Below are positions 1-64,000 of a DNA stretch of 64,000 nt, piece after piece (the stretch's first letter is position 1; each line of letters starts with the position of its first letter). A program made the translations under genes and the position numbers. The DNA is taken from assembly GCA_001600355.1 (NCBI GenBank), contig BCJU01000002.1, positions 434,001-498,000 on the forward strand. Reading direction: 5' to 3'. The DNA comes from Meira nashicola. Lineage: Eukaryota; Basidiomycota; Exobasidiomycetes; Exobasidiales; Brachybasidiaceae. The notes under the pieces were generated by a model that had not been told where the DNA came from, did not search any database, and saw only the letters and a list, made by a program, of their open reading frames with translations.

Positions 1-725
1 GATTTAGACCAGGTGAATGCAGCAAGCAAAGCCAAGGTGATGTATCGAGCACATTCACGCATATATCCTGTCGGTTGAAGTTCATACAATCCAGCTGATT
101 TGACTTGGTCATGCATTTTCCGATAATCTTCCGAAATTGCCCTCTCTCGTGCTGGATCAATACCGGGCGGATCTAAAGGTGGCTCTAAAAGTTGTAGAGG
201 TAGTGGAAATCCTTGAGGCCGGGTAGAGAGTATATTTTTAGATTCAGTTCCATCTAGCTTTGTGTGCATTGCTTCAGATGCTTTCCATGCTGTCCATTGT
301 GCGTCTGGATGATCCAATTTACCTGATCTGTAACCCAATTGAACAGGTGGAACGAGCGGTTTATATCCTTCTCCATCCTTTCCTTCCCAATCATTCTCAT
401 CTAACATGGCTATGCAAAATCCACGCATCCTTTTCAACGTTTCATCACAATGATATGCTTCAATTTCATCTGTTGCATCCCTTCCCACAAAATGAAGGAT
501 TGCTAATTCACCTCCAGGATGATTTGCAAGCCATCTGTCCAACTTATAAATCCTTCTTTTATGTAAAACCAGTGTTTCACCATCAGCTATCCTCTTTGCT
601 AATTCGTGCCTTGTGAGTGTTTTGAGCTTTTGTAGGCGATCGTTGGCTGTGGATATAGAAGCGGTCGCCACTCTTGCTTCTACCTCGTCATTCCCTCTAA
701 TATTAGGTCTAGATACCAAACCCAT
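1..725 (-). CDS. cytochrome b5-sphingolipid delta-8 desaturase-like, 5' part
   Basis: Partial gene cut by the left edge; the start codon is at 725-723 and 241 codons are visible. Residues about 35-110 form a cytochrome b5 domain: the heme-binding motif HPGG has His69, and the second heme ligand is probably His92 in AYH, at the usual spacing. After the domain comes a linker, and a hydrophobic stretch (ITLALLAAF) begins near the cut. An N-terminal b5 fused to a membrane desaturase is typical of fungal delta-8 sphingolipid desaturases, ER enzymes that desaturate the long-chain base of glucosylceramides. Front-end fatty acid desaturases share this layout, and the His boxes lie outside the window, so the substrate call is inference. 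No in-frame ATG was seen just upstream. Confidence 0.8.
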   Translation of the reverse strand, partial: MGLVSRPNIRGNDEVEARVATASISTANDRLQKLKTLTRHELAKRIADGETLVLHKRRIYKLDRWLANHPGGELAILHFVGRDATDEIEAYHCDETLKRMRGFCIAMLDENDWEGKDGEGYKPLVPPVQLGYRSGKLDHPDAQWTAWKASEAMHTKLDGTESKNILSTRPQGFPLPLQLLEPPLDPPGIDPARERAISEDYRKMHDQVKSAGLYELQPTGYMRECARYITLALLAAFTWSK

Positions 726-1019
726 CTCTTGCCAGCAAATGATGGAGACAGTGAATCTATGTTGATGCAGATTGTATTCGTTCAGAAGATAGAGAGCGAG
801 AGATCAGACAAGCTCGTTACGAGAATTTTGGCCACACGTTCCTAATAATATTATGCGGGCATGCGCCATTCAATTCTCCTGTCTACGCGTTGTTGATTAC
901 AATATTGCAACTATAAAGTCAGCCGAAGAAGGAGATAATTTGTCTTTATGCTATCGAAAGCATCATAGCTATGGGATCGGAAGTATCTGAAAAGAGATTA
1001 AGAAATGAGAAGGAAGCTT
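726..1019. other. intergenic, upstream of the desaturase gene
   Basis: 294 bases between the desaturase start and the end of repeat copy 1. No gene, RNA gene or clear TATA box was seen. Confidence 0.5.
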
Positions 1020-1120
1020 AGTAGGCAGGTCAGGTGATTGATTAGATAATATTGTATTGAATTGTTTGTAGTGAGTAGTGATTACATAAGTTGCTTAGTC
1101 AGCAAAAAAAAATCAAAAAA

Positions 1121-1157
1121 CCTGGGCGTCTGAGCTCCTATGAGCCCAGAGCCCAGG
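1121..1157. repeat. GC-rich hairpin near the 3' end of repeat copy 1
   Basis: CCTGGGC (1121-1127) pairs with GCCCAGG (1151-1157), and an inner stem TCTG/CAGA plus GCTC/GAGC closes a 4-nt loop. There is one bulge and one mismatch. Copy 2 has the same structure at 52330-52366. Confidence 0.7.
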
Positions 1158-1429
1158 AAAAAACCCTGGGGCACCTTTCAGTTTGGTTTTGGGTTTGTTT
1201 TTTTGATGATCACCATCTTTTTATCCAATGTAAGAAGAGGCTACTGGTGTGAAGCTCTTTCGAACTTCACGGGAACCTTTTCTTTGGCAAGCCAAAGAGG
1301 TCAGGCGGGTGTTTTTTGATCAGACCTTTCGATCGTCACGAGTACCATCTGCTCGGCAAGCCTCACAGTNNAGGCGGTGGTTGGTTGAAAGGTGCCCCGT
1401 AAAAGAGGATGTAATGTGATAAAGTTGTC

Positions 1430-1570
1430 GAATGTTGATTGATTGTACTTACTCTGATTGCTTGATTGATGGCGAAGGTTGCTGGATGTCGATTGATGGC
1501 GAAAGTTGTCGAATGTTGATTGATGGCGAAGATTGTCGAATGCTGAATGATGGCAAAGATTGTCGAGCGA
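1430..1570. repeat. second minisatellite of repeat copy 1
   Basis: Degenerate tandem units of roughly 27 bp built on GATTGATGGCGAA. They correspond to the array at about 51895-52045 in copy 2. Confidence 0.6.
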
Positions 1571-1835
1571 TTGCTTTGATGATTTTCGAGAACTTGAATG
1601 TTGACCAAGTCTTTGAAGAAGTAGATCTTTACCAACAACACAGTTACCAGCACCATGCCATCAACTCAGATCATCCTTCCCAGTCCGACTTCACAGTGAC
1701 CCACTCTTGTTTGCATCAGTCCTAGGCATCTTCGAGCACAGAAGATTCCGTCATTAGACCTATCATTCAAGAGTTGCTCTGGATCACTGCTGATCAGACC
1801 GTTTCGCGGACTTTATACTTACCATGATTGCTTGA

Positions 1836-2909
1836 TCAGAAGATTTTGATTGGAATTACTTGAGGATTGTAGAAGACTTGATACCAAAAAGCGAAAGAAG
1901 CGAGTGAATCGGGTTGGAAAGGATGTTGACTTATCGAATGCCGGGGATTGGTGAATGCTGATTGATTGTCGAATGTTGATTGAATGACAAATACTGGATG
2001 ATTGGCGAATGTTGATTGAATGACAAATGCTGGATGATTGGTGAATGTTGATTGATTGTCGAATGCTGGATGATTATCGAATGTTGGATGATTGTCGAAT
2101 GCTGGATGATTGTCGGATGTTGGATGATTGTCGGATGTTGGATAATTGTCGGATGTTGTTTGTTTGAGAAATGTTAGTTGATTGGCGAATGTTGATTCAT
2201 TGTACTTACTCTGATTGCTTGACTGTGGATTTTGACAATTTGTTCCTGCTTGACCGGCAATGATCAGACCGGTTTCATAATTAACACGTTCTCCACTTTT
2301 GGTAATGATGAATTGACGTTGAGATTTCATATCGGCTTGCAGGAATTGATCAACAAAATTGCGCATACATTGATCGTACGACAACAGCAAATGATGTACT
2401 TGATCATACTTGATGAAACCTTGATACCAAACAGCGAAAGAAGCGAGAAAAGAAGGAATGCTTTTGCACAAAGATGTTGTATTCTCCTTCGAAGATGAGT
2501 TTGTTGTGTAGTTCAAATCCATTGCGTTGGAAAGCAAGAAGAATTGCTTGATTTTCATGTAATTGATTGCCAAACAGATCGATTGGTCACCAATTACCTT
2601 GCACAGAGAGTTCAGATTGCCTACTCGATCCCAAATCGTAAGCTTGTTCGTTTCATGGTAAACGACTTTGATTGTTGCTTGAACTTTGATGGAAAGCACA
2701 ACAAATTGTACGAGCATCTTGTCTGCTGTACTTTTTGGGAACGAACCTTGCAAGTCTTGTTGTTGTTGTGGAACTGTTGCGTTTACTGTGGCTTCTTGAG
2801 TAGCAAATGGTTTTGAAGCAACTTTGAAAAAGTCTTGAACTTTGCGATACATAAAATTGACTGCATCGCAGATTTGAAGGATCACGTCGTGAGAAATGAA
2901 GTTGAACAT
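1836..2909 (-). CDS. repeat-element ORF with C-terminal hexapeptide repeats (copy 1)
   Basis: An open frame of 357 codons from the ATG at 2909. I do not recognise the family. Residues 1 to about 230 are non-repetitive, with Phe/Gln/Asn-rich stretches such as VQDFFKVASKPF and LLLSYDQCMRN. The rest is a six-residue repeat (DNHPAF-like) encoded by the 18-bp minisatellite. The non-repeat part is almost identical to the 341-codon frame in copy 2, and length differences fall in the Gln run and the repeat array. The frame is kept in both copies, so it may be a real element protein. A GTAAGTAC at the start of the array could instead be a splice donor that removes the repeats. No clear signal peptide or transmembrane segment. 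Confidence 0.45.
   Translation of the reverse strand: MFNFISHDVILQICDAVNFMYRKVQDFFKVASKPFATQEATVNATVPQQQQDLQGSFPKSTADKMLVQFVVLSIKVQATIKVVYHETNKLTIWDRVGNLNSLCKVIGDQSICLAINYMKIKQFFLLSNAMDLNYTTNSSSKENTTSLCKSIPSFLASFAVWYQGFIKYDQVHHLLLSYDQCMRNFVDQFLQADMKSQRQFIITKSGERVNYETGLIIAGQAGTNCQNPQSSNQSKYNESTFANQLTFLKQTTSDNYPTSDNHPTSDNHPAFDNHPTFDNHPAFDNQSTFTNHPAFVIQSTFANHPVFVIQSTFDNQSAFTNPRHSISQHPFQPDSLASFAFWYQVFYNPQVIPIKIF
1935..2200. repeat. 18-bp minisatellite in the copy-1 ORF
   Basis: Tandem degenerate 18-bp units built on TGGATGATTGTCGAATG on the plus strand, encoding a hexapeptide repeat on the minus strand. Copy 2 has the matching array at about 51300-51500 with different unit order and number. Confidence 0.7.
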
Positions 2910-3119
2910 GTTTGGAAGATGAAGTCTGGTGACAAAAGAAGATGGTAATGAAGTGTGCGGTAAAGCGAAGTGNAGTTCGAGTGAACGATGTCTCAAAAAA
3001 AGGATGATTTTTAATGATGGCGGGAAGAAAGTAGAAGTTGGGGATGCGAGAATGGGTTTTATTGATTTTCATTGATGCGATTAGCTTCTGCATGTAGAAC
3101 TTCAAACAAACTTCAACTT

Positions 3120-3360
3120 GCGCTTACTGATGGGCTATATGCTTTTCCATCAATCGGCAGCCATCAACCTTGCCGCTCATACAGTCCATCCGACAGTACC
3201 CGATGGAACACTTGCTGTCCCAACCAATGTACCAACGGCAAAATCAATCTCCCTACAAACAAGCCCAAGCTGAGCTTACTGGTGGGCTATATGCTTTTCG
3301 CGTCAGTTGGTAGCTATCAAACTTGCCGCTGATCCGGTTCATCCGACTAAACCAATTTCA
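3120..3360. repeat. internal direct repeat of repeat copy 1
   Basis: Two related blocks of about 85 bp, each containing GGGCTATATGCTTTTC and ending near CATCCGAC. They match the pair in copy 2 at about 50135 and 50288. Confidence 0.65.
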
Positions 3361-3631
3361 CTACTCACTGGCCTATCCAATGAAACAGGTAAAATCAATT
3401 CTCCCTTTAAACAAGCCTGCCTGCCTGCCCTGCCAGCGTGTACATCCTGTAAAAGTGTCGACTGTCCAATGGGATGAAACGTGCTATGGTCGATGAACAT
3501 ATGATCATTCAAAGAACCATATCGAAAATGACGGAGCAGGAACCAATACCTTCTGCAGGCTAGACGGTAGCATATATCGATCGACATCACTCAATCTATG
3601 TTTGCAATCATTGGCCGGCAGAATGGCACGC

Positions 3632-3949
3632 CTATCGGATGGAACTCGAATCCGATTCCAACAATTGGTCTTCGAAGGTGATACATAACACATCTAAAAT
3701 GTCCGGAGTGGCCCTTTCACTCTTATTATCGGTATTATGTAGGTGCACTGGATTAAATAAGCAGACAGCATAATAAATGCGCTTAAAACCTACATAGAAC
3801 AGAATAGGTATGTACGTACACGTGTTACCTACTTCTAAAATTACATCATTCAACAAATCCGAAGTATAATCCCACATCATTTTAGCAATAGTGATCATGA
3901 TGCCTTCTATATATCGATCGGCTCGAGAAACATTGATCGCTTGACCCAT
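3632..3949 (-). CDS. possible short 5' ORF of repeat copy 1
   Basis: A 105-codon frame from the ATG at 3949. It holds a moderately hydrophobic stretch (TYIPILFYVGF) followed by an acidic C-terminus. I do not recognise the family. The homologous stretch in copy 2 (about 49560-49820) carries in-frame stops and indels, so only this copy keeps the frame. It could be the remnant of an element gene or a chance frame; composition alone does not decide. Confidence 0.3.
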   Translation of the reverse strand: MGQAINVSRADRYIEGIMITIAKMMWDYTSDLLNDVILEVGNTCTYIPILFYVGFKRIYYAVCLFNPVHLHNTDNKSERATPDILDVLCITFEDQLLESDSSSIR

Positions 3950-3970
3950 CCCTACTCTTAACACCAAGTT

Positions 3971-4820
3971 GGCAATTCAATTCGCCAACACTTCGCGCGC
4001 AATCAATATGATACGCGTTGAAAAGAATAAGAACGCGTTCACTGTTAAATCGCTCCATGCCGAAGAATAAATGCTCTGTGCTGCGCCGGCGCCGCACACG
4101 CAAAATCCCTCAGCCATTCGAGCGGTTGGCCGAGTGTGCTGAGATTGTTTTTTATATGCAGTGCGATGCGCGCGTATTATACTTTGCATTTCTGTGCCCG
4201 AAAGGAAACATCCCCTAAAACGGCTTCTTTTCTTCTCTAATTTTGGCTACAAGCATAATTTATCTAAAAGTCACGCTAAGACCTCGATCGGTATCAAATC
4301 AGTCTTTATCTACGCTTGAATATGGGGTTTGTGTGATACGTACGAAGAAACAGCGGCTCTGCGTAGCGTGTGCGCGAGCCCTGCTGAGATGTGTACATTC
4401 GTTAAAACTTTTTTTTCTGTTTTTTGTATGCGAGAAAATATGCACTCTGTTTGCCTTTGGAACGCAAAAAAAGTAGACTGTCCAAAAGCTGTCAAAAAAG
4501 GAAGGCAATGAAGCACTATTTGCATCTCCTTCACTCTTTATGCTTGTCTGGTCATTCATGCCGCCGATAATTCAACCTTGTCAGCCGCTCTTTGCTATTT
4601 CCAACCCTACCGCGGCTGCGCGACTATTTACACTTACATCCGCTCTTTTCATCTCTGCTTGATTTCCTTTTGCTACTTTGATATACATCTCTTTTTGTTT
4701 ATTATTTCATTACGCCGCAGAGAAGGATCGATTGATGGGCGACAACAGTACTATTAGGACCTTCATCTTTTAATAAATCATCTTTCAGCTCTCGACCAAA
4801 CCAAGTACTACTTTGAAAGT
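3971..4820. other. intergenic, upstream of the single-pass membrane protein gene
   Basis: 850 bases with no supported gene. It holds a 10-bp palindrome GCGCCGGCGC (4083-4092) and several T-rich runs. A D-arm-like string near 4120-4140 has no matching T-arm, so no tRNA is called. The promoter and 5' UTR of the gene at 4821 should lie in the last few hundred bases. Confidence 0.5.
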
Positions 4821-6443
4821 ATGGCGAAAGGCGGTTTGGTCAAAGTTGTTGCTCGTAATGCTGGTCCGTTAGGTGCAAAGGCTGTCGATCAACCTGAACT
4901 AGCACAAAGGGCAACAAAAATTTTCTCAACAGCAACGCAATCATTCGATAAAAGAGCAGTATCAGCAGCAGCTACATCAAAAGCTGTTGAAGATACATCA
5001 AAGAATTATTCAGGATTAACGCCAATTGAAGTATTACTAGTATTGGCTGTCTTATTGGGTTTATTTGTACTTTTGCTCATCGTTGGTGAATTATGCAAAG
5101 TGTTCAATAAACCTAGAAAAGAGGCAGCTCCATACACACAACAAAAATTATACCAACCAAGCGCGGCAGGATATGGTACAAGAGCAGCAACCAATACCTT
5201 ACAGGTTCCAAAAGGAGGAGGGAAAGGTCAAGGATCACGATTGAGTCTGTTACAGTTTGCAAGTCCCATGGGAACTGGTGGTAGAACAGGCGATGAAACT
5301 GTTGATACAAGTTTTGAAACGCCAACTGTATCTTCGCATAGCGGACAGGGGGATTATTTTGGCAAAAAGAGCAACGGTCATACCCGCGGTCAATCATCTG
5401 GCGTTCAACTACCCGGTGCAGCTACTATGGCTTCTTCACGTAAAGGACCAGGTGCACATCCAATGTTGAACGGAAATAGCACTTTTGCACCTGATGGGAG
5501 CGGTTTCAAGCCCGGGCAACCAGTTAACTTTGCTGGATATGCTGGACCAAATTCACCCACCAGTCCAGGTCAAAGTGCACCCATGGTTCCTGGCCAAGGA
5601 AATGTTCCTTCTCATGCACGAGTAGGAATGGGAAGACCGCCAGCAGCAGATGCCAGAAGAAAGTCTAGATATTCTCGCGCGATAAGCAAACGAATCGATA
5701 GTATGGGACCTGGTCAATTACGCAAGTCATTATATGCAGGAGCAGATGATGATCCAATGAATTCTGATTTATATGGAATGGTAGGAAACCGAAAGTCAAA
5801 GATGATTAGAAAACCCTCAACAGAAGATAGATCTACAGACGAAATTCAGGGAACTGGTGGCGGTGCAGGATTACGAAGGATTGATAGTATGGGTAAAGGA
5901 GATGCAAGGAGGAAGAGTCAAGTTCAGAGCATATATCGCTCTAGTAGGGCTATAAGTGTATACAATCCAAAGAATAACGAAAAAGCAATCTTTTTATCTG
6001 CTCAAGCGGATAACTTTGGCGCAGGGCGCACTGATCCATTAGGAGCGCGAAGTTCACCTGGTGTGAATGGATCTTTAATGCTTCCTCATCAACAAGGTCA
6101 AGAGGGTAGACTACGATCAGGTTCAGGATCAAGCAATGCAGGTCAAAGTTACGGTCAAAGGACGCCAGGATCATCTTCAGAGCCACTTGTGCAACAATCA
6201 CCAAATAATACCCAATATTCTTATTCATCTCAGCAGCAGCAACAGCAACAATCATATGATAGTAGCTATTCCATGCCACCAAATCAGACGGGAGGTTTTA
6301 AGCCTGGCGCATTGATGCCTAGCGGTGCTAATGCTCCTATCGGATATTCTCAGCCAATGATGCAACAAGAATCTCAACAATCCATGGCAGCATACCCTGG
6401 AGGAGGAGCGCCCCGTATACGACCGAGACAGATGGCAATGTAA
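4821..6443 (+). CDS. single-pass membrane protein with long disordered tail
   Basis: 540 residues, not assigned to a known family. The N-terminal 65 residues are Ala/Lys-rich without a signal peptide. A single transmembrane helix (about 69-91, rich in Leu and Val) is followed by a basic CKVFNKPRK segment, suggesting a cytosolic tail. Residues 110-540 are low-complexity, rich in Gly, Ser, Pro and Gln, with a short Gln run near 470. Two related motifs, KRIDSMGPGQLRKS and RRIDSMGKGDARRKS, and several RRKS/RKS strings could be basophilic kinase sites (inference). The ATG at 4821 is the first in frame. The layout fits a plasma-membrane or ER anchored regulator, but no function can be assigned. Confidence 0.75.
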   Translation: MAKGGLVKVVARNAGPLGAKAVDQPELAQRATKIFSTATQSFDKRAVSAAATSKAVEDTSKNYSGLTPIEVLLVLAVLLGLFVLLLIVGELCKVFNKPRKEAAPYTQQKLYQPSAAGYGTRAATNTLQVPKGGGKGQGSRLSLLQFASPMGTGGRTGDETVDTSFETPTVSSHSGQGDYFGKKSNGHTRGQSSGVQLPGAATMASSRKGPGAHPMLNGNSTFAPDGSGFKPGQPVNFAGYAGPNSPTSPGQSAPMVPGQGNVPSHARVGMGRPPAADARRKSRYSRAISKRIDSMGPGQLRKSLYAGADDDPMNSDLYGMVGNRKSKMIRKPSTEDRSTDEIQGTGGGAGLRRIDSMGKGDARRKSQVQSIYRSSRAISVYNPKNNEKAIFLSAQADNFGAGRTDPLGARSSPGVNGSLMLPHQQGQEGRLRSGSGSSNAGQSYGQRTPGSSSEPLVQQSPNNTQYSYSSQQQQQQQSYDSSYSMPPNQTGGFKPGALMPSGANAPIGYSQPMMQQESQQSMAAYPGGGAPRIRPRQMAM

Positions 6444-6671
6444 GGTAGTCTCGCAAGTCTCTTTTTTGGCCATTCATTGAACATTATCATTTTACTCCAC
6501 TCTCTCATATCCCTGTATAGTCTCTCGTGCCTGAGATCTACTTTCATTTGCTTGTTTTTATAGACATATGTTACCGCTTAAGATAAAAATTGTCATTAGT
6601 ATGATTAAAGTTGTTGCATTGCATGATTATATAGTACAAAAAGGTTTTTGTTCGATGCGAATGAGTGATAA
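6444..6671. other. convergent 3' intergenic region
   Basis: 228 AT-rich bases between the ends of two converging genes; they should hold both 3' UTRs. No other signal was seen. Confidence 0.5.
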
Positions 6672-7910
6672 TCAAAGCTTAAATCCCAACAAGAAATTAT
6701 CGATCAATCTAGTCACTCTTCCATTATGACCTTCCTTAATTAAAGCAGCTCCTGATAGAATTGCGCCAGTTTGACTTATTGTTTGAGCGTCTATAATTGA
6801 TTTTCCTTTTCTGTTCTCTAAATTGTTCAAATCTATGGGATCGTTTAGATCGATGTACAAGATATCCAAATCGATGCCATCTTTATCAGCTTCTTCTGCA
6901 ATTCGTGTAGCTTCTTGTCGAGCGGCTTGTAATGTTGCTTGAATATCGCCAGGATTTTTATCCCATGCTTTCTGTCCGGCAGACAAAGCTCTATAGAGAA
7001 TATTTGCATGCTTTCTTGCTTTTGGCGTTAGATATGCATTCCTACTACTCAATGCTAGGCCATCGTTCGGATCTCTAGTCGTTGGCATGATACGTAAAGC
7101 TTCAGATGAAGGAGGATGAGCGAACAAAAGATCTGAAACGAGTCTTCGAAGAAGAATTGCTTGTTGAATATCTTTTTGACCAAAATAAGCTTGATCAGGT
7201 TGAATGATGTGAAACAATTTAGTAACGACAGTTGCTACACCGCGAAAGAATGTTGGCCTTGAAGAACCTTCCATCTTATGTTGTAATCCTGCTACTTCAA
7301 CAAATGCTCCAATTTGATCGGAAACTACTTGTGTGAATGGTTTTCCATCGGGACTTGGATACATTTCAGGTACGGTAGGTGCAAAGATTGCAGAAATTTG
7401 TTTATGATTTGGCATTGTAGATGCTAACCTATTCAAAGCTGCAATATCACTTTCCATCGTTCGAGGATAACTTGAAAGATCTTCCGTTGGTGCAAATTGT
7501 GCTGGATTAACAAAGATTGACACTACAGTTTCATCATTTTCCCGTAAAGATTCTTTTACTAAAGCTAAATGACCTTCATGTAATGCTCCCATCGTAGGAA
7601 CAAAACCAACTTTTTTATCTTGTTTCATTTGTTCTTTTCGCCATTTTCTGAATTCGGCAACGGTTGTGAAAATTGGGAAAGGTGCTTCAGGAAGTGATGA
7701 AGATGTGGTTGATGGTATATGTTGTTCATTGATAGATGGCATGGCAGGCGTATTGGATGTGACGTTGTGCTGAGCTGTGGTAAGAGAATGAGAGATGCTG
7801 AGTACAGGCGTAGGTGTAATTCGTATGATTTGTCTAGACGCAATTCTACTGGAAAGAAGATTTCCTCTTCCTATTGATCTCAAACATCCACAGCCTTGTC
7901 TTATTGTCAT
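6672..7910 (-). CDS. PAN6: pantoate-beta-alanine ligase (pantothenate synthetase)
   Basis: 412 residues. The enzyme joins pantoate and beta-alanine with ATP to make pantothenate, the precursor of coenzyme A. The family signatures are clear: the nucleotide-binding PTMGALHEGH motif (about residue 120), FVNPAQFAPTEDLSSYPRT, YFGQKDIQQ, and the C-terminal SSRNAYL region. The first 90 residues are extra relative to bacterial PanC. They are rich in Arg, Ser and Thr with few acids at the very start, so a mitochondrial presequence is possible (inference). The open frame extends upstream only to a TTG, so the ATG at 7910 was chosen. It converges with the membrane protein gene on its 3' side. Confidence 0.93.
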   Translation of the reverse strand: MTIRQGCGCLRSIGRGNLLSSRIASRQIIRITPTPVLSISHSLTTAQHNVTSNTPAMPSINEQHIPSTTSSSLPEAPFPIFTTVAEFRKWRKEQMKQDKKVGFVPTMGALHEGHLALVKESLRENDETVVSIFVNPAQFAPTEDLSSYPRTMESDIAALNRLASTMPNHKQISAIFAPTVPEMYPSPDGKPFTQVVSDQIGAFVEVAGLQHKMEGSSRPTFFRGVATVVTKLFHIIQPDQAYFGQKDIQQAILLRRLVSDLLFAHPPSSEALRIMPTTRDPNDGLALSSRNAYLTPKARKHANILYRALSAGQKAWDKNPGDIQATLQAARQEATRIAEEADKDGIDLDILYIDLNDPIDLNNLENRKGKSIIDAQTISQTGAILSGAALIKEGHNGRVTRLIDNFLLGFKL

Positions 7911-8694
7911 GACCGTTTGGTTTTGCTTGGCCAGCAATATCCCAAAAAATGGTGAATGGGAGCAGCTGTTTTTTCAGATGGTGTGTAGGGAAGATGATTG
8001 TTTGTAACTTAACTCCGAATCATTGGAACAAATAAGCCTTTTAAAAATAATTTCTTCTTTTCCCCGCTTTCCGCTTTTTGATTTAACGCGCCGGAAGGGG
8101 CGGGCTTCCGGGTATAAATTACTTTTTGAATGAAATACCTGGCTGTATGTAGACTATTGTAAGACAGTCACGGGTCTTTGTGAGTAGTCCATGTATTTTT
8201 GCCCGTGTTGGGGCTTTGCAGCTTTTTGCTAGACTACGCAGCTCATTGAACGAAATAAGGGATTTATTGAATGCTGTGCTTGACCTAACACAGCTGCCGA
8301 GAAAATAATGCACCCTCACCATTTTCCCCCACAAAAGGAGCTAATGGAAGATACTTGCGTCAACTTATTTATGGCTTTTTATAGAACGTCCCCACTTCCA
8401 CCATTATTACTTTATTTCTCCGCGATGCCATTGTTTAAAAAAGCATAATGAATGTGTTATTTGTGGGGTGCGTACATCTATGTATAGAAAGATGTACGTA
8501 AAAATGCCAAGTAAGGAGAATTTTTGTCTATGCGAAATGGTTGAGCATTTAATGCATTGTATGTACCTGCGTCTGTCCGGTGCCTGAAAAAGTACCGAAG
8601 CACTCAAAGTCATCCGATATTTGATCATTGGAGGGATAACTTTCTCTTTGCCCTTTTGCTTTCACTCCTCCATCTGCTTCCTACTTTTCAAATA
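7911..8694. other. divergent intergenic region between PAN6 and the 7-TM gene
   Basis: 784 bases. It contains a short inverted repeat CCGGAAG/CTTCCGG (8091-8097 and 8105-8111) directly followed by TATAAATT (8113-8120). No gene was seen. The open frame upstream of 8695 begins at a TTG and is treated as leader. Confidence 0.5.
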
Positions 8695-10155
8695 ATGACA
8701 ACAAGCTCAAACGGTTTTCAATACAACAATATCGTCTTTCATCATGTCCCAAATTCTCAAGCACCAGGCTTGTTGGGTGCAATGCTGGTCTTTGCATTTT
8801 GTTTGGGCGTGATCAGTTTGGAATTATTGCTCAATCTAAATTACGACTTCAAATTGATTAAACGAATTGGTTGGAAAGAACCACATTCAGCATTAAATCG
8901 ATTTGCATATTTTTCTTGTCGTTATGGTTCTTTCTTGTTCTTTGTGATAGCATTGATCTTCATAAATGCGCCTAATACCAATTGCGAGCGCTTCGCAACT
9001 GTTGTTAATGTCATGTGGGTAATTCCCTTTATCTTTGTCGATTTGATTTTCGTTCAACGTACTTTGGCCGTTTATGGTTGGAATATGCTCTTAACCGTAT
9101 CTTTGGGTTTCTTGTATTTTGTATATGTAGCCCTTTGCTCATATAGCGTGATCAAATTTGGTTACGGTTACCGAATCCCACAATCGAACTTTTGTGCTTA
9201 TCAAACCCTTTCGACAGATGTAGAGCCTCATGCTTCAGCCTTTGTCGTCTTCTTCGTTGCGATGACCCTTTTGGATACGGTAATACTTTTATTAACAACG
9301 CATAGATTAACAGATGGAGGATTATTGAATTTGGGAAGCGTCATCCGTACAAAGGCGAGCAAGATTCGCGTGCTTGGATCACCGCATACATCCAAGAAAA
9401 ATGAGCTTGAAGGAGAAGAATCTTTAAAAGGATTATTGTTACGACAAGGAATTCTTTATTTCTTGATTTTAGAAATTTCAAGATTTGCTTTTTTGATTGT
9501 ATATTATACAGTCAACCAAAATACTTCTTTTCAAGTTTTAATTTGCGGCATCATCGTATTGATCGGTCCATTAATGGCTGGCATGCTATTTCGTCAAACT
9601 TCTGAAGCTGTCAGACGTAAAACGTATACAAGAGGTCAAAATTCGAGTTTCGGCAACTTTGGTAGTCCTGATCTTACAACGACTATTCGACCGCTTCTTT
9701 CTATGCCTTCTATACCTAATCTTGTGCGAGATGACAGCATAAATTTGGTATCAAGGCGAAATAATTCAATGTCTTCAATGGAGATGTCACCTAGAAAATT
9801 AAAAAGTGTTGACAGTTTTGGTTTTCATTTAAGTAGAAAGAACAGCGGTTCTTTATTGTACAATTTACACAATCAATCAATTAAGCCCGGAGAATTGGAA
9901 CAAGTTCAAATTGATCTATCTCAACAAGAAATTCAATTAACACCCGTGACCTCGATTCCTTCCTTGCACCACCGCTCAATTAGTCAAGGTACAAGTTCTT
10001 CTCCAAGAGCATCACCACAACATAAACGATTCTATTCAGCTAAAACGCCTTACACTTTACATTCAGATCAAGGACATCGTATAGCTTCACCTACTACGGA
10101 TTATTCTCGTACGATCTCAAGAGTAAAAGATTTTCAAGGTGATTTTCGCACCTAA
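8695..10155 (+). CDS. seven-transmembrane protein, basidiomycete type, unknown function
   Basis: 486 residues from the ATG at 8695; the longer frame from 8557 starts with TTG. About seven hydrophobic helices occupy residues 25-310, beginning with LLGAMLVFAFCLGVISLELL. Helix two to three carries a Cys-containing loop (NAPNTNCERF), and an RTLAVYGWN motif follows helix three. This resembles the large, poorly described basidiomycete family of DUF6533-like multi-spanning proteins often compared with receptors (family likeness judged by eye). Residues about 320-486 are a Ser-rich cytosolic tail with RRNNS and SPRK motifs that could be phosphorylated. Function unknown; a receptor or sensor role is only a guess. 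Confidence 0.75.
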   Translation: MTTSSNGFQYNNIVFHHVPNSQAPGLLGAMLVFAFCLGVISLELLLNLNYDFKLIKRIGWKEPHSALNRFAYFSCRYGSFLFFVIALIFINAPNTNCERFATVVNVMWVIPFIFVDLIFVQRTLAVYGWNMLLTVSLGFLYFVYVALCSYSVIKFGYGYRIPQSNFCAYQTLSTDVEPHASAFVVFFVAMTLLDTVILLLTTHRLTDGGLLNLGSVIRTKASKIRVLGSPHTSKKNELEGEESLKGLLLRQGILYFLILEISRFAFLIVYYTVNQNTSFQVLICGIIVLIGPLMAGMLFRQTSEAVRRKTYTRGQNSSFGNFGSPDLTTTIRPLLSMPSIPNLVRDDSINLVSRRNNSMSSMEMSPRKLKSVDSFGFHLSRKNSGSLLYNLHNQSIKPGELEQVQIDLSQQEIQLTPVTSIPSLHHRSISQGTSSSPRASPQHKRFYSAKTPYTLHSDQGHRIASPTTDYSRTISRVKDFQGDFRT

Positions 10156-10837
10156 AATGCTCACTCTAACGGAAGTGACTCGATAAAGTTTTTCACATAT
10201 AAAAATTCTATTTTATTGTTCTTTACATCCATCAAGCACTTAGCATCAAACTGTATTCTATTCTATTTTTTCTGTTGTATATACATACCTAGGTATATAA
10301 GCAGATCGGGGGAATGAAAAAATAAGGTTAGCTTAGATAAGCAAAATATTTTAAACTACATACGCGTAAATAGACTACAGAGAGTCGTAAAACGGCGTAA
10401 TTTTTTTTTTATTCTTTTTAAATGTCAATTTTTACGCGTTTCATTGTGTAGACAGAAAGATGTACTAGAGCTGAGAAGAAATTTTTTTTGGGCAAACGGT
10501 GCCGTAGGTCACCAATCCTGCAAATCAATCTTCCTTCTTCTCCTCTTCTTCTTCTTCTTTTTCTTTTTCGACAACTTTTTCCAATAGAAGCCTGTCCAAG
10601 CTCCTTCTAAGGATCAAGCTTACCTTTCTCTCTTTTTCAAAACTCTCGTCCTCCTTGGGCTGACAGGCACGACAAATTCTCTTTTGTAGGGCCAAGTCTT
10701 TCATCCTCCCAAAGGTTCACGAAGAGCTGTAATTTAGTAAAATCCAAAAAGCACACGTAACAAACAAAAGTATAGCAAGTAGAGAAAAAAGGGCGATCTA
10801 GAAGAATTGTCTTTTTGAAAAGAAGATAATAGACAAA
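10156..10837. other. intergenic, URA2 upstream region
   Basis: 682 bases. AT-rich in the first half. A C/T-rich tract (about 10525-10570, CTTCTTCTT-like) lies 270 bp before URA2, and A-rich sequence precedes the start codon. Such tracts are common in fungal promoters. No additional gene. Confidence 0.5.
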
Positions 10838-13800
10838 ATGGCTACTTCTACCGCACCTGCTGCAAATTTACTTAATGGCGGAGCACGTCCAAATATGGAA
10901 CGTACAGCCTCCACCATTGCTCTTCCGGCTCCGGCTGCGACTTCTCCTCCTTTGGGCGCTGAAAAAGCGGAGGAGATGATTTTGGAATTGGCCGATGGAT
11001 CTTCTTATAGAGGTTTAAGCTTTGGCGCTTCAAACAAAAGCATTAGTGGTGAATGCGTCTTTCAAACAGGTATGGTCGGTTACGTTGAATCATTGACTGA
11101 TCCATCTTACGAAGGTCAAATCCTCGTTTTAACTTTTCCACTCGTCGGAAATTACGGTGTTCCTTCTCGGGAGATTGACACATTAAAACAATTACTCGAA
11201 TCTCCTTTCGAATCAAGTCGTATCCATATCGCTGGTTTAGTGATTGCTTACTACAGTCATGACTTTAGCCATTACTTAGCTACTTCCAGTCTCGGTCAAT
11301 GGCTCAAAGAGAACGGTGTTCCAGCCATATATGGTGTTGACACTCGTGCTCTCACCAAAAGAATTCGCAGTAAAGGTAGTATGTTGGGCAAACTCTTAGC
11401 TCAACAACCTCAAGCTACCCTTGCTTCCGCTGGCGTTCAAAGCGAAGCTGACTGGAGAACACAATTCCAAAACATTCCTTTTGCCGATCCAAATGCGCTC
11501 AATTTGGTGGCTAAAGTGTCTTGCAAAGAGCCTAGATCATATACACCTGCTAACACATCTGCTGGTGGTGCTCTTGGAAAAGCCAAAACGCCAATCTTAC
11601 ATCCTTCCGGTCGTCCTATCCGTATTTTGGCCTTGGATGTAGGTATGAAATACAATCAAATCCGATGCTTCACCAGTCGTGGTGTTGAATTCCGTGTCGT
11701 TCCATGGGATCATGATTTCTTGAACCCCAAAGTGGAATCCGAACCTTTTGATGGTGTATTTGTTTCCAACGGTCCAGGTGATCCAACAAGCTGTGGTCCA
11801 ACTATCGCCAATTTGCGTAAATTGCTTCAATTGCGTGGTCCTGATGCTATTCCAGTTTTCGGTATCTGTTTAGGTCATCAATTGTTGGCTTTGGCAGCAG
11901 GTGCTCAAACCGAAAAGCTCAAATTCGGTAACCGCGGTCACAACATTCCTTGCACAGATCAAGTCTCCGGTAGATGTTTCATCACCAGTCAAAATCACGG
12001 TTATGCTGTCAAGACAAGCTCTTTGCCTGCCGGATGGGCACCTTTGTTCATCAATGCAAACGACAACACAAACGAAGGTATCTACTCTACCGAAGGACCT
12101 TTCTTCTCCGTTCAATTCCATCCGGAAAGCACTCCAGGTCCACGTGATACAGAATACTTGTTTGACGTTTTCATCAAATCAGTTGTTGATATTGCTAACC
12201 TCAAAGCTGGACCACAAAAACCCGCTGCTTTACCTGCGATCGAATTCCCTGGCGGTTTATTGGCTGAAAATGCTGCTCAACATCCTCGTGTTCATTGCCG
12301 TAAAGTTCTCGTCTTGGGTTCTGGTGGTTTGAGTATCGGTCAAGCAGGTGAATTCGATTACAGTGGTTCACAAGCCATTAAAGCTTTAAAGGAAGAAGGC
12401 ATCTATACAATTTTGATCAATCCAAATATTGCCACCATTCAAACATCTAGCGGTTTGGCCGATAAAGTTTACTTCTTGCCCGTCACACCCGAATTTGTTC
12501 TCAAAGTGATCAAACATGAAAGACCAGACGGAATCTACTGCACATTCGGTGGTCAAACAGCTCTCAATGTCGGTATCAAGATCAAAGAAGATCTCAAAGC
12601 TATGGGCGTTAGAATTTTAGGTACACCTATCGAAACGATTATCACTACCGAAGATCGTGACTTGTTTGCTCGTGCAATGGAAGAGATTGGCGAAAAATGC
12701 GCTCCAAGTGCCAGTGCAACCACTTGGAACGAAGCACTTGAAGCCAGTCGCTCGATCGGATTCCCGGTTATTGTTCGTGCTGCTTTCGCTTTGGGTGGTC
12801 TCGGAAGTGGATTTGCAAATGATGAAGAAGAATTATACAAATTGTGTACCGCTGCTTTTGCAAATAGTCCTCAAGTCTTGGTCGAAAAGAGTATGAAAGG
12901 ATGGAAAGAAGTCGAATATGAAGTCGTTCGTGATTGTCGCAACAACTGTATCACTGTGTGTAACATGGAGAATTTCGATCCTCTTGGTATTCACACCGGT
13001 GATTCTATCGTTATCGCTCCAAGTCAAACTTTGGACGACTCGGATTACAACATGCTTCGTACAACTGCTGTCAACGTGATCAGGCATTTAGGAGTTGTGG
13101 GTGAATGCAACATTCAATACGCTTTGAACCCTTACTCGAAAGAATATTGCATTATTGAAGTTAATGCCCGTTTGTCTCGTTCATCCGCTTTGGCATCCAA
13201 AGCTACTGGATATCCTCTTGCTTTCATCGCTGCTAAATTGGGATTGAATATCCCTTTGAATGAAATTCGCAATTCTGTTACACGCGAAACATGTGCATGC
13301 TTTGAACCAAGTTTGGATTACGTCGTTTGCAAGATCCCTCGTTGGGATTTACGCAAATTTGTTCGCGTTAGCTCCAAATTGGGAAGTTCGATGAAGAGTG
13401 TTGGTGAAGTTATGAGCATTGGTCGTACATTTGAAGAAGCTATTCAAAAAGCCATCCGTGCAATCGATTTCCAATTCGAAGGTTTCAGCAAGAATGATTA
13501 TGCTGAAGATTCAGAAATTGATGAAGAACTTGTCAATCCAACTGACAAGCGCATGTTCGCAATCGCCAACGCATTTGCAAAAGGTTATACCGTTGAGCAA
13601 GTTCACAAAATGTCCAATATTGATCGTTGGTTCTTGAACAAATTGATGAGCATTAATCGTGCTTCAAATGAATTCACCAAATACAATGCATCTACTTTGA
13701 CACCTGCTCTTTTACGTCAAGCAAAACAAATGGGTTTCAGTGATCGTCAATTAGCTCGTTGCTTAGGCAGTACAGAATTGGCTGTTCGTCGTTTACGTCA

Positions 13801-16800
13801 AGAATATGCCATTATGCCTTTCGTCAAGCAAATCGATACCGTTGCTGCTGAATTCCCTGCTTACACAAATTATCTCTATACCACATACAATGCGTCTGAG
13901 CATGATGTTACCTTTGGAGATAAGGGTGTAATGGTTTTGGGTTCCGGTGTGTATAGAATTGGTTCATCTGTCGAATTCGATTGGTGTGCCGTTCGCGCAA
14001 TTCGTACTTTACGTCAACAAGGCTACAAGACTGTCATGGTGAACTACAATCCCGAAACAGTTTCAACCGATTATGATGAAGCAGATCGTTTATACTTTGA
14101 GAATATTTCACTTGAAACCGTCTTGGATATTTATGACTTGGAACGTTCATCCGGAGTAATCATTTCTATGGGTGGTCAAACACCTAACAATATCGCTTTG
14201 CCATTATACCGTCAAAACGTTAACATTCTCGGCACATCACCAGAAATGATCGATATGGCTGAAAATCGTTACAAATTCTCCAGAATGTTGGACAAGATTG
14301 GTGTAGATCAACCACTTTGGAAAGAATTAACAAGTTTCGAAGAGGCACAAGAAGCATGCGCCAGATTTGGATACCCAGTTTTGGTTCGTCCTTCGTACGT
14401 TTTGAGTGGTGCTGCTATGAATGTAGTCTATTCGCCTGAAGATTTGCAAAGCTATCTATCTCAAGCTACAGCCGTTAATCGCGAGCATCCTGTCGTCATT
14501 ACAAAATACTTGGAAGGAGCAAAAGAGATCGAAATGGACGCAGTGGCAAGAGACGGTAAAATGATGATGCACTATATTTCCGAGCATGTAGAAAATGCTG
14601 GTGTCCACTCTGGTGATGCTACTTTGATCTTACCACCTCAAGATTTAGATCCCGAAACGATTAGAAGAATCGAAGCTGCAACTGCTAAAATTGCTGCCTC
14701 TTTGCACGTCACAGGTCCATTCAACATCCAATTCATTGCCAAGAATAACGAAATCAAGGTGATCGAATGTAATGTTCGTGCTGCTCGTTCGTTCCCCTTT
14801 GTGAGCAAAGTTACCGGAATTGATGCGATTGAAATGGCAACAAGGGTTATGCTAGGATTGGAAATTGAACCATACCCAAAACTCAGCTTGCCACGTGAAT
14901 ATGTTGGTGTAAAAGTGCCACAATTCAGTTTCAGTCGTTTGGCAGGTGCAGATCCTATTTTGGGTGTTGAAATGGCTTCAACCGGTGAAGTAGCTTGTTT
15001 CGGCCGTGACAAATATGAAGCATATCTCAAAGCAATGATTGCTTCAGGTGTCAAATTGCCAAAGCAAAACGTTTTGCTCTCGATCGGTAGCTTTAGCGAA
15101 AAGCAAGAGCTTTTACCTTCTGTTCGCACTCTTCATCATTTGGGCTTCACCTTGTACGGAAGTTCTGGAAGTGCAGACTTTTACAGCGAACAAGGTATTC
15201 CAGTCATTCATTTGGAAGCTTTACCGGAAGATGATGACGTTTGGAAAGGAGGAGAAGAGAATGCAAAGGCAACTTATTCGCTTTTGAGCCATTTAACACA
15301 AGGTCTCAGTTCGTTATTCATTTCCTTGCCAAGTAAGAACAAATACCGTCGACCTGCTTCTTTCACATCTATGGGTTACCGTGCTCGTCGTTTGGCCATT
15401 GACCGTTCCATTCCATTGATCACAAACGTCAAGAATGCTAAATTGTTCGTCGAAGCTTTGGCTCGTCATCGTAAGTTGGGATCAGACTTTGGCATCTCTT
15501 CGGTTGATTTCAAGACTAGTCATCGTACACACACCTTCCCAGGTTTGTACAATGTATTGGCTTATGCACCCACATTAGCCGATAAGGCATCAAGTGCTCG
15601 AGAAGTAGCAGAGATTACACAAGCATCCTTGAACGGAGGATTTACCAGTGTACAAATCTTACCATTTGGTTTGAACAGCACTATTTCTGATGATGCTACC
15701 TTGGCAAGTGTAGAAGAAAAAGTCAATGGTTCAGCTCATTGCGATGTGAGTTTATCTTTGGCTGGTACGGCAACCAACTCAATCGAAGTTGCTGCACTTG
15801 CCTCACGTACACGCTCTTTGTTATTATCTTTCGAAAAGGTTGGAGCTGGAGCAAGTATGGCACTTTCCGCTCACTTTGCCTCTTGGCCCGAATCGAAGCC
15901 AATCATCACGGATGCAAAAGGTATCGATTTAGCTTCAGCATTGTTATTTGCAAGTTTGCATAACCGTCGCATTCACGTTACAAACGTTGCAAAACGTCAA
16001 GATATCGAATTGATCGTTTTAAGCAGAGCAAAAGACCTTCAAGTGACATGTGATGTAAATGTTTATTCGTTATTCTTTTCTACAGAAATGTACCCACAAG
16101 CAGAATCTTTGCCATCAAAAGAAGATCAAAAGGCTCTTTGGGACAATATGGAAAGCATTGACATTTTCAGCGTTGGTACAACTCCTTATAAGATGGCCGT
16201 TGAATTAGGATATACTGGATCAGCAATGAGCGGAATTGAAGAAACATTGCCACTCTTGTTGACCGCAGTTAGCGATGGTCGATTGACTTTGGACGATATC
16301 GAAGAACGTCTTTACACTAAACCAAAGGAAATCTTTGGCTTCCCCGAACAAGCAGAGACAAGTGTCGATGTGGAAGTGGACAGACCGAGTGCATTTGCAG
16401 CAAAAGCACATTGGAGCCCATTGCAAAGTACAAGCATCGTTGGCAGTATCCATCGTGTTTTGATCAAAGGCAAAACTGTCGTTGTTGATGGAGAACGCTT
16501 CTCAAGCAGTGCAGTGGGACAAAATGTTTCAGGCATTTCAGCTAGCAGTATTGCTTCTTTGAAGAGACAATCTATGGTTGGAGTTACGGGCCAATCATCC
16601 GCTCCTTCTGCTGCCGCAGCCGCAGCAGCTGCTCATCGTCGAGTCAGCTTCTCTACTGATGTTTCCAATCGTTTCGCTTTAGCTTCTGCAAATGCAGCAT
16701 CTTCGCCTGCTATTAATGAAATTCCTGGATCTCCTCAACAAGTTTCCGCTGTTCGTTCACCTATTTTGGCAGGTGCTGATTCTTCTACATTCAATTCAGG

Positions 16801-17908
16801 ACGTTCGAACAACATCATGGCTGCTCTTCGTGGAAATTCCAACGAGAATGCATTGGGAAGCACACCCGAACCAAGTTCATTAAGTTTGGCTGCTCCAGCA
16901 ACGATTTCATCTTCTGCTCCTTCTGCCGCCGTTTCTCAAACGCCTTCAGCTGCTCTTTTGATGCGTCATCCAACTTTCAACCGGAAACATATCCTTTCCG
17001 TTCGCCAATTCAACCGTGATGATTTACATGCTTTATTCACTTTGGCATCCGAAATGCGTCATGCAGTTGAAAGATTTGGAACGATTGATGTCTTACGTGG
17101 AAAAGTATTATGCAACATCTTTTACGAAGAAAGTACAAGAACAAGTGCTTCATTTGAAGCTGCAATGAAACGTTGCGGTGGTGAAGTTGTTAGCATTAAT
17201 GCAAAGAGCAGTAGCGTCGCTAAAGGAGAAAGTTTAGCAGATACAATTCGTACTTTAGGATGTTATGGTGATGCAATCGTTTTACGTCATCCTGCCGTTG
17301 GAAGTTCTCAAGAAGCTAGCAAATTTAGTCCTGTTCCTATCTTGAACGCTGGTGATGGAGTTGGTGAACATCCTAGTCAAGCTTTATTGGATATCTTTAC
17401 TATTCGTGAAGAATTAGGTACCGTTAGTGGCTTAACAGTCGGTTTAATTGGTGATTTGAAACATGGTCGTACAACGCATTCTTTGGCTCGTCTTTTGGCT
17501 TTGTACGGTGTTACTTTGGTTTATATTTCTCCTAAATCATTGGCAATGCCTAGAAGCGTTGTTGAAGAATTACGCAAACGTGGAATTAAGCAACATGAAA
17601 CGGATAATTTGGATGAAGTTTTACCGTTATTAAATGTTGCTTATTGCACACGTATTCAACAAGAACGATTCGAATCACGCGAAGCATATGAAGCCGTTCG
17701 TGGAGCTTATCGTATCGATATGAATTTGTTGAACAAACGTGCTCGTGATGATTTATGCTTGATGCATCCTTTGCCACGTAATGAAGAATTAGCGGATGAT
17801 GTTGACTTTGATAGCAGAAGGGCTGCTTATTTCCGTCAAATGCGTTATGGATTATTCGTTCGTATGGCTTTACTTACAATGGTGATGGCATCCGATGGTG
17901 GAAGATAG
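10838..17908 (+). CDS. URA2: multifunctional pyrimidine synthesis protein: GATase-CPSase-pseudoDHOase-ATCase
   Basis: 2356 residues in one exon. It catalyses the first two steps of UMP synthesis: carbamoyl phosphate from glutamine, then carbamoyl aspartate. Domains in order: CPSase small subunit and glutaminase (about 48-450; nucleophile Cys344 in [12 protein letters not shown] in VQFHPEST), the duplicated CPSase synthetase (about 490-1530), a dihydroorotase-like domain (about 1540-1900), a Ser/Ala-rich linker (about 1900-2040) and ATCase (about 2045-2350, with [18 protein letters not shown] and MHPLPRNEE). The metal motif expected of a working dihydroorotase is replaced by SHRTHTFPG, as in fungal proteins where this domain is inactive. 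It is longer than the roughly 2200 residues of yeast Ura2, mainly in the linker, which carries eight alanines and HRRVS. UTP feedback through the CPSase C-terminal region is known for the family. Confidence 0.97.
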
Positions 17909-18825
17909 AGAACCTATAAAGGAAAGGAAGAAGAAGAAGTTTTAATTTTGTTTCGCATACCACTTTTTAAAAAAATGTTTTGTTTATTTGCTATTTCAAT
18001 TGCTTCATAAAAAATAAAATCTTATTGCAGTACATAAGAATAAATGTTGAAAGGTACTTGTGAGGTGGTTTGATGCGCGAGCGCCGGCGCTTGGGCCCAG
18101 TCTTTAATGAATCTACTGCCTTGTTTTACTAATCATCATTCATATTTCCTATCAAATTTGATCATATTGAAAACCTATTAAATAATCTATTCCTTCCAAG
18201 TAAGGATGGCTGTTCATGGGTGGAATATGAATAAATTACATACGCGTGATATATGAACGTGTTCTCTGTCTGGATTACATACTCGCAAAAGGCGTGGGGA
18301 GAGCTGGCGCTGCGCCGCTCTGACGCGCTTTTTTGATAGGCGTCAGGGCGGGAAAGGGAAGAGATAATCTGGGTTTGCATAATACTAATGCATGCATTTC
18401 CATTCTCCACCGTCTTCGATGTAAAATGATTAGCACACGTTCACCACTTCTTGCAATTTCTTATCACAATCGATAACCCTTTCCCGCCCTGACGCCTATA
18501 ATTATTTTATCGCCCTTTTCGAATTCGGATCAAATAATTCAAGATTCATTCATTCATTTCATTGCATTTATTTAGGTATTAATCTCCTTTCTTCCTCGAA
18601 CATCGTTACGGCATACATCGACCTTTAGTTTTAGCAAAAGGGCAAATCGTACAACTTTGCTCTTTTTCGAGATCGCAATCGGATACGAAAGCGATCTCAC
18701 CAGAACAAAAAACAGGGAGCCTTTTGAATAATACGAAAGTGGTTTAAACAAGGGACTGTGTAATTCGTACGCGTCCTTTGCTTTTCCACTTTTCGTAATT
18801 TCGGAAGTGCTCTCTTTACTCTCGC
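17909..18825. other. intergenic between URA2 and the BTB/RCC1 gene
   Basis: 917 bases. Its main feature is a perfect 23-bp inverted repeat (listed separately). No gene was seen. The last part is the probable promoter of the gene at 18826. Confidence 0.5.
18336..18499. repeat. perfect 23-bp inverted repeat with TTTCCCGCC cores
   Basis: 18336-18358 (ATAGGCGTCAGGGCGGGAAA then GGG) is the exact reverse complement of 18477-18499, with a 118-bp spacer. Each arm contains TTTCCCGCC, which matches the E2F-type consensus. It could be a paired regulator site or the arms of a small vanished element. Confidence 0.75.
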
Positions 18826-21800
18826 ATGGTCAACACGATCGTTTTCCAGCCTTCGTTGCTGGATTGCTGGGCATGTCGTGATTTGAAAAAATTTCGTCAA
18901 GTTTTGAAAGGAGGTGGTGCACTTGTTTTGACACAATCGCAACCTTTAGATAATGCTTTAGCACATGGTAGAGGAAGTGCAGGCCCTAGCAGTTTTGGCA
19001 AAGATGCAAATTCGTCCAACCTATTTTCCAATTCCCAAGGAAAATCACCAGCACAATCGTGGGGCAGTGCAACGAATGCATTTCATGGACCTTGCTCACC
19101 AGCTGAAGTCAATAGAAGGGATCATTATGGGAGAACGGTCTTGCATCTCGTATCGGCAAGTACGGAACCGGTAAGCATAGACTATTTGACCGCCTTGCTC
19201 GCTCATCCAGCTATCAATCTCAATCTCCAAGACCATGAAAGCGGTTGGACAGCTTTGCACAGGGCACTTTATCATGGCAACCTTCTCACTGCTTTAACAC
19301 TTCTCAAACGCTCACATCCAGCTGATATCCGCGCAAAGGATTTCGAAGGTCTAACACCTTTCGATTTGTATAATTCAACTGTACATGGAACAAATCCTCC
19401 AAAAGGTTCAACACCTGGAGATCTGGCAGGTGAATTGTTTACTTGGGGCGCAAATCGTAACTTTACGCTCGGCTTAGGAACCAGCGATGATCGTGCATTC
19501 CCCGATAGAGCACAATTACGAATAAGTGAAGAGGCTGAGCATCAAATTGATGAGACTAGAACAAAATTAGAACAGAAGCGATTCCGACGCAAAGCTGGCA
19601 CAAAATTTGACAAAATACAGGTAAAGGATGTTGGAATGACTAAATTTGCCACTGTGATACTCACATCTCAACCCTGTAAAAATGTTTGGGTATGCGGCAT
19701 AGGAAATACTGGTCGTATTGGCAGAGCTCCGCCTACACAGCCAACTTTTGACGTTTTGAAGGATTTTGATGAAACAGCAGAAGCTATTGCAGTCGGTCCC
19801 GAGCACACCATGATTTTAACCACAGAAGGAGACATTTTTACCTTTGGCTTCAACAAATTCCAACAGCTTGGTTATGCTCTCGAATTAGATCAAGGAAACG
19901 TTGCATCTTCCTCAAAAGGTGGTGGTGGTGGTGCAGCCAAAACGACATTTGGTGGCCCTTCTCTTATAAATGCCGATCTTGATATACAAATTAGTCCCCG
20001 TAAAGTGACAGGGATACTGAAAAAGGAAAGGGTGATTGGCATAGCTGCGGGTAAACTTCATTCGGCTGCTTTCACGTCAGATGCACTCTTTACTTGGGGT
20101 AGCAATACTGGACAATTGGGATACGATCGTGCGGCAACGCCTTCACAAATATTACCGAGAAAGGTGACAGCAATAACATCAAGCATGTCAATCGTATCTG
20201 TGGCCTTGACTGATTATGCAACCGCTTGTCTTTTATCTTCGGGAGATGTCTTGTTGCTGCACAATGATACTTCCTTCTTTGTTCGTTTTCCACAATTAAC
20301 ATTCAGTTCACAGGCAAGCGTCTATCGGCCAAGGCAAGCACGGCCAAAACCATCAATAATAAAAATTGCTGCAGGGCCAAATAACTCTATTGCTGCTATT
20401 TCAGATATTGGAGATCTTTGGCAATTCACACCAGAACATCCTTCAGAATATGCACAAGCAAGCGGAACATCAACAGGCGCGAAAGCAAATATTAAACCAC
20501 AATTGATTTGGTCTGTGAGAAAGAACAAAAAGGTAGGAGCTGCTCGAGATGTAGGAGTAGGATCTGGTCAAGATTTAATCATCGTAACGGAATCTGGCCA
20601 CGTCTTCGTTCGATCTAGAAAAAGCGACGTTATGCCTCAATCGAATAATCTGTCCAATGCAAATGCTTCCTCTTCCATCTCAGTCAAGGGCAAATCAGGA
20701 TGGAAACCTGTCCCGTTCTTGCAACGTGTCGTTCGTGTTGCGATGAATGAAAGTGGTGGACTGGCAGCCATAAAAATTGATGCCAAAGTACGCGAAGTAC
20801 GCTCTCGTTCACGTACATTGAACGATGACCTTCGTGATATCTTGGCACATCTTAAAACGGGCTCAGCGGCCGAAAAAGACGGACAAGATATCGTGGGAGA
20901 TTTGGCCGAAGCATTTGCATGTGAATTACATATCACCGATGACGACGATGATGCAGGGGTCATGCTATCATCTGATGATGACGATGATGATAGCGAAGTG
21001 AGCAATCTTGGTGCTCAATACATAGCCCAAGCACAAACAATTGCTGAGGCAGGGCGAAGATGGATGGATAGGAACGATCAGCAAGAGGTATCGATTGTTC
21101 TAAACCCAAAGGAGAGAATGCCATTCGGGTGCGATATGTTTGTTGTTGCTGCAAATCGATATCTTCCTGCACACAGAATTTTACTCTCAGCCCGTTTGCC
21201 TAAATTGGCAAGCATCTTATTCGATCCGCCGATCAAGGGTTCTGGAAAGATGTTTGACGGCATAGTAATTCGTCAGAAAGAAAATGAATACACAACTTTG
21301 TCTCTGACAAATTGTTCTTTTGTCACTGCACTCTTTTTGCTTCATTATCTTTACACTGATGATCTTCCACCGATTTGGACTTCAAGTGTAGGTATGCGGG
21401 TCGAGAAGGAGTTTGCAAAGATAAAATCTTCGGCCACGCAAATTAGAGCACAGCTGAAACAATTGGTCGATGCGCTCAGTATATCAGGATTGTCGCATTC
21501 GCTTGATTCACCCGTTCCAACGTCGCCTAAGCCTCAACTGTCGCAGGACATGCACTCCTTCTTCCTCGCCAACGTAGACAAAGAGGAAGGAAGATCAAAC
21601 TTACATGATATGGAATTGCAACTGTCAGATCGTGTTGTACGATGTCATTCTATCATGCTGAGACGATCACCTTTCTTCGCCGCTCTTCTTCAACCGCATT
21701 GGACGTCAAACAGATGGTCAAATGAAGGAGTCTTGAAGGTCAATATGTCTCATACACGTTGGGAAGTCGCACGGATAACACTCTTGTTTCTTTACACGGA

Positions 21801-23397
21801 CAAAACATACGAGCTTTTTGAAAATTGCGACTCAAACCGACAACACGACGAATTCATTGACTTCATCACTGAAGTCTTGGCATTTTCCAATGAGCTTCTG
21901 ATTGAAAAATTAAAAGCTATTTGCTGTGACTTCTTGCGCGAAAGGATTTTGCCATCTAATGTTGCTGCTCTTATGACTGATGCTGATTTCTATCATGTAC
22001 CCGCTTTCAAGGAATCTATTATGGATTATTCGGCTCGTACATTGGAAACGTTACTTGAATCAGGCATGTTGGACGATCTGGAGAATAAGGTGATAAAAGA
22101 TTTGACGAAATATGTTCGTCAAAAACAAGACGAAAGGTTGCATCGAACAAGAGCGGCACAGCATGTTAGCAATCTCATCTCATTACACAACGATTTTTAT
22201 TTTGACTTGGATCTTCCGCTTCCTTCTTTGGGCATAATTGCTGCTCGTGTGCCAAAGAGGCTGCCACGTCCAGTAGAATCAAGACCATTGTCTCCAACGA
22301 ACGCAGCGATTAATATGCATCGATCGTCAAATATACAACGAGCACTTCAATCGAGCTCATCGCCTATGCCAAGTCCTGATTTGAAGGCATGGCAACCTGG
22401 AATAGGGAACACTAGCACACAAAGCGCTTCAACATTGACGAACGATAGTAGCTTGATGTTCTCCATGGATGACGAGATGGACGATAGCAGCGGCGAGAGC
22501 AAAAAGCAGATCGGCAAATCAAATGATAAGTTTAGTTTGCCACCTCCAATTTCTTCAGCCGAGAATGATTCTAGTCCTTCAAGGGGCACGCCATGGAAAT
22601 CACGGACGATCGAAGCGAATAAATCGTACGGAAAACAAATCCAAAGCTCACCACTTGGCTCATCAGCACCGCAGGATTTACGTTCGATTATGGCTGCTGA
22701 AAGAACGATGTCACAAAGACCATCACCGTCTGTCGATAGAAGATCTTCTCAGAGAAACGTATTTGTGAACGAAAGAGCAACAACAGCTCAGATGTCATTG
22801 CCGCTCGCCGAGGGAACACCACCGAAATGGTCGATGCCTGCCGTTGGTAGAACGACTTCTCAGCGGTCTATACCTCTCGCTGAAAACCCTACTCCTCAAA
22901 AGTCTCTGAATGCCGCCGACAGATCAGGATATTCATGGGCATCTCCAAGTTCTGCAAAGGCAATGCCTAGGCAATCGATACCTCCCAACGGCTCTAATGG
23001 CTGGCCTGGACCATCATCATCATCACAAGCCTGGATTTCATCAAGTCAACAACAAACGATGTCTTTGGCAGATATTCAAGCTGAAGAATTGAGATTATTA
23101 AAAGATTTGACTGACAATCAACAGCGCGCACCAAAAAGTTTTGCTGAATTACAAGAAGAGGATCGACGTGATAATGAGAGAAAAGCAAAAGAGGAAGAGG
23201 AAAGGAAAGCATTTGAAATTTGGTTTGAAGAAGAAAGTAAACGTGTAAAAGAAGATCAAAATCGTCAACGCACGGTTAATGATCAGAAGAAGCGAGGTGG
23301 TGGCGGATCGAGCGTTAATAAACCTCGTGGTGGTCGTGGTGGTGGTCGTGGTGGACGAGGGGGGAAAAAGAAATCTGAACAGAACGATGTACTTTGA
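18826..23397 (+). CDS. ankyrin-RCC1-BTB protein (IBtk-like)
   Basis: 1523 residues. Domains in order: ankyrin repeats (about 97-188, with GRTVLHLVSAS and GWTALHRALYHGN), RCC1-type repeats (about 202-600, with GELFTWGANRN, DIFTFGFNKFQQLGY and ALFTWGSNTGQLGYD), an acidic Asp run (about 705-725), BTB domain 1 (about 765-860), BTB domain 2 (about 925-1060), then a Ser-rich disordered tail, a charged helix and a C-terminal RGG box. This order matches inhibitor of Bruton tyrosine kinase (IBtk) and its fungal relatives, which serve as substrate adaptors of cullin-3 ubiquitin ligases. That role is inferred from family. The SLADIQAEEL motif near the C-terminus also fits IBtk-type tails. The ATG at 18826 is first in frame. 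Single exon. Confidence 0.88.
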   Translation: MVNTIVFQPSLLDCWACRDLKKFRQVLKGGGALVLTQSQPLDNALAHGRGSAGPSSFGKDANSSNLFSNSQGKSPAQSWGSATNAFHGPCSPAEVNRRDHYGRTVLHLVSASTEPVSIDYLTALLAHPAINLNLQDHESGWTALHRALYHGNLLTALTLLKRSHPADIRAKDFEGLTPFDLYNSTVHGTNPPKGSTPGDLAGELFTWGANRNFTLGLGTSDDRAFPDRAQLRISEEAEHQIDETRTKLEQKRFRRKAGTKFDKIQVKDVGMTKFATVILTSQPCKNVWVCGIGNTGRIGRAPPTQPTFDVLKDFDETAEAIAVGPEHTMILTTEGDIFTFGFNKFQQLGYALELDQGNVASSSKGGGGGAAKTTFGGPSLINADLDIQISPRKVTGILKKERVIGIAAGKLHSAAFTSDALFTWGSNTGQLGYDRAATPSQILPRKVTAITSSMSIVSVALTDYATACLLSSGDVLLLHNDTSFFVRFPQLTFSSQASVYRPRQARPKPSIIKIAAGPNNSIAAISDIGDLWQFTPEHPSEYAQASGTSTGAKANIKPQLIWSVRKNKKVGAARDVGVGSGQDLIIVTESGHVFVRSRKSDVMPQSNNLSNANASSSISVKGKSGWKPVPFLQRVVRVAMNESGGLAAIKIDAKVREVRSRSRTLNDDLRDILAHLKTGSAAEKDGQDIVGDLAEAFACELHITDDDDDAGVMLSSDDDDDDSEVSNLGAQYIAQAQTIAEAGRRWMDRNDQQEVSIVLNPKERMPFGCDMFVVAANRYLPAHRILLSARLPKLASILFDPPIKGSGKMFDGIVIRQKENEYTTLSLTNCSFVTALFLLHYLYTDDLPPIWTSSVGMRVEKEFAKIKSSATQIRAQLKQLVDALSISGLSHSLDSPVPTSPKPQLSQDMHSFFLANVDKEEGRSNLHDMELQLSDRVVRCHSIMLRRSPFFAALLQPHWTSNRWSNEGVLKVNMSHTRWEVARITLLFLYTDKTYELFENCDSNRQHDEFIDFITEVLAFSNELLIEKLKAICCDFLRERILPSNVAALMTDADFYHVPAFKESIMDYSARTLETLLESGMLDDLENKVIKDLTKYVRQKQDERLHRTRAAQHVSNLISLHNDFYFDLDLPLPSLGIIAARVPKRLPRPVESRPLSPTNAAINMHRSSNIQRALQSSSSPMPSPDLKAWQPGIGNTSTQSASTLTNDSSLMFSMDDEMDDSSGESKKQIGKSNDKFSLPPPISSAENDSSPSRGTPWKSRTIEANKSYGKQIQSSPLGSSAPQDLRSIMAAERTMSQRPSPSVDRRSSQRNVFVNERATTAQMSLPLAEGTPPKWSMPAVGRTTSQRSIPLAENPTPQKSLNAADRSGYSWASPSSAKAMPRQSIPPNGSNGWPGPSSSSQAWISSSQQQTMSLADIQAEELRLLKDLTDNQQRAPKSFAELQEEDRRDNERKAKEEEERKAFEIWFEEESKRVKEDQNRQRTVNDQKKRGGGGSSVNKPRGGRGGGRGGRGGKKKSEQNDVL

Positions 23398-24443
23398 TAT
23401 TATTTGTTATGTGATTTTGCAATATAGAATATGTAACTAGATCAAGAAGAGTGCTGCTTTCATTGTGTTATGTAGTCTATTTCGATATCTAACTATTGAC
23501 ACTTTGACTTTGTACAGTAGAGTGCGGGATCTCATTCTATTATCGAAAAGCCCTGCATAAGATCTGTAACAAGGATTTTATTGTTTCCATGCAGGGCCAT
23601 AGAAGATCGGCAGAGTTGAATACATTACACGGACGGGCGGGCGGGCGAGTATAGGCCGACCAAAGAAAGTGAAGTATAAAATGCACATAGACTAGACTAT
23701 GTATCCAGACATTTAATCTACACGCCCTTTTGTGCATATAATGGGCTGCTTAATCCTTCCTACAAAGTCAGAAATAAATCCGCTATTGTCCTATGCGTAC
23801 ATTGAACAGTCAATTACCGGAACGCTTGGCAGAACAGGCACGCGAAGAGCCTAATTCACCTTGCCCATTCGCCGATACGTAATTTTTATTTATTTTTTTT
23901 TTCTCCTACTTTTCCTTCTAATAACGGATCTGATTAGTCAAGCATACTCGTATTTATATACTCTATTGATCTTAACTTCTTCCTTTCGTCAAACAAACAA
24001 AAGTTATACCTAGTATTGGTCTTCAAAAGGTAAGTGATCACCTTCTTTTACTTTCGTCGGACTATCAAATGGGATTAGATAACTATTGCGAAGATCATTA
24101 GGTTATCACGCGACTAGAAAAAGTGTGATCGGGATATGTACTGCCAAATCTTCTAATTCCAGCGCGCTTCGGTAAATGAATAGGTGAAAAAGTTGAATTG
24201 CAATATTGACTTGTGTACAATCACATCTCTCTCCCTATCACATCATTAGAAGAAGAAAGAAAAGGATTCTCGGAATCTGATTTGCGCATACTAAGGAGGA
24301 AGGAAGGAAGCATTTTGGCTTGATTAGCTTGACGTTCATTATACCCGCATTCAACGTTATCTGAGGTGGCGCTTCTATAGAACGAAGACAAGAGGCGGTT
24401 CAATCGTCTTTTATCAAATCCAACTTTTCCTTGTCGGAACAGA
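23398..24443. other. intergenic between the BTB/RCC1 gene and the mitoferrin gene
   Basis: 1046 bases without a supported gene. It contains a CGGGCGGGCGGGCG run (about 23631-23646) and a T-run near 23890. A GTAAGT at 24031 and a CATTAG acceptor ending at 24249 could bound a 5' UTR intron of the mitoferrin gene; transcript data are needed. Confidence 0.45.
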
Positions 24444-25373
24444 ATGGCTTCCGAAACTGCTGTTACAGCAATAGAAGAAGAGATTGATTATGAAGGACTT
24501 GGAGATAATGTACCTCTACATATCAATATGATCGCAGGTGCATTGGCAGGAATAAGTGAGCACGCTCTCATGTTCCCTGTCGATGTCATCCGAACAAGAA
24601 TGCAAATATTATCTGCTTCACCAGCAGCAACGTACACAGGTGTAACACAAGCACTATCTAGGATCAGCAGCGTGGAAGGAGCAAGAGCATTATGGAAAGG
24701 TGTTAATTCAGTCATCCTTGGAGCAGGACCAGCACATGCAGTTTATTTCGGAACGTATGAAATGGTAAAAGAAGCTACAGGTGGAAATGCATCCGGACAT
24801 CATTTTGCCAGTACAGCATTTGCAGGTGCATCTGCAACGATTGCTTCGGATGCATTCATGAACCCATTCGATGTTATTAAACAAAGGATGCAAATGCATG
24901 GATCATCATATACAAGTGTTATGTCTTGTGCATCTCAAGTGTACAAGCAAGAAGGATTACGTGCTTTTTATGTTTCTTATCCTACCACATTAGCAATGAC
25001 AGTTCCTTTTACTGCCGTTCAATTTTCCGTTTACGAATATGCAAAAAAGGTTCTAAATCCAAAAGAGGATTATTCCCCATTAACACATATGACAGCAGGT
25101 GGTTTGGCGGGAGCAGTAGCAGCAGCGGTAACAACCCCTTTGGATGTCGCAAAGACATTATTGCAAACTCGCGGTAGCAGTACCGATCCTGCAATTAGAA
25201 ATGCATCAGGAATGGCAGAAGCTTTTCGAATTATTACACAAAAGGAAGGTGCAAAAGGTTTCACACGTGGAATGAGCGCCAGAATTGCAACCCATATTCC
25301 GGCAAACGCTCTTTGTTGGCTATCGTACGAAGGTTTCCGATTCTTCCTTAACAAACGAGACAAAGGACTTTGA
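24444..25373 (+). CDS. MRS4: mitochondrial iron carrier (mitoferrin)
   Basis: 309 residues, typical for the mitochondrial carrier family. Three carrier repeats each bear the signature Px[DE]xx[KR]x[RK] or a close variant: PVDVIRTRMQ, PFDVIKQRMQ and PLDVAKTLLQ. The sequence HINMIAGALAGISEHALMFP near the start and NPFDVIKQRMQMHGS are characteristic of Mrs3/Mrs4 mitoferrins, which bring ferrous iron across the inner membrane for Fe-S cluster and heme synthesis. Six membrane helices are expected. Mrs3 and Mrs4 cannot be told apart here, so the symbol is nominal. Confidence 0.92.
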   Translation: MASETAVTAIEEEIDYEGLGDNVPLHINMIAGALAGISEHALMFPVDVIRTRMQILSASPAATYTGVTQALSRISSVEGARALWKGVNSVILGAGPAHAVYFGTYEMVKEATGGNASGHHFASTAFAGASATIASDAFMNPFDVIKQRMQMHGSSYTSVMSCASQVYKQEGLRAFYVSYPTTLAMTVPFTAVQFSVYEYAKKVLNPKEDYSPLTHMTAGGLAGAVAAAVTTPLDVAKTLLQTRGSSTDPAIRNASGMAEAFRIITQKEGAKGFTRGMSARIATHIPANALCWLSYEGFRFFLNKRDKGL

Positions 25374-25762
25374 TCAAGGTTTTAGGGGGCGATGCCAGCA
25401 AACGGGTTGCATGTTGACAAAGATTATAGAAAAATGCTGTTGTATAGCGAGCATACCAGAGAATGCGGTTTCTCATTCTACCTTAAATCTCAAATGTTTA
25501 CATTAATCATCAATGGTAACGATGGTTGTTGCGCTTTTAATATGTGGCAACACTGCATCAATCACATCCTTTCACTGTCTTTCAGTAGAGCTACCTTGTA
25601 TATACTTTATCTCTGCCCACCCAAAAAAATCATCTTTGCAATCAGATGAACTTTTATCGATATGAAAGACAAACAGAAAAAGCAATGATAAAAGCTGATG
25701 AGATTATATAAGAAGGTGGTTCGTGCAGACACAAAAGTTGATAAAACGCGTGTACTAATGAT
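25374..25762. other. intergenic between the mitoferrin gene and ULA1
   Basis: 389 bases holding the 3' UTR of the mitoferrin gene and the ULA1 promoter. TTATATAAG at about 25703-25711 is a possible TATA box. No gene was seen. Confidence 0.45.
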
Positions 25763-27601
25763 ATGTTCGGAGTTAATGCATCATTATTCCCCTTCTTCTT
25801 TCCCACCAAGGACAACGATCTGATGAACGATATAGAAGACAGAAAGGCAAAGATAGCCAAAATGTCTACAATTGATACAAATGAAGAAATCGGACAACCT
25901 TCAACATCATCAAGACCTTCTGCTCATACACAACGTTACGATCGTCAATTACGTCTCTGGGCATCTTCAGGACAATCATCATTAGAATCAGCAAATGTTG
26001 CTATCCTTGGAGCAGGTTATTTGAGCGCATGTGTTATAAAAAATTTAGTTTTACCTGGTATGGGAAAATTCACCCTCATAGATTCTCGTTCGATCGATGA
26101 AGCAGATTTGGGAAATAACTTTTTCATTCCTTCTACCGCCAAAGGTAAAGGTAGAGCAGAAGAAGTTTTGCAAAATTTACTCGAACTTAATCCAGAAGTG
26201 AAAGGAGAAGCGATCAAAAAAGAACCTGCACTTTGGGTACAAGATGTAAATCTAGATGCTTTTACAATGGTCATTGCTGTCAATCAACCATATTCGGTAC
26301 TCTTGCCTCTAGCATCGAAAGCTTGGCAAGCTAAAGGTGGAGTAGGTATCCCACTCATGACAGTAGCTGGAGCAGGATTGATAGGAGAAATCAGCGTTCA
26401 AATCAAGGAAGCAGGAATAATTGAAACTCATCCTGAAAACACTATCGATCTACGGCTAACTCGACCATGGCCTGAATTGGAAGCATATGCCGACTCGTAC
26501 GACATGGACGCTTCTGATACGATGGAAAGAAGCCACATACCTTTTGTGATTATATTGTTGCGTAAACTCAAAGAATGGAGGGTCTCACATGATGGAAGCG
26601 TTCCGCAACCATCGAAGGACAGGAAAGGATTCGTTGATTCGATCAATCAATTGCGTAAAGGTAGCGATGCTGATGAGGAGAACATCGATGAATCTTTAGC
26701 TGCGTTAGGCCAGCACATTTGGAGACCTATTGCGAACGGGTTAGAAGCAAAGATACCTGGCGAAATTGACTCGCTGCTGAAAGACGAAGCGTGTTCTTCA
26801 ATCTCCAGCAAATCAACCAACTTTTGGCTTTTAGTCAGAGCTTTGCGGGAATTTGTAGAAAAGGGGGATGGAAATCTCCCATTACCCGGTTCTCTACCCG
26901 ATATGAAAGCACAATCTTCAACGTATGTACAGCTGCAGAAGTTGTACAAGAACAAAGCATCGCGGGATGTGCAACAACTTCAGCATTATCTAGAAGAGAT
27001 CCTTAACCAAGTTGGCTTGCCTATCAATGCAATTTCCCAGGATGAGATCGAGAGTTTCGCCAAGCATACTTCTTATCTAAAATTGATTCGTGGTAGACTT
27101 TTGAGTGACAGGCTTGACAAATCAGACGTCAATGCAATCAGTATGGCATTTATGGATCCGGTCAATCCAGTCACGATACCTTATCATGTTGCATTGGTCG
27201 CATCAGAGGATTTTGCGAGCGAGAACGGTGGTCGATACCCTGGAAGTAATTTAGCTCTTTCTCTCAATATCATTGGATCTGAAGGGAAAGGGAATGAATC
27301 TGATGCAGAAATGGAATCAGAGCCTGCATTAGAGCAAGATATCAATACTTTGGTAAGTCTAGCAAATGCAAGATTATCGGTATGGGGCGTTGAATTAGAT
27401 GAGGATCAATTGGAATTGGTTCAAGACGCCTGCGCAGAAGTGGCTAGATCCGGTCATGCTGATCTTCCGAATACAGCAGCTCTTTTAGGAGGTGTTGCAG
27501 CACAAGAAGCAATCAAGCTCGTCACACGACAATACGTTCCTTTAGACAATGTAGCGATTTATGACGGAGTGAAACAAGCCATTGGTGTATTCAAATTGTA
27601 A
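25763..27601 (+). CDS. ULA1: NEDD8-activating enzyme regulatory subunit (APPBP1/Ula1)
   Basis: 612 residues. Partner of Uba3 in the E1 that activates NEDD8/Rub1 for cullin modification. The start of the ThiF-like fold is plain (RYDRQLRLWASSGQ, then VAILGAGYLSACVIKN), and the C-terminus has LGGVAAQEAIKLVTRQYVP and ends GVFKL, as in APPBP1-type subunits. There is no catalytic cysteine domain, as expected for the regulatory half; length and C-terminus favour APPBP1 over the SUMO subunit Aos1. Three in-frame ATGs compete: 25763, 25823 and 25862. The last has the best context (CCAAAATGTC) and would give 579 residues, so the first 33 residues may not be translated. Confidence 0.9.
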   Translation: MFGVNASLFPFFFPTKDNDLMNDIEDRKAKIAKMSTIDTNEEIGQPSTSSRPSAHTQRYDRQLRLWASSGQSSLESANVAILGAGYLSACVIKNLVLPGMGKFTLIDSRSIDEADLGNNFFIPSTAKGKGRAEEVLQNLLELNPEVKGEAIKKEPALWVQDVNLDAFTMVIAVNQPYSVLLPLASKAWQAKGGVGIPLMTVAGAGLIGEISVQIKEAGIIETHPENTIDLRLTRPWPELEAYADSYDMDASDTMERSHIPFVIILLRKLKEWRVSHDGSVPQPSKDRKGFVDSINQLRKGSDADEENIDESLAALGQHIWRPIANGLEAKIPGEIDSLLKDEACSSISSKSTNFWLLVRALREFVEKGDGNLPLPGSLPDMKAQSSTYVQLQKLYKNKASRDVQQLQHYLEEILNQVGLPINAISQDEIESFAKHTSYLKLIRGRLLSDRLDKSDVNAISMAFMDPVNPVTIPYHVALVASEDFASENGGRYPGSNLALSLNIIGSEGKGNESDAEMESEPALEQDINTLVSLANARLSVWGVELDEDQLELVQDACAEVARSGHADLPNTAALLGGVAAQEAIKLVTRQYVPLDNVAIYDGVKQAIGVFKL

Positions 27602-27962
27602 TCTATTCATCTTTTATATCTCAAGAAAGAAAATATGCCATAAACAGAAACGAATGAAAGCTGTAGATGATGAGAGATTAAAGAAGCTGTCGATCGTAAT
27701 ATCTCTTAACCCTATTCATCTCCATTAGCAGAGCAATCGATCTCTCTCACAGTCTTTACGAACTGCTTAAAATCCAGATGATGTCCTATTCGATTGAGCT
27801 ACTCAAATAGGCAAAAGCTTACGGGACATTATCTCAACCAGCAAAGATTGTCATCACACCATTCTTTAATTAAGAAACCAATTGATTTTTCATTTAGTAC
27901 ATGTTCTTTTTTTCAATTCGAATACAAATACAAATACAAATATATACTTTTAAAAAAAGAAA
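27602..27962. other. convergent 3' region of ULA1 and TRA1
   Basis: 361 AT-rich bases, including a run of ACAAATACAAATACAAAT near 27923-27940. These are both 3' UTRs; no gene was seen. Confidence 0.5.
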
Positions 27963-30900
27963 TCATAAGAAAGGCATCCAAGAAACATCTTGTAATGACA
28001 ATTTTGAAGGTGAAGAACTTGAATTGATCAAATCGATAACGGTTTGACTGACTGGCATAGTAGAAGGTTGAGCTTTATCCATCTCATGTTTACAAGACAT
28101 TAATCTTGCCCGTTTAACGACTTCTAAGATATTCTGCATAACAATCTCTCTTGGAGCTTCTAATGGCACACTTGGTTGCTGTGCTTGAGCAGCAGTCGCG
28201 GCAGCCGTTCCTGCGGCAGCGGCAGCCAAATTGGCAGCGGGTGATCCGCTTTGGGCTTGTGCTTGTGCTTTTGCCTGAGCTTGTGCTTGTGCTTGAGCTT
28301 GTTGCTTTTGTTGTTCTTGTTGACGATGAACGGATTGTAACCACCATTGAATTTCATCTCGAACAAAGATGCTCAAATATTCCTCTAATTGACGTTCAGG
28401 TTCAGATAAACATCTTCCGATCGCGACCAAAGCTGAAGTTAAGATGCCTTCAATACCAATCGGTCCGATAAAGTGTTGAATATTTGGCGTGAGACGGAAT
28501 GGAGTGGGATCGGGTGATTTGAATTGAGGTGAAGAGGGATGGAATGTAGGAACGACATCCGACATTGTAACACCACCTGTCGAACGAGAGATGTGAATTC
28601 TGTTTGGCAATCTTGCGCTTACGAATAAGACATAGGTCAAGAACATATTCCCAGCCATTTGAAGGGTAAAGTGTTTACGCAATACCCAAAGATCGGCTGG
28701 ACTCTTCATTGATCTAGTTAAGAAGCTAGTCAAAACCGTTTCTGGGATCATCTTTGTGCTGATCTCATCCAACAAGTCCATTCGCAAATTAGACAATTCT
28801 ACCATACCTCCTCGACCGCCAGTAGATGCCCAAGTAGAGCGCATCTTCTCAACCCAAGAAATAATCGCATCTTCCTTTCCGCGTCCAACTTCTTGACAAT
28901 AACGCTCATAAATATCTTGCAAGCTGACAATACTTGCATTCGTTTCAATCAAACGCAATTGTGGCGAAAGAGGAACGGTTGCAGGCGATGAGAATGCTAA
29001 ACCACGTTTGCGAGTTTCAACACGACGCTCCAAGATACGGTTCAAAAGACGTAAGAGAATAAAGATTCTCTCTTCACGTCTGCAATAACGCCCTGAAGGT
29101 AATTGAACAGAGAAGGAATGAGAAGATCCTTTGTTTGATAGCATCGTCAATCTACGGGTACACATACCGGCCGATCTAACGACATCAAAGGTGGGATGGA
29201 AACGTGCAATCTTGACAAAGTCTGCGTTGTTGTCTTCCAATTTCAAGTATTGACCTGGAACTTCAACTTCATCAAATCTTTGATGTTGGAATTCGACCAA
29301 GTAATGGGAACAATGCTCGAGATGTTGACGAGCTGGACGTCTGTCTAGCAAACTTTCATAACGATCGCGCCAACGTTGCAACTTGTGCAAGTATTCGCGT
29401 AATGTTGGCTTGCTTTTGACAAAGTCTTCTTCGAATGATGATTTCAAAGAACCCGTAGGCAAGTTGTCTGCAAATCTTGCAACATTTGCTACACTCAATT
29501 GAGGCAATTGACCGTTATCGTTCAACATGGTAGCACGTTGAATATATTGTTGCAATGCGTCATTCAGCAATGCATTTGTCAATCGGTAAATATCTTCGTC
29601 ATTGGTAGGTTTGAATCTTTGTTGAATTTGTTCAGCCATATTTTCCATCGTCAAAGCCAACAAAGGGAAAGCAGTCTTGAGAATGTTCAAAATATCATCA
29701 ACGTATTCCCATGGCTGACGAGCACCTTGTCCTGTCGAAGAAGGCGTTCCTCCACCATTTTGCTGTTGACCACCTTGGGCTTGTTGTGAAGCTGGGGTAG
29801 GAGTAGTGTTTGAAGGCGCTGGAGCAGATGTGACAGCTGGCTGTGATTGAGTGGAAGGTGCGTCTGCCGGGGCAGAAGCAGCAGGTTGACTTGGGACACT
29901 TTGGGCAGCAGTTGCATTACTAGGCGCAGATGTGGAAGGAGTTGAAGTAGAGGCTGCGTTTTCAGGTTGTTCTGTTGATGCCGAAGTTGTGGCTTCTTTT
30001 CCATCTGTTGTCGCATTGGCACCTTCTTTTGCTTCTTCTGCATTTCCCTTGTTTTCTTTCTCAGCGGAAGTTGCGTCCTTGTTCTTTTCATCTTCAGCCT
30101 TCTTCTCTTCCTTAACTGTAGCATCATTATCGGCTTCTTTCATCTCAGTATCACCTTGAGCGTCATCAGCCTTCTTCTCCGTTGTCTCATTTTCCTTTTT
30201 GTCTGCCTCAGCTTCTCCCTTCTTCTCTGCTCCATCGTTACCATTCACCTCTGGCTTATCAGTAGATTTCTCCTTCTCACCACCTTCTTCTTCTGCCTTC
30301 TTTGCAGCTTGTTCTTTCGCCAATTGTTGTTGTTTTTGCAATGCTTGTTGTCTTGCAGCAGCAGCACGTTGGGCAGCAAGAATTGTTGAACGCTTTTGTC
30401 CCAACAATTCTTCACGTGTGGTACGTAGATGGAAGTACAGAGATTGAGGGAAAATCTTTGCAATGTCTATCAATAATTTACGTGCAAATCTTGCTTCTTT
30501 TTGCGATAAGCATTGCAATAATTGTGGAATATATGTGATCCAATACCATGTTGGACTTTCACCGCGGAAGTTGTCAAATGCTTGAGAGATCGCTCCAGTC
30601 GAATCATCACATCCCAAGAGCCAAAGAACACGAATAAGAACCTTTCTTGTCTTGCTATTCTTGTACAGACCGGCAGCTTGCAAATAACAGCTAACAGCAC
30701 TACTTGCAGAAACAATTTCGGTCGGCTTATCACGGAAGATACGATCATTGAAACGGCCCCATTCTGTCCAAGCTTTTGCCAAATTGAGATCCATCTGAAT
30801 TGCAGTAGCGAATGCACGATTTGCTTCATCGCTCAATCCTAATCTGGCCATAAACATACCCTTCAAGGTGAAGAATTCGGCCTTTTGAGGTGCAGCAAAG

Positions 30901-33900
30901 AACATCAAATTTGTGTTGTTGATCACCTCTAAACCTGCACCTAGTTCATTGGGATTTTGATAATGACATTTAGCTTGTTCACGTAGCTTTAGGAATGCTT
31001 CTTGAATTTCAATATTGGGCAATTGATAAATCTTTGTAAGAGAATCAATGCAAACGTTGTTCAAGTAATGCTTGCGGGCAACATGAGCGAAGCGATTGAT
31101 GATCCATGCAGTTTCGTGGTAGCCACGGTATGCATACGAATTTGTGCTATTGTTTGCACCAGCTTGTTGTTGCATTCCAACTAAAGGCAAGTAAGCTTTG
31201 TTTACTGCACCAAACACATGTTGACGCCAAGCGACCAAATCACTCCAAGCATTGATGTCATCCCATAAATTTGGTAATCTTTCACGCCAAGTTTGCATGA
31301 GTGTTTTGAGTTCTGTTGACCTTTGATCCAAATTAGTTGCGTTTGTGACTGCCAATGAACCAAAGACTGTACTTGCTTCTTGAAGTTCGACAAATTGTTG
31401 GAAGATATGTAACAATGGAACGTGTGCTTGCGTAACGATCGAAGGAAGTGAGTGCCATTTACGCAAAGTCAATTGGATTGCTTCATCGCAAATTCGACCA
31501 AATTCAGTCGGTCTATCTTGACCCATTTGAGATTTCAACAAAGCCATATAAGCAGCAAACACTCTACGACGTGGGGTAGAGGTAGCAGAAAGGCTGTCCA
31601 AAGCTTGTTCCAAGATTTCACGTTCTGAAGCCCAATCAGACAAACGCCAAGCACATTCGAGCAACAAATCATTATTACCTTCCAATTTAGCCAAATCGGT
31701 CAAGATATCCCATTGTTGCAACTTTTGCGCACATAAAACCCAATGATCTTCCCAAAGACTATATTCGGCATCAGTGAATGTGATTGCTCCAGTACGTGCT
31801 TTAATTTGCGCAGTTTCATACATTACTTGCGCTTGCATCCACATTCCATTTTGTTCGTATGAAATAGCAGCATTGCTCTCAGCAAAGACGACTCTACGTC
31901 TCCATAGACCGTAGAACATATCTTCTTCTGATAATTCTGCATACGTTTCAGCTAATGCATCTTGTGTCGCTTCACGAATCGAGTCATCCTCTCTTGGCAG
32001 AGTAGCAAGCATATTTTGCAGCAATTCCATCGAGGTATACCAAGCATTGAACGTTTTACCAAGATATTTGACGACGTGCGGAGGCAATTCAACTTGCGGT
32101 TGACAAACTAATGCACCTTGCAATAGCGTTTGAACAACATTGGGACGTTGAGCAGCTTGAAGAAGATTGCTCTGTCTTGTAAGGATACCGATCAAAGCTC
32201 TTCCGATATCTTCTTGGAATTTTCTCGGCATTGCACGCCAAGCTGAGCGGAAGAATGAGATCCAAATCAAGTGTGTCTTTTCGGGGTCGACATACAACAT
32301 TGCCCTCAATGCTTTGATGAAAGCACCAACAGTCAATCCTCGAGCGGTGTGAGCGAATTCTAAATCTCCAAGCTTTGTGGAGATGATCAGACCAGGATGT
32401 GGCCCTAGCAAAGGGCGATCGCCATCGATCGATCCCAATAGCAAGTCCAATGCTTGTTGGATCCAATAATGTTCCGCCAAGAATTCCCAATTTTGTGTGC
32501 CCAAGAGATATTGCATCCTTCCAGGTAGACCTCTTACCAAAGTACGGTCAAAGATATCAACGAACTTTTGTCGTACTGTGGGATCCGAGTTTCGCAACCC
32601 GAGTAAGAAAGCATTTTCTAAACGAACTGTTAATTCGGTTCGTGAATAAGCAGGTTCGATGTAGATGGAATGAATCAGGTCAAGGTAATCGCGCAATAAT
32701 TGATCATCTCGAGTTTCGTAGCTCATCATCTTGATGAGAATACCAGCTTTCTCCTTTATCGTTGGGAAGGCTTCCTTTTGTTCCAAGATCCATTTTGACA
32801 TCATTGATAATAAATATCTGCAAAGTTCCACAGTATTCGTACGTTCCACAAGTTGTACGACTGCAGACAAGAACCATCTTCTCTGCTCTCCAAGATGCGA
32901 AATGCGTGATTTGAGCAGATCCAAGTCCATGATTAACATCTTCAAACTTGGATCAGAGATAGAAACAGGTGCAGTTGCAGTGATGTGATCTTTTGTCAAT
33001 TTGGTCAAAACTTTTGTAATGGCTGCCAAATGCGTATCAATCACTTCCGGTGTTGCCTTTGACCAAGATGTCAAAGTGACAAGGGCGGCATATGCATTGC
33101 TCGAGTTCTTCAAGCCTTCAGTAATGATATTTTCTGCAAACGCGCGGAAAGCGCTGGCTTCATCGGCAGGTTGAGCAGGCGTAGGTTTTGTCACCGTAGC
33201 TTGATCTGCCATAGTTTGATCGTCATCTTCTCCTTCAGCATCTTCTTCGTTATCAGCAGATTCGACAGGTGCTGGTGGAGGCGGCAGAACTTCAAATACT
33301 TTGTCAAGAATACCTTTACAGGATTCCAAAACGGCTGGTTCGTCAGATTGCATAGATTTCTCCATCAATTTGTGGATTTGTGGTAGATGTGCCAAGATCC
33401 AAGCTTCACTTTTATCTTTAATAACAAGTTTTAGTGTTTGCAAAGAATTTGTAACGATGCCCAATGTTTGCTCTTTGATCTCCATTGCTGTCAAAGGTCT
33501 TTGGAAGATAGCTAATTTGATCGGAATCTCTTGCCATCCAGACGTTGAGAGAACCTCTTTGAGCAGAATGAAAGCTTTATTGACTGTTCCGCCTCGCGAA
33601 GCTGATTCTGTAGACAAAGAGACGAAACGAAGCAAGAAGCCCAAGACAGCTTCGCGGACATTGAGTGGTGTACTATACTCATGATCACTTGAGCTGAAAG
33701 TGAGGGTAGCGACAGCAGGTGAAGCAGTTGCCGAAGCTGTACCATTCTTGTCGATACGTGCTCTCTTACGTGTCGTGCTGCCTTCTTCGCCATCCTCGCC
33801 ACGTTTACGTCCTGCGCTCGATTGCGTTGTATTTTGATCTTCTGCCTCATCTTTCTCCTTCAAGAATGCAGCTCGTTTCTTTTCCCAATTGAACACCACA

Positions 33901-36900
33901 TCGACAGCCTCAACTGCTAAATGACGTGTTTCGGGATTGGACGTCTGAGAGAGACCTAATTTAGCCAAACTGCTAGCAATATGAGGCAAAAAGAGTTCAC
34001 GTGAAGGATAGAACAGATCGGCATGACGAATGAGCAATTGAAGGATATTGTATAGCTGTGCCAAGTTATGCCCTTCTTGCACCAATTGACGCTTCGTAGC
34101 TTTTGCCCAATCGGGTATCTTACCTGGTTCAACGGGCAAACGTTTTGGTAGTGCAGGAACGAGAATATCCAGTGCCTTACGTACCATTGCACGACCTTCT
34201 GGTTGTTGTGAACGTAAAAGGCCAACATAAATTTGCGTAACAATCTTGGCAGGGCTTTCGAACAATTCCAAGAAACGTGCAATAAAGATGTATGCAGAAT
34301 TCTTTACTGTAACATCTTCAGCCATTAAATTTGTCCATCCGAATTTGATTGCATCTTTTCTTGGACTATCATCACGTCCTTTAGCAGAAGCATGATTGCC
34401 AGACAAAAGATCGGCACAGTGTTCCAAAACCATCGTTGACATGTGCAATAGTTCAACGCGAACCAAATCATCCGAGCATAAGTGCAATGGCGGCTTGGGA
34501 GCAGAGAAGATCTTCCAAACACGACGAACGATATGATTTAAGAGATCCAAGTCGAATAGAGGTTCACCCTTTTCAGCTTCAGGTTTCTCTTCAGAAGCAA
34601 CTTTGTCTTTTTCTTCTCCATCTTTCATTTCCACATCGGCATCTTTGGCCAACTTTTCGCTCTTCTTGTCATCTTTCTTTGCACTCTTTGCTTCATCTTC
34701 ACCGCCTTTGTCTTCCTTCCCTGATCTGGGAGTGGCGACCAAAATTGGGTTTACGAGAATTCGTAAGCATTCAGCTTTGTAAATTTGACTGGCATTCTGA
34801 TCTTCAAACACGTCAACGAATGAGCGGATGATGTCACGCTTGAGAGCGATGGATCCTTTGATTGCCAATTCTTGATAAATTGTGCGCAAGATAGCTGTCT
34901 GATCGATAGAGCTAGGATAGGTGAAAGCCTTGGTTAATGCGAAAAAGTATTCTGCACGAATTTCTCCACCTTGACGGATGTACTCGCAGAGAATTTCAGA
35001 CATGACTACAGATCTGCGATTTTCTCTAGGTCCTGTCTCTTTTGTTCGATCTTCATCCATTCCTTCGCTTTGCCATAATGTCAAAATTGCTTCGATAATG
35101 TCTTTGTTCTCTACAAACCAGCCCTTTTGCTTCTTCTCCATCTCTGATGCGATCCGTAAGCCGGCCAATGATTTTGTTGAGTCTGCATCAGATTTTAGAA
35201 TAGGTAGAAGTAATTCTGCCTTTTCTGTGGTGATGTGATTCCGTAGATTAGGAGCGAAATCTGATCCGATGATGTGGCGGAAACATCTTACGTATGACGC
35301 ATCTTCGAGGTGGTTGAAAAACAATTCTGCTCCTTGCTTTGCGTTCTTATCAACAAATTGTGCAAGAGGCTTGGTAAATGGTGTCGGACCACTGCGTTTA
35401 AGCATTTGTTCAATTTGTACAACTTGAGCAACCAACGAATCCATGAATGCACTTGCAGCTGGGGGTAATAGATGGAATACGCGCACGATTGCAGCCAATG
35501 TTTCGATGGGCTCACTCTCACGAGATTGTCTAGGCTGTAAAAGCTGATGTGTTTCAGCATACAGAGGACCATCGAGAGCACCTTGACTAGCACGTTCGAC
35601 AACGGCGGGCGAGGCAATCACTTGCATATGCGAAAGAAGTTTCGTACCAATTTCGACTTTGAAATACGAAGTAAGCAATTCCAACACACGTGCTAATCCA
35701 TCTAATCCAGCCATCGTCAAACGTGAAGGATCGGCAAGGGTCATCAAGATAGGTCGCAATCCGCTCTGCAAAACATCCTTTGGTAATTTGGGGTTTGCCT
35801 GTAGAGTTTCCTTTAGGCAATCATATGCTTGATCGATCACCACTTCTGAGCGTGAATACAAACTCTTGAAATAAACAGAGATGATACGTAGCCGCATTTG
35901 ACCATGCTTTGAACCCATTGCATCAAATTCAGGGCATGCCATCGCAGAAGCTAAGAGCTTGATGGCAACAACTCGAAGTTGTGTAACGGCTACCATATTC
36001 TTGTATTGCGATGTAGATGTTCGTCCGATCAAAGCTTGGTCATCTGTTTCAGCAAGTGCAAGAGCCTCTGTCAAAACACGGAAGAGCTCTTCATTGAAGT
36101 CAGGCAAAGGTGGTCTCAATTGCAGACAAAAGGTGATTGCATCAATGTGTCCGATTTGCATTCCGAAAGGCAAAGCTCGCAATGGCTTTTGGAAAATGGG
36201 AGACAGAAGACGATCTTTGGCTGGCAGTAGAATATCAGTCACATTGATTCCTTTCAATTCAGCCAATAGCTCAAAACTTGTTCTAGCTGCTCCCCGCACC
36301 TGTGAATTACTACTGGATAATTCTGACAGCAAGACTCCTACCAAAAAGGAGAATTGACGATCTTGCATCGTTTTGTCCTCTGCGCTTTCTGTCTCTTCTG
36401 CATTGCCTTCTGGTAAAGTGTTAACTGTTCTTAGGACGAACATCAGTGTTTCTGCTACTTGATCAATATTTCTCGGTGGTTCATTTGGCATATCCTTGAG
36501 CATGTACAATAATGCACGCACGATCTCCAATTGATGGTCACGCATCCATATACGACCAAGATCGCATCGTCTGACCAACATGTCAATACCCATCCAGCCG
36601 CCAGTCTTGCGTTGCCATAACTGATCGTAACACAAATTGCAATGTTTGCTTGCAAGTGAGTGAATCAAAGCGCCGAACAGTTCCGGTTTGGATGCAGTAT
36701 TACATATATCTCTGAAAGAACTTACAAATCCATGTTCGATCTCAATGATTGCCTGTAAATCGTTAATCTCGTTCTCCAATCCACCCAAAGCGCTGACTAT
36801 ACCATCGAAGAAGGATAAAGTCAATTGACTGAATTGGCGTGAAGTGTTGTCCCGTTTTGCTTCCAATGTGATCACTTGACGAGCGACCATCTTGAGGAAA

Positions 36901-39830
36901 GATGTTGCCTCTTCGTTCAAATCTTCCACCCTAGTTGCATCAAATAAGCCTTTGACCACACGTTCGAAATGACCATCACGTTCACGTGCATTGTCATTGT
37001 TCAGGGTTGAATCTAAAAAGATGGTCGAAGAATGGCGCAAGAGCTCGAAGGAATTCTTTCGATTGAATGCATCACTTCTACGAATGTTCTCCAACGCCAA
37101 ATCTGTGACAGGTAAAACTGATAAAGTTTGCGGGCGTCCTTCTAGGTGGATGGTAATTGAAGGCTCTTTTGGTGAAGGATTGTACTCTAGATGTGGCGCA
37201 GCTTGTAGTAATTTTCTGTTGCGACCTCCCATCTTTCCCAAAATACGCATTGTAGTGTGAGAATGTTGATGATTATGCGGCAAAGGTTGAAGATGTTTCC
37301 ATAAAGCAGACATAATATCGTATGCATAAGGCGCCATGATAGGATCAAGGAATTCTTGTGTTAGGTTATCAATACACAATTCTAGTGTTCGCAATCCTTG
37401 ACTGACAAGATCGGTTGATGATTGCAACGCCAAAACGAGCGGACGCATCAAGTAACCCAAATACGGCAAAAGTACACTCAGTCGAACTGGCACAGTGAGA
37501 CATAGATCGACAAAGAGTTCTCTTCTCGATGGTTCGGCTGCGTTGAGGAAGTGATTGAGATTTTCCAACATGACTGGCAAAAGCGGCAGAACGTCCTTGT
37601 ACAATAGTTCGAATCGTCCTCCACCAATACTGCGGAAAAGTGCACGTAATAAGAGGAAATAATTTGCTGGCTCAGTTGCTCTGCTCGCAAACTTCATCGA
37701 AGTCATGATGATATGACTCAAATGCGGTTGCAATACCACTTCATTGGCATCAGGGAAGATTGTAACTGCCATGAATGCCATCTTGAACAGACGCAGGCTA
37801 ACAGAAGCATGCTTCTTGTCAGCACTGCCCAAATCTGCCAAACGATCGACCAAGAAGCGTAGCAAAATTGCAACAAATCGTTTGGACGTTGCTTCATTTG
37901 ATAAAAGGCTTTGAGGGATACCTAATAGCATTCCGCTTGTCAACATACGATCGAACAGGAACGGCATATTTGATGAGAATACTTCATGAAACGTTTGATG
38001 TTCGATATCGATAAAAATATTTGTGAAAGATTCCATGCCTTCCTTGTCGGGTAGTTGATCTGTCTGCTCGTACAATGACCAACTTCGAACACCATCTACG
38101 AATAGCCTTGACATGATTTCGCTTTCCGGTTCTGGTGCACCAATGGACTTCATCTTGACTAAAAGAGATTTGATGCTCATCAAAATGTTACGGAATAAGA
38201 ATCGGGCATCCTTGAATGGCTCATTGCCGAAATCAGGAACCATAACATTGACTTGAACAGTCTTGCCTTTTTCAATCGTCACCGCATCAACCTTTTCAAC
38301 TTTAGAAGAACGCTTGTGAGCTCGTGCTGCTTCATAATCTTCACGTAAGCGTGGTAAACCTCCCAATTTTTCGACAAGGGAGTCGAAAATAATTCGAAGA
38401 AGATTTTGTGCACCATCTTGATGTCTGCTAGCAATCGTTTCGACAAGATTAGTTAGAAGTTTAGTACACATCGTCATAATTCCCGGTGCAAGAGTTGGAT
38501 CGTGTAGCATTTGACAATGTCGGTGAACTGTGAGATAGATTTGCTCATTGGTTAGCTCATTACGAACGTGATGCACAAGATCCGCTAGCATGCTGATTGC
38601 TAAAGGTCGCAAAGTTTCTCTTGTTGTTATGCCAGTTCCGAGTAATACACGCTGATCAAGGAGGGTATTGATCTGCCCAACAAAGTTTGCCCTTAGATCG
38701 GTGGTAAAGATATGTCGAATAGCAACGAGCAGCTCTTTTCGTGTGGCTGACGCTTCAGGTGGGCAATCCATCAACAATCTCACAGCCAGATCGGGCACCC
38801 GTGTTGCATAAGGTTTCATATGTCCTGTAGAACCTTTGATCACGTATGCCAAAAAGGACATCGTTTTCACCTGTGCGACAACCATTTCAGTATATAATGC
38901 TCTGTTTTTGATACCTGGCGCTACTCCAACGAAAAAGGTTCCCTTTTCTGCTGCTGCTTCGTGTGCCTCTTTCTGCGGTCGAGCTTGCTGAGTCAAGCAA
39001 TCTTCGATCGTTAATGGTAAGAATTTTGGTATCCATTCTGGGACATTGTTCTTGTAAGTTTGCAGAATAAAGACAGTTGCTATCGGACACTCTGTAAGGA
39101 CTTTGAAGCTGGAGAAACTTTTTGGTAGTGTCTTTGGCTGAGCTGTTCCCAAACCTGTGTTCATTTCACTTCCTGTCACGCTTGCAGCTTGTGAATCAGC
39201 AGCAGGAGAAGGTGCTTCAGTTTCAGCTTTTGCGCTTGAACCTGCTTCTTGCTTTGCTCCCGCGGCCATTTGTGATGCTTCGCTTTCGAATGATTTAGCT
39301 ACCGTTACTTTGAAGTTTTTATACAAATCTCCGACGAGTTGCAAGAATGGTTGTACTTCGCCCTCTAGTTCGGTTTTGAGATGCCTATGTAAATCGATAA
39401 TAACTTTGATCGCTACGACAGCATTTTCTTCGTTATCTTGTCTTACAACATCCACCATCATTTTCATTAGATGAGATGCGACTGATTTAGCTGGATCCAA
39501 TGTTGGCAACCTATGCAATGTTTCAAGAATTGTCAAACGTGTCTTTTGTTCTGGAGCATCTGTCTGAAAAGAGCAAGGTATAGAAGCTAATGCTTTCATA
39601 GATGCTTGTAACATATGTCTCGCATATTGTGCAAAATTGGCTCCATGAAATAAATCCAAGATATCTTTAAATTCTTGTGCAGCAGCTGCTTTTGTTTGAG
39701 CATCACTTTTTTCGCTCGTTAAACGATTTGCAATTCCTTCAAGATCAGGAGCTTGTACTTTATTCACATTCGTAGAACTTGAAGCGATTTGAGAGCTGGA
39801 TGGACCAGCATCTTCATTTGTAGACGCCAT
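27963..39830 (-). CDS. TRA1: Tra1/TRRAP pseudokinase scaffold of SAGA and NuA4
   Basis: 3955 residues in one uninterrupted frame from the ATG at 39830. Tra1 is the activator-binding subunit shared by the SAGA and NuA4 histone acetyltransferase complexes. Most of the protein is helical HEAT/TPR-like sequence. A FAT region lies around residues 2600-3130, a PI3K-like domain begins near 3525 (PGQYLKLEDNNADFVKIARF), and a FATC end closes with SLQDVSWMPFL. The kinase-like domain lacks recognisable catalytic HRD/DFG motifs, as expected for this pseudokinase. Between FAT and kinase-like parts (about 3150-3370) is a charged Lys/Glu-rich, then Ala/Ser/Pro/Gln-rich insert. It is somewhat longer than yeast Tra1 (about 3744 residues), and the insert accounts for much of this. 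A Gln/Ala run lies near residue 3880. Confidence 0.97.
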   Translation of the reverse strand: MASTNEDAGPSSSQIASSSTNVNKVQAPDLEGIANRLTSEKSDAQTKAAAAQEFKDILDLFHGANFAQYARHMLQASMKALASIPCSFQTDAPEQKTRLTILETLHRLPTLDPAKSVASHLMKMMVDVVRQDNEENAVVAIKVIIDLHRHLKTELEGEVQPFLQLVGDLYKNFKVTVAKSFESEASQMAAGAKQEAGSSAKAETEAPSPAADSQAASVTGSEMNTGLGTAQPKTLPKSFSSFKVLTECPIATVFILQTYKNNVPEWIPKFLPLTIEDCLTQQARPQKEAHEAAAEKGTFFVGVAPGIKNRALYTEMVVAQVKTMSFLAYVIKGSTGHMKPYATRVPDLAVRLLMDCPPEASATRKELLVAIRHIFTTDLRANFVGQINTLLDQRVLLGTGITTRETLRPLAISMLADLVHHVRNELTNEQIYLTVHRHCQMLHDPTLAPGIMTMCTKLLTNLVETIASRHQDGAQNLLRIIFDSLVEKLGGLPRLREDYEAARAHKRSSKVEKVDAVTIEKGKTVQVNVMVPDFGNEPFKDARFLFRNILMSIKSLLVKMKSIGAPEPESEIMSRLFVDGVRSWSLYEQTDQLPDKEGMESFTNIFIDIEHQTFHEVFSSNMPFLFDRMLTSGMLLGIPQSLLSNEATSKRFVAILLRFLVDRLADLGSADKKHASVSLRLFKMAFMAVTIFPDANEVVLQPHLSHIIMTSMKFASRATEPANYFLLLRALFRSIGGGRFELLYKDVLPLLPVMLENLNHFLNAAEPSRRELFVDLCLTVPVRLSVLLPYLGYLMRPLVLALQSSTDLVSQGLRTLELCIDNLTQEFLDPIMAPYAYDIMSALWKHLQPLPHNHQHSHTTMRILGKMGGRNRKLLQAAPHLEYNPSPKEPSITIHLEGRPQTLSVLPVTDLALENIRRSDAFNRKNSFELLRHSSTIFLDSTLNNDNARERDGHFERVVKGLFDATRVEDLNEEATSFLKMVARQVITLEAKRDNTSRQFSQLTLSFFDGIVSALGGLENEINDLQAIIEIEHGFVSSFRDICNTASKPELFGALIHSLASKHCNLCYDQLWQRKTGGWMGIDMLVRRCDLGRIWMRDHQLEIVRALLYMLKDMPNEPPRNIDQVAETLMFVLRTVNTLPEGNAEETESAEDKTMQDRQFSFLVGVLLSELSSSNSQVRGAARTSFELLAELKGINVTDILLPAKDRLLSPIFQKPLRALPFGMQIGHIDAITFCLQLRPPLPDFNEELFRVLTEALALAETDDQALIGRTSTSQYKNMVAVTQLRVVAIKLLASAMACPEFDAMGSKHGQMRLRIISVYFKSLYSRSEVVIDQAYDCLKETLQANPKLPKDVLQSGLRPILMTLADPSRLTMAGLDGLARVLELLTSYFKVEIGTKLLSHMQVIASPAVVERASQGALDGPLYAETHQLLQPRQSRESEPIETLAAIVRVFHLLPPAASAFMDSLVAQVVQIEQMLKRSGPTPFTKPLAQFVDKNAKQGAELFFNHLEDASYVRCFRHIIGSDFAPNLRNHITTEKAELLLPILKSDADSTKSLAGLRIASEMEKKQKGWFVENKDIIEAILTLWQSEGMDEDRTKETGPRENRRSVVMSEILCEYIRQGGEIRAEYFFALTKAFTYPSSIDQTAILRTIYQELAIKGSIALKRDIIRSFVDVFEDQNASQIYKAECLRILVNPILVATPRSGKEDKGGEDEAKSAKKDDKKSEKLAKDADVEMKDGEEKDKVASEEKPEAEKGEPLFDLDLLNHIVRRVWKIFSAPKPPLHLCSDDLVRVELLHMSTMVLEHCADLLSGNHASAKGRDDSPRKDAIKFGWTNLMAEDVTVKNSAYIFIARFLELFESPAKIVTQIYVGLLRSQQPEGRAMVRKALDILVPALPKRLPVEPGKIPDWAKATKRQLVQEGHNLAQLYNILQLLIRHADLFYPSRELFLPHIASSLAKLGLSQTSNPETRHLAVEAVDVVFNWEKKRAAFLKEKDEAEDQNTTQSSAGRKRGEDGEEGSTTRKRARIDKNGTASATASPAVATLTFSSSDHEYSTPLNVREAVLGFLLRFVSLSTESASRGGTVNKAFILLKEVLSTSGWQEIPIKLAIFQRPLTAMEIKEQTLGIVTNSLQTLKLVIKDKSEAWILAHLPQIHKLMEKSMQSDEPAVLESCKGILDKVFEVLPPPPAPVESADNEEDAEGEDDDQTMADQATVTKPTPAQPADEASAFRAFAENIITEGLKNSSNAYAALVTLTSWSKATPEVIDTHLAAITKVLTKLTKDHITATAPVSISDPSLKMLIMDLDLLKSRISHLGEQRRWFLSAVVQLVERTNTVELCRYLLSMMSKWILEQKEAFPTIKEKAGILIKMMSYETRDDQLLRDYLDLIHSIYIEPAYSRTELTVRLENAFLLGLRNSDPTVRQKFVDIFDRTLVRGLPGRMQYLLGTQNWEFLAEHYWIQQALDLLLGSIDGDRPLLGPHPGLIISTKLGDLEFAHTARGLTVGAFIKALRAMLYVDPEKTHLIWISFFRSAWRAMPRKFQEDIGRALIGILTRQSNLLQAAQRPNVVQTLLQGALVCQPQVELPPHVVKYLGKTFNAWYTSMELLQNMLATLPREDDSIREATQDALAETYAELSEEDMFYGLWRRRVVFAESNAAISYEQNGMWMQAQVMYETAQIKARTGAITFTDAEYSLWEDHWVLCAQKLQQWDILTDLAKLEGNNDLLLECAWRLSDWASEREILEQALDSLSATSTPRRRVFAAYMALLKSQMGQDRPTEFGRICDEAIQLTLRKWHSLPSIVTQAHVPLLHIFQQFVELQEASTVFGSLAVTNATNLDQRSTELKTLMQTWRERLPNLWDDINAWSDLVAWRQHVFGAVNKAYLPLVGMQQQAGANNSTNSYAYRGYHETAWIINRFAHVARKHYLNNVCIDSLTKIYQLPNIEIQEAFLKLREQAKCHYQNPNELGAGLEVINNTNLMFFAAPQKAEFFTLKGMFMARLGLSDEANRAFATAIQMDLNLAKAWTEWGRFNDRIFRDKPTEIVSASSAVSCYLQAAGLYKNSKTRKVLIRVLWLLGCDDSTGAISQAFDNFRGESPTWYWITYIPQLLQCLSQKEARFARKLLIDIAKIFPQSLYFHLRTTREELLGQKRSTILAAQRAAAARQQALQKQQQLAKEQAAKKAEEEGGEKEKSTDKPEVNGNDGAEKKGEAEADKKENETTEKKADDAQGDTEMKEADNDATVKEEKKAEDEKNKDATSAEKENKGNAEEAKEGANATTDGKEATTSASTEQPENAASTSTPSTSAPSNATAAQSVPSQPAASAPADAPSTQSQPAVTSAPAPSNTTPTPASQQAQGGQQQNGGGTPSSTGQGARQPWEYVDDILNILKTAFPLLALTMENMAEQIQQRFKPTNDEDIYRLTNALLNDALQQYIQRATMLNDNGQLPQLSVANVARFADNLPTGSLKSSFEEDFVKSKPTLREYLHKLQRWRDRYESLLDRRPARQHLEHCSHYLVEFQHQRFDEVEVPGQYLKLEDNNADFVKIARFHPTFDVVRSAGMCTRRLTMLSNKGSSHSFSVQLPSGRYCRREERIFILLRLLNRILERRVETRKRGLAFSSPATVPLSPQLRLIETNASIVSLQDIYERYCQEVGRGKEDAIISWVEKMRSTWASTGGRGGMVELSNLRMDLLDEISTKMIPETVLTSFLTRSMKSPADLWVLRKHFTLQMAGNMFLTYVLFVSARLPNRIHISRSTGGVTMSDVVPTFHPSSPQFKSPDPTPFRLTPNIQHFIGPIGIEGILTSALVAIGRCLSEPERQLEEYLSIFVRDEIQWWLQSVHRQQEQQKQQAQAQAQAQAKAQAQAQSGSPAANLAAAAAGTAAATAAQAQQPSVPLEAPREIVMQNILEVVKRARLMSCKHEMDKAQPSTMPVSQTVIDLINSSSSPSKLSLQDVSWMPFL

Positions 39831-40539
39831 TGTGACCGCGATTTGGCAACACGTGGATGCCGAATAGACTAAAGGCGTCTAATAGCTCGACTTAAAAGCT
39901 TTATTGGTTAATGATCGACATATGACGTGAAGGAGTGATCGCAGTGGGTATAAGTTAGACGGCGAATAACATTCAAGTCAGAATAGATTACGATCCGATC
40001 GAATGTATGTCGAAATCTCTTTCGAATGATTGATTGATTGATTGATCACTTAAGTATTCGTGGATGGCAATTGAATGCATTATTATACGCGTCTCCATTT
40101 CACTCTTCCTTCTTGGATTATTTTACACGTGCAATAAATGGGTTGCTTACATAAAAGAGCACTTTGTCAATTTGACTTAAATAAGCAACAGCGCATGTAA
40201 ACCCGCCCTACCTTCGGGCCAAGTCAAACAGCTCGCTTCCGTATTTTTTCAATCAGTAGCCGGGTTCGGGTTAAGCACCGGGCGGAAAGTATTTCGGTCT
40301 ATGCGGGCATCAAAGTCGCGTTTGGGTCCCAAAAAACACTCATTTAGTGCATATAAAGATGAACAACCAGAAGAAGAAGAATGTCCCGGTGTTGGCATTT
40401 TTTGGCATGTGAGAGAGACATCTTACACCCCATGGTCGGATCGTGAGTATATTTAAATAAATACATCTTCCGATAGAACTATCATCTGATCCTTCTTCTC
40501 ATTCAACTTTTTTCCTTCTATCATCATCAATTGTATAGG
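39831..40539. other. divergent intergenic region between TRA1 and PDH1
   Basis: 709 bases. It contains an (ATTG)n microsatellite at about 40027-40047, and TATTTAAATAAATA at about 40449-40462 in a plausible TATA position for PDH1. No gene was seen. Confidence 0.5.
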
Positions 40540-42231
40540 ATGGTGGCTAGTTTGACTGCTGTTCGTGCATCTGCTCTTTCATCTAGCTTGAGAAGCACTT
40601 CTTCTTCTTCTTCCGTTCGTGCATTTTCCACATTAAACGTTGCAAAAACTGTTCAACGTTCAACAAAACTTTCTGGAATTGCATCTAAGCAATCCACTCA
40701 TTCATTGATTAACAACAACATTTCTCAAATTCGTTCATTCTCTGTTTCAGCTCGCGCAATGGGTGGTGGCAGTGGTGAATCAAACGAACGTCCTCCATAC
40801 GATCAAGTATTGCAAGATATTGCCGATTACGTTCACAATTATGAAATTAAATCAGACACTGCTTTTAATACTGCAAGATTATGTCTTTTAGATTCAATCG
40901 GTTGTGGTATGGAAGCTTTACGTTTCCCAGGTGCTCGTGCTACTTTAGGTCCAGTCGTTCCAGGAACTGTTGTTCCAAATGGTGCAAAAGTGTTTGGTAC
41001 ACCTTATCAACTTGATCCAATTCGTGCAGCATTCAACAATGGTGCTTTGATTCGTTGGTTAGATTTCAATGATACTTGGTTGGCTGCTGAATGGGGTCAT
41101 CCTTCTGATAATTTGGGTTCCATCTTGGCCGTTGCTGATTGGTTGTCCCGTTCAAATGTTGCTGAAGGAAAGAAGGCTTTAACTGTTCAAGAAGTTTTAG
41201 AAGCTTCTATTAAAGCTCACGAAATTCAAGGTATCATCGCTATTCAAAACAGTTTCAACCGTGTCGGTTTAGATCACGTCGTTTTAGTCAAAGTTGCCAG
41301 TGCAGCTGTTGTTTCAAAAATGATTGGTAACACACGCGATCAAACTGTTGACGTCGTCTCTCAAGCCTTTGTTGATGGTCAATCTTTACGTACATACCGT
41401 CATGCTCCAAATGCAGGTTCACGTAAATCTTGGGCTGCCGGTGATGCATGCTCTCGTGCAGTAAATTTGGCTCTTTTAGTTCAAAAAGGTGAAATGGGTT
41501 ACCCAAGTGTTTTGACTGCAAAGACATGGGGTTTCTATGACGTCTTGTTCAAAGGTAAACCATTCGAATTCGATCGTAAATATGGCAGTTACGTCATGGA
41601 AAACGTTTTGTTCAAATTAGTTCCAGCTGAATTCCACTCTCAAACTGCCGTTGAATCTGCTGTAATCTTGCACAAACAAATGAAAGAAGCCGGAAAGTCA
41701 ACTGATGATATCAAAAAGATCGTCTTGAAAACGCAAGAAGCAGCTATTCGTATTATTTGCAAGCGTGGTCCATTAACAAATTACGCTGCTCGTGATCACG
41801 AAATTGGTTACATGGTTGCCGTTCCTTTGATCCATGGTAAATTGGAACCACAAATGTACAACGATGACTTTGCCGCTGATCCAAGAATTGATGCTTTACG
41901 TGATATTACCGAATACGTTGAAGAACCACGTTACACCAAAGAATACTTGGAAGCTGACAAACGTGCAATCGGTAACACTGTCAGAGTTGAATTCAAAGAT
42001 GGTACTTCCCTCGAACATGGAATGGATTACCCAGTAGGACATGCTCGTCGTCGTGAAGAGGCTATTCCATTAATTCAAGCTAAATTGGCCAAACATTTGG
42101 ACCCTCACTTCGATGACGCAAAGAAACAACAAATCCTCGAATTGACTACAGACCATGCCAAATTGACTTCAATGCCCGTTCACGAATTCATTGATTTGTG
42201 GGTCAAGGACAAGGCTGAACCTGAAAAGTAA
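40540..42231 (+). CDS. PDH1: 2-methylcitrate dehydratase, mitochondrial (PrpD family)
   Basis: 563 residues. It dehydrates 2-methylcitrate in the methylcitrate cycle that clears propionyl-CoA. MmgE/PrpD signatures are clear: LDSIGCGMEALRFPGAR, RWLDFNDTWLAAEWGHPSDN, YRHAPNAGSRKSWAAGDA and GHARRREEA. The first 75 residues are rich in Ser, Arg, Ala and Thr with no acids near the start, a good mitochondrial presequence. The open frame extends three codons further to a TTG, so the ATG at 40540 was chosen. The family also includes cis-aconitate decarboxylase, but the match to dehydratase motifs is strong. Codon use is that of a highly expressed gene (few rare codons). Confidence 0.93.
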   Translation: MVASLTAVRASALSSSLRSTSSSSSVRAFSTLNVAKTVQRSTKLSGIASKQSTHSLINNNISQIRSFSVSARAMGGGSGESNERPPYDQVLQDIADYVHNYEIKSDTAFNTARLCLLDSIGCGMEALRFPGARATLGPVVPGTVVPNGAKVFGTPYQLDPIRAAFNNGALIRWLDFNDTWLAAEWGHPSDNLGSILAVADWLSRSNVAEGKKALTVQEVLEASIKAHEIQGIIAIQNSFNRVGLDHVVLVKVASAAVVSKMIGNTRDQTVDVVSQAFVDGQSLRTYRHAPNAGSRKSWAAGDACSRAVNLALLVQKGEMGYPSVLTAKTWGFYDVLFKGKPFEFDRKYGSYVMENVLFKLVPAEFHSQTAVESAVILHKQMKEAGKSTDDIKKIVLKTQEAAIRIICKRGPLTNYAARDHEIGYMVAVPLIHGKLEPQMYNDDFAADPRIDALRDITEYVEEPRYTKEYLEADKRAIGNTVRVEFKDGTSLEHGMDYPVGHARRREEAIPLIQAKLAKHLDPHFDDAKKQQILELTTDHAKLTSMPVHEFIDLWVKDKAEPEK

Positions 42232-42369
42232 AAAGTTTCATGTTTAATCGTACTTGTGAAAGATGATGATTTTCATGCTTAATAATATTCTATTTCCGTT
42301 GAATAGGAGAGGTGTGCGTGTATGTTTTACAAAGATAAAGTACATCTGTTATACTTTTTAAGAGACGAC

Positions 42370-43689
42370 TTAAAATTCAAATGCACTTTTGCATAATTTG
42401 TCTACATCAAATCGTTCTGGATCACCATGGAAAGCATCTAATAGCTCTTGCCTCTCTTGTGCTCCAGGTTGAGGTCCAGCAGTCGGACTGACAGGCATAT
42501 AAAAGCGTTGTAACATGACTGTTAATAATTGAGCATCTTGTTGTGATAATTTGCCTTGACTTTGAAGAGGTGCTTTGAGTCTATCCAATTTTTCGGTTGA
42601 AGTTTCACCGGCTTGTGAAGCTGCAATTGCAGCAGCCATGCCTGTTGGAGCAGATTGTGCATCTTGACCTTCAGTTATTTCTCCACGTAATAAGACAATA
42701 CCCTTTGATAATGCTAAATCGGTATAATGCGTAACGATGAGAACTGGTTGTGCAAATTCTTGTCGAAGTTTATATTCTGCTAAAGGTGTGAATAAAACTG
42801 TTGTTGGAGTAGCTTTTTCTATCACTTCTTTTTCTTCGTGCGAATGATTGACAGATTGTTCAACTTTTGCTGTAATTTCTTCTAAATCTGGTTTAGGTAA
42901 AAATCCCCATTCCATATATTGCATCTCATACCCATTCTTACGTTCTCCAGGTGCAACATTTGCTGTCTTGTTTACATCATCAGATCCTACAATCGTACGT
43001 GGTAAAGGTAAAAGGAATTGTGGATACTGCTTTGCTTTTGAAACCATTTCCGCATATTGACGTGCAGGAATGACTGCTGAAAGTTTATTTTTTAGCGAAT
43101 GATACTGCGTCCAAAGTTGAGAAATTGTCTCTGGAGAATCAGAACGAACTTTTTCTAAATCGATAATATCGCCCAATGTTTTTAATGCACTCGGTCCTGA
43201 ACTGAAATTACCCGATTTGATCTTTCTTTCAGCTTCTGCTTCGACACGTTTCAAAATATCTTGTGCTAGCTTTGCATCTTTTTCGCTCAATCCAGAATGA
43301 TCAGATGTTTCTTCGTTTGTTTTTGTTAGAGCATCTTTTGCTGCTTTTCTCTCTTTTTCCTTTTCGACCATTTCTTCTACAGATGAGAATCCTTCCCTTT
43401 TGGCTTTTTCCTGTAGCAAGGCTTGATATTGTTGTAATTTCTTTTCTCTCTTTTGATCAAATGCTTCTTTTGATAAATGTTCTGGTCTCGTTAACGGCTT
43501 CTTTTCTTCCTCAACATCTCCTTCCTTTCCAGCATTTAAGTTTGAAGGCGGCTTAGATACACCTACGCCTGCATTGCTTACAGAGGCGTATGTTCGTTGA
43601 ATATTTGAGAGTTTTGGGGCACTTGCATTGATGTTTATTAGCCCTTTCGGACCGCCGCGAATAGCTCTGACAGATGAACGAAACATCAT
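42370..43689 (-). CDS. ATP11: mitochondrial F1-ATPase assembly factor Atp11
   Basis: 439 residues. Atp11 is a matrix chaperone that holds the F1 beta subunit before assembly. The diagnostic C-terminal block is present: FTPLAEYKLRQEFAQP, then THYTDLALSKGIVLLRGEI (about residues 300-345), preceded by LGDIIDLEKV and QYMEWGFLPKPDLEEI. The N-terminus (MMFRSSVRAIRGGPKG) is basic and fits a presequence. A charged coiled-coil-like segment (about 80-160) precedes the conserved part and makes it longer than yeast Atp11 (about 318 residues). ATP11 and PDH1 converge, with only 138 bases between them. Confidence 0.9.
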   Translation of the reverse strand: MMFRSSVRAIRGGPKGLININASAPKLSNIQRTYASVSNAGVGVSKPPSNLNAGKEGDVEEEKKPLTRPEHLSKEAFDQKREKKLQQYQALLQEKAKREGFSSVEEMVEKEKERKAAKDALTKTNEETSDHSGLSEKDAKLAQDILKRVEAEAERKIKSGNFSSGPSALKTLGDIIDLEKVRSDSPETISQLWTQYHSLKNKLSAVIPARQYAEMVSKAKQYPQFLLPLPRTIVGSDDVNKTANVAPGERKNGYEMQYMEWGFLPKPDLEEITAKVEQSVNHSHEEKEVIEKATPTTVLFTPLAEYKLRQEFAQPVLIVTHYTDLALSKGIVLLRGEITEGQDAQSAPTGMAAAIAASQAGETSTEKLDRLKAPLQSQGKLSQQDAQLLTVMLQRFYMPVSPTAGPQPGAQERQELLDAFHGDPERFDVDKLCKSAFEF

Positions 43690-44415
43690 GAGATCGATTT
43701 TTTTTCTTGTCGGAGGTTAGAAAGAAAGATGTTGTATTGAATCTGCTTCAAGTTTTTTACCCGTTTCCCGGTTCTTCGCGCCAATTAACACTTAAAGCGC
43801 GTTTTTTACGCCTGCGCCAAAAGTACTCCTCCAGCCACCAACACATTCAGCATGTTGAAACGCTACTTTTTGGCTGTGGATTCAAGATGGCGTTAGGCGT
43901 TTGATGGTAAGACTTGTCAACTTTGGTTTGATTACATTTGTAAAACAAATCTGTAATAAACAAATCTCGTAAATAGTTCCGCGCCCAATCAGCCTCATTT
44001 GTCAGATTTCACATCAAAGTGTTTATTCTTGGCAACCGTAATGAAGAGGGGCTTACCATGATGTCTTCTAAGCAAAGATAGGTGAGGATCGACAAATAAA
44101 TTGGCGTAAAAGTGAGTGTAAATGGGAATCGTAACAGTGTTTTGTCAAAACAATAATAAACGGATCTCATTAAAGGCATCTTGGACACAGCAATGCGTAC
44201 AAAGAACGGGATCATAGACAAGCCCCTCATAGGCGCATACATGCTCGATTGGCACTTTCTCGTATTTGCGATTGACGATCAATTTATTTTTCATACATCT
44301 TAGATTGGTAAAAGGTATATATAATGCCGTCTTTTTTAGATCAAACCATTTTTCGGCCTCATCGATCTATCGAATCCGTTATTTTACGGCAAATACATTA
44401 GTAGTATTTACCAAA
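43690..44415. other. divergent intergenic region between ATP11 and peptide precursor A
   Basis: 726 bases. The right part is the promoter of precursor A: GGCGTAAAA at 44103-44111 and TATATATAA at 44316-44324. TTGTCAA strings occur near 43912 and 44144. No gene was seen. Confidence 0.5.
44316..44324 (+). promoter_or_regulatory. TATA box of precursor A
   Basis: AAAGGTATATATAA, about 92-100 bases before the ATG. Precursors C and D share the AAAGGTATA context, and B has the shorter GGTATA. Confidence 0.55.
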
Positions 44416-45553
44416 ATGAAGCTGGCCTTCACAAATCTTCTCGCTCTCGTTGCTGCTTCTATGGTGCTGGTCATCATTGAATCTCAACAAGTTTCAGGTT
44501 CAACGGTAAGTAGACACATTACAATTTTTATATCTTGAAAAGTACTAATATTTTTCTCTACAGGAAGGAGAGCTTTACGTCAAACGTGGAGGAGGCGGTG
44601 GTGGTGCACGAAAAGCGGCACCCGCGGCAGGTGCGGCTGTTAAACCTAAAGGTGCTGGAGGTGCTGGAGGCGGTAAAGGCAAGGGAAACCCTACACCAAA
44701 AGGAAACCCAGCTGGTGCCGGTGCCGGTGCTGGTGGTGGTACAGGCAAAGGAAACCCTACACCAAAAGGAAACCCAGCCGGTGCCGGTGGTGGTACAGGC
44801 AAAGGAAAACCAGGTGGTGGTGGTGGTGGCAAAGGTGGCAAGGGTGGCGGAGGTGGCGGAGGTGGCGGAGGTGGCGGAGGTGCAGGGATGCGCAAACGTC
44901 AAATCAAAGAGGATTATGATTTTGATAAACGTGATTTGAACGCAAATGTTAATTTTGAAGACCGTGAACCAGAAAAGCGCGACTCTGAATTCTCTAATTC
45001 AGTTCCAACGAACTTGGAAAAACGTAATCATGGTATGGGAATGCCACCTATGGGTATGCCACCAATGGGTATGCATGGACCTGTAAAGCGTGATAATGAT
45101 GCAAGAATGTTCAAACGTCATTTTGGTGCACATCCGGGTAGAATGATGAAGCGCAAACTTGGATCAAGAATAAATACTGATTTGGCAAGACGTTCTTATC
45201 CGATGAGTGACCCTTCTGATAAAGGTATTAATATGGCAAAGCGTGAAGTAGATTTGCAAAGAAGTCAAAGCGATTTCATCAAACGCTCCCCCGCACCGAA
45301 TAAAGGTAAAGGAGGTCGTCATCGCGGTCCTCCCAGAAGAAGATTTAAGAAGCGTGAAATAGACTTGGAAACAAGTCAGAACGATTTCATTAAACGCTCA
45401 CCCGCACCAAATAAAGGAAAAGGAGGACATCGTCGCGGTCGTTATGGCAAGCGTGAATTAGACTTAGAAACAAGTCAAAGTGGTCTCATCAAACGTTCTC
45501 CAAGCTTAGGTGGAAAGGAGCGTTTTAGTTCTAATGGTCCTCGCTTCGATTGA
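44416..45553 (+). CDS. secreted KEX2-processed repeat peptide precursor A
   Basis: Two exons: 44416-44505 and 44564-45553, with a 58-nt intron (GTAAGT donor, TACTAAT branch, CTACAG acceptor); 359 residues. A signal peptide (about 1-27, LLALVAASMVLVII core) is followed by the first processing site YVKR. Then come a Gly-rich stretch with two copies of GKGNPTPKGNPAGAG, a Met/Gly/Pro peptide (NHGMGMPPMGMPPMGMHGPV between KR sites), and three related C-terminal units of the form E-[VIL]-DL-x-x-SQ-x-x-[FL]-IKR-SP, two of which continue APNKGKGG. About a dozen KR/RR sites are present. Known relatives in design, not in sequence, are Ustilago Rep1 and fungal alpha-factor-type precursors. Function unknown: surface peptide, signal or effector are all possible. 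Confidence 0.8.
44506..44563 (+). other. intron of precursor A
   Basis: 58 nt, GTAAGT...CTACAG with TACTAAT 12 bases before the acceptor; phase 0. Removing it joins a signal peptide to the Gly-rich repeat frame. Confidence 0.85.
45240..45520 (+). repeat. coding repeats of precursor A
   Basis: Three degenerate units of about 100 bp, each encoding an acidic heptad-like segment, an IKR site and an SP-start peptide. The first two carry PAPNKGKGG; the third is truncated (PSLGG). Confidence 0.7.
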
Positions 45554-46009
45554 TGAATTATCTTTAGGGATTGATTAATTCATAGTCTCTCTAGTTTTGT
45601 TAATGTTTTCAGTGAAATCTTATTCAATTTCATCAATTGAATCATTTCACAAAGGTGTCATATGAATTGCGTTTCAATTGCTATCCTTTGGTCCTTCATT
45701 GACGCCAAGGACAAAATGCTGAAAGGTTTTCAAGCAGTGCTATGTTAAAGATAGATGCGATATTTAAAGACGACTGCTCAACAATACATGCACAGCTTTT
45801 TTCACTGCCATTTCAACACAAACTGAAATGTTTGAAAGGCTTTCTTGCCATAAAGAGGAATTTCTTTTTTTATTTATTTCGCAAGCCACGATGGCGTCTC
45901 TTACAGGCCAAAGAGAATAAAGCCGCGAGAAAACGGCTGAAATGATTGATGAATGGTGAAGTATTTATCTTGACAAATTGTTAAAGTATTTGCATTTATA
46001 CGCTCCGAA

Positions 46010-46028
46010 GGCGTAAAGCAATATCACA
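46010..46028 (+). promoter_or_regulatory. GGCGTAAA-TATCACA motif upstream of precursor B
   Basis: GGCGTAAAGCAATATCACA, 129-147 bases before the ATG. The counterpart at 47011-47029 differs at three of 19 positions and sits at the same distance from precursor C. Confidence 0.5.
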
Positions 46029-46063
46029 CGATAATATTTTTATGATTGTACTCAAGTGATTGG

Positions 46064-46070
46064 TATAAAG
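46064..46070 (+). promoter_or_regulatory. TATA box of precursor B
   Basis: TTGGTATAAAG, about 87-93 bases before the ATG. Confidence 0.55.
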
Positions 46071-46156
46071 GAAGCCTTTCTTTAGCTAAACAAAATTTCC
46101 TTTTCTCCATCATCTTTCTTTTATCTATAGTTTAGCAAAAAAGATAAACATCAAGT

Positions 46157-46588
46157 ATGAAAGCAACTTTCTTTATCATTTTTATGATCGCCTTAACATT
46201 AACAATTAATGATGTAATTGATTGTAAAATTGCTTGTTACGGAGATGGTCCTGTTCCAGGCTGTAAACGTAAAACAAATGAAGCAAACACAGATACCGTT
46301 TTAGTCAAACGTCATGGTGGTTTTCATGGAATGCCTGGCTTTGGTGGAATGATGCCACCTATGGGACCACCTCCAGGAATGCACGGTATGCATGGAATGC
46401 CAATGATGCCTCCACCAAATGGAATGCGTGGTATGCCACCAATGGGTCCACCACCAGGTATGGGCGGTGGCGGTGGTATGCAAATGGGTGGTGAAGGTGG
46501 CGGTGAAGCTGCTGCAGAAAGACGTGAAATTAATCAACAAGAAACATTAACGATGGTAAAGCGTACAATTGCTCGAGCCCTTCATTGA
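46157..46588 (+). CDS. secreted KEX2-processed Met/Gly/Pro-rich precursor B
   Basis: 143 residues in one exon. Signal peptide about 1-23 (FFIIFMIALTLTI core), then a short Cys-containing pro-segment (CKIACYGDGPVPGCKRK). The LVKR site at about 48-51 releases a long peptide rich in Met, Gly, Pro and His (repeats of GMPPMGPPPGM), ending at ERR. An acidic spacer (EINQQETL) and MVKR follow, then the terminal peptide TIARALH. The signal and pro-segment are clearly related to precursor C next door, so the two arose by tandem duplication, while their C-terminal parts are unrelated. Function unknown. Confidence 0.78.
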   Translation: MKATFFIIFMIALTLTINDVIDCKIACYGDGPVPGCKRKTNEANTDTVLVKRHGGFHGMPGFGGMMPPMGPPPGMHGMHGMPMMPPPNGMRGMPPMGPPPGMGGGGGMQMGGEGGGEAAAERREINQQETLTMVKRTIARALH

Positions 46589-47010
46589 GGTTTAGTTTTC
46601 TTATTAAGCGCGAGCTTTTCATTTATCTTTTTTGTTTGTTTATCTTCTTTCTCATTTATACGCTTTTATGTTCTTTTCTTCCTCTTTTTCTTTATATTCA
46701 TTTCTTCCTTTTTTTATTTCAATTTAATCATTATAATTATATGACATTGTATCTTGAATGATTGTGTTTATCATTTATGCAAAATATAGTGTCATTGATA
46801 TTGTATTTAATTCACTATGATTTGCAATGTTGCCGAAGAGGATACGTTTGCTAAAAATCCTAAAAATGCAATGCTAAATAACACAGCATTGGCGTTTGTT
46901 CAAGGTTCGCTAAAATGTGTTTTAAAGTGTAAAAGCTACGCAAAAGACATTGCAATTCATGCTGTGTCTTTGGGGCTATCATATATGATCACTATTTGAT
47001 TTTTTTTTTT

Positions 47011-47029
47011 GGCGTAAAAAAGTATCACA
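47011..47029 (+). promoter_or_regulatory. GGCGTAAA-TATCACA motif upstream of precursor C
   Basis: GGCGTAAAAAAGTATCACA, 119-137 bases before the ATG; near copy of the element at 46010-46028. Confidence 0.5.
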
Positions 47030-47060
47030 AAAAAAAACATTTCTTAGACTGAAGTAAAGG

Positions 47061-47068
47061 TATAAAAA
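47061..47068 (+). promoter_or_regulatory. TATA box of precursor C
   Basis: AAAGGTATAAAAA, about 80-87 bases before the ATG. Confidence 0.55.
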
Positions 47069-47147
47069 TAGCATTTATTCGTCAAAAAATATTTTCTCCT
47101 TCCTCATTATCTCTCTCTTCTAAGAATTTAGCGAAAGATAAGCAAAT

Positions 47148-47632
47148 ATGATGAAAACGACTTTTCTTTTCTTCTTTACACTCGTATTGACATTAACGTT
47201 CAATGATGTAGTAGATTGTAAATTAGGATGTGGCCTCAATAGCCACGTTCCAGGTTGCGGACCCCAAACAAATTCTAATAAAAATGTGATGTTGTAATGA
47301 TGCAAGGTGAACAACCGATGATTAAACGTAATCCTTCTGGTGACGAATTTATTCCTAATGCTGGTTCAGGTGAACCTTATTCTGGAAATGATCCAAAGAT
47401 CAAAGCAGGTAGAGGTACTCCTGGTTATGACTCAAATGAAGTTCACAAATCACCTTTAAAACCATCTTCTAGTCCAAGAAAAGGTACAAAAGTTACGCCA
47501 ATCTCTACTCATACTTCTCACGGTACCGTTGTACATGCTGAACCAGATCCAGATAAAAAACAAACAAGTCCAACTTCCTCTCACGGTACAAAACTTGTCA
47601 AACGTAAAAACAGTCCTCCTTTTCGTGTATAA
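47148..47632 (+). pseudogene. KEX2-type peptide precursor C, frame broken
   Basis: The first frame (47148-47297) encodes a signal peptide and Cys-containing pro-segment homologous to precursor B (FNDVVDCKLGCG, VPGCG) and stops after 49 residues. The next frame starts at the overlapping ATG at 47297 (TAATG) and runs to 47632 in another phase. It continues in precursor style: MIKR followed by NPSGDEF, and near the end LVKR followed by the terminal KNSPPFRV. One missing base near 47290-47297 would explain the break. It may be a recent pseudogene, an assembly error, or less likely a stop-restart arrangement. The promoter still looks intact. Confidence 0.65.
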
Positions 47633-48587
47633 GATGTGGGAGTAAAGGCTCTAACTGTTATCGGTTCAACTCATGCCAAACATATCTCAGCATAGTTTGA
47701 TTATACTAATGAGAATACTCAATTTATATCTTTATCTTTTTTTTTATTGTCTAAATCAAATACACACCTTGTATATTCTTTTATAACTTTCTTCTTATAT
47801 GTCATCAATCCTATGTTTATTTCTCTTTAACTTTGTTCATTTGTCTGATCACACTAAGTTATGCTTCGATAAGCAACCTTTTCGACTAACCCAATTTTAT
47901 TGCTAAGCGAAGTCATACCTTATCCTGATAGCTAAAGGAAATATATCCGTTGCCAAGAGTTTCTCAATCAAATTTTCGTCCTTTCACGGATGTTTGGCTG
48001 ATGATAACTGTTGCCCCTTCCTTCAGTGATCGTATTTCGTAAGTCTTGACAAAGGGGCATATCGGATATATGGTAAGCAGGCAGTGAAATTTATAACCAA
48101 ACAATATTTCAGCCACAAATGGGCAAATGGCAACCACAGTACCCGTCTTACGCCTTTGTATCAGCCGCGTAACACTTGTCAAGACTGTGCTAATTGTTCT
48201 GGCGTATAACACTCGAAGAAGCTGTTCCATCTGATACAAACTCACAGCATCGGGCCACTTGATTTGTCAAGACGTTTGTCTTTACGGTGATTTCGAGGCT
48301 ATACATTCACTGCACAAACACAGCTATGCGTTCGGGTATCTTAATTGAGCTTTAAAAATCAAGACCCGTAATAGCAATGAACAGTTTCATTGAAGGCGTT
48401 CATGATGAAAAGAAATGACATTGAAGTTATCAAACAATGCATCTTTATTTGAAAGAATGAAAGGTATAAAAGAAGTCGATTTTGGTACTGTTCAATCTCT
48501 CTTTTCCTCATCCTCTTCAAAAAGGAAAAAGCAGCAAAACTTAAAGCAACATTTTAAATCTCTTCTTCTTTTTAATCTTTGATAACA
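47633..48587. other. intergenic between precursors C and D
   Basis: 955 bases without a supported gene. It holds three TTGTCAAG/CTTGACAA strings (about 48040, 48178, 48265), TTACGCC at 48148-48154 and the precursor D TATA box. Confidence 0.5.
48475..48482 (+). promoter_or_regulatory. TATA box of precursor D
   Basis: AAAGGTATAAAAG, about 106-113 bases before the ATG. Confidence 0.55.
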
Positions 48588-49280
48588 ATGATGAAGCCGG
48601 CCTTCGCAAAGATTGTTACTGTCTTAACTATTGCTTTAATTTTAATCGTCAATGATGAAGTAGACGGTAGATTAGAAAACGTCAATTCGATGAAAGTTGT
48701 TAAACGTGGCTTTCCAGGTCCTCCAGGTGGAATGCCACCAATGACGGGCATGGGAGGTCCACCACAAAAACGTGAAGTAGAATTGGAAAGCGATCAAACT
48801 CAACTTCAATTCGTCAAACGTTTTCATCCTCCTGGTGGAATGCCAATGGGTCCTGTCGCTCCTCCAAGTAAACGCAGTATCAATGATGACATCAATGACG
48901 AAACACCTTTCCAAAAGCGTTGTGGTGGCGGAATGGGCGGTCCACCACAAAAGCGTGGTGTTCATGATGAAGAGCCATTTGTGAAACGTTGCGGTGGCGG
49001 TGCAATGAGTGGTCCACCTCAAAAGCGTGAAATGGATGGTGAAATTGTTGAAACACTTGTCAAACGTCACGCACTCAACGCTGGTGGTCCTCCTTCTAAA
49101 CGTAGCATTGATGACCAAGTGAACGAAGGCAAAGGTGTTGAAACACTTGTCAAGCGTCACGCACACAATGCTGGCGGTCCTCCTTCTAAACGTAGCATTG
49201 ATGACCAAGTGAATGAAGGTAAAGGTGTTGAAACACTTGTCAAGCGTCACGCACACAATGCTGGCGGTCCTCCTTCTTGA
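48588..49280 (+). CDS. secreted multi-copy peptide precursor D (alternating acidic spacer and GGPP peptides)
   Basis: 230 residues from the ATG at 48588 (a second ATG follows directly; the frame before it starts with TTG). Signal peptide about 1-27. After the first site (VVKR) the protein alternates strictly: released peptide, KR, acidic spacer ending in a hydrophobic residue or pair plus KR (FVKR, LVKR; once PFQKR), next peptide. The peptides are GFPGPPGGMPPMTGMGGPPQ, FHPPGGMPMGPVAPPS, CGGGMGGPPQ, CGGGAMSGPPQ, HALNAGGPPS and two HAHNAGGPPS. The last copy ends exactly at the stop codon without a KR, so its natural C-terminus equals that produced after KR trimming in the others. This is the organisation of yeast alpha-factor or of RiPP precursors, but the sequence is unlike those I know. 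No CaaX box. Confidence 0.85.
   Translation: MMKPAFAKIVTVLTIALILIVNDEVDGRLENVNSMKVVKRGFPGPPGGMPPMTGMGGPPQKREVELESDQTQLQFVKRFHPPGGMPMGPVAPPSKRSINDDINDETPFQKRCGGGMGGPPQKRGVHDEEPFVKRCGGGAMSGPPQKREMDGEIVETLVKRHALNAGGPPSKRSIDDQVNEGKGVETLVKRHAHNAGGPPSKRSIDDQVNEGKGVETLVKRHAHNAGGPPS
49068..49280 (+). repeat. 90-bp tandem coding repeat of precursor D
   Basis: Units 49068-49157, 49158-49247 and a partial 49248-49280. The first two differ at only a few positions, so the expansion is recent. Confidence 0.85.
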
Positions 49281-49530
49281 TCATTATGTTGACTAGCTTT
49301 TCGGTTTCAATATCTGTGCTGGCTCACAGATGTTTTTTAGTTCTTCTCGTCTTATTGTTGGCTTTCCTCTTTTTACTACTCCTTTTCTCATTCTCAGCTT
49401 AGATCCTTTCTTCTTGTCTTTCTTTTCGCTTCAATGTCATCGTATATTTTATTGTACCTTCTTGCTTTTATTGATCATGAGAAAATAGCGACAAAAGATC
49501 TGAATATGAGTTCCAAATCAATGTTTTCCA
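49281..49530. other. 3' region of precursor D
   Basis: 250 T-rich bases up to the start of repeat copy 2. Nothing else was seen. Confidence 0.5.
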
Positions 49531-50134
49531 AACTTGATGTTACTCAGAGCAAATTCAGGTCAAACAATCATTTTCTCTCGAGCCGATAGGTATACAGAAG
49601 GCATAATGACCATCATTTTTTGGAAATGCTCGGCATAAACTTCGGATTTGGTGAATGATGGAAGTAATTAGGTAACACGTGTATGTACAGGTATATCTAT
49701 TTTACATAGCGCATTCATTCTGCTGTCCGCTTATTTAACCCATTGCACCTACAATCAACAGTATCAGTGAAAGGGTCAATCCTGTCTTATTTAATGTGTA
49801 ATGTCACACATTCGTAGACCGATTGTTGGAATCGGATTTGAGTTCCATCCGATAAGCGTGCCGCTCTGCCGGCCAATGAATGCAAACATAGATAGAGTGA
49901 TGTCGATCGTTAAATACCAGTGTCTGGCCTGCGGAAGGTATTGGATCCTGCTCTGTCATTCTCGATATGGTTCTTTGGATGATCACAACTTCATCGGCCA
50001 TACCGCGTTTCATCCCATTGGACAGTCGACGCTCTTACAGGATGTGCACGCTGGCAGGGCAGGCAGGCAGGCTTGTTTAGAAGGAGAATTGGATTTTGCC
50101 TGTTTCATTGGATGAGCCAGTGAGTGTTAATATT

Positions 50135-50380
50135 GGTACTGTCGGATGAACCGGATCAGCGGCAAGTTTGATAGCTACCAACTGACGCGAAAAGCATATA
50201 GCCCACCAGTAAGCTCAGCTTGGGCTTGTTTGTAGGGAGATTGATTTTGCCGTTGGTACATTGGTTGGGACAGTAGGTGTTCCATCGGGTACTGTCGGAT
50301 GAACTGTATGAGTGGCAAGGTTGATGGCTACCGATTGACTGAAAAGCATATAGCCCATCAGTAAGCTCAAATTGAAGTTT
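50135..50380 (+). repeat. internal direct repeat of repeat copy 2
   Basis: Two blocks starting GGTACTGTCGG at 50135 and 50288 (period 153 bp), each with AAAAGCATATAGCCC about 60 bp in. Confidence 0.7.
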
Positions 50381-50578
50381 GTTCACAATTCTACACGCAG
50401 AAGCTAATCGCATGAATGAAAATCAATAAAACCTATTCTCGCATCCCCAACTTCTACTTTCTTCCCGCCATCATTAAAAATCATCCTTTTTTTGAGACAT
50501 CGTTCACTCGAACTATACTTCGCTTTACCGCACACTTCATTACCATCTTCTTTTGTCATCAGACTACATCTTCCAAAC

Positions 50579-51604
50579 ATGTTCATCTTCTTTTCTCACG
50601 ACGTGATCCTTCAAATCTGCGATGCAGTCAACTTTATGTATCGCAAAGTTCAAGACTTTTTCAAAGTCGCTTCAAAACCATTTGCTACTCAAGAAGCCAC
50701 AGCAAACGCAACAGTTCCACAACAACAACAACAACAAGACTTGCCAGGTTCGTTCCCAAAAAGTACAGCAGACAAGATGCTCGTACAATTTGTTGCGCTT
50801 TCCATCAAAGTTCAAGCAACAATCAAAGTCGTTTACCATGAAACGAACAAGCTTACGATTTGGGATCGAGTAGGCAATCTGAACTCTCTGTGCAAGGTAA
50901 TTGGTGACCAATCGATCTGTTTGGCAATCAACAACATGAAGATCAAGCAATTCTTCTTGCTTTCCAACGCAATGGATTTGAACTACACAACAAACTCATC
51001 TTCGAAGGAGAATACAACATCTTTGTGCAAAAGCATTCCTTCTTTTTTCGCTTCTTTCGCTGTTTGGTATCAAGGTTTCATCAAGTATGATCAAGTACAT
51101 CATTTGCTGTTGTCGTACGATCAATGTATGCGCAATTCTGTTGATCAATTCCAGCAAGCCGACATGAAACCTCAACGTCCAATCATCATTACCAAAAGTG
51201 GAGAACGTGACAATTATGAAACCGGTCTGATCATTGCCGGTCAAGCAGGAACAAATTGTCAAAATGCACAATCAAACAATCAAAGTAAGTACAGTCAATC
51301 AACATTCGCCAATCAACTAACATTTGTCAAACAGCCAGCATTCGCCAATCAGTCAACAATCACCAATCAATCAGCATTCGCCAATCTATCAACACTTTCC
51401 AATCATCAACCATTCGACAATCAACCAGCATTCGACAATCAATCAACATTCGCCAATCAATCAGCATTCGATAATCAATCAACGATCAACAATCACCGGC
51501 ATTCGATAAGTCAAAATGCTTTTCGACCCGTTTCACTCGCTCCTTTCGCTTTTTGGTATCAATTCTTCTATAATCCTCAAGTAATTCCAATCGAAATCTT
51601 CTGA
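50579..51604 (+). CDS. repeat-element ORF with C-terminal hexapeptide repeats (copy 2)
   Basis: 341 codons from the ATG at 50579 (the upstream frame begins with TTG). Close homologue of the copy-1 ORF: residues 1 to about 235 differ by scattered substitutions, and the Gln run is two residues longer. The C-terminal part is the hexapeptide array (FANQSA-like). No family recognised. The alternative reading is a splice donor GTAAGT at 51285 with an acceptor near 51620, which would remove the array. Confidence 0.45.
   Translation: MFIFFSHDVILQICDAVNFMYRKVQDFFKVASKPFATQEATANATVPQQQQQQDLPGSFPKSTADKMLVQFVALSIKVQATIKVVYHETNKLTIWDRVGNLNSLCKVIGDQSICLAINNMKIKQFFLLSNAMDLNYTTNSSSKENTTSLCKSIPSFFASFAVWYQGFIKYDQVHHLLLSYDQCMRNSVDQFQQADMKPQRPIIITKSGERDNYETGLIIAGQAGTNCQNAQSNNQSKYSQSTFANQLTFVKQPAFANQSTITNQSAFANLSTLSNHQPFDNQPAFDNQSTFANQSAFDNQSTINNHRHSISQNAFRPVSLAPFAFWYQFFYNPQVIPIEIF
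51300..51500 (+). repeat. 18-bp minisatellite in the copy-2 ORF
   Basis: About eleven degenerate 18-bp units of the form TTCGCCAATCAATCAGCA. Confidence 0.75.
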
Positions 51605-51894
51605 TCAAGCAAGCAAACAGGTAATCATGATAAGTATAAAGTCCGCGAAACGGTCTGACCAGCGGTGATCCAGAGCACCTTTCTGAATGAAAGGTCTATG
51701 ACGGCATCTTCTGTGCTCGAAGATGTTTGATGGGCCGAGTAAAACAAAAGTGGGTCATTGTGAAGTCGGACTGGGAAGGATGATTTGAGTTGATGGCATG
51801 GTGCTGGTCACTAATGTTGTTGGCAAAGAAGATCTCCTTCTTCAAAGACTTGGTCAACATTCAAGCTCTCTACGATCATCAAAGCAATCACTCG

Positions 51895-52045
51895 ACAATC
51901 TTCGCCATCAATCGACATCCAGCAATCTTTCGCCATCAATCAGCATTCGACAACCTTCGCCATCAATCGACATCCAGCAACCTTCGCCATCAATCAAGCA
52001 ATCAGAGGTGAGTACAATCAATCAAGCAATCAGAGGTGAGTACAT
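51895..52045 (+). repeat. second minisatellite of repeat copy 2
   Basis: About four units near 27 bp (CAACCTTCGCCATCAATCGA core), then two copies of AATCAGAGGTGAGTACA, each holding a GTGAGT that resembles a splice donor. Confidence 0.65.
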
Positions 52046-52329
52046 TCAATCAACATTCGACAACTTTATCACATTACATCCTCTTTTACGGGGCACCTTT
52101 CAACCAACCACCGCCTGTTCTGTGAGGCTTGCCGAGCAGATGGTACTCGTGACGATCGAAAGGTCTGATCAAAAAACACCCGCCTGACCTCTTTGGCTTG
52201 CCATAGAAAAGGTTCCCGTGAAGTTTGAAAGAGCTTCACACCAGTAGCCTCTTCTTACATTGGATAAAAAGATGGTGATCATCAAAAAACAAACCCAAAA
52301 CCAAACTGAAAGGTGCCCCTGGGTTTTTC

Positions 52330-52366
52330 CCTGGGCTCTGGGCTCTGAGGAGCTCAGACGCCCAGG
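52330..52366. repeat. GC-rich hairpin near the 3' end of repeat copy 2
   Basis: CCTGGGC/GCCCAGG outer stem with an inner GAGCTC-centred stem; same structure as 1121-1157. Confidence 0.7.
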
Positions 52367-52470
52367 TTTTTTGATTTTTTTTGCTGACTAAGCAGCTTAT
52401 GTAATCACTACTCACTACAAACAATTCAATATAATATTATTTAATCAATCACCTGACCTGCCTGCCTGCT

Positions 52471-53170
52471 ATTCATAATAAGTCTCACTAAGGTATTCTA
52501 ATAATAATAATCATCATACTTAGTCACTTGCCATCATTATCAATTTTTTCGCTTTAATAACATATTGTCGTTATAATTTCAATTGCTTTCTTTCCAAATT
52601 GCAATGATACCTCACCCTACTGATTTTATGCAGTTGCCTTTTGCAAAGCTTTACTTCCTACCTTGACAAAGAAAAGCTTAGAGGTAATAAAGAATGTTCA
52701 TCTTCTTAAGGAAATAATTCCATGATTTATCTCCATTACACTTTTGCTTCAGATTGTCTCATTTGAAGTACATCTCCTTCTGTAATCGCATTGACCGTGA
52801 ATGATTCTTTTTTATCCAGATTATTTCGTACATCCGATGCATTGTTCTTTGCTTGTGGCTGTGAATCCTAACAATGAGGACATCAGGATACTAGCAATGT
52901 CAATATAAATGTACTAAGCCTTATGACGTACTTTTCTCGGAGAAGTTAATCGAAATTGGGGCTATGTGATGCACAATAAGCGTTTATAGGAAACATTCTG
53001 AACAAACTTGTTGTCAAGATATTATTGACGCCAACACTGCCAATGTATGCTAATCGCCCCTTCATGTCTTTTTGCGTAAAATTAATTTTATTGCCAAAAA
53101 GCATAAAAAGGTCTGAATTTGGTCATTAATTAGCAATCGACCCCCATCTCTTTTTGGCACAAAATCAAAA
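52471..53170. other. intergenic between repeat copy 2 and precursor E
   Basis: 700 AT-rich bases. Precursor E promoter: GCGTAAA at 53074-53080 and a weak CATAAAAAG at 53102-53110. A TTGTCAAG occurs near 53013. No gene was seen. Confidence 0.5.
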
Positions 53171-54191
53171 ATGAAGCTGGTTTCTTCTTTTATTTTCTCA
53201 TTTGCGGTGTTTAATGCATTATTGTTTGTGACCTTGGCAAACCCTCAATATGGTCCAGTAAGTGTTATCATGATTCATTCATTCATTTTGTTCCAAATGC
53301 TTACCTTCTTTTGTCACATTCACCTAGGATCGTCATAATCATATCCCGTCGGGTATCATGCTACAAGATTTAAGTGAATTAAAGCAACCATTGTATGAAG
53401 AAGTCTTTTGCCTTGAAGGAAGTATGGATTGCGATATCAACCTTAAGCGATGCAATGAAAGTTGCATTTGTATGTGTGAAGGTGATGAATTGATTCTTGA
53501 AGATTGCCAAGAGGAGATGAAAAACGAAATTTTAATGAAACGTGAGACGATAAACAATCATCAGAATCGCATCGGTAATCAAATCATTTTGCCTCGTAGC
53601 TTAACTACAGTTCATCCAAAAGTGACAAATGAAGGTATCAGTCAACCAATGTTTATCAAACGTATGGCAGCGTCACCTCCTTCAATTCATGATAAATCGT
53701 TGCACCAAAAGCGTAGTACGAATGATGAAAGCGTTCAACGGCCAAGTTTGATCAAACGTATGGCGGTCGGTCATGAGAATATCGTCACGCACAATGGTAA
53801 GCCTGCCATGATGCTACCGCGTCGTGAAACGAGAAGTGGGGCTGAAGATGTAAAGATGGTAAGGCGTATGGCGATTGGTAATGAAATGAGAAGGGCTCCA
53901 CACGATTTCAAGATCACAATGCGTCGTCGTCAGTATGATTCAAGTCCGACACTTGTCAAAAGAAAACATGTCGATCTTGAAAAGTCATTCAACCTAAATC
54001 ATCCGGATGGCATAGTGCAAAAACGTGAAGTAAAAAACGATGAAAAGCAGATCAAGATGGTAAAACGTACGGCGATTGGTACTGAAATGAAACATGTTTC
54101 GGATGAACATTGGAGTATGCCACATCGTCGTGAAAATCTTGATAATCCAAATGCCGAACCAGTGCATTTGATCAAACGTATGGCATTATGA
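53171..54191 (+). CDS. secreted KEX2-processed repeat peptide precursor E
   Basis: Two exons: 53171-53257 and 53328-54191, joined in phase 0; 316 residues. Signal peptide about 1-23 (FAVFNALLFVTLA). A seven-cysteine segment follows (about residues 51-82, with CNESCICMC). Then come repeated processing sites of the form (hydrophobic)-[IV]-[KR]R, each followed by a related peptide start: MAASPPS, MAVGHEN, MAIGNEM, TAIGTEM, and finally MAL at the stop. Downstream cuts are RR or KR (MLPRR, MPHRR). The intron position just after the signal peptide matches precursor A. The Cys segment has no counterpart in A to D and could be a folded pro-domain. Function unknown. Confidence 0.8.
53258..53327 (+). 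other. intron of precursor E
   Basis: 70 nt, GTAAGT donor and CACCTAG acceptor, phase 0. It lies six codons after the predicted signal peptide, a position like that of the precursor A intron. Confidence 0.8.
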
Positions 54192-54601
54192 ACTCCTCTT
54201 AGACCTACACACAAAGGTCAACCGGTTTGAGCAAAGCTTTGATAGTCAAACTGCTCATTGCTCCTTTCCTTCATTTGTCTATATCAACTGTGCATATATG
54301 CTCTTAGACGATGTGTATTGTTGTCGTTTTTTCGTCATCGTATCTCTTCTCCAATCAATCATGTATAGTTCTTCTACCTCAATCTCATTAGATCTTTGTG
54401 TGCAATCGATGATGATGGCGGTGAACCACTTAAGAAACAGCGTACATATACGCGCCACCCTACATACGCGGGGCATTTATTCAAACAAATTGGCGTAAAG
54501 GCACAGAATGCAACGAGCCCAAATGATGTTGGTCAAAGCGCGTTTGAAGTTCTTCTTCCATCACCATCATCCTTAAAGATTGAGTGAATCGTTATACCGA
54601 A
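54192..54601. other. intergenic between precursor E and KSH1
   Basis: 410 bases. A 63-codon frame at 54396-54587 starts with TTG and was not accepted. Probably holds the precursor E 3' UTR and the KSH1 promoter. Confidence 0.45.
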
Positions 54602-54975
54602 ATGGTGAGTAAGGTGACACGCGGAACGAAGAACGATTTGAGATGCTAATCATTCGTTCATATCAAACCATCATCACAGTCGGCTTTGTTCAACTTTTCG
54701 TCACTTTTGTTGGTCATCCTATTATCGATTTGTACGTGCACATACATCAGAGCAGCAGCGCCTGGATTAGTGGATAGGAATAAGAATGGACCTCTAGGTT
54801 TGGTATTCAAAGCAGCGAGAATAGGTAAGAAGCATACATGTGATCCGAACAAAGTTTTATGATGATCATCGTCAACTAATCTTTCACTCCCTTTCTTATT
54901 TCTTTCACAGGTGAACGGTTATCGCCCTATGTATCGCTCGCGTGCATCGTAATGGCTTGTTATCTGATCGTTTGA
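54602..54975 (+). CDS. KSH1: Ksh1/Kish (TMEM167-like) small secretory-pathway membrane protein
   Basis: Three exons: 54602-54604 (only ATG), 54680-54824 and 54911-54975, giving 70 residues. Intron 1 is 75 nt (GTGAGT, GCTAATC branch, CACAG); intron 2 is 86 nt (GTAAGA, ACTAATC branch, CACAG). The spliced protein begins [16 protein letters not shown], has a second half starting with the conserved [16 protein letters not shown], and ends with a second hydrophobic helix. This matches the Ksh1 family, essential small Golgi/early secretory proteins with two membrane helices (yeast 72 residues). The gene is invisible to single-frame ORF finding. Family recognition is from memory of conserved motifs and is strong. 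Confidence 0.93.
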
Positions 54976-55161
54976 TCGTCGCTCTTTCGACTTGTACACT
55001 AGTATTCTCAAATACGATCAAAACTCAGTCTACTGATCCGATTTGGAATGTGTCGAATAAAGGATCTGGTATAAGCATTTAGATCTATCAGCTTGATAAA
55101 AGTACAAACATGAACAAATATAGCATTCTGGGTATTCCTTAAAAGCAATCATCTCTCAACT
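54976..55161. other. convergent 3' region of KSH1 and the LRR gene
   Basis: 186 bases with both 3' UTRs; nothing else seen. Confidence 0.5.
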
Positions 55162-57771
55162 TCATTGCGCAGCATCTTCCAAAAAGTTGAGGCATCCTCT
55201 CATACATCCACGCCATAAAATTGGAAGACAGTCACTTCCATAAGCTAAAGGCCGTTTATCGGTTTCAGGACTTGCATCTTTGTCTTGCGAATTAGATGGT
55301 GAAGAGATTGGAGTTGTACTGGAAGCGATGGCTTCATTGTATACCGCTTTGTTGATGACTGGCAAACCACCAATATGACTTACCCATTCGATTCTTTGCA
55401 CGCACGGTTGACTAAACACTCGACTATTATCATTCGGCGGCCAATCGGATTGTTCGTCTTCCGCAAATAATTCGTTCGATAGCTTGCTTTGATGATTAGC
55501 ATGATGGGGATTAGGGCATCTATTGAACCAAGGATTACGCATCGCATCATCTCCTTTATCCAATTCTGCTTCCACATCCACAACTTTTTCCGTTTGTCTT
55601 TCGTCATCGGTACTGCTCATCTCTCCGCTTGCTTCTCCTCCATCTTCTTCAGAATCTACGAACATTGTTGCATCGCCATCGAAAATAGCGTCTTTGGATA
55701 TTATTCGTGAATGACGTTGTGGTCGGGATATCAATTCATCCTTTACTAGAATCCCTCCTGAGCACCATCTATCGGAAGAAATACGAAATTGACCCCAAAC
55801 GCCTGCAGCACTCCTACGAGCAGCTTCAAGTGTTTTAATTTCATTCCTATCCACGCTGTATCGCATATTTAACACACTTCCTGCTTCGTATCGGTCTAGC
55901 ATAGTTGCTGTTCCTTTCCCATGATTAGATGATGATGCTTGACCTGCTCCTTTATGTTTTTCTCCATCAGGTTGTAAGAGAGCTCTGATGCACAATTCTT
56001 TGATGGGTGGTAAATTTGCTAGAACATTCTCAACCGGCTCAATCGCTCGTACGATTAATTGGAATGCTTTCTCATTCCCAATCGTGTTTGCATCACCCTG
56101 TGAGAAACCAGATGCAAAACTGGGCTGGCTTGGCATTCGACTGAAAACTCTATTGCGAGAAGGAAGGGCAGGCGGACCCATACTTCCGGGAATTGAGCTA
56201 GTAGGAGCTTGTGCTTTCTCTTCTTCCATCTTACGTATCTCTCCGACACTTATTTTGTTATAAAGTCCGAATGATGTTCGAACGGAAAGTCTAGCATCTT
56301 GAGATGGTTTGAGAAGGTTCTTATTTGGAAAATAAGCAAACTTAGTTAAACGCAACTTTTGTATTTCACTGGGAAGATATCGTAGTTCGTTTGATGATAC
56401 GTTAAGTTCAGTCAAATTTATCAAATCTCCTATAGCAGGTGGCAGCTCTTTTAACTTGTTTCCGCGAACAGACAGTACTGTTAAATTTGTCACTGAGAAT
56501 AGAGCGCTAGAAATGGTACGAAGGTTGTTCTTTGCCAGATATAATTCCAGTTTATTGTTCGTTACGCTGTTCGAATGATTGGCAGATCGACTTCTAGATG
56601 GAGAATTTATTGGAGAGCCTGATAATCTTTCAGTTGCATTCGCTAATGAAGATGTTCTGGAAAATCCACCTGTCGGTCGACTGAGTTCATCATCTCGCCT
56701 TAAATTTGGTATCCTAACATATTTGGACAGATCAGCAATAGATGGATCGATTGAAGATAGGTTGGATTCTTCTAAATTTAGAATATGTTCTCCTTTTTCC
56801 ATCATATTCGAAATCGATTGGGGTATATCTATAGCCTGATGTTGTTGTTGTTGTAAGTATGAGCCTGATACTACTCTTTCCCATGATCGATTAGGCTGCT
56901 GTTCGTCACTATCGCTTCCATTACCATTCTGAGCGTGATTTGATGCAAATTTTCCACCGACACGAGTTAGTTGTTGTGGAGAAGAACCAGCGAGTCGTCT
57001 TCTTTGTCGAATTACCTGGGCACGCGGTGATCCTTCGGTAGGATTTGAAGAAGAAGAAGAGTTAGATGGACGAATACTAGAACCACCGATGGCGCTGAAA
57101 GGATCATGACTGCTGGATTGAGTACGTTCAAATGTTCGTGCTCGAGGTTTTTTGCCTAGTGTAGGCGATGTAGGCTCTTGAAATGCGGCTCCGAGTAATG
57201 AAGAGGCATCCTGGCTTGATTTGAATGACGGATCTCTGATTCCTAATCCCGTACCTTCCCATCGAGCGCCAGATGCTGATTTGCTTGTATTAATTTGCAA
57301 TACACCACCAACATCATCACTGCTAGGATGATCATCTGACGAATCATGAAAATGACGTCCTAAAATCTGATCATCTCGTTGCCAAGAAGGAGAGCTGCTG
57401 GTAGTAGCGAATAAAGCCTTTGTCGAACTTGGAGAATTTCGCAAATGTTTCGCTCTCAATTGATCCTTTCCAAATGAAGGATGCGAATTTGGAGATGCTT
57501 TTGCATTTCCGCTGAATGGATCAGGATGGGAATTGTTTGGCGATAAAAGGAATGCGTTTGACCTTTTTGAACGATTTTGAGAACTTTCATAAGACGATTC
57601 CAAACTTGTCAAAGTTGCAGTAGTTGATCCACTACCTAGAGATCTTCGAAAAGCGGGTGTAGGCGAACCAGGCGATAGAGGTTCTGAAGATGATAGATCT
57701 TGCAAATTTGCCAAAGGTGAAGAAGATGATAATTCTGGCCGTGAAGAACGATATCCTAATGGATTAGACAT
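55162..57771 (-). CDS. leucine-rich repeat protein, unknown function
   Basis: 869 residues in one exon from the ATG at 57771. Residues 1-380 are Ser/Pro-rich and disordered with many SP sites. LRRs lie around 325-345 and 400-480 (NNLRTISSALFSVTNL, GNKLKELPPAIGDLINL, NELRYLPSEI). Next come a helical region (FQLIVRAIEPVENVLANLPP) and a C-terminal Cys-containing module (CPNPHH, then LPILWRGCMRGCLNFLE). The layout of disordered N-terminus, short LRR block and conserved C-terminus resembles uncharacterised fungal LRR proteins; a link to the RAM-pathway protein Sog2 was considered but is not supported beyond layout. Divergent from PEX10. Confidence 0.8.
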   Translation of the reverse strand: MSNPLGYRSSRPELSSSSPLANLQDLSSSEPLSPGSPTPAFRRSLGSGSTTATLTSLESSYESSQNRSKRSNAFLLSPNNSHPDPFSGNAKASPNSHPSFGKDQLRAKHLRNSPSSTKALFATTSSSPSWQRDDQILGRHFHDSSDDHPSSDDVGGVLQINTSKSASGARWEGTGLGIRDPSFKSSQDASSLLGAAFQEPTSPTLGKKPRARTFERTQSSSHDPFSAIGGSSIRPSNSSSSSNPTEGSPRAQVIRQRRRLAGSSPQQLTRVGGKFASNHAQNGNGSDSDEQQPNRSWERVVSGSYLQQQQHQAIDIPQSISNMMEKGEHILNLEESNLSSIDPSIADLSKYVRIPNLRRDDELSRPTGGFSRTSSLANATERLSGSPINSPSRSRSANHSNSVTNNKLELYLAKNNLRTISSALFSVTNLTVLSVRGNKLKELPPAIGDLINLTELNVSSNELRYLPSEIQKLRLTKFAYFPNKNLLKPSQDARLSVRTSFGLYNKISVGEIRKMEEEKAQAPTSSIPGSMGPPALPSRNRVFSRMPSQPSFASGFSQGDANTIGNEKAFQLIVRAIEPVENVLANLPPIKELCIRALLQPDGEKHKGAGQASSSNHGKGTATMLDRYEAGSVLNMRYSVDRNEIKTLEAARRSAAGVWGQFRISSDRWCSGGILVKDELISRPQRHSRIISKDAIFDGDATMFVDSEEDGGEASGEMSSTDDERQTEKVVDVEAELDKGDDAMRNPWFNRCPNPHHANHQSKLSNELFAEDEQSDWPPNDNSRVFSQPCVQRIEWVSHIGGLPVINKAVYNEAIASSTTPISSPSNSQDKDASPETDKRPLAYGSDCLPILWRGCMRGCLNFLEDAAQ

Positions 57772-58160
57772 ATTGCAATTAAAAGGAGAATATCGAGATT
57801 GAAAGAAAGTGCATTTGATGTTGAAATAGTCTTCCTACCCACCACGCAAGTAGAAGTATTTTGGTGGGTAGATGTGGGAGGAAGTAACAGAGTATATCAT
57901 GATACAATTCTCTCATGACCAAAAAAATGGAAATGGCGCACCACTTTATACGCGTTTGTGCTTGTGTATTCCAGACGCGTTTCTCTCGATTGCTGCTTAT
58001 GTATGCATTGCCCCGCGTACGGAAAATTGTTCATTCATAACCGGTGATCAAAGCAGGCCGGAAAATTGAAAGAAGCTAGTAAACAAGGTACCCGCTCGCA
58101 TATAAAAATGCTGTTTATCACCACCACCACCACCAATCTTGATAGCATTACTCAAGTAAG
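57772..58160. other. divergent promoter region between the LRR gene and PEX10
   Basis: 389 bases. TATAAAAA at 58101-58108 lies 53-60 bases before the PEX10 ATG, followed by a (CAC)n run at about 58119-58134 in the leader. No gene was seen. Confidence 0.5.
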
Positions 58161-59552
58161 ATGGCGGACGATAATTCTACCGCAAGTACCTCAATCAGAG
58201 AGGTAGCAGGACCATCCACTCACAATAACTCAAATAATAGTATTGACACAACCCAAAGGCCACAATCTTTGCAAAACGTTTATCGAAGACGATCAGCTTT
58301 TTCTTTTCCAAGAGCTGCTCAACCTGAGATTGTTCGAGCGTATCAAAAAGATGTCTATTATCGTGATCTGCTACAAACACAACTTCAAGATGTCGTTCGA
58401 AGCTTGCTAGGCAGTAGAATGTTGTTTCAATATGCGGATTCTATCAGTTTTGTAGGTTCGGTTGCTTATTTCACTTTGAGCACACTCGGAGGCGCACAAA
58501 CGCTTGGGGAAGAATATGTCAATGCGATGATGACAGACGGAAGAACTGGGAGGATTGTTGCTTTCAAACGTAGAATGAGCTTTATCTTCTTTTATGTGAT
58601 CGCACCATTCTTGACCACTCGACTTTATTCCACGGCAAGAAGAAGGTTGGTTCTTTCTCACCAACAAAGATCACAGGCTTTGCAACGTGCGCAATTACGA
58701 GCCGCCGCTGTAGCCCCAAAAAGAGGTCCAGAAGCAGAAAAAGCACAACAGAATGCGCCAAAGGCTACAAGAATCGATCGAGTTGTGGGCCTTCTAGCCG
58801 AAAGACTTCCTACTATGGATAGCATACATTCCTCCACTGGAATATTGGCCTACTTTGGAGCTGCACATTTGGCATTGTTCTATTTAGGTGGAAGGTATTA
58901 TAAATTCAGTCAAAGACTTTCAGGCACAGAGTATATAAGTACTATTCCACGCAGGCCTGGATCCAAACCACCCTCGTACGAAGTATTGGGCTTCCTTCTG
59001 GGCGTACAATTATTCATCAAAATGGTATCCCAAGCAAATAGATGGCGAATTGCCTGGCAACAGAAGAAGAAAGAGAACTCGATTAGTGAGAAAGGGGGAG
59101 TAGAATTTGAACAAACAAATGAAGTCTCTTTAAAGGAGACTGTTCAAATCGATGATTCTCAATTCTCACACAAGACCAGTCCTCCAACCCGTGTACAAAA
59201 GCAACAAAAGAAGAAATCAGAAGAGGTACCTCTTCAGTATCCTGATGCAGATGGATTGCCTTCTGCCCAAGATCTGGGCTTAGAGGCTAATGTAGATCGA
59301 TCTCAATTGGAAGCAGCAAGATCGGCAGCTAAAGTTAAAGCAGCAGAATTAGAAGCGATCAGTCAAAGTGTTTTACGTTGTACTTTATGCATGGAACAAC
59401 GTGAACCGCAAAAAGGAACATCTGCTGTAACAGAATGTGGTCATGTGTTCTGTTGGGATTGCATTTTAGGTTGGAGCAAGGAAAAGGCAGAATGTCCGTT
59501 ATGCAGACAATCGTTTAATCCTAGTCACCTCTTACCAATCTACAACTTCTAA
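58161..59552 (+). CDS. PEX10: peroxisomal RING-finger E3 ligase subunit Pex10
   Basis: 463 residues. Pex10 with Pex2 and Pex12 forms the peroxisomal membrane ubiquitin ligase that recycles the import receptor Pex5. Residues about 60-320 are the conserved membrane part (PEIVRAYQKDVYYRDLLQ, SLLGSR, TLGEEYVN). The C-terminal RING (about 407-447) has all ligands: CTLC, CGHVFCWDC and CPLC. An inserted charged stretch rich in Gln and Lys (about 300-400) precedes the RING. The protein is longer than yeast Pex10 (337 residues), due to the N-terminus and this insert. It converges with NOP15. Confidence 0.95.
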   Translation: MADDNSTASTSIREVAGPSTHNNSNNSIDTTQRPQSLQNVYRRRSAFSFPRAAQPEIVRAYQKDVYYRDLLQTQLQDVVRSLLGSRMLFQYADSISFVGSVAYFTLSTLGGAQTLGEEYVNAMMTDGRTGRIVAFKRRMSFIFFYVIAPFLTTRLYSTARRRLVLSHQQRSQALQRAQLRAAAVAPKRGPEAEKAQQNAPKATRIDRVVGLLAERLPTMDSIHSSTGILAYFGAAHLALFYLGGRYYKFSQRLSGTEYISTIPRRPGSKPPSYEVLGFLLGVQLFIKMVSQANRWRIAWQQKKKENSISEKGGVEFEQTNEVSLKETVQIDDSQFSHKTSPPTRVQKQQKKKSEEVPLQYPDADGLPSAQDLGLEANVDRSQLEAARSAAKVKAAELEAISQSVLRCTLCMEQREPQKGTSAVTECGHVFCWDCILGWSKEKAECPLCRQSFNPSHLLPIYNF

Positions 59553-59674
59553 TGGTCTCAGCTTTCCGCTCTATGCATGTATCTTTAATCTTTGCAAACT
59601 AGCTCATGCTGGAAATTATGCAATTGTACAATAAAACAAGAGATGAAGATGAAATGAATGTGTCAATAAAGAAA

Positions 59675-60700
59675 TCATGCTTTGGTATAACCTTCGAAAT
59701 CGTAATCGATTCCTTGTTGCTTGATGCGCTTTCTGCGCTTCTCTTGCCGTTGCAGCAACTTGCTCTCCGCCCTTTCTTTCTGTTCTTGTGTTCTTGCTTT
59801 ATCATGAGAAACACGGAACCGTCTATCGGCTGGAATTTTGCGATACGTGCGATTTGCACCGATCCAAAGGCTGGGATGTTGTTTCTCTTTTGGGACAATG
59901 TGTACTTGTAACAATCTTCCTTCTAACAAATAATTGTGCATCGTTTCACAGACAATCTTTCCAACTTCTTCATCTTCAAATTCGACGAAAGCATAATGTT
60001 TTGTAGCTCCAGTCTTTTTGTTGCGTGCCAATCGCAATCTTTTCACGTTTCCGAATTGGTTTAAGTATGAACGCAATGCATTCTCAGGCATCGATTTTGG
60101 TACTCTTCCGAAATAAAGAACAATGGGTTTACTTGTTTGTCCGCTTTCTTTTCTCTTTTTATTCACTTTTTCTAATCTTGCTTTCACTACTGCATCATCT
60201 CTACTGCTCGGTAGCTTCACCACGCCAGATGCACTGATTGTGCCTCTTTTTGTCTCTTTGTCGTCATCTTCATCTTCGTCGGACGAATCTGCTCCATCTA
60301 CGTCTGAGAATCCTGCTAAAATTGCTGCATCGTCGTCTTCTTCATCTTCTGCTTCACTGTCAGTTTCTGCTTCCTCCTCCTCCTCCTCCTCCTCCTCCTC
60401 CTCCTCCTCTTCATCATCTCCAGCATCTAGAGCAATCATATCGCTACCTTCATCACTATCTTCCATTTCTTCTGCTGCATCAATCACACTAATCGCTGTA
60501 GGTCTTGTCTTCTTTGCATCTTTTGGTTGTGTGACTGTGCTCTTTGGAGATTCTTTTGTTTTTGATTTTGTTGCAGTTTTGCTTATTGTTGCTTTCTTGC
60601 TTATACTTCCTTTCTCCTCTTCGGCAGGTCGACTTCTCTTTGTTTTGGTTGGGGTACCATTGGCACCCTTTGCACCTGAAGCAGATCGTGTGGTTGGCAT
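59675..60700 (-). CDS. NOP15: ribosome biogenesis RRM protein Nop15 (NIFK-like)
   Basis: 341 residues. Nop15 binds the ITS2 region of pre-rRNA in pre-60S particles in the nucleolus. One RRM spans about residues 191-270 with RNP-like strands VLYFGRVP and HYAFVEFED, followed by the family-typical LLQVHIVPKEKQHPSLW and a basic C-terminal tail. The N-terminal half is a Lys-rich segment and then a long acidic tract including about 15 consecutive glutamates (a GAG/CTC run at about 60378-60410). The long acidic region makes it larger than yeast Nop15 (220 residues). The antisense Ser-rich open frame over this gene is a by-product. Confidence 0.92.
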   Translation of the reverse strand: MPTTRSASGAKGANGTPTKTKRSRPAEEEKGSISKKATISKTATKSKTKESPKSTVTQPKDAKKTRPTAISVIDAAEEMEDSDEGSDMIALDAGDDEEEEEEEEEEEEEEAETDSEAEDEEDDDAAILAGFSDVDGADSSDEDEDDDKETKRGTISASGVVKLPSSRDDAVVKARLEKVNKKRKESGQTSKPIVLYFGRVPKSMPENALRSYLNQFGNVKRLRLARNKKTGATKHYAFVEFEDEEVGKIVCETMHNYLLEGRLLQVHIVPKEKQHPSLWIGANRTYRKIPADRRFRVSHDKARTQEQKERAESKLLQRQEKRRKRIKQQGIDYDFEGYTKA

Positions 60701-61135
60701 TTTCAGTTATATGGGAATGCCACCTTTTACCTTTATGAAGATCGTGAATGGAAAATAAGCATTACAATACTCGTTTCTCTATATGCATCAAAAATCCAAA
60801 ATAACTTCTCAACCAAAAAATTTCCAAACGCGAAATACACGTGATTCAGAAGAGAGGGCTAAACGAGAAGAATGCAAAATCATAAGGCGCGCTGCACCTA
60901 TTCTATCAATTAAGCTTAGGGCGGATAAGGAAGCTTTCCACATAGAGTCACTGCTTAAAAGCGAGAGAAAAAGGGCGCGTAATAGAATCTAAGAAGGAAA
61001 GCCTCTTCGAACGCATCATCTTTTTCCTGGGAATGTTGGTTTAGCCATTGTGATTCAAAATCTTTCCATTCTTACTATCAAGTAAAAAAAACAGTTTATT
61101 CTTTTGCTCAAACACCACAGACATATTTGCCCAAG
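60701..61135. other. divergent promoter region between NOP15 and SUI2
   Basis: 435 bases without a gene; a poly-A run at 61085-61091 lies in the SUI2 leader. A 69-codon frame at 60783-60992 looks like chance. Confidence 0.45.
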
Positions 61136-62029
61136 ATGCGGTACTACGAAAAGGCTTTGCCCGATACGGACGAAGTGGTCATGTGTCAAGTTCGTCAAAT
61201 CGCCGAAATGGGAGCATATGTGAAATTATTGGAATACGATGATGCAGAAGGAATGATTCTACTATCCGAATTAAGTAGAAGACGTATCCGTAGTATTCAA
61301 AAGTTAGTTCGAGTTGGAAGGAACGAAGTTGTGGTAGTTCTAAGAGTAGACAAAGAGAAGGGATATATTGATTTATCTAAACGTCGTGTTTCACCAGATG
61401 ACGTTATGAAATGTGAAGAACGTTATAACAAATCTAAAGCCGTCCATACGATCATGTCACACATTGCAGGAAAACTAAACAAACCAATCGAAAGCCTATA
61501 CGAATCAATCGCATGGCCTTTGGACAAGAAATACGGACATGCATATGATGCATTCAAGATTGCGGTTGCGGAACCAAATCTAGTCTTTGACGAAATGACA
61601 ATCGATCCAGAAGTTTTCAAAGAGTTACAAGCAAATATTGCAAGACGGTTAACGCCTCAACCTGTCCGGATTCGTGCAGATATTGAAGTTACATGTTTCT
61701 CAAGTGAGGGAATTGATGCGATCAAAGCAGCTTTGATCAAAGGTGAACAAACCGAAAAGGAAAATATCCCAATTAAGGTCAAACTTGTTGCACCGCCACT
61801 ATACGTTCTTCTTTCAACCACAACAGATAAGCAAGGAGGGATCGAATTGATGGAAAAGGCAGTGGAAGAGATTGCAACAGAGATTCGTAAAGCAGGAGGT
61901 GAATTAAACGTCAAAATGAAGCCAAAGACTGTTTCCGAATCAGAAGATCAAGAATTAGAGCAGCTCATGGAGCGTGTTGAAAGGGAGAATGCCGAAGTGG
62001 AAGGTGATGAGGACTCTGAAGATGAATAA
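61136..62029 (+). CDS. SUI2: translation initiation factor eIF2 subunit alpha
   Basis: 297 residues from the ATG at 61136; the open frame upstream starts with TTG. Part of the eIF2 ternary complex that brings initiator Met-tRNA to the 40S ribosome. An S1 domain (about 10-85) carries the invariant GMILLSELSRRRIRSIQKL loop; the serine homologous to the Gcn2-regulated Ser51 is residue 47 here, because the N-terminus is about five residues shorter than in yeast. A helical and an alpha/beta domain follow, with the conserved DLSKRRVS and AWPLDKKYGHAYDAF. The C-terminus is acidic (DEDSEDE). Confidence 0.97.
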   Translation: MRYYEKALPDTDEVVMCQVRQIAEMGAYVKLLEYDDAEGMILLSELSRRRIRSIQKLVRVGRNEVVVVLRVDKEKGYIDLSKRRVSPDDVMKCEERYNKSKAVHTIMSHIAGKLNKPIESLYESIAWPLDKKYGHAYDAFKIAVAEPNLVFDEMTIDPEVFKELQANIARRLTPQPVRIRADIEVTCFSSEGIDAIKAALIKGEQTEKENIPIKVKLVAPPLYVLLSTTTDKQGGIELMEKAVEEIATEIRKAGGELNVKMKPKTVSESEDQELEQLMERVERENAEVEGDEDSEDE

Positions 62030-62456
62030 ATATCATAAAAATGTTTCATTCTTTCACCACATTTGTACACTGATAATGCAATCGATTCCATTTCTGGCTC
62101 GATTAAGATGCGTGAAAGTAGTGTTCTTCATTGAGCAGTTGCTTTGGGTGAAGGTTTGATACAAGAGTCTAATACCTTTCGAGGCAAACTATCTAGACAA
62201 CTCTCACAATTTTCGTTTTGTAATCATGCGAAAGTAAGAGAGCATCTAATCATTAATTTTGATATTGAGTTGTGAAAGAAGTGTCTATTAATGTTTACAG
62301 ATGGGAGATGAGAATATTAGACAGCCTTATCATTCAAGAAGGTTTATTGCTCTTTGAATTTGCAGATGTGCTGATTTGCTCCCCAATAACGCGATCACAA
62401 AATTGCAGAAAAATCCAGGATGCAAACTGATGCAAACGCTTTTTTGTTAGTCATAA
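62030..62456. other. convergent 3' region of SUI2 and TIM23
   Basis: 427 AT-rich bases holding both 3' UTRs. No gene or clear repeat was seen. Confidence 0.5.
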
Positions 62457-63188
62457 TTAGAAAAGTGCGGTCTTACTTGCTGACCAAGTTGCTGCCAAAG
62501 CCATCATAATTCCACTAGAGATGGCCATCGGTCTAATTCCTGCTGTGCATTTGAAAAGGGCACCACTTAAGCCACCTGCTGCAATACTACCGGCCATATC
62601 GTGCTTTCCACGAGCGGCATCAATAGAAGCATCTGCGATGTTGTAAATCAAAGCCACAATACCACCACTATTTCCTAAAAAGCTTCCTCTTCTAGTGACT
62701 TGATTCAAAATGGCATTCAAACGTAAACGGAAGGTAGGTGATTGTACACCTAATGGTCTTGCCAAACCTTCACGTAAGCCCAACATTCCACCGATTGCTA
62801 AGCCTGAAAGATATGTTGTTCCTGTTCCGTAACATAGATCATCACTCCATCCACGACTTGGAAGAGCTGTTCGTCCACCTTCTAAAGTTGAAGGAGATGC
62901 ATCTACGATATCCAAATATTCTAAATCTTCACGACCCAAACCTGCCAATGGATGAAGTTGAGCGACATCGAATTGTGGATTAGAAAATAATTCCGCTGTG
63001 CTAGGTGTATATGATGCAGCTGGATTGGCACCACTATGATCGAAACGAGATTCTCCGGAAGAGAAGTAAGCAGTTGGTGATGGTGCTTCTTGTTGTTGTG
63101 TTTGTGGCGTGCTCAATGTAGACGGTCCAGCTGCATTTTCTTGAGATGAAATTGAAATCTGCTGCGAAGAGCCAGAAAAGGGCCACAT
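62457..63188 (-). CDS. TIM23: mitochondrial inner membrane translocase Tim23
   Basis: 243 residues. Channel subunit of the presequence translocase. The N-terminal 90 residues are hydrophilic, Ser/Gln-rich and face the intermembrane space. The conserved core begins with LHPLAGLGREDLEYLDI, then WSDDLCYGTGTTYLSGLAIGG. About four membrane helices with Gly-rich packing motifs follow (GSIAAGGLSGALFKCTAGIR). Slightly longer than yeast Tim23 (222 residues). The ATG at 63188 is the first in frame. Confidence 0.94.
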   Translation of the reverse strand: MWPFSGSSQQISISSQENAAGPSTLSTPQTQQQEAPSPTAYFSSGESRFDHSGANPAASYTPSTAELFSNPQFDVAQLHPLAGLGREDLEYLDIVDASPSTLEGGRTALPSRGWSDDLCYGTGTTYLSGLAIGGMLGLREGLARPLGVQSPTFRLRLNAILNQVTRRGSFLGNSGGIVALIYNIADASIDAARGKHDMAGSIAAGGLSGALFKCTAGIRPMAISSGIMMALAATWSASKTALF

Positions 63189-63777
63189 TTTGTAGGAATC
63201 AAAAAGAAGATGTGAAGGAGTTAACGATGACGATCAAACATTCAATCGATTTTGGATTATCCTTCCTTACTCTCTCAGCCTAGGCAATACACACACGAAT
63301 TCACCCTTTGTCTGATTATAATTTTTTTCGAGATTTTTAGAACCTTTTCCCCTTGTTCTTCCGTGTTCCGGCTCCACCATAGAGACGCGCCGGCGCTTTG
63401 GGGAAACTCACGCCCTCACTATCAGGTTTACACATGAATGCAGTCACGTGCTACGAAGAAGTCATTACCCGATTTAAGGTAAAATCGCTGATTAGAAGAG
63501 CTTCAAATGTACAACAAATAAATGATGAAAGCAATCCTCCATGATAATGAGGCATTTTCTATAGATCAGAAATGAATGAAAATAGTCAATAGAGCATTTT
63601 TAAGCATCGCGCTATTTGGGTTTGTCAGCAAGATCTTATTGGATAATGTTTAGCTCCAGGCGCGCGCTTGCCAATCAAAGCCAGCCTATATAGGCGTGGT
63701 GCATGTTTAATAATGTGGAAGAAATGTACTGTACCAAATTCGTCTGATATCTTCCATCATTTCTTTCTGTGGTCAAT
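63189..63777. other. divergent promoter region between TIM23 and the complex I gene
   Basis: 589 bases. Includes a CGCGCCGGCGC string near 63385 and, close to the right gene, a CCAAT box and TATA box (listed separately). No gene was seen. Confidence 0.5.
63671..63692 (+). promoter_or_regulatory. CCAAT box and TATA box of the complex I 24-kDa gene
   Basis: CCAATCA at 63671-63677 followed by TATATA at 63687-63692, about 86-107 bases before the ATG. CCAAT is bound by the HAP complex, which controls respiratory genes in fungi; that link is inference. Confidence 0.5.
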
Positions 63778-64000
63778 ATGGCATCATCACTACGCATGGC
63801 CAGCACAAGTGCCGCACGCACTTTGTTTGCAAGGTCAGCATCAGCAGCTGTTGCATCTAGACAGGTCGTGCCAACTGCTACCCGTGCATTCTCTACGACA
63901 AAGGCAACCTCTTCAGACGCTCTTTTTGTTCATCGTGATACGGATTACAACAATGCTTCCATTCCGTTCAAATTCACTGATGAGAACATGAAATTGGCCG
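63778..64000 (+). CDS. nuo-24: NADH:ubiquinone oxidoreductase 24-kDa subunit (NDUFV2-like), 5' part
   Basis: 74 codons before the right edge. A presequence rich in Ser, Ala and Arg (about 1-40, ATRAFSTTK near the cleavage region) is followed by the conserved start of the mature subunit: SDALFVHRDTDYNN, then IPFKFTDENMK. These are hallmarks of the complex I flavoprotein 2 subunit, which carries the N1a 2Fe-2S cluster; the cluster cysteines lie outside the window. Confidence 0.88.
   Translation, partial: MASSLRMASTSAARTLFARSASAAVASRQVVPTATRAFSTTKATSSDALFVHRDTDYNNASIPFKFTDENMKLA

Follow-up and report, generated by a model that had tools for sequence, protein, structure and literature searches.

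Organization of the precursor island

The window, a 64,000-nucleotide stretch of Meira nashicola contig BCJU01000002.1, contains four candidate peptide-precursor genes, A, B, D and E, all on the + strand, and a doubtful fifth, C (Table 1). A hydrophobic N-terminus of the signal-peptide type, as judged by eye, is present in A, B, D, E and the first frame of C, and a Pfam scan of A, B, D, E and the second frame of C found no domain above cut-off. Five secreted genes with multiple cleavage sites had been predicted originally; this description fits A, B, D and E, which have a likely signal peptide and 4–18 KR/RR sites, far above shuffled numbers, and whose products are likely to be secreted, but it is doubtful for C, whose signal-peptide and KR frames differ. 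The tail peptides named in that prediction are correct in sequence, although MAL, at the end of E, is replaced by tails of 16 residues in M. miltonrushii and 18 residues in P0005.

Table 1. Positions of genes and associated features within the window.
Feature	Position	Strand	Description
Gene A	44416..45553	+	359-aa precursor; intron 44506-44563; KR/RR at 18 sites; block rich in Gly; three spacers of the form E-[VIL]-D-L; peptides starting with SP
GGTATATA, GGTATAWA form, upstream of A	44314..44321	+	same form near 46062 (B), 47059 (C), 48463 (D)
C-terminal peptide of A (SPSLGGKERFSSNGPRFD)	45497..45550	+	SLGGKER.S..GPR kept in both relatives
Gene B	46157..46588	+	143-aa precursor; 69-aa piece rich in Met, His, Gly and Pro; tail TIARALH (46565-46585)
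C, first frame	47148..47297	+	signal peptide and B-like head; closed by TAA 47295-47297
C, second frame	47297..47632	+	111-aa ORF; two hhKR sites; tail KNSPPFRV; putative link to first frame
Segment with D and repeat	47563..52536	+	inverted copy at about G000:C2:509208-514400, carrying D2
Gene D	48588..49280	+	230-aa precursor; Gly/Pro-rich peptides separated by acidic spacers; tail HAHNAGGPPS at 49248-49277
Dispersed repeat, about 3 kb, edges approximate	49558..52536	+	between D and E; phosphoglucose-isomerase fragment ORF 50579-51604; not a peptide gene
Gene E	53171..54191	+	316-aa precursor; intron 53258-53327; 15 KR/RR sites; a number of distinct conserved peptides

C is a doubtful gene that may be broken or mis-read, and its earlier treatment as a single gene is not confirmed: the signal-peptide frame closes and the two KR sites sit in a different frame. 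With these two sites only, the second frame falls below the four-fragment threshold used for KEPs, the known precursors with which the island is compared below. Eight GT-AG pairs are able to join the two frames and none is compelling; the intron from the best-looking donor would excise sequence that corresponds to a coding part of B, which leaves a single spliced gene doubtful.

Relationships among the genes were assessed by pairwise comparison of the N-terminal 34 residues against 1000 shuffles. The B–C and C–D similarities were matched in 0/1000 shuffles and those of A–D and B–D at frequencies of 0.007 and 0.012, whereas no link is seen for A–B (0.43), A–C (0.42) or E with any island gene (0.61, 0.62 and 0.66, and 0.08 for C–E). 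These values suggest that B, C and D, perhaps with A, arose by duplication, and that E lacks a sequence link to the others; the proposal of one family thus stands for B–C and C–D, less strongly for A–D and B–D, and not for the remaining pairs. Searches of the M. nashicola genome returned B itself and C with the B head, only the query with E, and, with A, the query and a single weak hit on contig C1 (E 0.93, 35%); these searches are similarity-based and would not reveal precursors of unrelated sequence elsewhere. The case for co-regulation, also proposed originally, is weak: GGTATAWA lies at most 150 bp upstream of four of the five island genes (A–D) and of none of 15 control genes, but shared upstream 9-mers show no excess (3 in the island against a control mean of 4.5).

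Gene D has a paralogue, D2, located 29 kb away and outside the window. With D as query, a search of 1026 candidates gave only D2 and one record from a fern. Terminal inverted repeats were sought on the approximately 3 kb dispersed repeat, and only weak pairs, none clearly terminal, were found.

Two kinds of dibasic site

KR/RR sites are in large excess over shuffled sequences in all four precursors, with 18 against a mean of 6.6 in A, 4 against 0.6 in B, 13 against 2.0 in D and 15 against 3.9 in E (P ≤0.0005 for each; 10,000 shuffles), and cutting at them would divide each precursor into at least four fragments, as the KEP criterion specifies. A pair of hydrophobic residues precedes 23 of 50 island sites (hhKR sites) and 22 of 99 in 15 other ORFs of the window (P 0.004). 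With the sites held fixed, such pairs number 8 against 1.0 expected in A, 6 against 1.1 in D and 7 against 2.0 in E, and 2 against 0.45 in B (P 0.07). The hydrophobic pair noted in the original prediction is therefore enriched about twofold relative to other window ORFs, but it is not unique to the island.

The island sites are of two kinds: hydrophobic-pair sites open Gly/Pro-rich, non-acidic pieces, and the other sites open acidic spacers. First, the 16 fragments that end at hhKR contain 25% Asp/Glu and have a mean charge of −2.6, whereas the 17 that start after it contain 3.7% and have a mean charge of +0.9 (P 2e-6). Second, Gly plus Pro account for 7% of residues in the former and 36% in the latter (P 9e-5). 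Third, of the 23 fragments that follow hhKR, 11 have Ala or Pro as their second residue, against only 1 of the 24 that follow other sites (P 7e-4), and these X-Ala/X-Pro starts on about half of the post-hhKR pieces resemble a signature of Ste13 trimming; with D2 included there are 12, against 8.3 expected from composition (P 0.09). Strict alternation of the two kinds in A, B, D and E is marginal (30/44 against 24.0, P 0.045). Four relatives show the pattern less strongly (acidic residues P 0.14, charge P 0.05, Gly plus Pro P 0.36, alternation P 0.21), and the X-Ala/X-Pro contrast is weaker there as well (9/23 versus 5/26, P 0.2). Repeated copies among the fragments are non-independent data.

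Ustiloxin-type precursors have the same layout of signal peptide and Kex2 sites (PMC7329392), which raises the question of whether the gene products mature into modified cyclic peptides (dikaritin-type RiPPs). We regard this as extremely unlikely: D has no Tyr and B a single one, located in the head (with 4 in A and 3 in E, the Tyr count speaks against this reading for D and B only), and neither UstYa nor a methyltransferase was seen in the 13 that were scanned of 18 other window ORFs of at least 180 aa. A genome-wide UstYa search gave no match, with the control silent too. The original argument against a classic RiPP cluster is one with which we agree.

Conservation of sites and peptides

Relatives of E and A are present in M. 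miltonrushii. In E, the Lys and Arg residues of the cut sites are still basic at 20 of 22 aligned positions in M. miltonrushii and 16 of 18 in P0005, compared with 10/16 and 7/13 for Lys and Arg outside sites, and other residues are identical at 99/213 and 83/179. The cut sites of E are thus better kept than the rest of its residues. Fragments after hhKR are identical at 63/108 and 51/90 positions in these two relatives, and the other fragments at 31/81 and 28/71; the closest relative, P0003, shows no such difference (112/121 versus 92/99). The conserved candidate peptides of E are [MT]AIG.EM..VS.E.W.MPH, KH.D....F..NHPDGIV and ETIN.HQ.R...QII. Gene A has relatives P0006 (M. miltonrushii) and P0007, which keep SLGGKER.S..GPR of its C-terminal peptide; the counterpart in M. 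miltonrushii of another A piece, NHGMGMPPMGMPPMGMHGPV, is similar in composition and different in sequence.

The D/D2 comparison gives dN/dS values of 0.38 (213 codons) and 0.43 (139 codons; bootstrap 0.23–0.82). Products (0.38) show no stronger constraint than spacers (0.29); in the head, 32 codons carry 4 nonsynonymous and 0 synonymous changes. The locus is repeat-rich and adjoins a dispersed repeat, and C is broken or mis-read, as might be expected if the genes were relics of repeat expansion encoding low-complexity proteins with uncut KR/RR sites; the site conservation in E, the D/D2 dN/dS below 1 and the site excess make this very unlikely.

Met motifs and an N-terminal HAH are copper-binding motifs, and the Met/His/Gly/Pro-rich pieces could act mainly by composition, coating the hypha or binding copper, rather than as sequence-specific signals. 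Non-acidic fragments contain 19.7% Met and 6.6% His in B, and 8.0% Met and 6.9% His in D; NHGMGMPPMGMPPMGMHGPV keeps composition but not sequence; and in Ustilago maydis, Rep1 peptides govern properties of the hyphal wall (PMC6339444). Such a role is nonetheless unlikely, as some pieces of E, like the A tail, keep their sequence and not composition alone, and the Ste13 signature seen in the island is absent from Rep1 (PMC6339444). A literature search on Kex2 with Met-rich copper binding gave nothing relevant among the matches listed.

Predicted processing and relation to known precursors

We propose that the signal peptide would carry each precursor into the ER and that Kex2 would cut at the dibasic sites, perhaps at the hydrophobic ones first. 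A Kex1-type carboxypeptidase would take off the C-terminal KR, a Ste13-type dipeptidase would remove X-Ala/X-Pro from some pieces (SPAP in A, HA in D, MA/TA in E), and the acidic spacers would be thrown away after cutting. The genome has one P-domain protease gene, with an S8 plus P-domain frame (G000:C3:1728534-1729820) whose best PDB match is yeast Kexin (E 1e-134), so that Kex2 occurs in the same genome, as the KEP criteria specify; it also has one DPPIV_N match (a DPPIV-type gene) and 22 matches to S10 carboxypeptidase. A mushroom KEP produced in Pichia was cleaved at RR and its XA/XP trimmed (PMC9769878). The site excess, the conservation of sites in E relatives and the Kex2 gene together support the original prediction of secreted, Kex2-cut precursors for A, B, D and E, C not being an evident gene, and predicted release of many small peptides by Kex2 is probably the best explanation of the whole.

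The Kex2/Ste13 layout is like that of ascomycete alpha-type precursors (PMC6339444), but mating pheromones are an explanation to which we give almost no weight. The tails PRFD, RALH, GPPS and RMAL have no CaaX look, the second frame of C ends in FRV, and the four STE3 matches (three over cut-off) are all on contig C1 and none on C2. Judged from sequence, the most likely role of the released peptides would be extracellular signalling or plant-surface contact. The first finds of Meira were on cadavers of mites, and it was later met as an endophyte in several plants (PMC10583550), so a role of the peptides between fungus, plant and mite is conceivable; a literature search gave nothing on secreted Meira peptides among the matches listed. 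KEP functions are described as largely unknown, and Coprinopsis KEP knock-outs as without detectable phenotype (PMC9769878). Because the conserved candidate peptides of A and E are named precisely, synthesis, knock-out and receptor tests are possible.

The island is probably of a known kind, the KEPs (PMC6339444, PMC7329392, PMC9769878), in variant form. It shares with them a likely signal peptide, numerous KR/RR sites, the predicted release of peptides, repeated pieces in D and D2, and Ste13-type N-termini, which some basidiomycete KEPs have (PMC6339444). The KEP repeat rule asks for three or more similar fragments that make up 15% or more of the protein (PMC6339444); in our own approximation, which differs from the published pipeline, it includes D (5 copies, 22%) and D2 (6 copies, 19%), but A has 3 copies covering 10%, B and E have one each, and the relatives of E and A in M. 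miltonrushii have one and two. D thus passes the KEP rules as approximated and A does so in part, whereas B and E are non-repetitive and prohormone-like. The island also differs in its acidic spacers between pieces and its four to five precursors side by side. Two or three motif types occur in 79 of 1193 KEPs (PMC6339444); the words 'spacer' and 'acidic' are absent from the main texts of PMC6339444 and PMC9769878, and a literature search nowhere coupled KEX2-processed repeat proteins with acidic and spacer. Should non-repetitive precursors like B and E be processed, surveys built on repeats would undercount the peptide hormones of fungi.

Ustilago maydis Rep1 is likewise a basidiomycete peptide precursor cut by Kex2, but its peptides are 37 aa and, in what PMC6339444 reports, it is without a Ste13 signature. 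Ascomycete alpha-factor precursors share the X-Ala/X-Pro dipeptides after Kex2 sites, but the island pieces differ among themselves and the island contig has no STE3 match. Animal neuropeptide prohormones carry several different peptides per precursor with acidic spacers between them, a likeness to the island in layout only, for which homology is not claimed. We tentatively raise the possibility of a basidiomycete prohormone locus, in which side-by-side, partly non-repetitive precursors would use two classes of Kex2 site to part acidic discard segments from different signalling peptides, with Ste13-type trimming then following. Such a layout, if true, would resemble that of animal neuropeptide precursors, and repeat-based surveys would overlook loci of this type.

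Gene content and history of the island

The island of candidate secreted, Kex2-cut peptide precursor genes lies in a genome of 17.88 Mb and 20 contigs (window G000:C2:434001-498000), and is bordered by ordinary genes: ATP11 and MmgE/PrpD on the left, and to the right genes for a leucine-rich-repeat protein and one of Pex2/Pex12 type. The original prediction named five genes; four of these (A, B, D and E) stand, and C is doubtful, its signal-peptide and KR-bearing frames being separate. At G000:C2:506910-508230, two neighbouring similar ORFs have, as judged by eye, hydrophobic N-termini followed by SIRRRKN, and are possibly another secreted pair.

Coordinates of island genes, the D paralogue and repeat-borne fragments (window positions unless a contig is named)
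Feature	Position	Strand	Remark
A	44416-45553	+	gene model; intron 44506-44563
B	46157-46588	+	gene model
C, signal-peptide frame	47148-47297	+	apart from the KR-bearing frame
C, KR-bearing frame	47297-47632	+	separate frame
D	48588-49280	+	gene model
E	53171-54191	+	gene model; intron 53258-53327
D2	G000:C2:512464-513390	minus	D paralogue
Repeat, ~3 kb	49558-52536	+	carries phosphoglucose isomerase fragment
Phosphoglucose isomerase fragment	50579-51604		
Phosphoglucose isomerase fragment	1836-2909		
Phosphoglucose isomerase fragment	G000:C2:510177-511280		
Phosphoglucose isomerase fragment			eight other matches

When the N-termini are compared, B is linked to C and C to D, and less strongly A and B each to D; A shows no link to B or C, nor E to any island gene. 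A, B, C and D each have the motif GGTATAWA no more than 150 bp upstream; it is absent for E and occurs at none of 15 control genes. Its presence at A–D may reflect ancestry rather than co-regulation, given the relatedness of B, C and D; shared upstream 9-mers number three in the island versus a control mean of 4.5 (P 0.44).

The gap between D and E is due to the ~3 kb repeat, which together with D has an inverted copy ~29 kb downstream, and within which inverted repeats are weak only, none clearly terminal. The phosphoglucose isomerase fragment (Pfam positions ~150–337, some copies shorter) occurs in 11 places besides the full gene and is a multiplied piece of that host gene. Ten of the 11 copies sit in open frames of 294–415 aa, the median dN/dS for nine copies is 0.7, and the surrounding DNA is also similar among the matches listed.

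Dibasic sites and the fragments between them

KR and RR sites number 18 in A, 4 in B, 13 in D and 15 in E, against shuffled means of 6.6, 0.6, 2.0 and 3.9 (P ≤ 0.0005). With the sites held fixed, two hydrophobic residues precede 8/18, 2/4, 6/13 and 7/15 of them respectively, B by itself not being significant (P 0.07). Such pairs precede 23 of 50 sites in the island versus 22 of 99 in 15 other window ORFs (P 0.004).

These sites (hhKR) and the remaining ones delimit two kinds of fragment, typed solely by the residues preceding the flanking sites. Fragments running from another site to an hhKR site (n = 16; putative spacers) are acidic, with 25.4% Asp/Glu, a mean charge of -2.6 and 7% Gly+Pro, whereas those running from an hhKR site to another site or the end (n = 17; putative products) are not (3.7%, +0.9 and 36%). 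Ala or Pro occupies position 2 in 11 of 23 fragments after hhKR versus 1 of 24 after other sites (P 7e-4), with 5.4 expected from the fragments' own composition (P 0.006). When D2 is added the count is 12 versus 8.3 expected (P 0.09), which counts against this signature. In four relatives the contrast between fragment classes is weaker (P 0.14 for acidic residues, 0.05 for charge and 0.36 for Gly+Pro); their position-2 Ala/Pro frequency is 9/23 after hhKR versus 5/26 after other sites (P 0.2), and after hhKR still exceeds the composition expectation (P 0.001). In A, SPAPNKG corresponds to SPEPNKG in Meira miltonrushii, the varying residue being flanked by fixed prolines, a pattern that would be expected if dipeptides were trimmed to leave NKG.

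Relatives and selective constraint

The M. miltonrushii relative of gene E is P0004 (44% across the full query); P0005 is a partial relative (47%, covering 49%) and P0003 a close form (92%, covering 88%). The relative of A in M. miltonrushii is P0006 (39% over 98% of searched residues 134–359), with P0007 a weak relative (30%, E = 0.02); the M. miltonrushii relatives of A and E may be linked to each other. P0002 (Adiantum nelumboides L7F22_050291), filed as a fern protein, is a fused model in which parts of A, B, C and D occur. It is likely fungal contamination of a fern assembly, in agreement with the available text of PMC10583550, which describes a fern scaffold whose remaining genes are fungal and whose protein clusters with Meira proteins. 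Taken together, the matches suggest that the window comes from a Meira-like fungus.

With gapped positions set aside (6 of 15 dibasic pairs are gapped in one or both relatives), the dibasic K/R residues of E are still basic at 20/22 aligned positions in M. miltonrushii and 16/18 in P0005, non-site K/R at 10/16 and 7/13, and other residues are identical at 99/213 and 83/179; one of the 15 pairs is DE in both. Identity is 63/108 and 51/90 in fragments after hhKR, and 31/81 and 28/71 in other fragments; against P0003 the two kinds do not differ (112/121 vs 92/99). E and P0003 stop at MAL (54180-54188), at which point M. miltonrushii and P0005 show a longer tail, beginning MAVGHENRV. The A tail SLGGKER.S..GPR is conserved in both relatives. 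D and D2 are 80% identical in one comparison and 54% by local alignment. Their dN/dS is 0.38 across the 213 codons that align; for 139 codons from the first part it is 0.43 (bootstrap range 0.23–0.82). Their products (0.38) are not under more constraint than the spacers (0.29), and the 32-codon head has four nonsynonymous and no synonymous changes.

Processing enzymes and known systems

The genome has one P-domain match, in the same frame as an S8 domain and with yeast Kexin as best solved relative, one DPPIV_N match, and 22 S10 matches counted by exon, among which Kex1 is not singled out. Ten S10 carboxypeptidase matches are clustered at G000:C1:4532491-4551167. A genome search for UstYa was empty, its control being equally silent, and STE3 gave four matches, three above cut-off, all on contig C1.

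Genes A, B, D and E are real and likely functional precursors of a known kind, the KEX2-processed repeat proteins (KEPs), as defined in the available parts of PMC6339444, PMC7329392 and PMC9769878. These sources also describe Ste13 signatures in some basidiomycete KEPs, with a hormone role proposed (PMC6339444), and a mushroom KEP that was cut and trimmed in Pichia, along with a kep knock-out that, in the text available, had no detectable phenotype (PMC9769878). Under our own approximation of the published repeat rule, D passes with 5 copies that cover 22% of the protein, the 3 copies in A cover 10%, and B and E have none. We therefore regard the island as a whole as working like a KEP locus, in which D fits, save that its signal peptide was judged solely by eye, and the strict definition leaves B and E outside, as multi-peptide precursors; what is unusual is the two-class site layout and the clustering.
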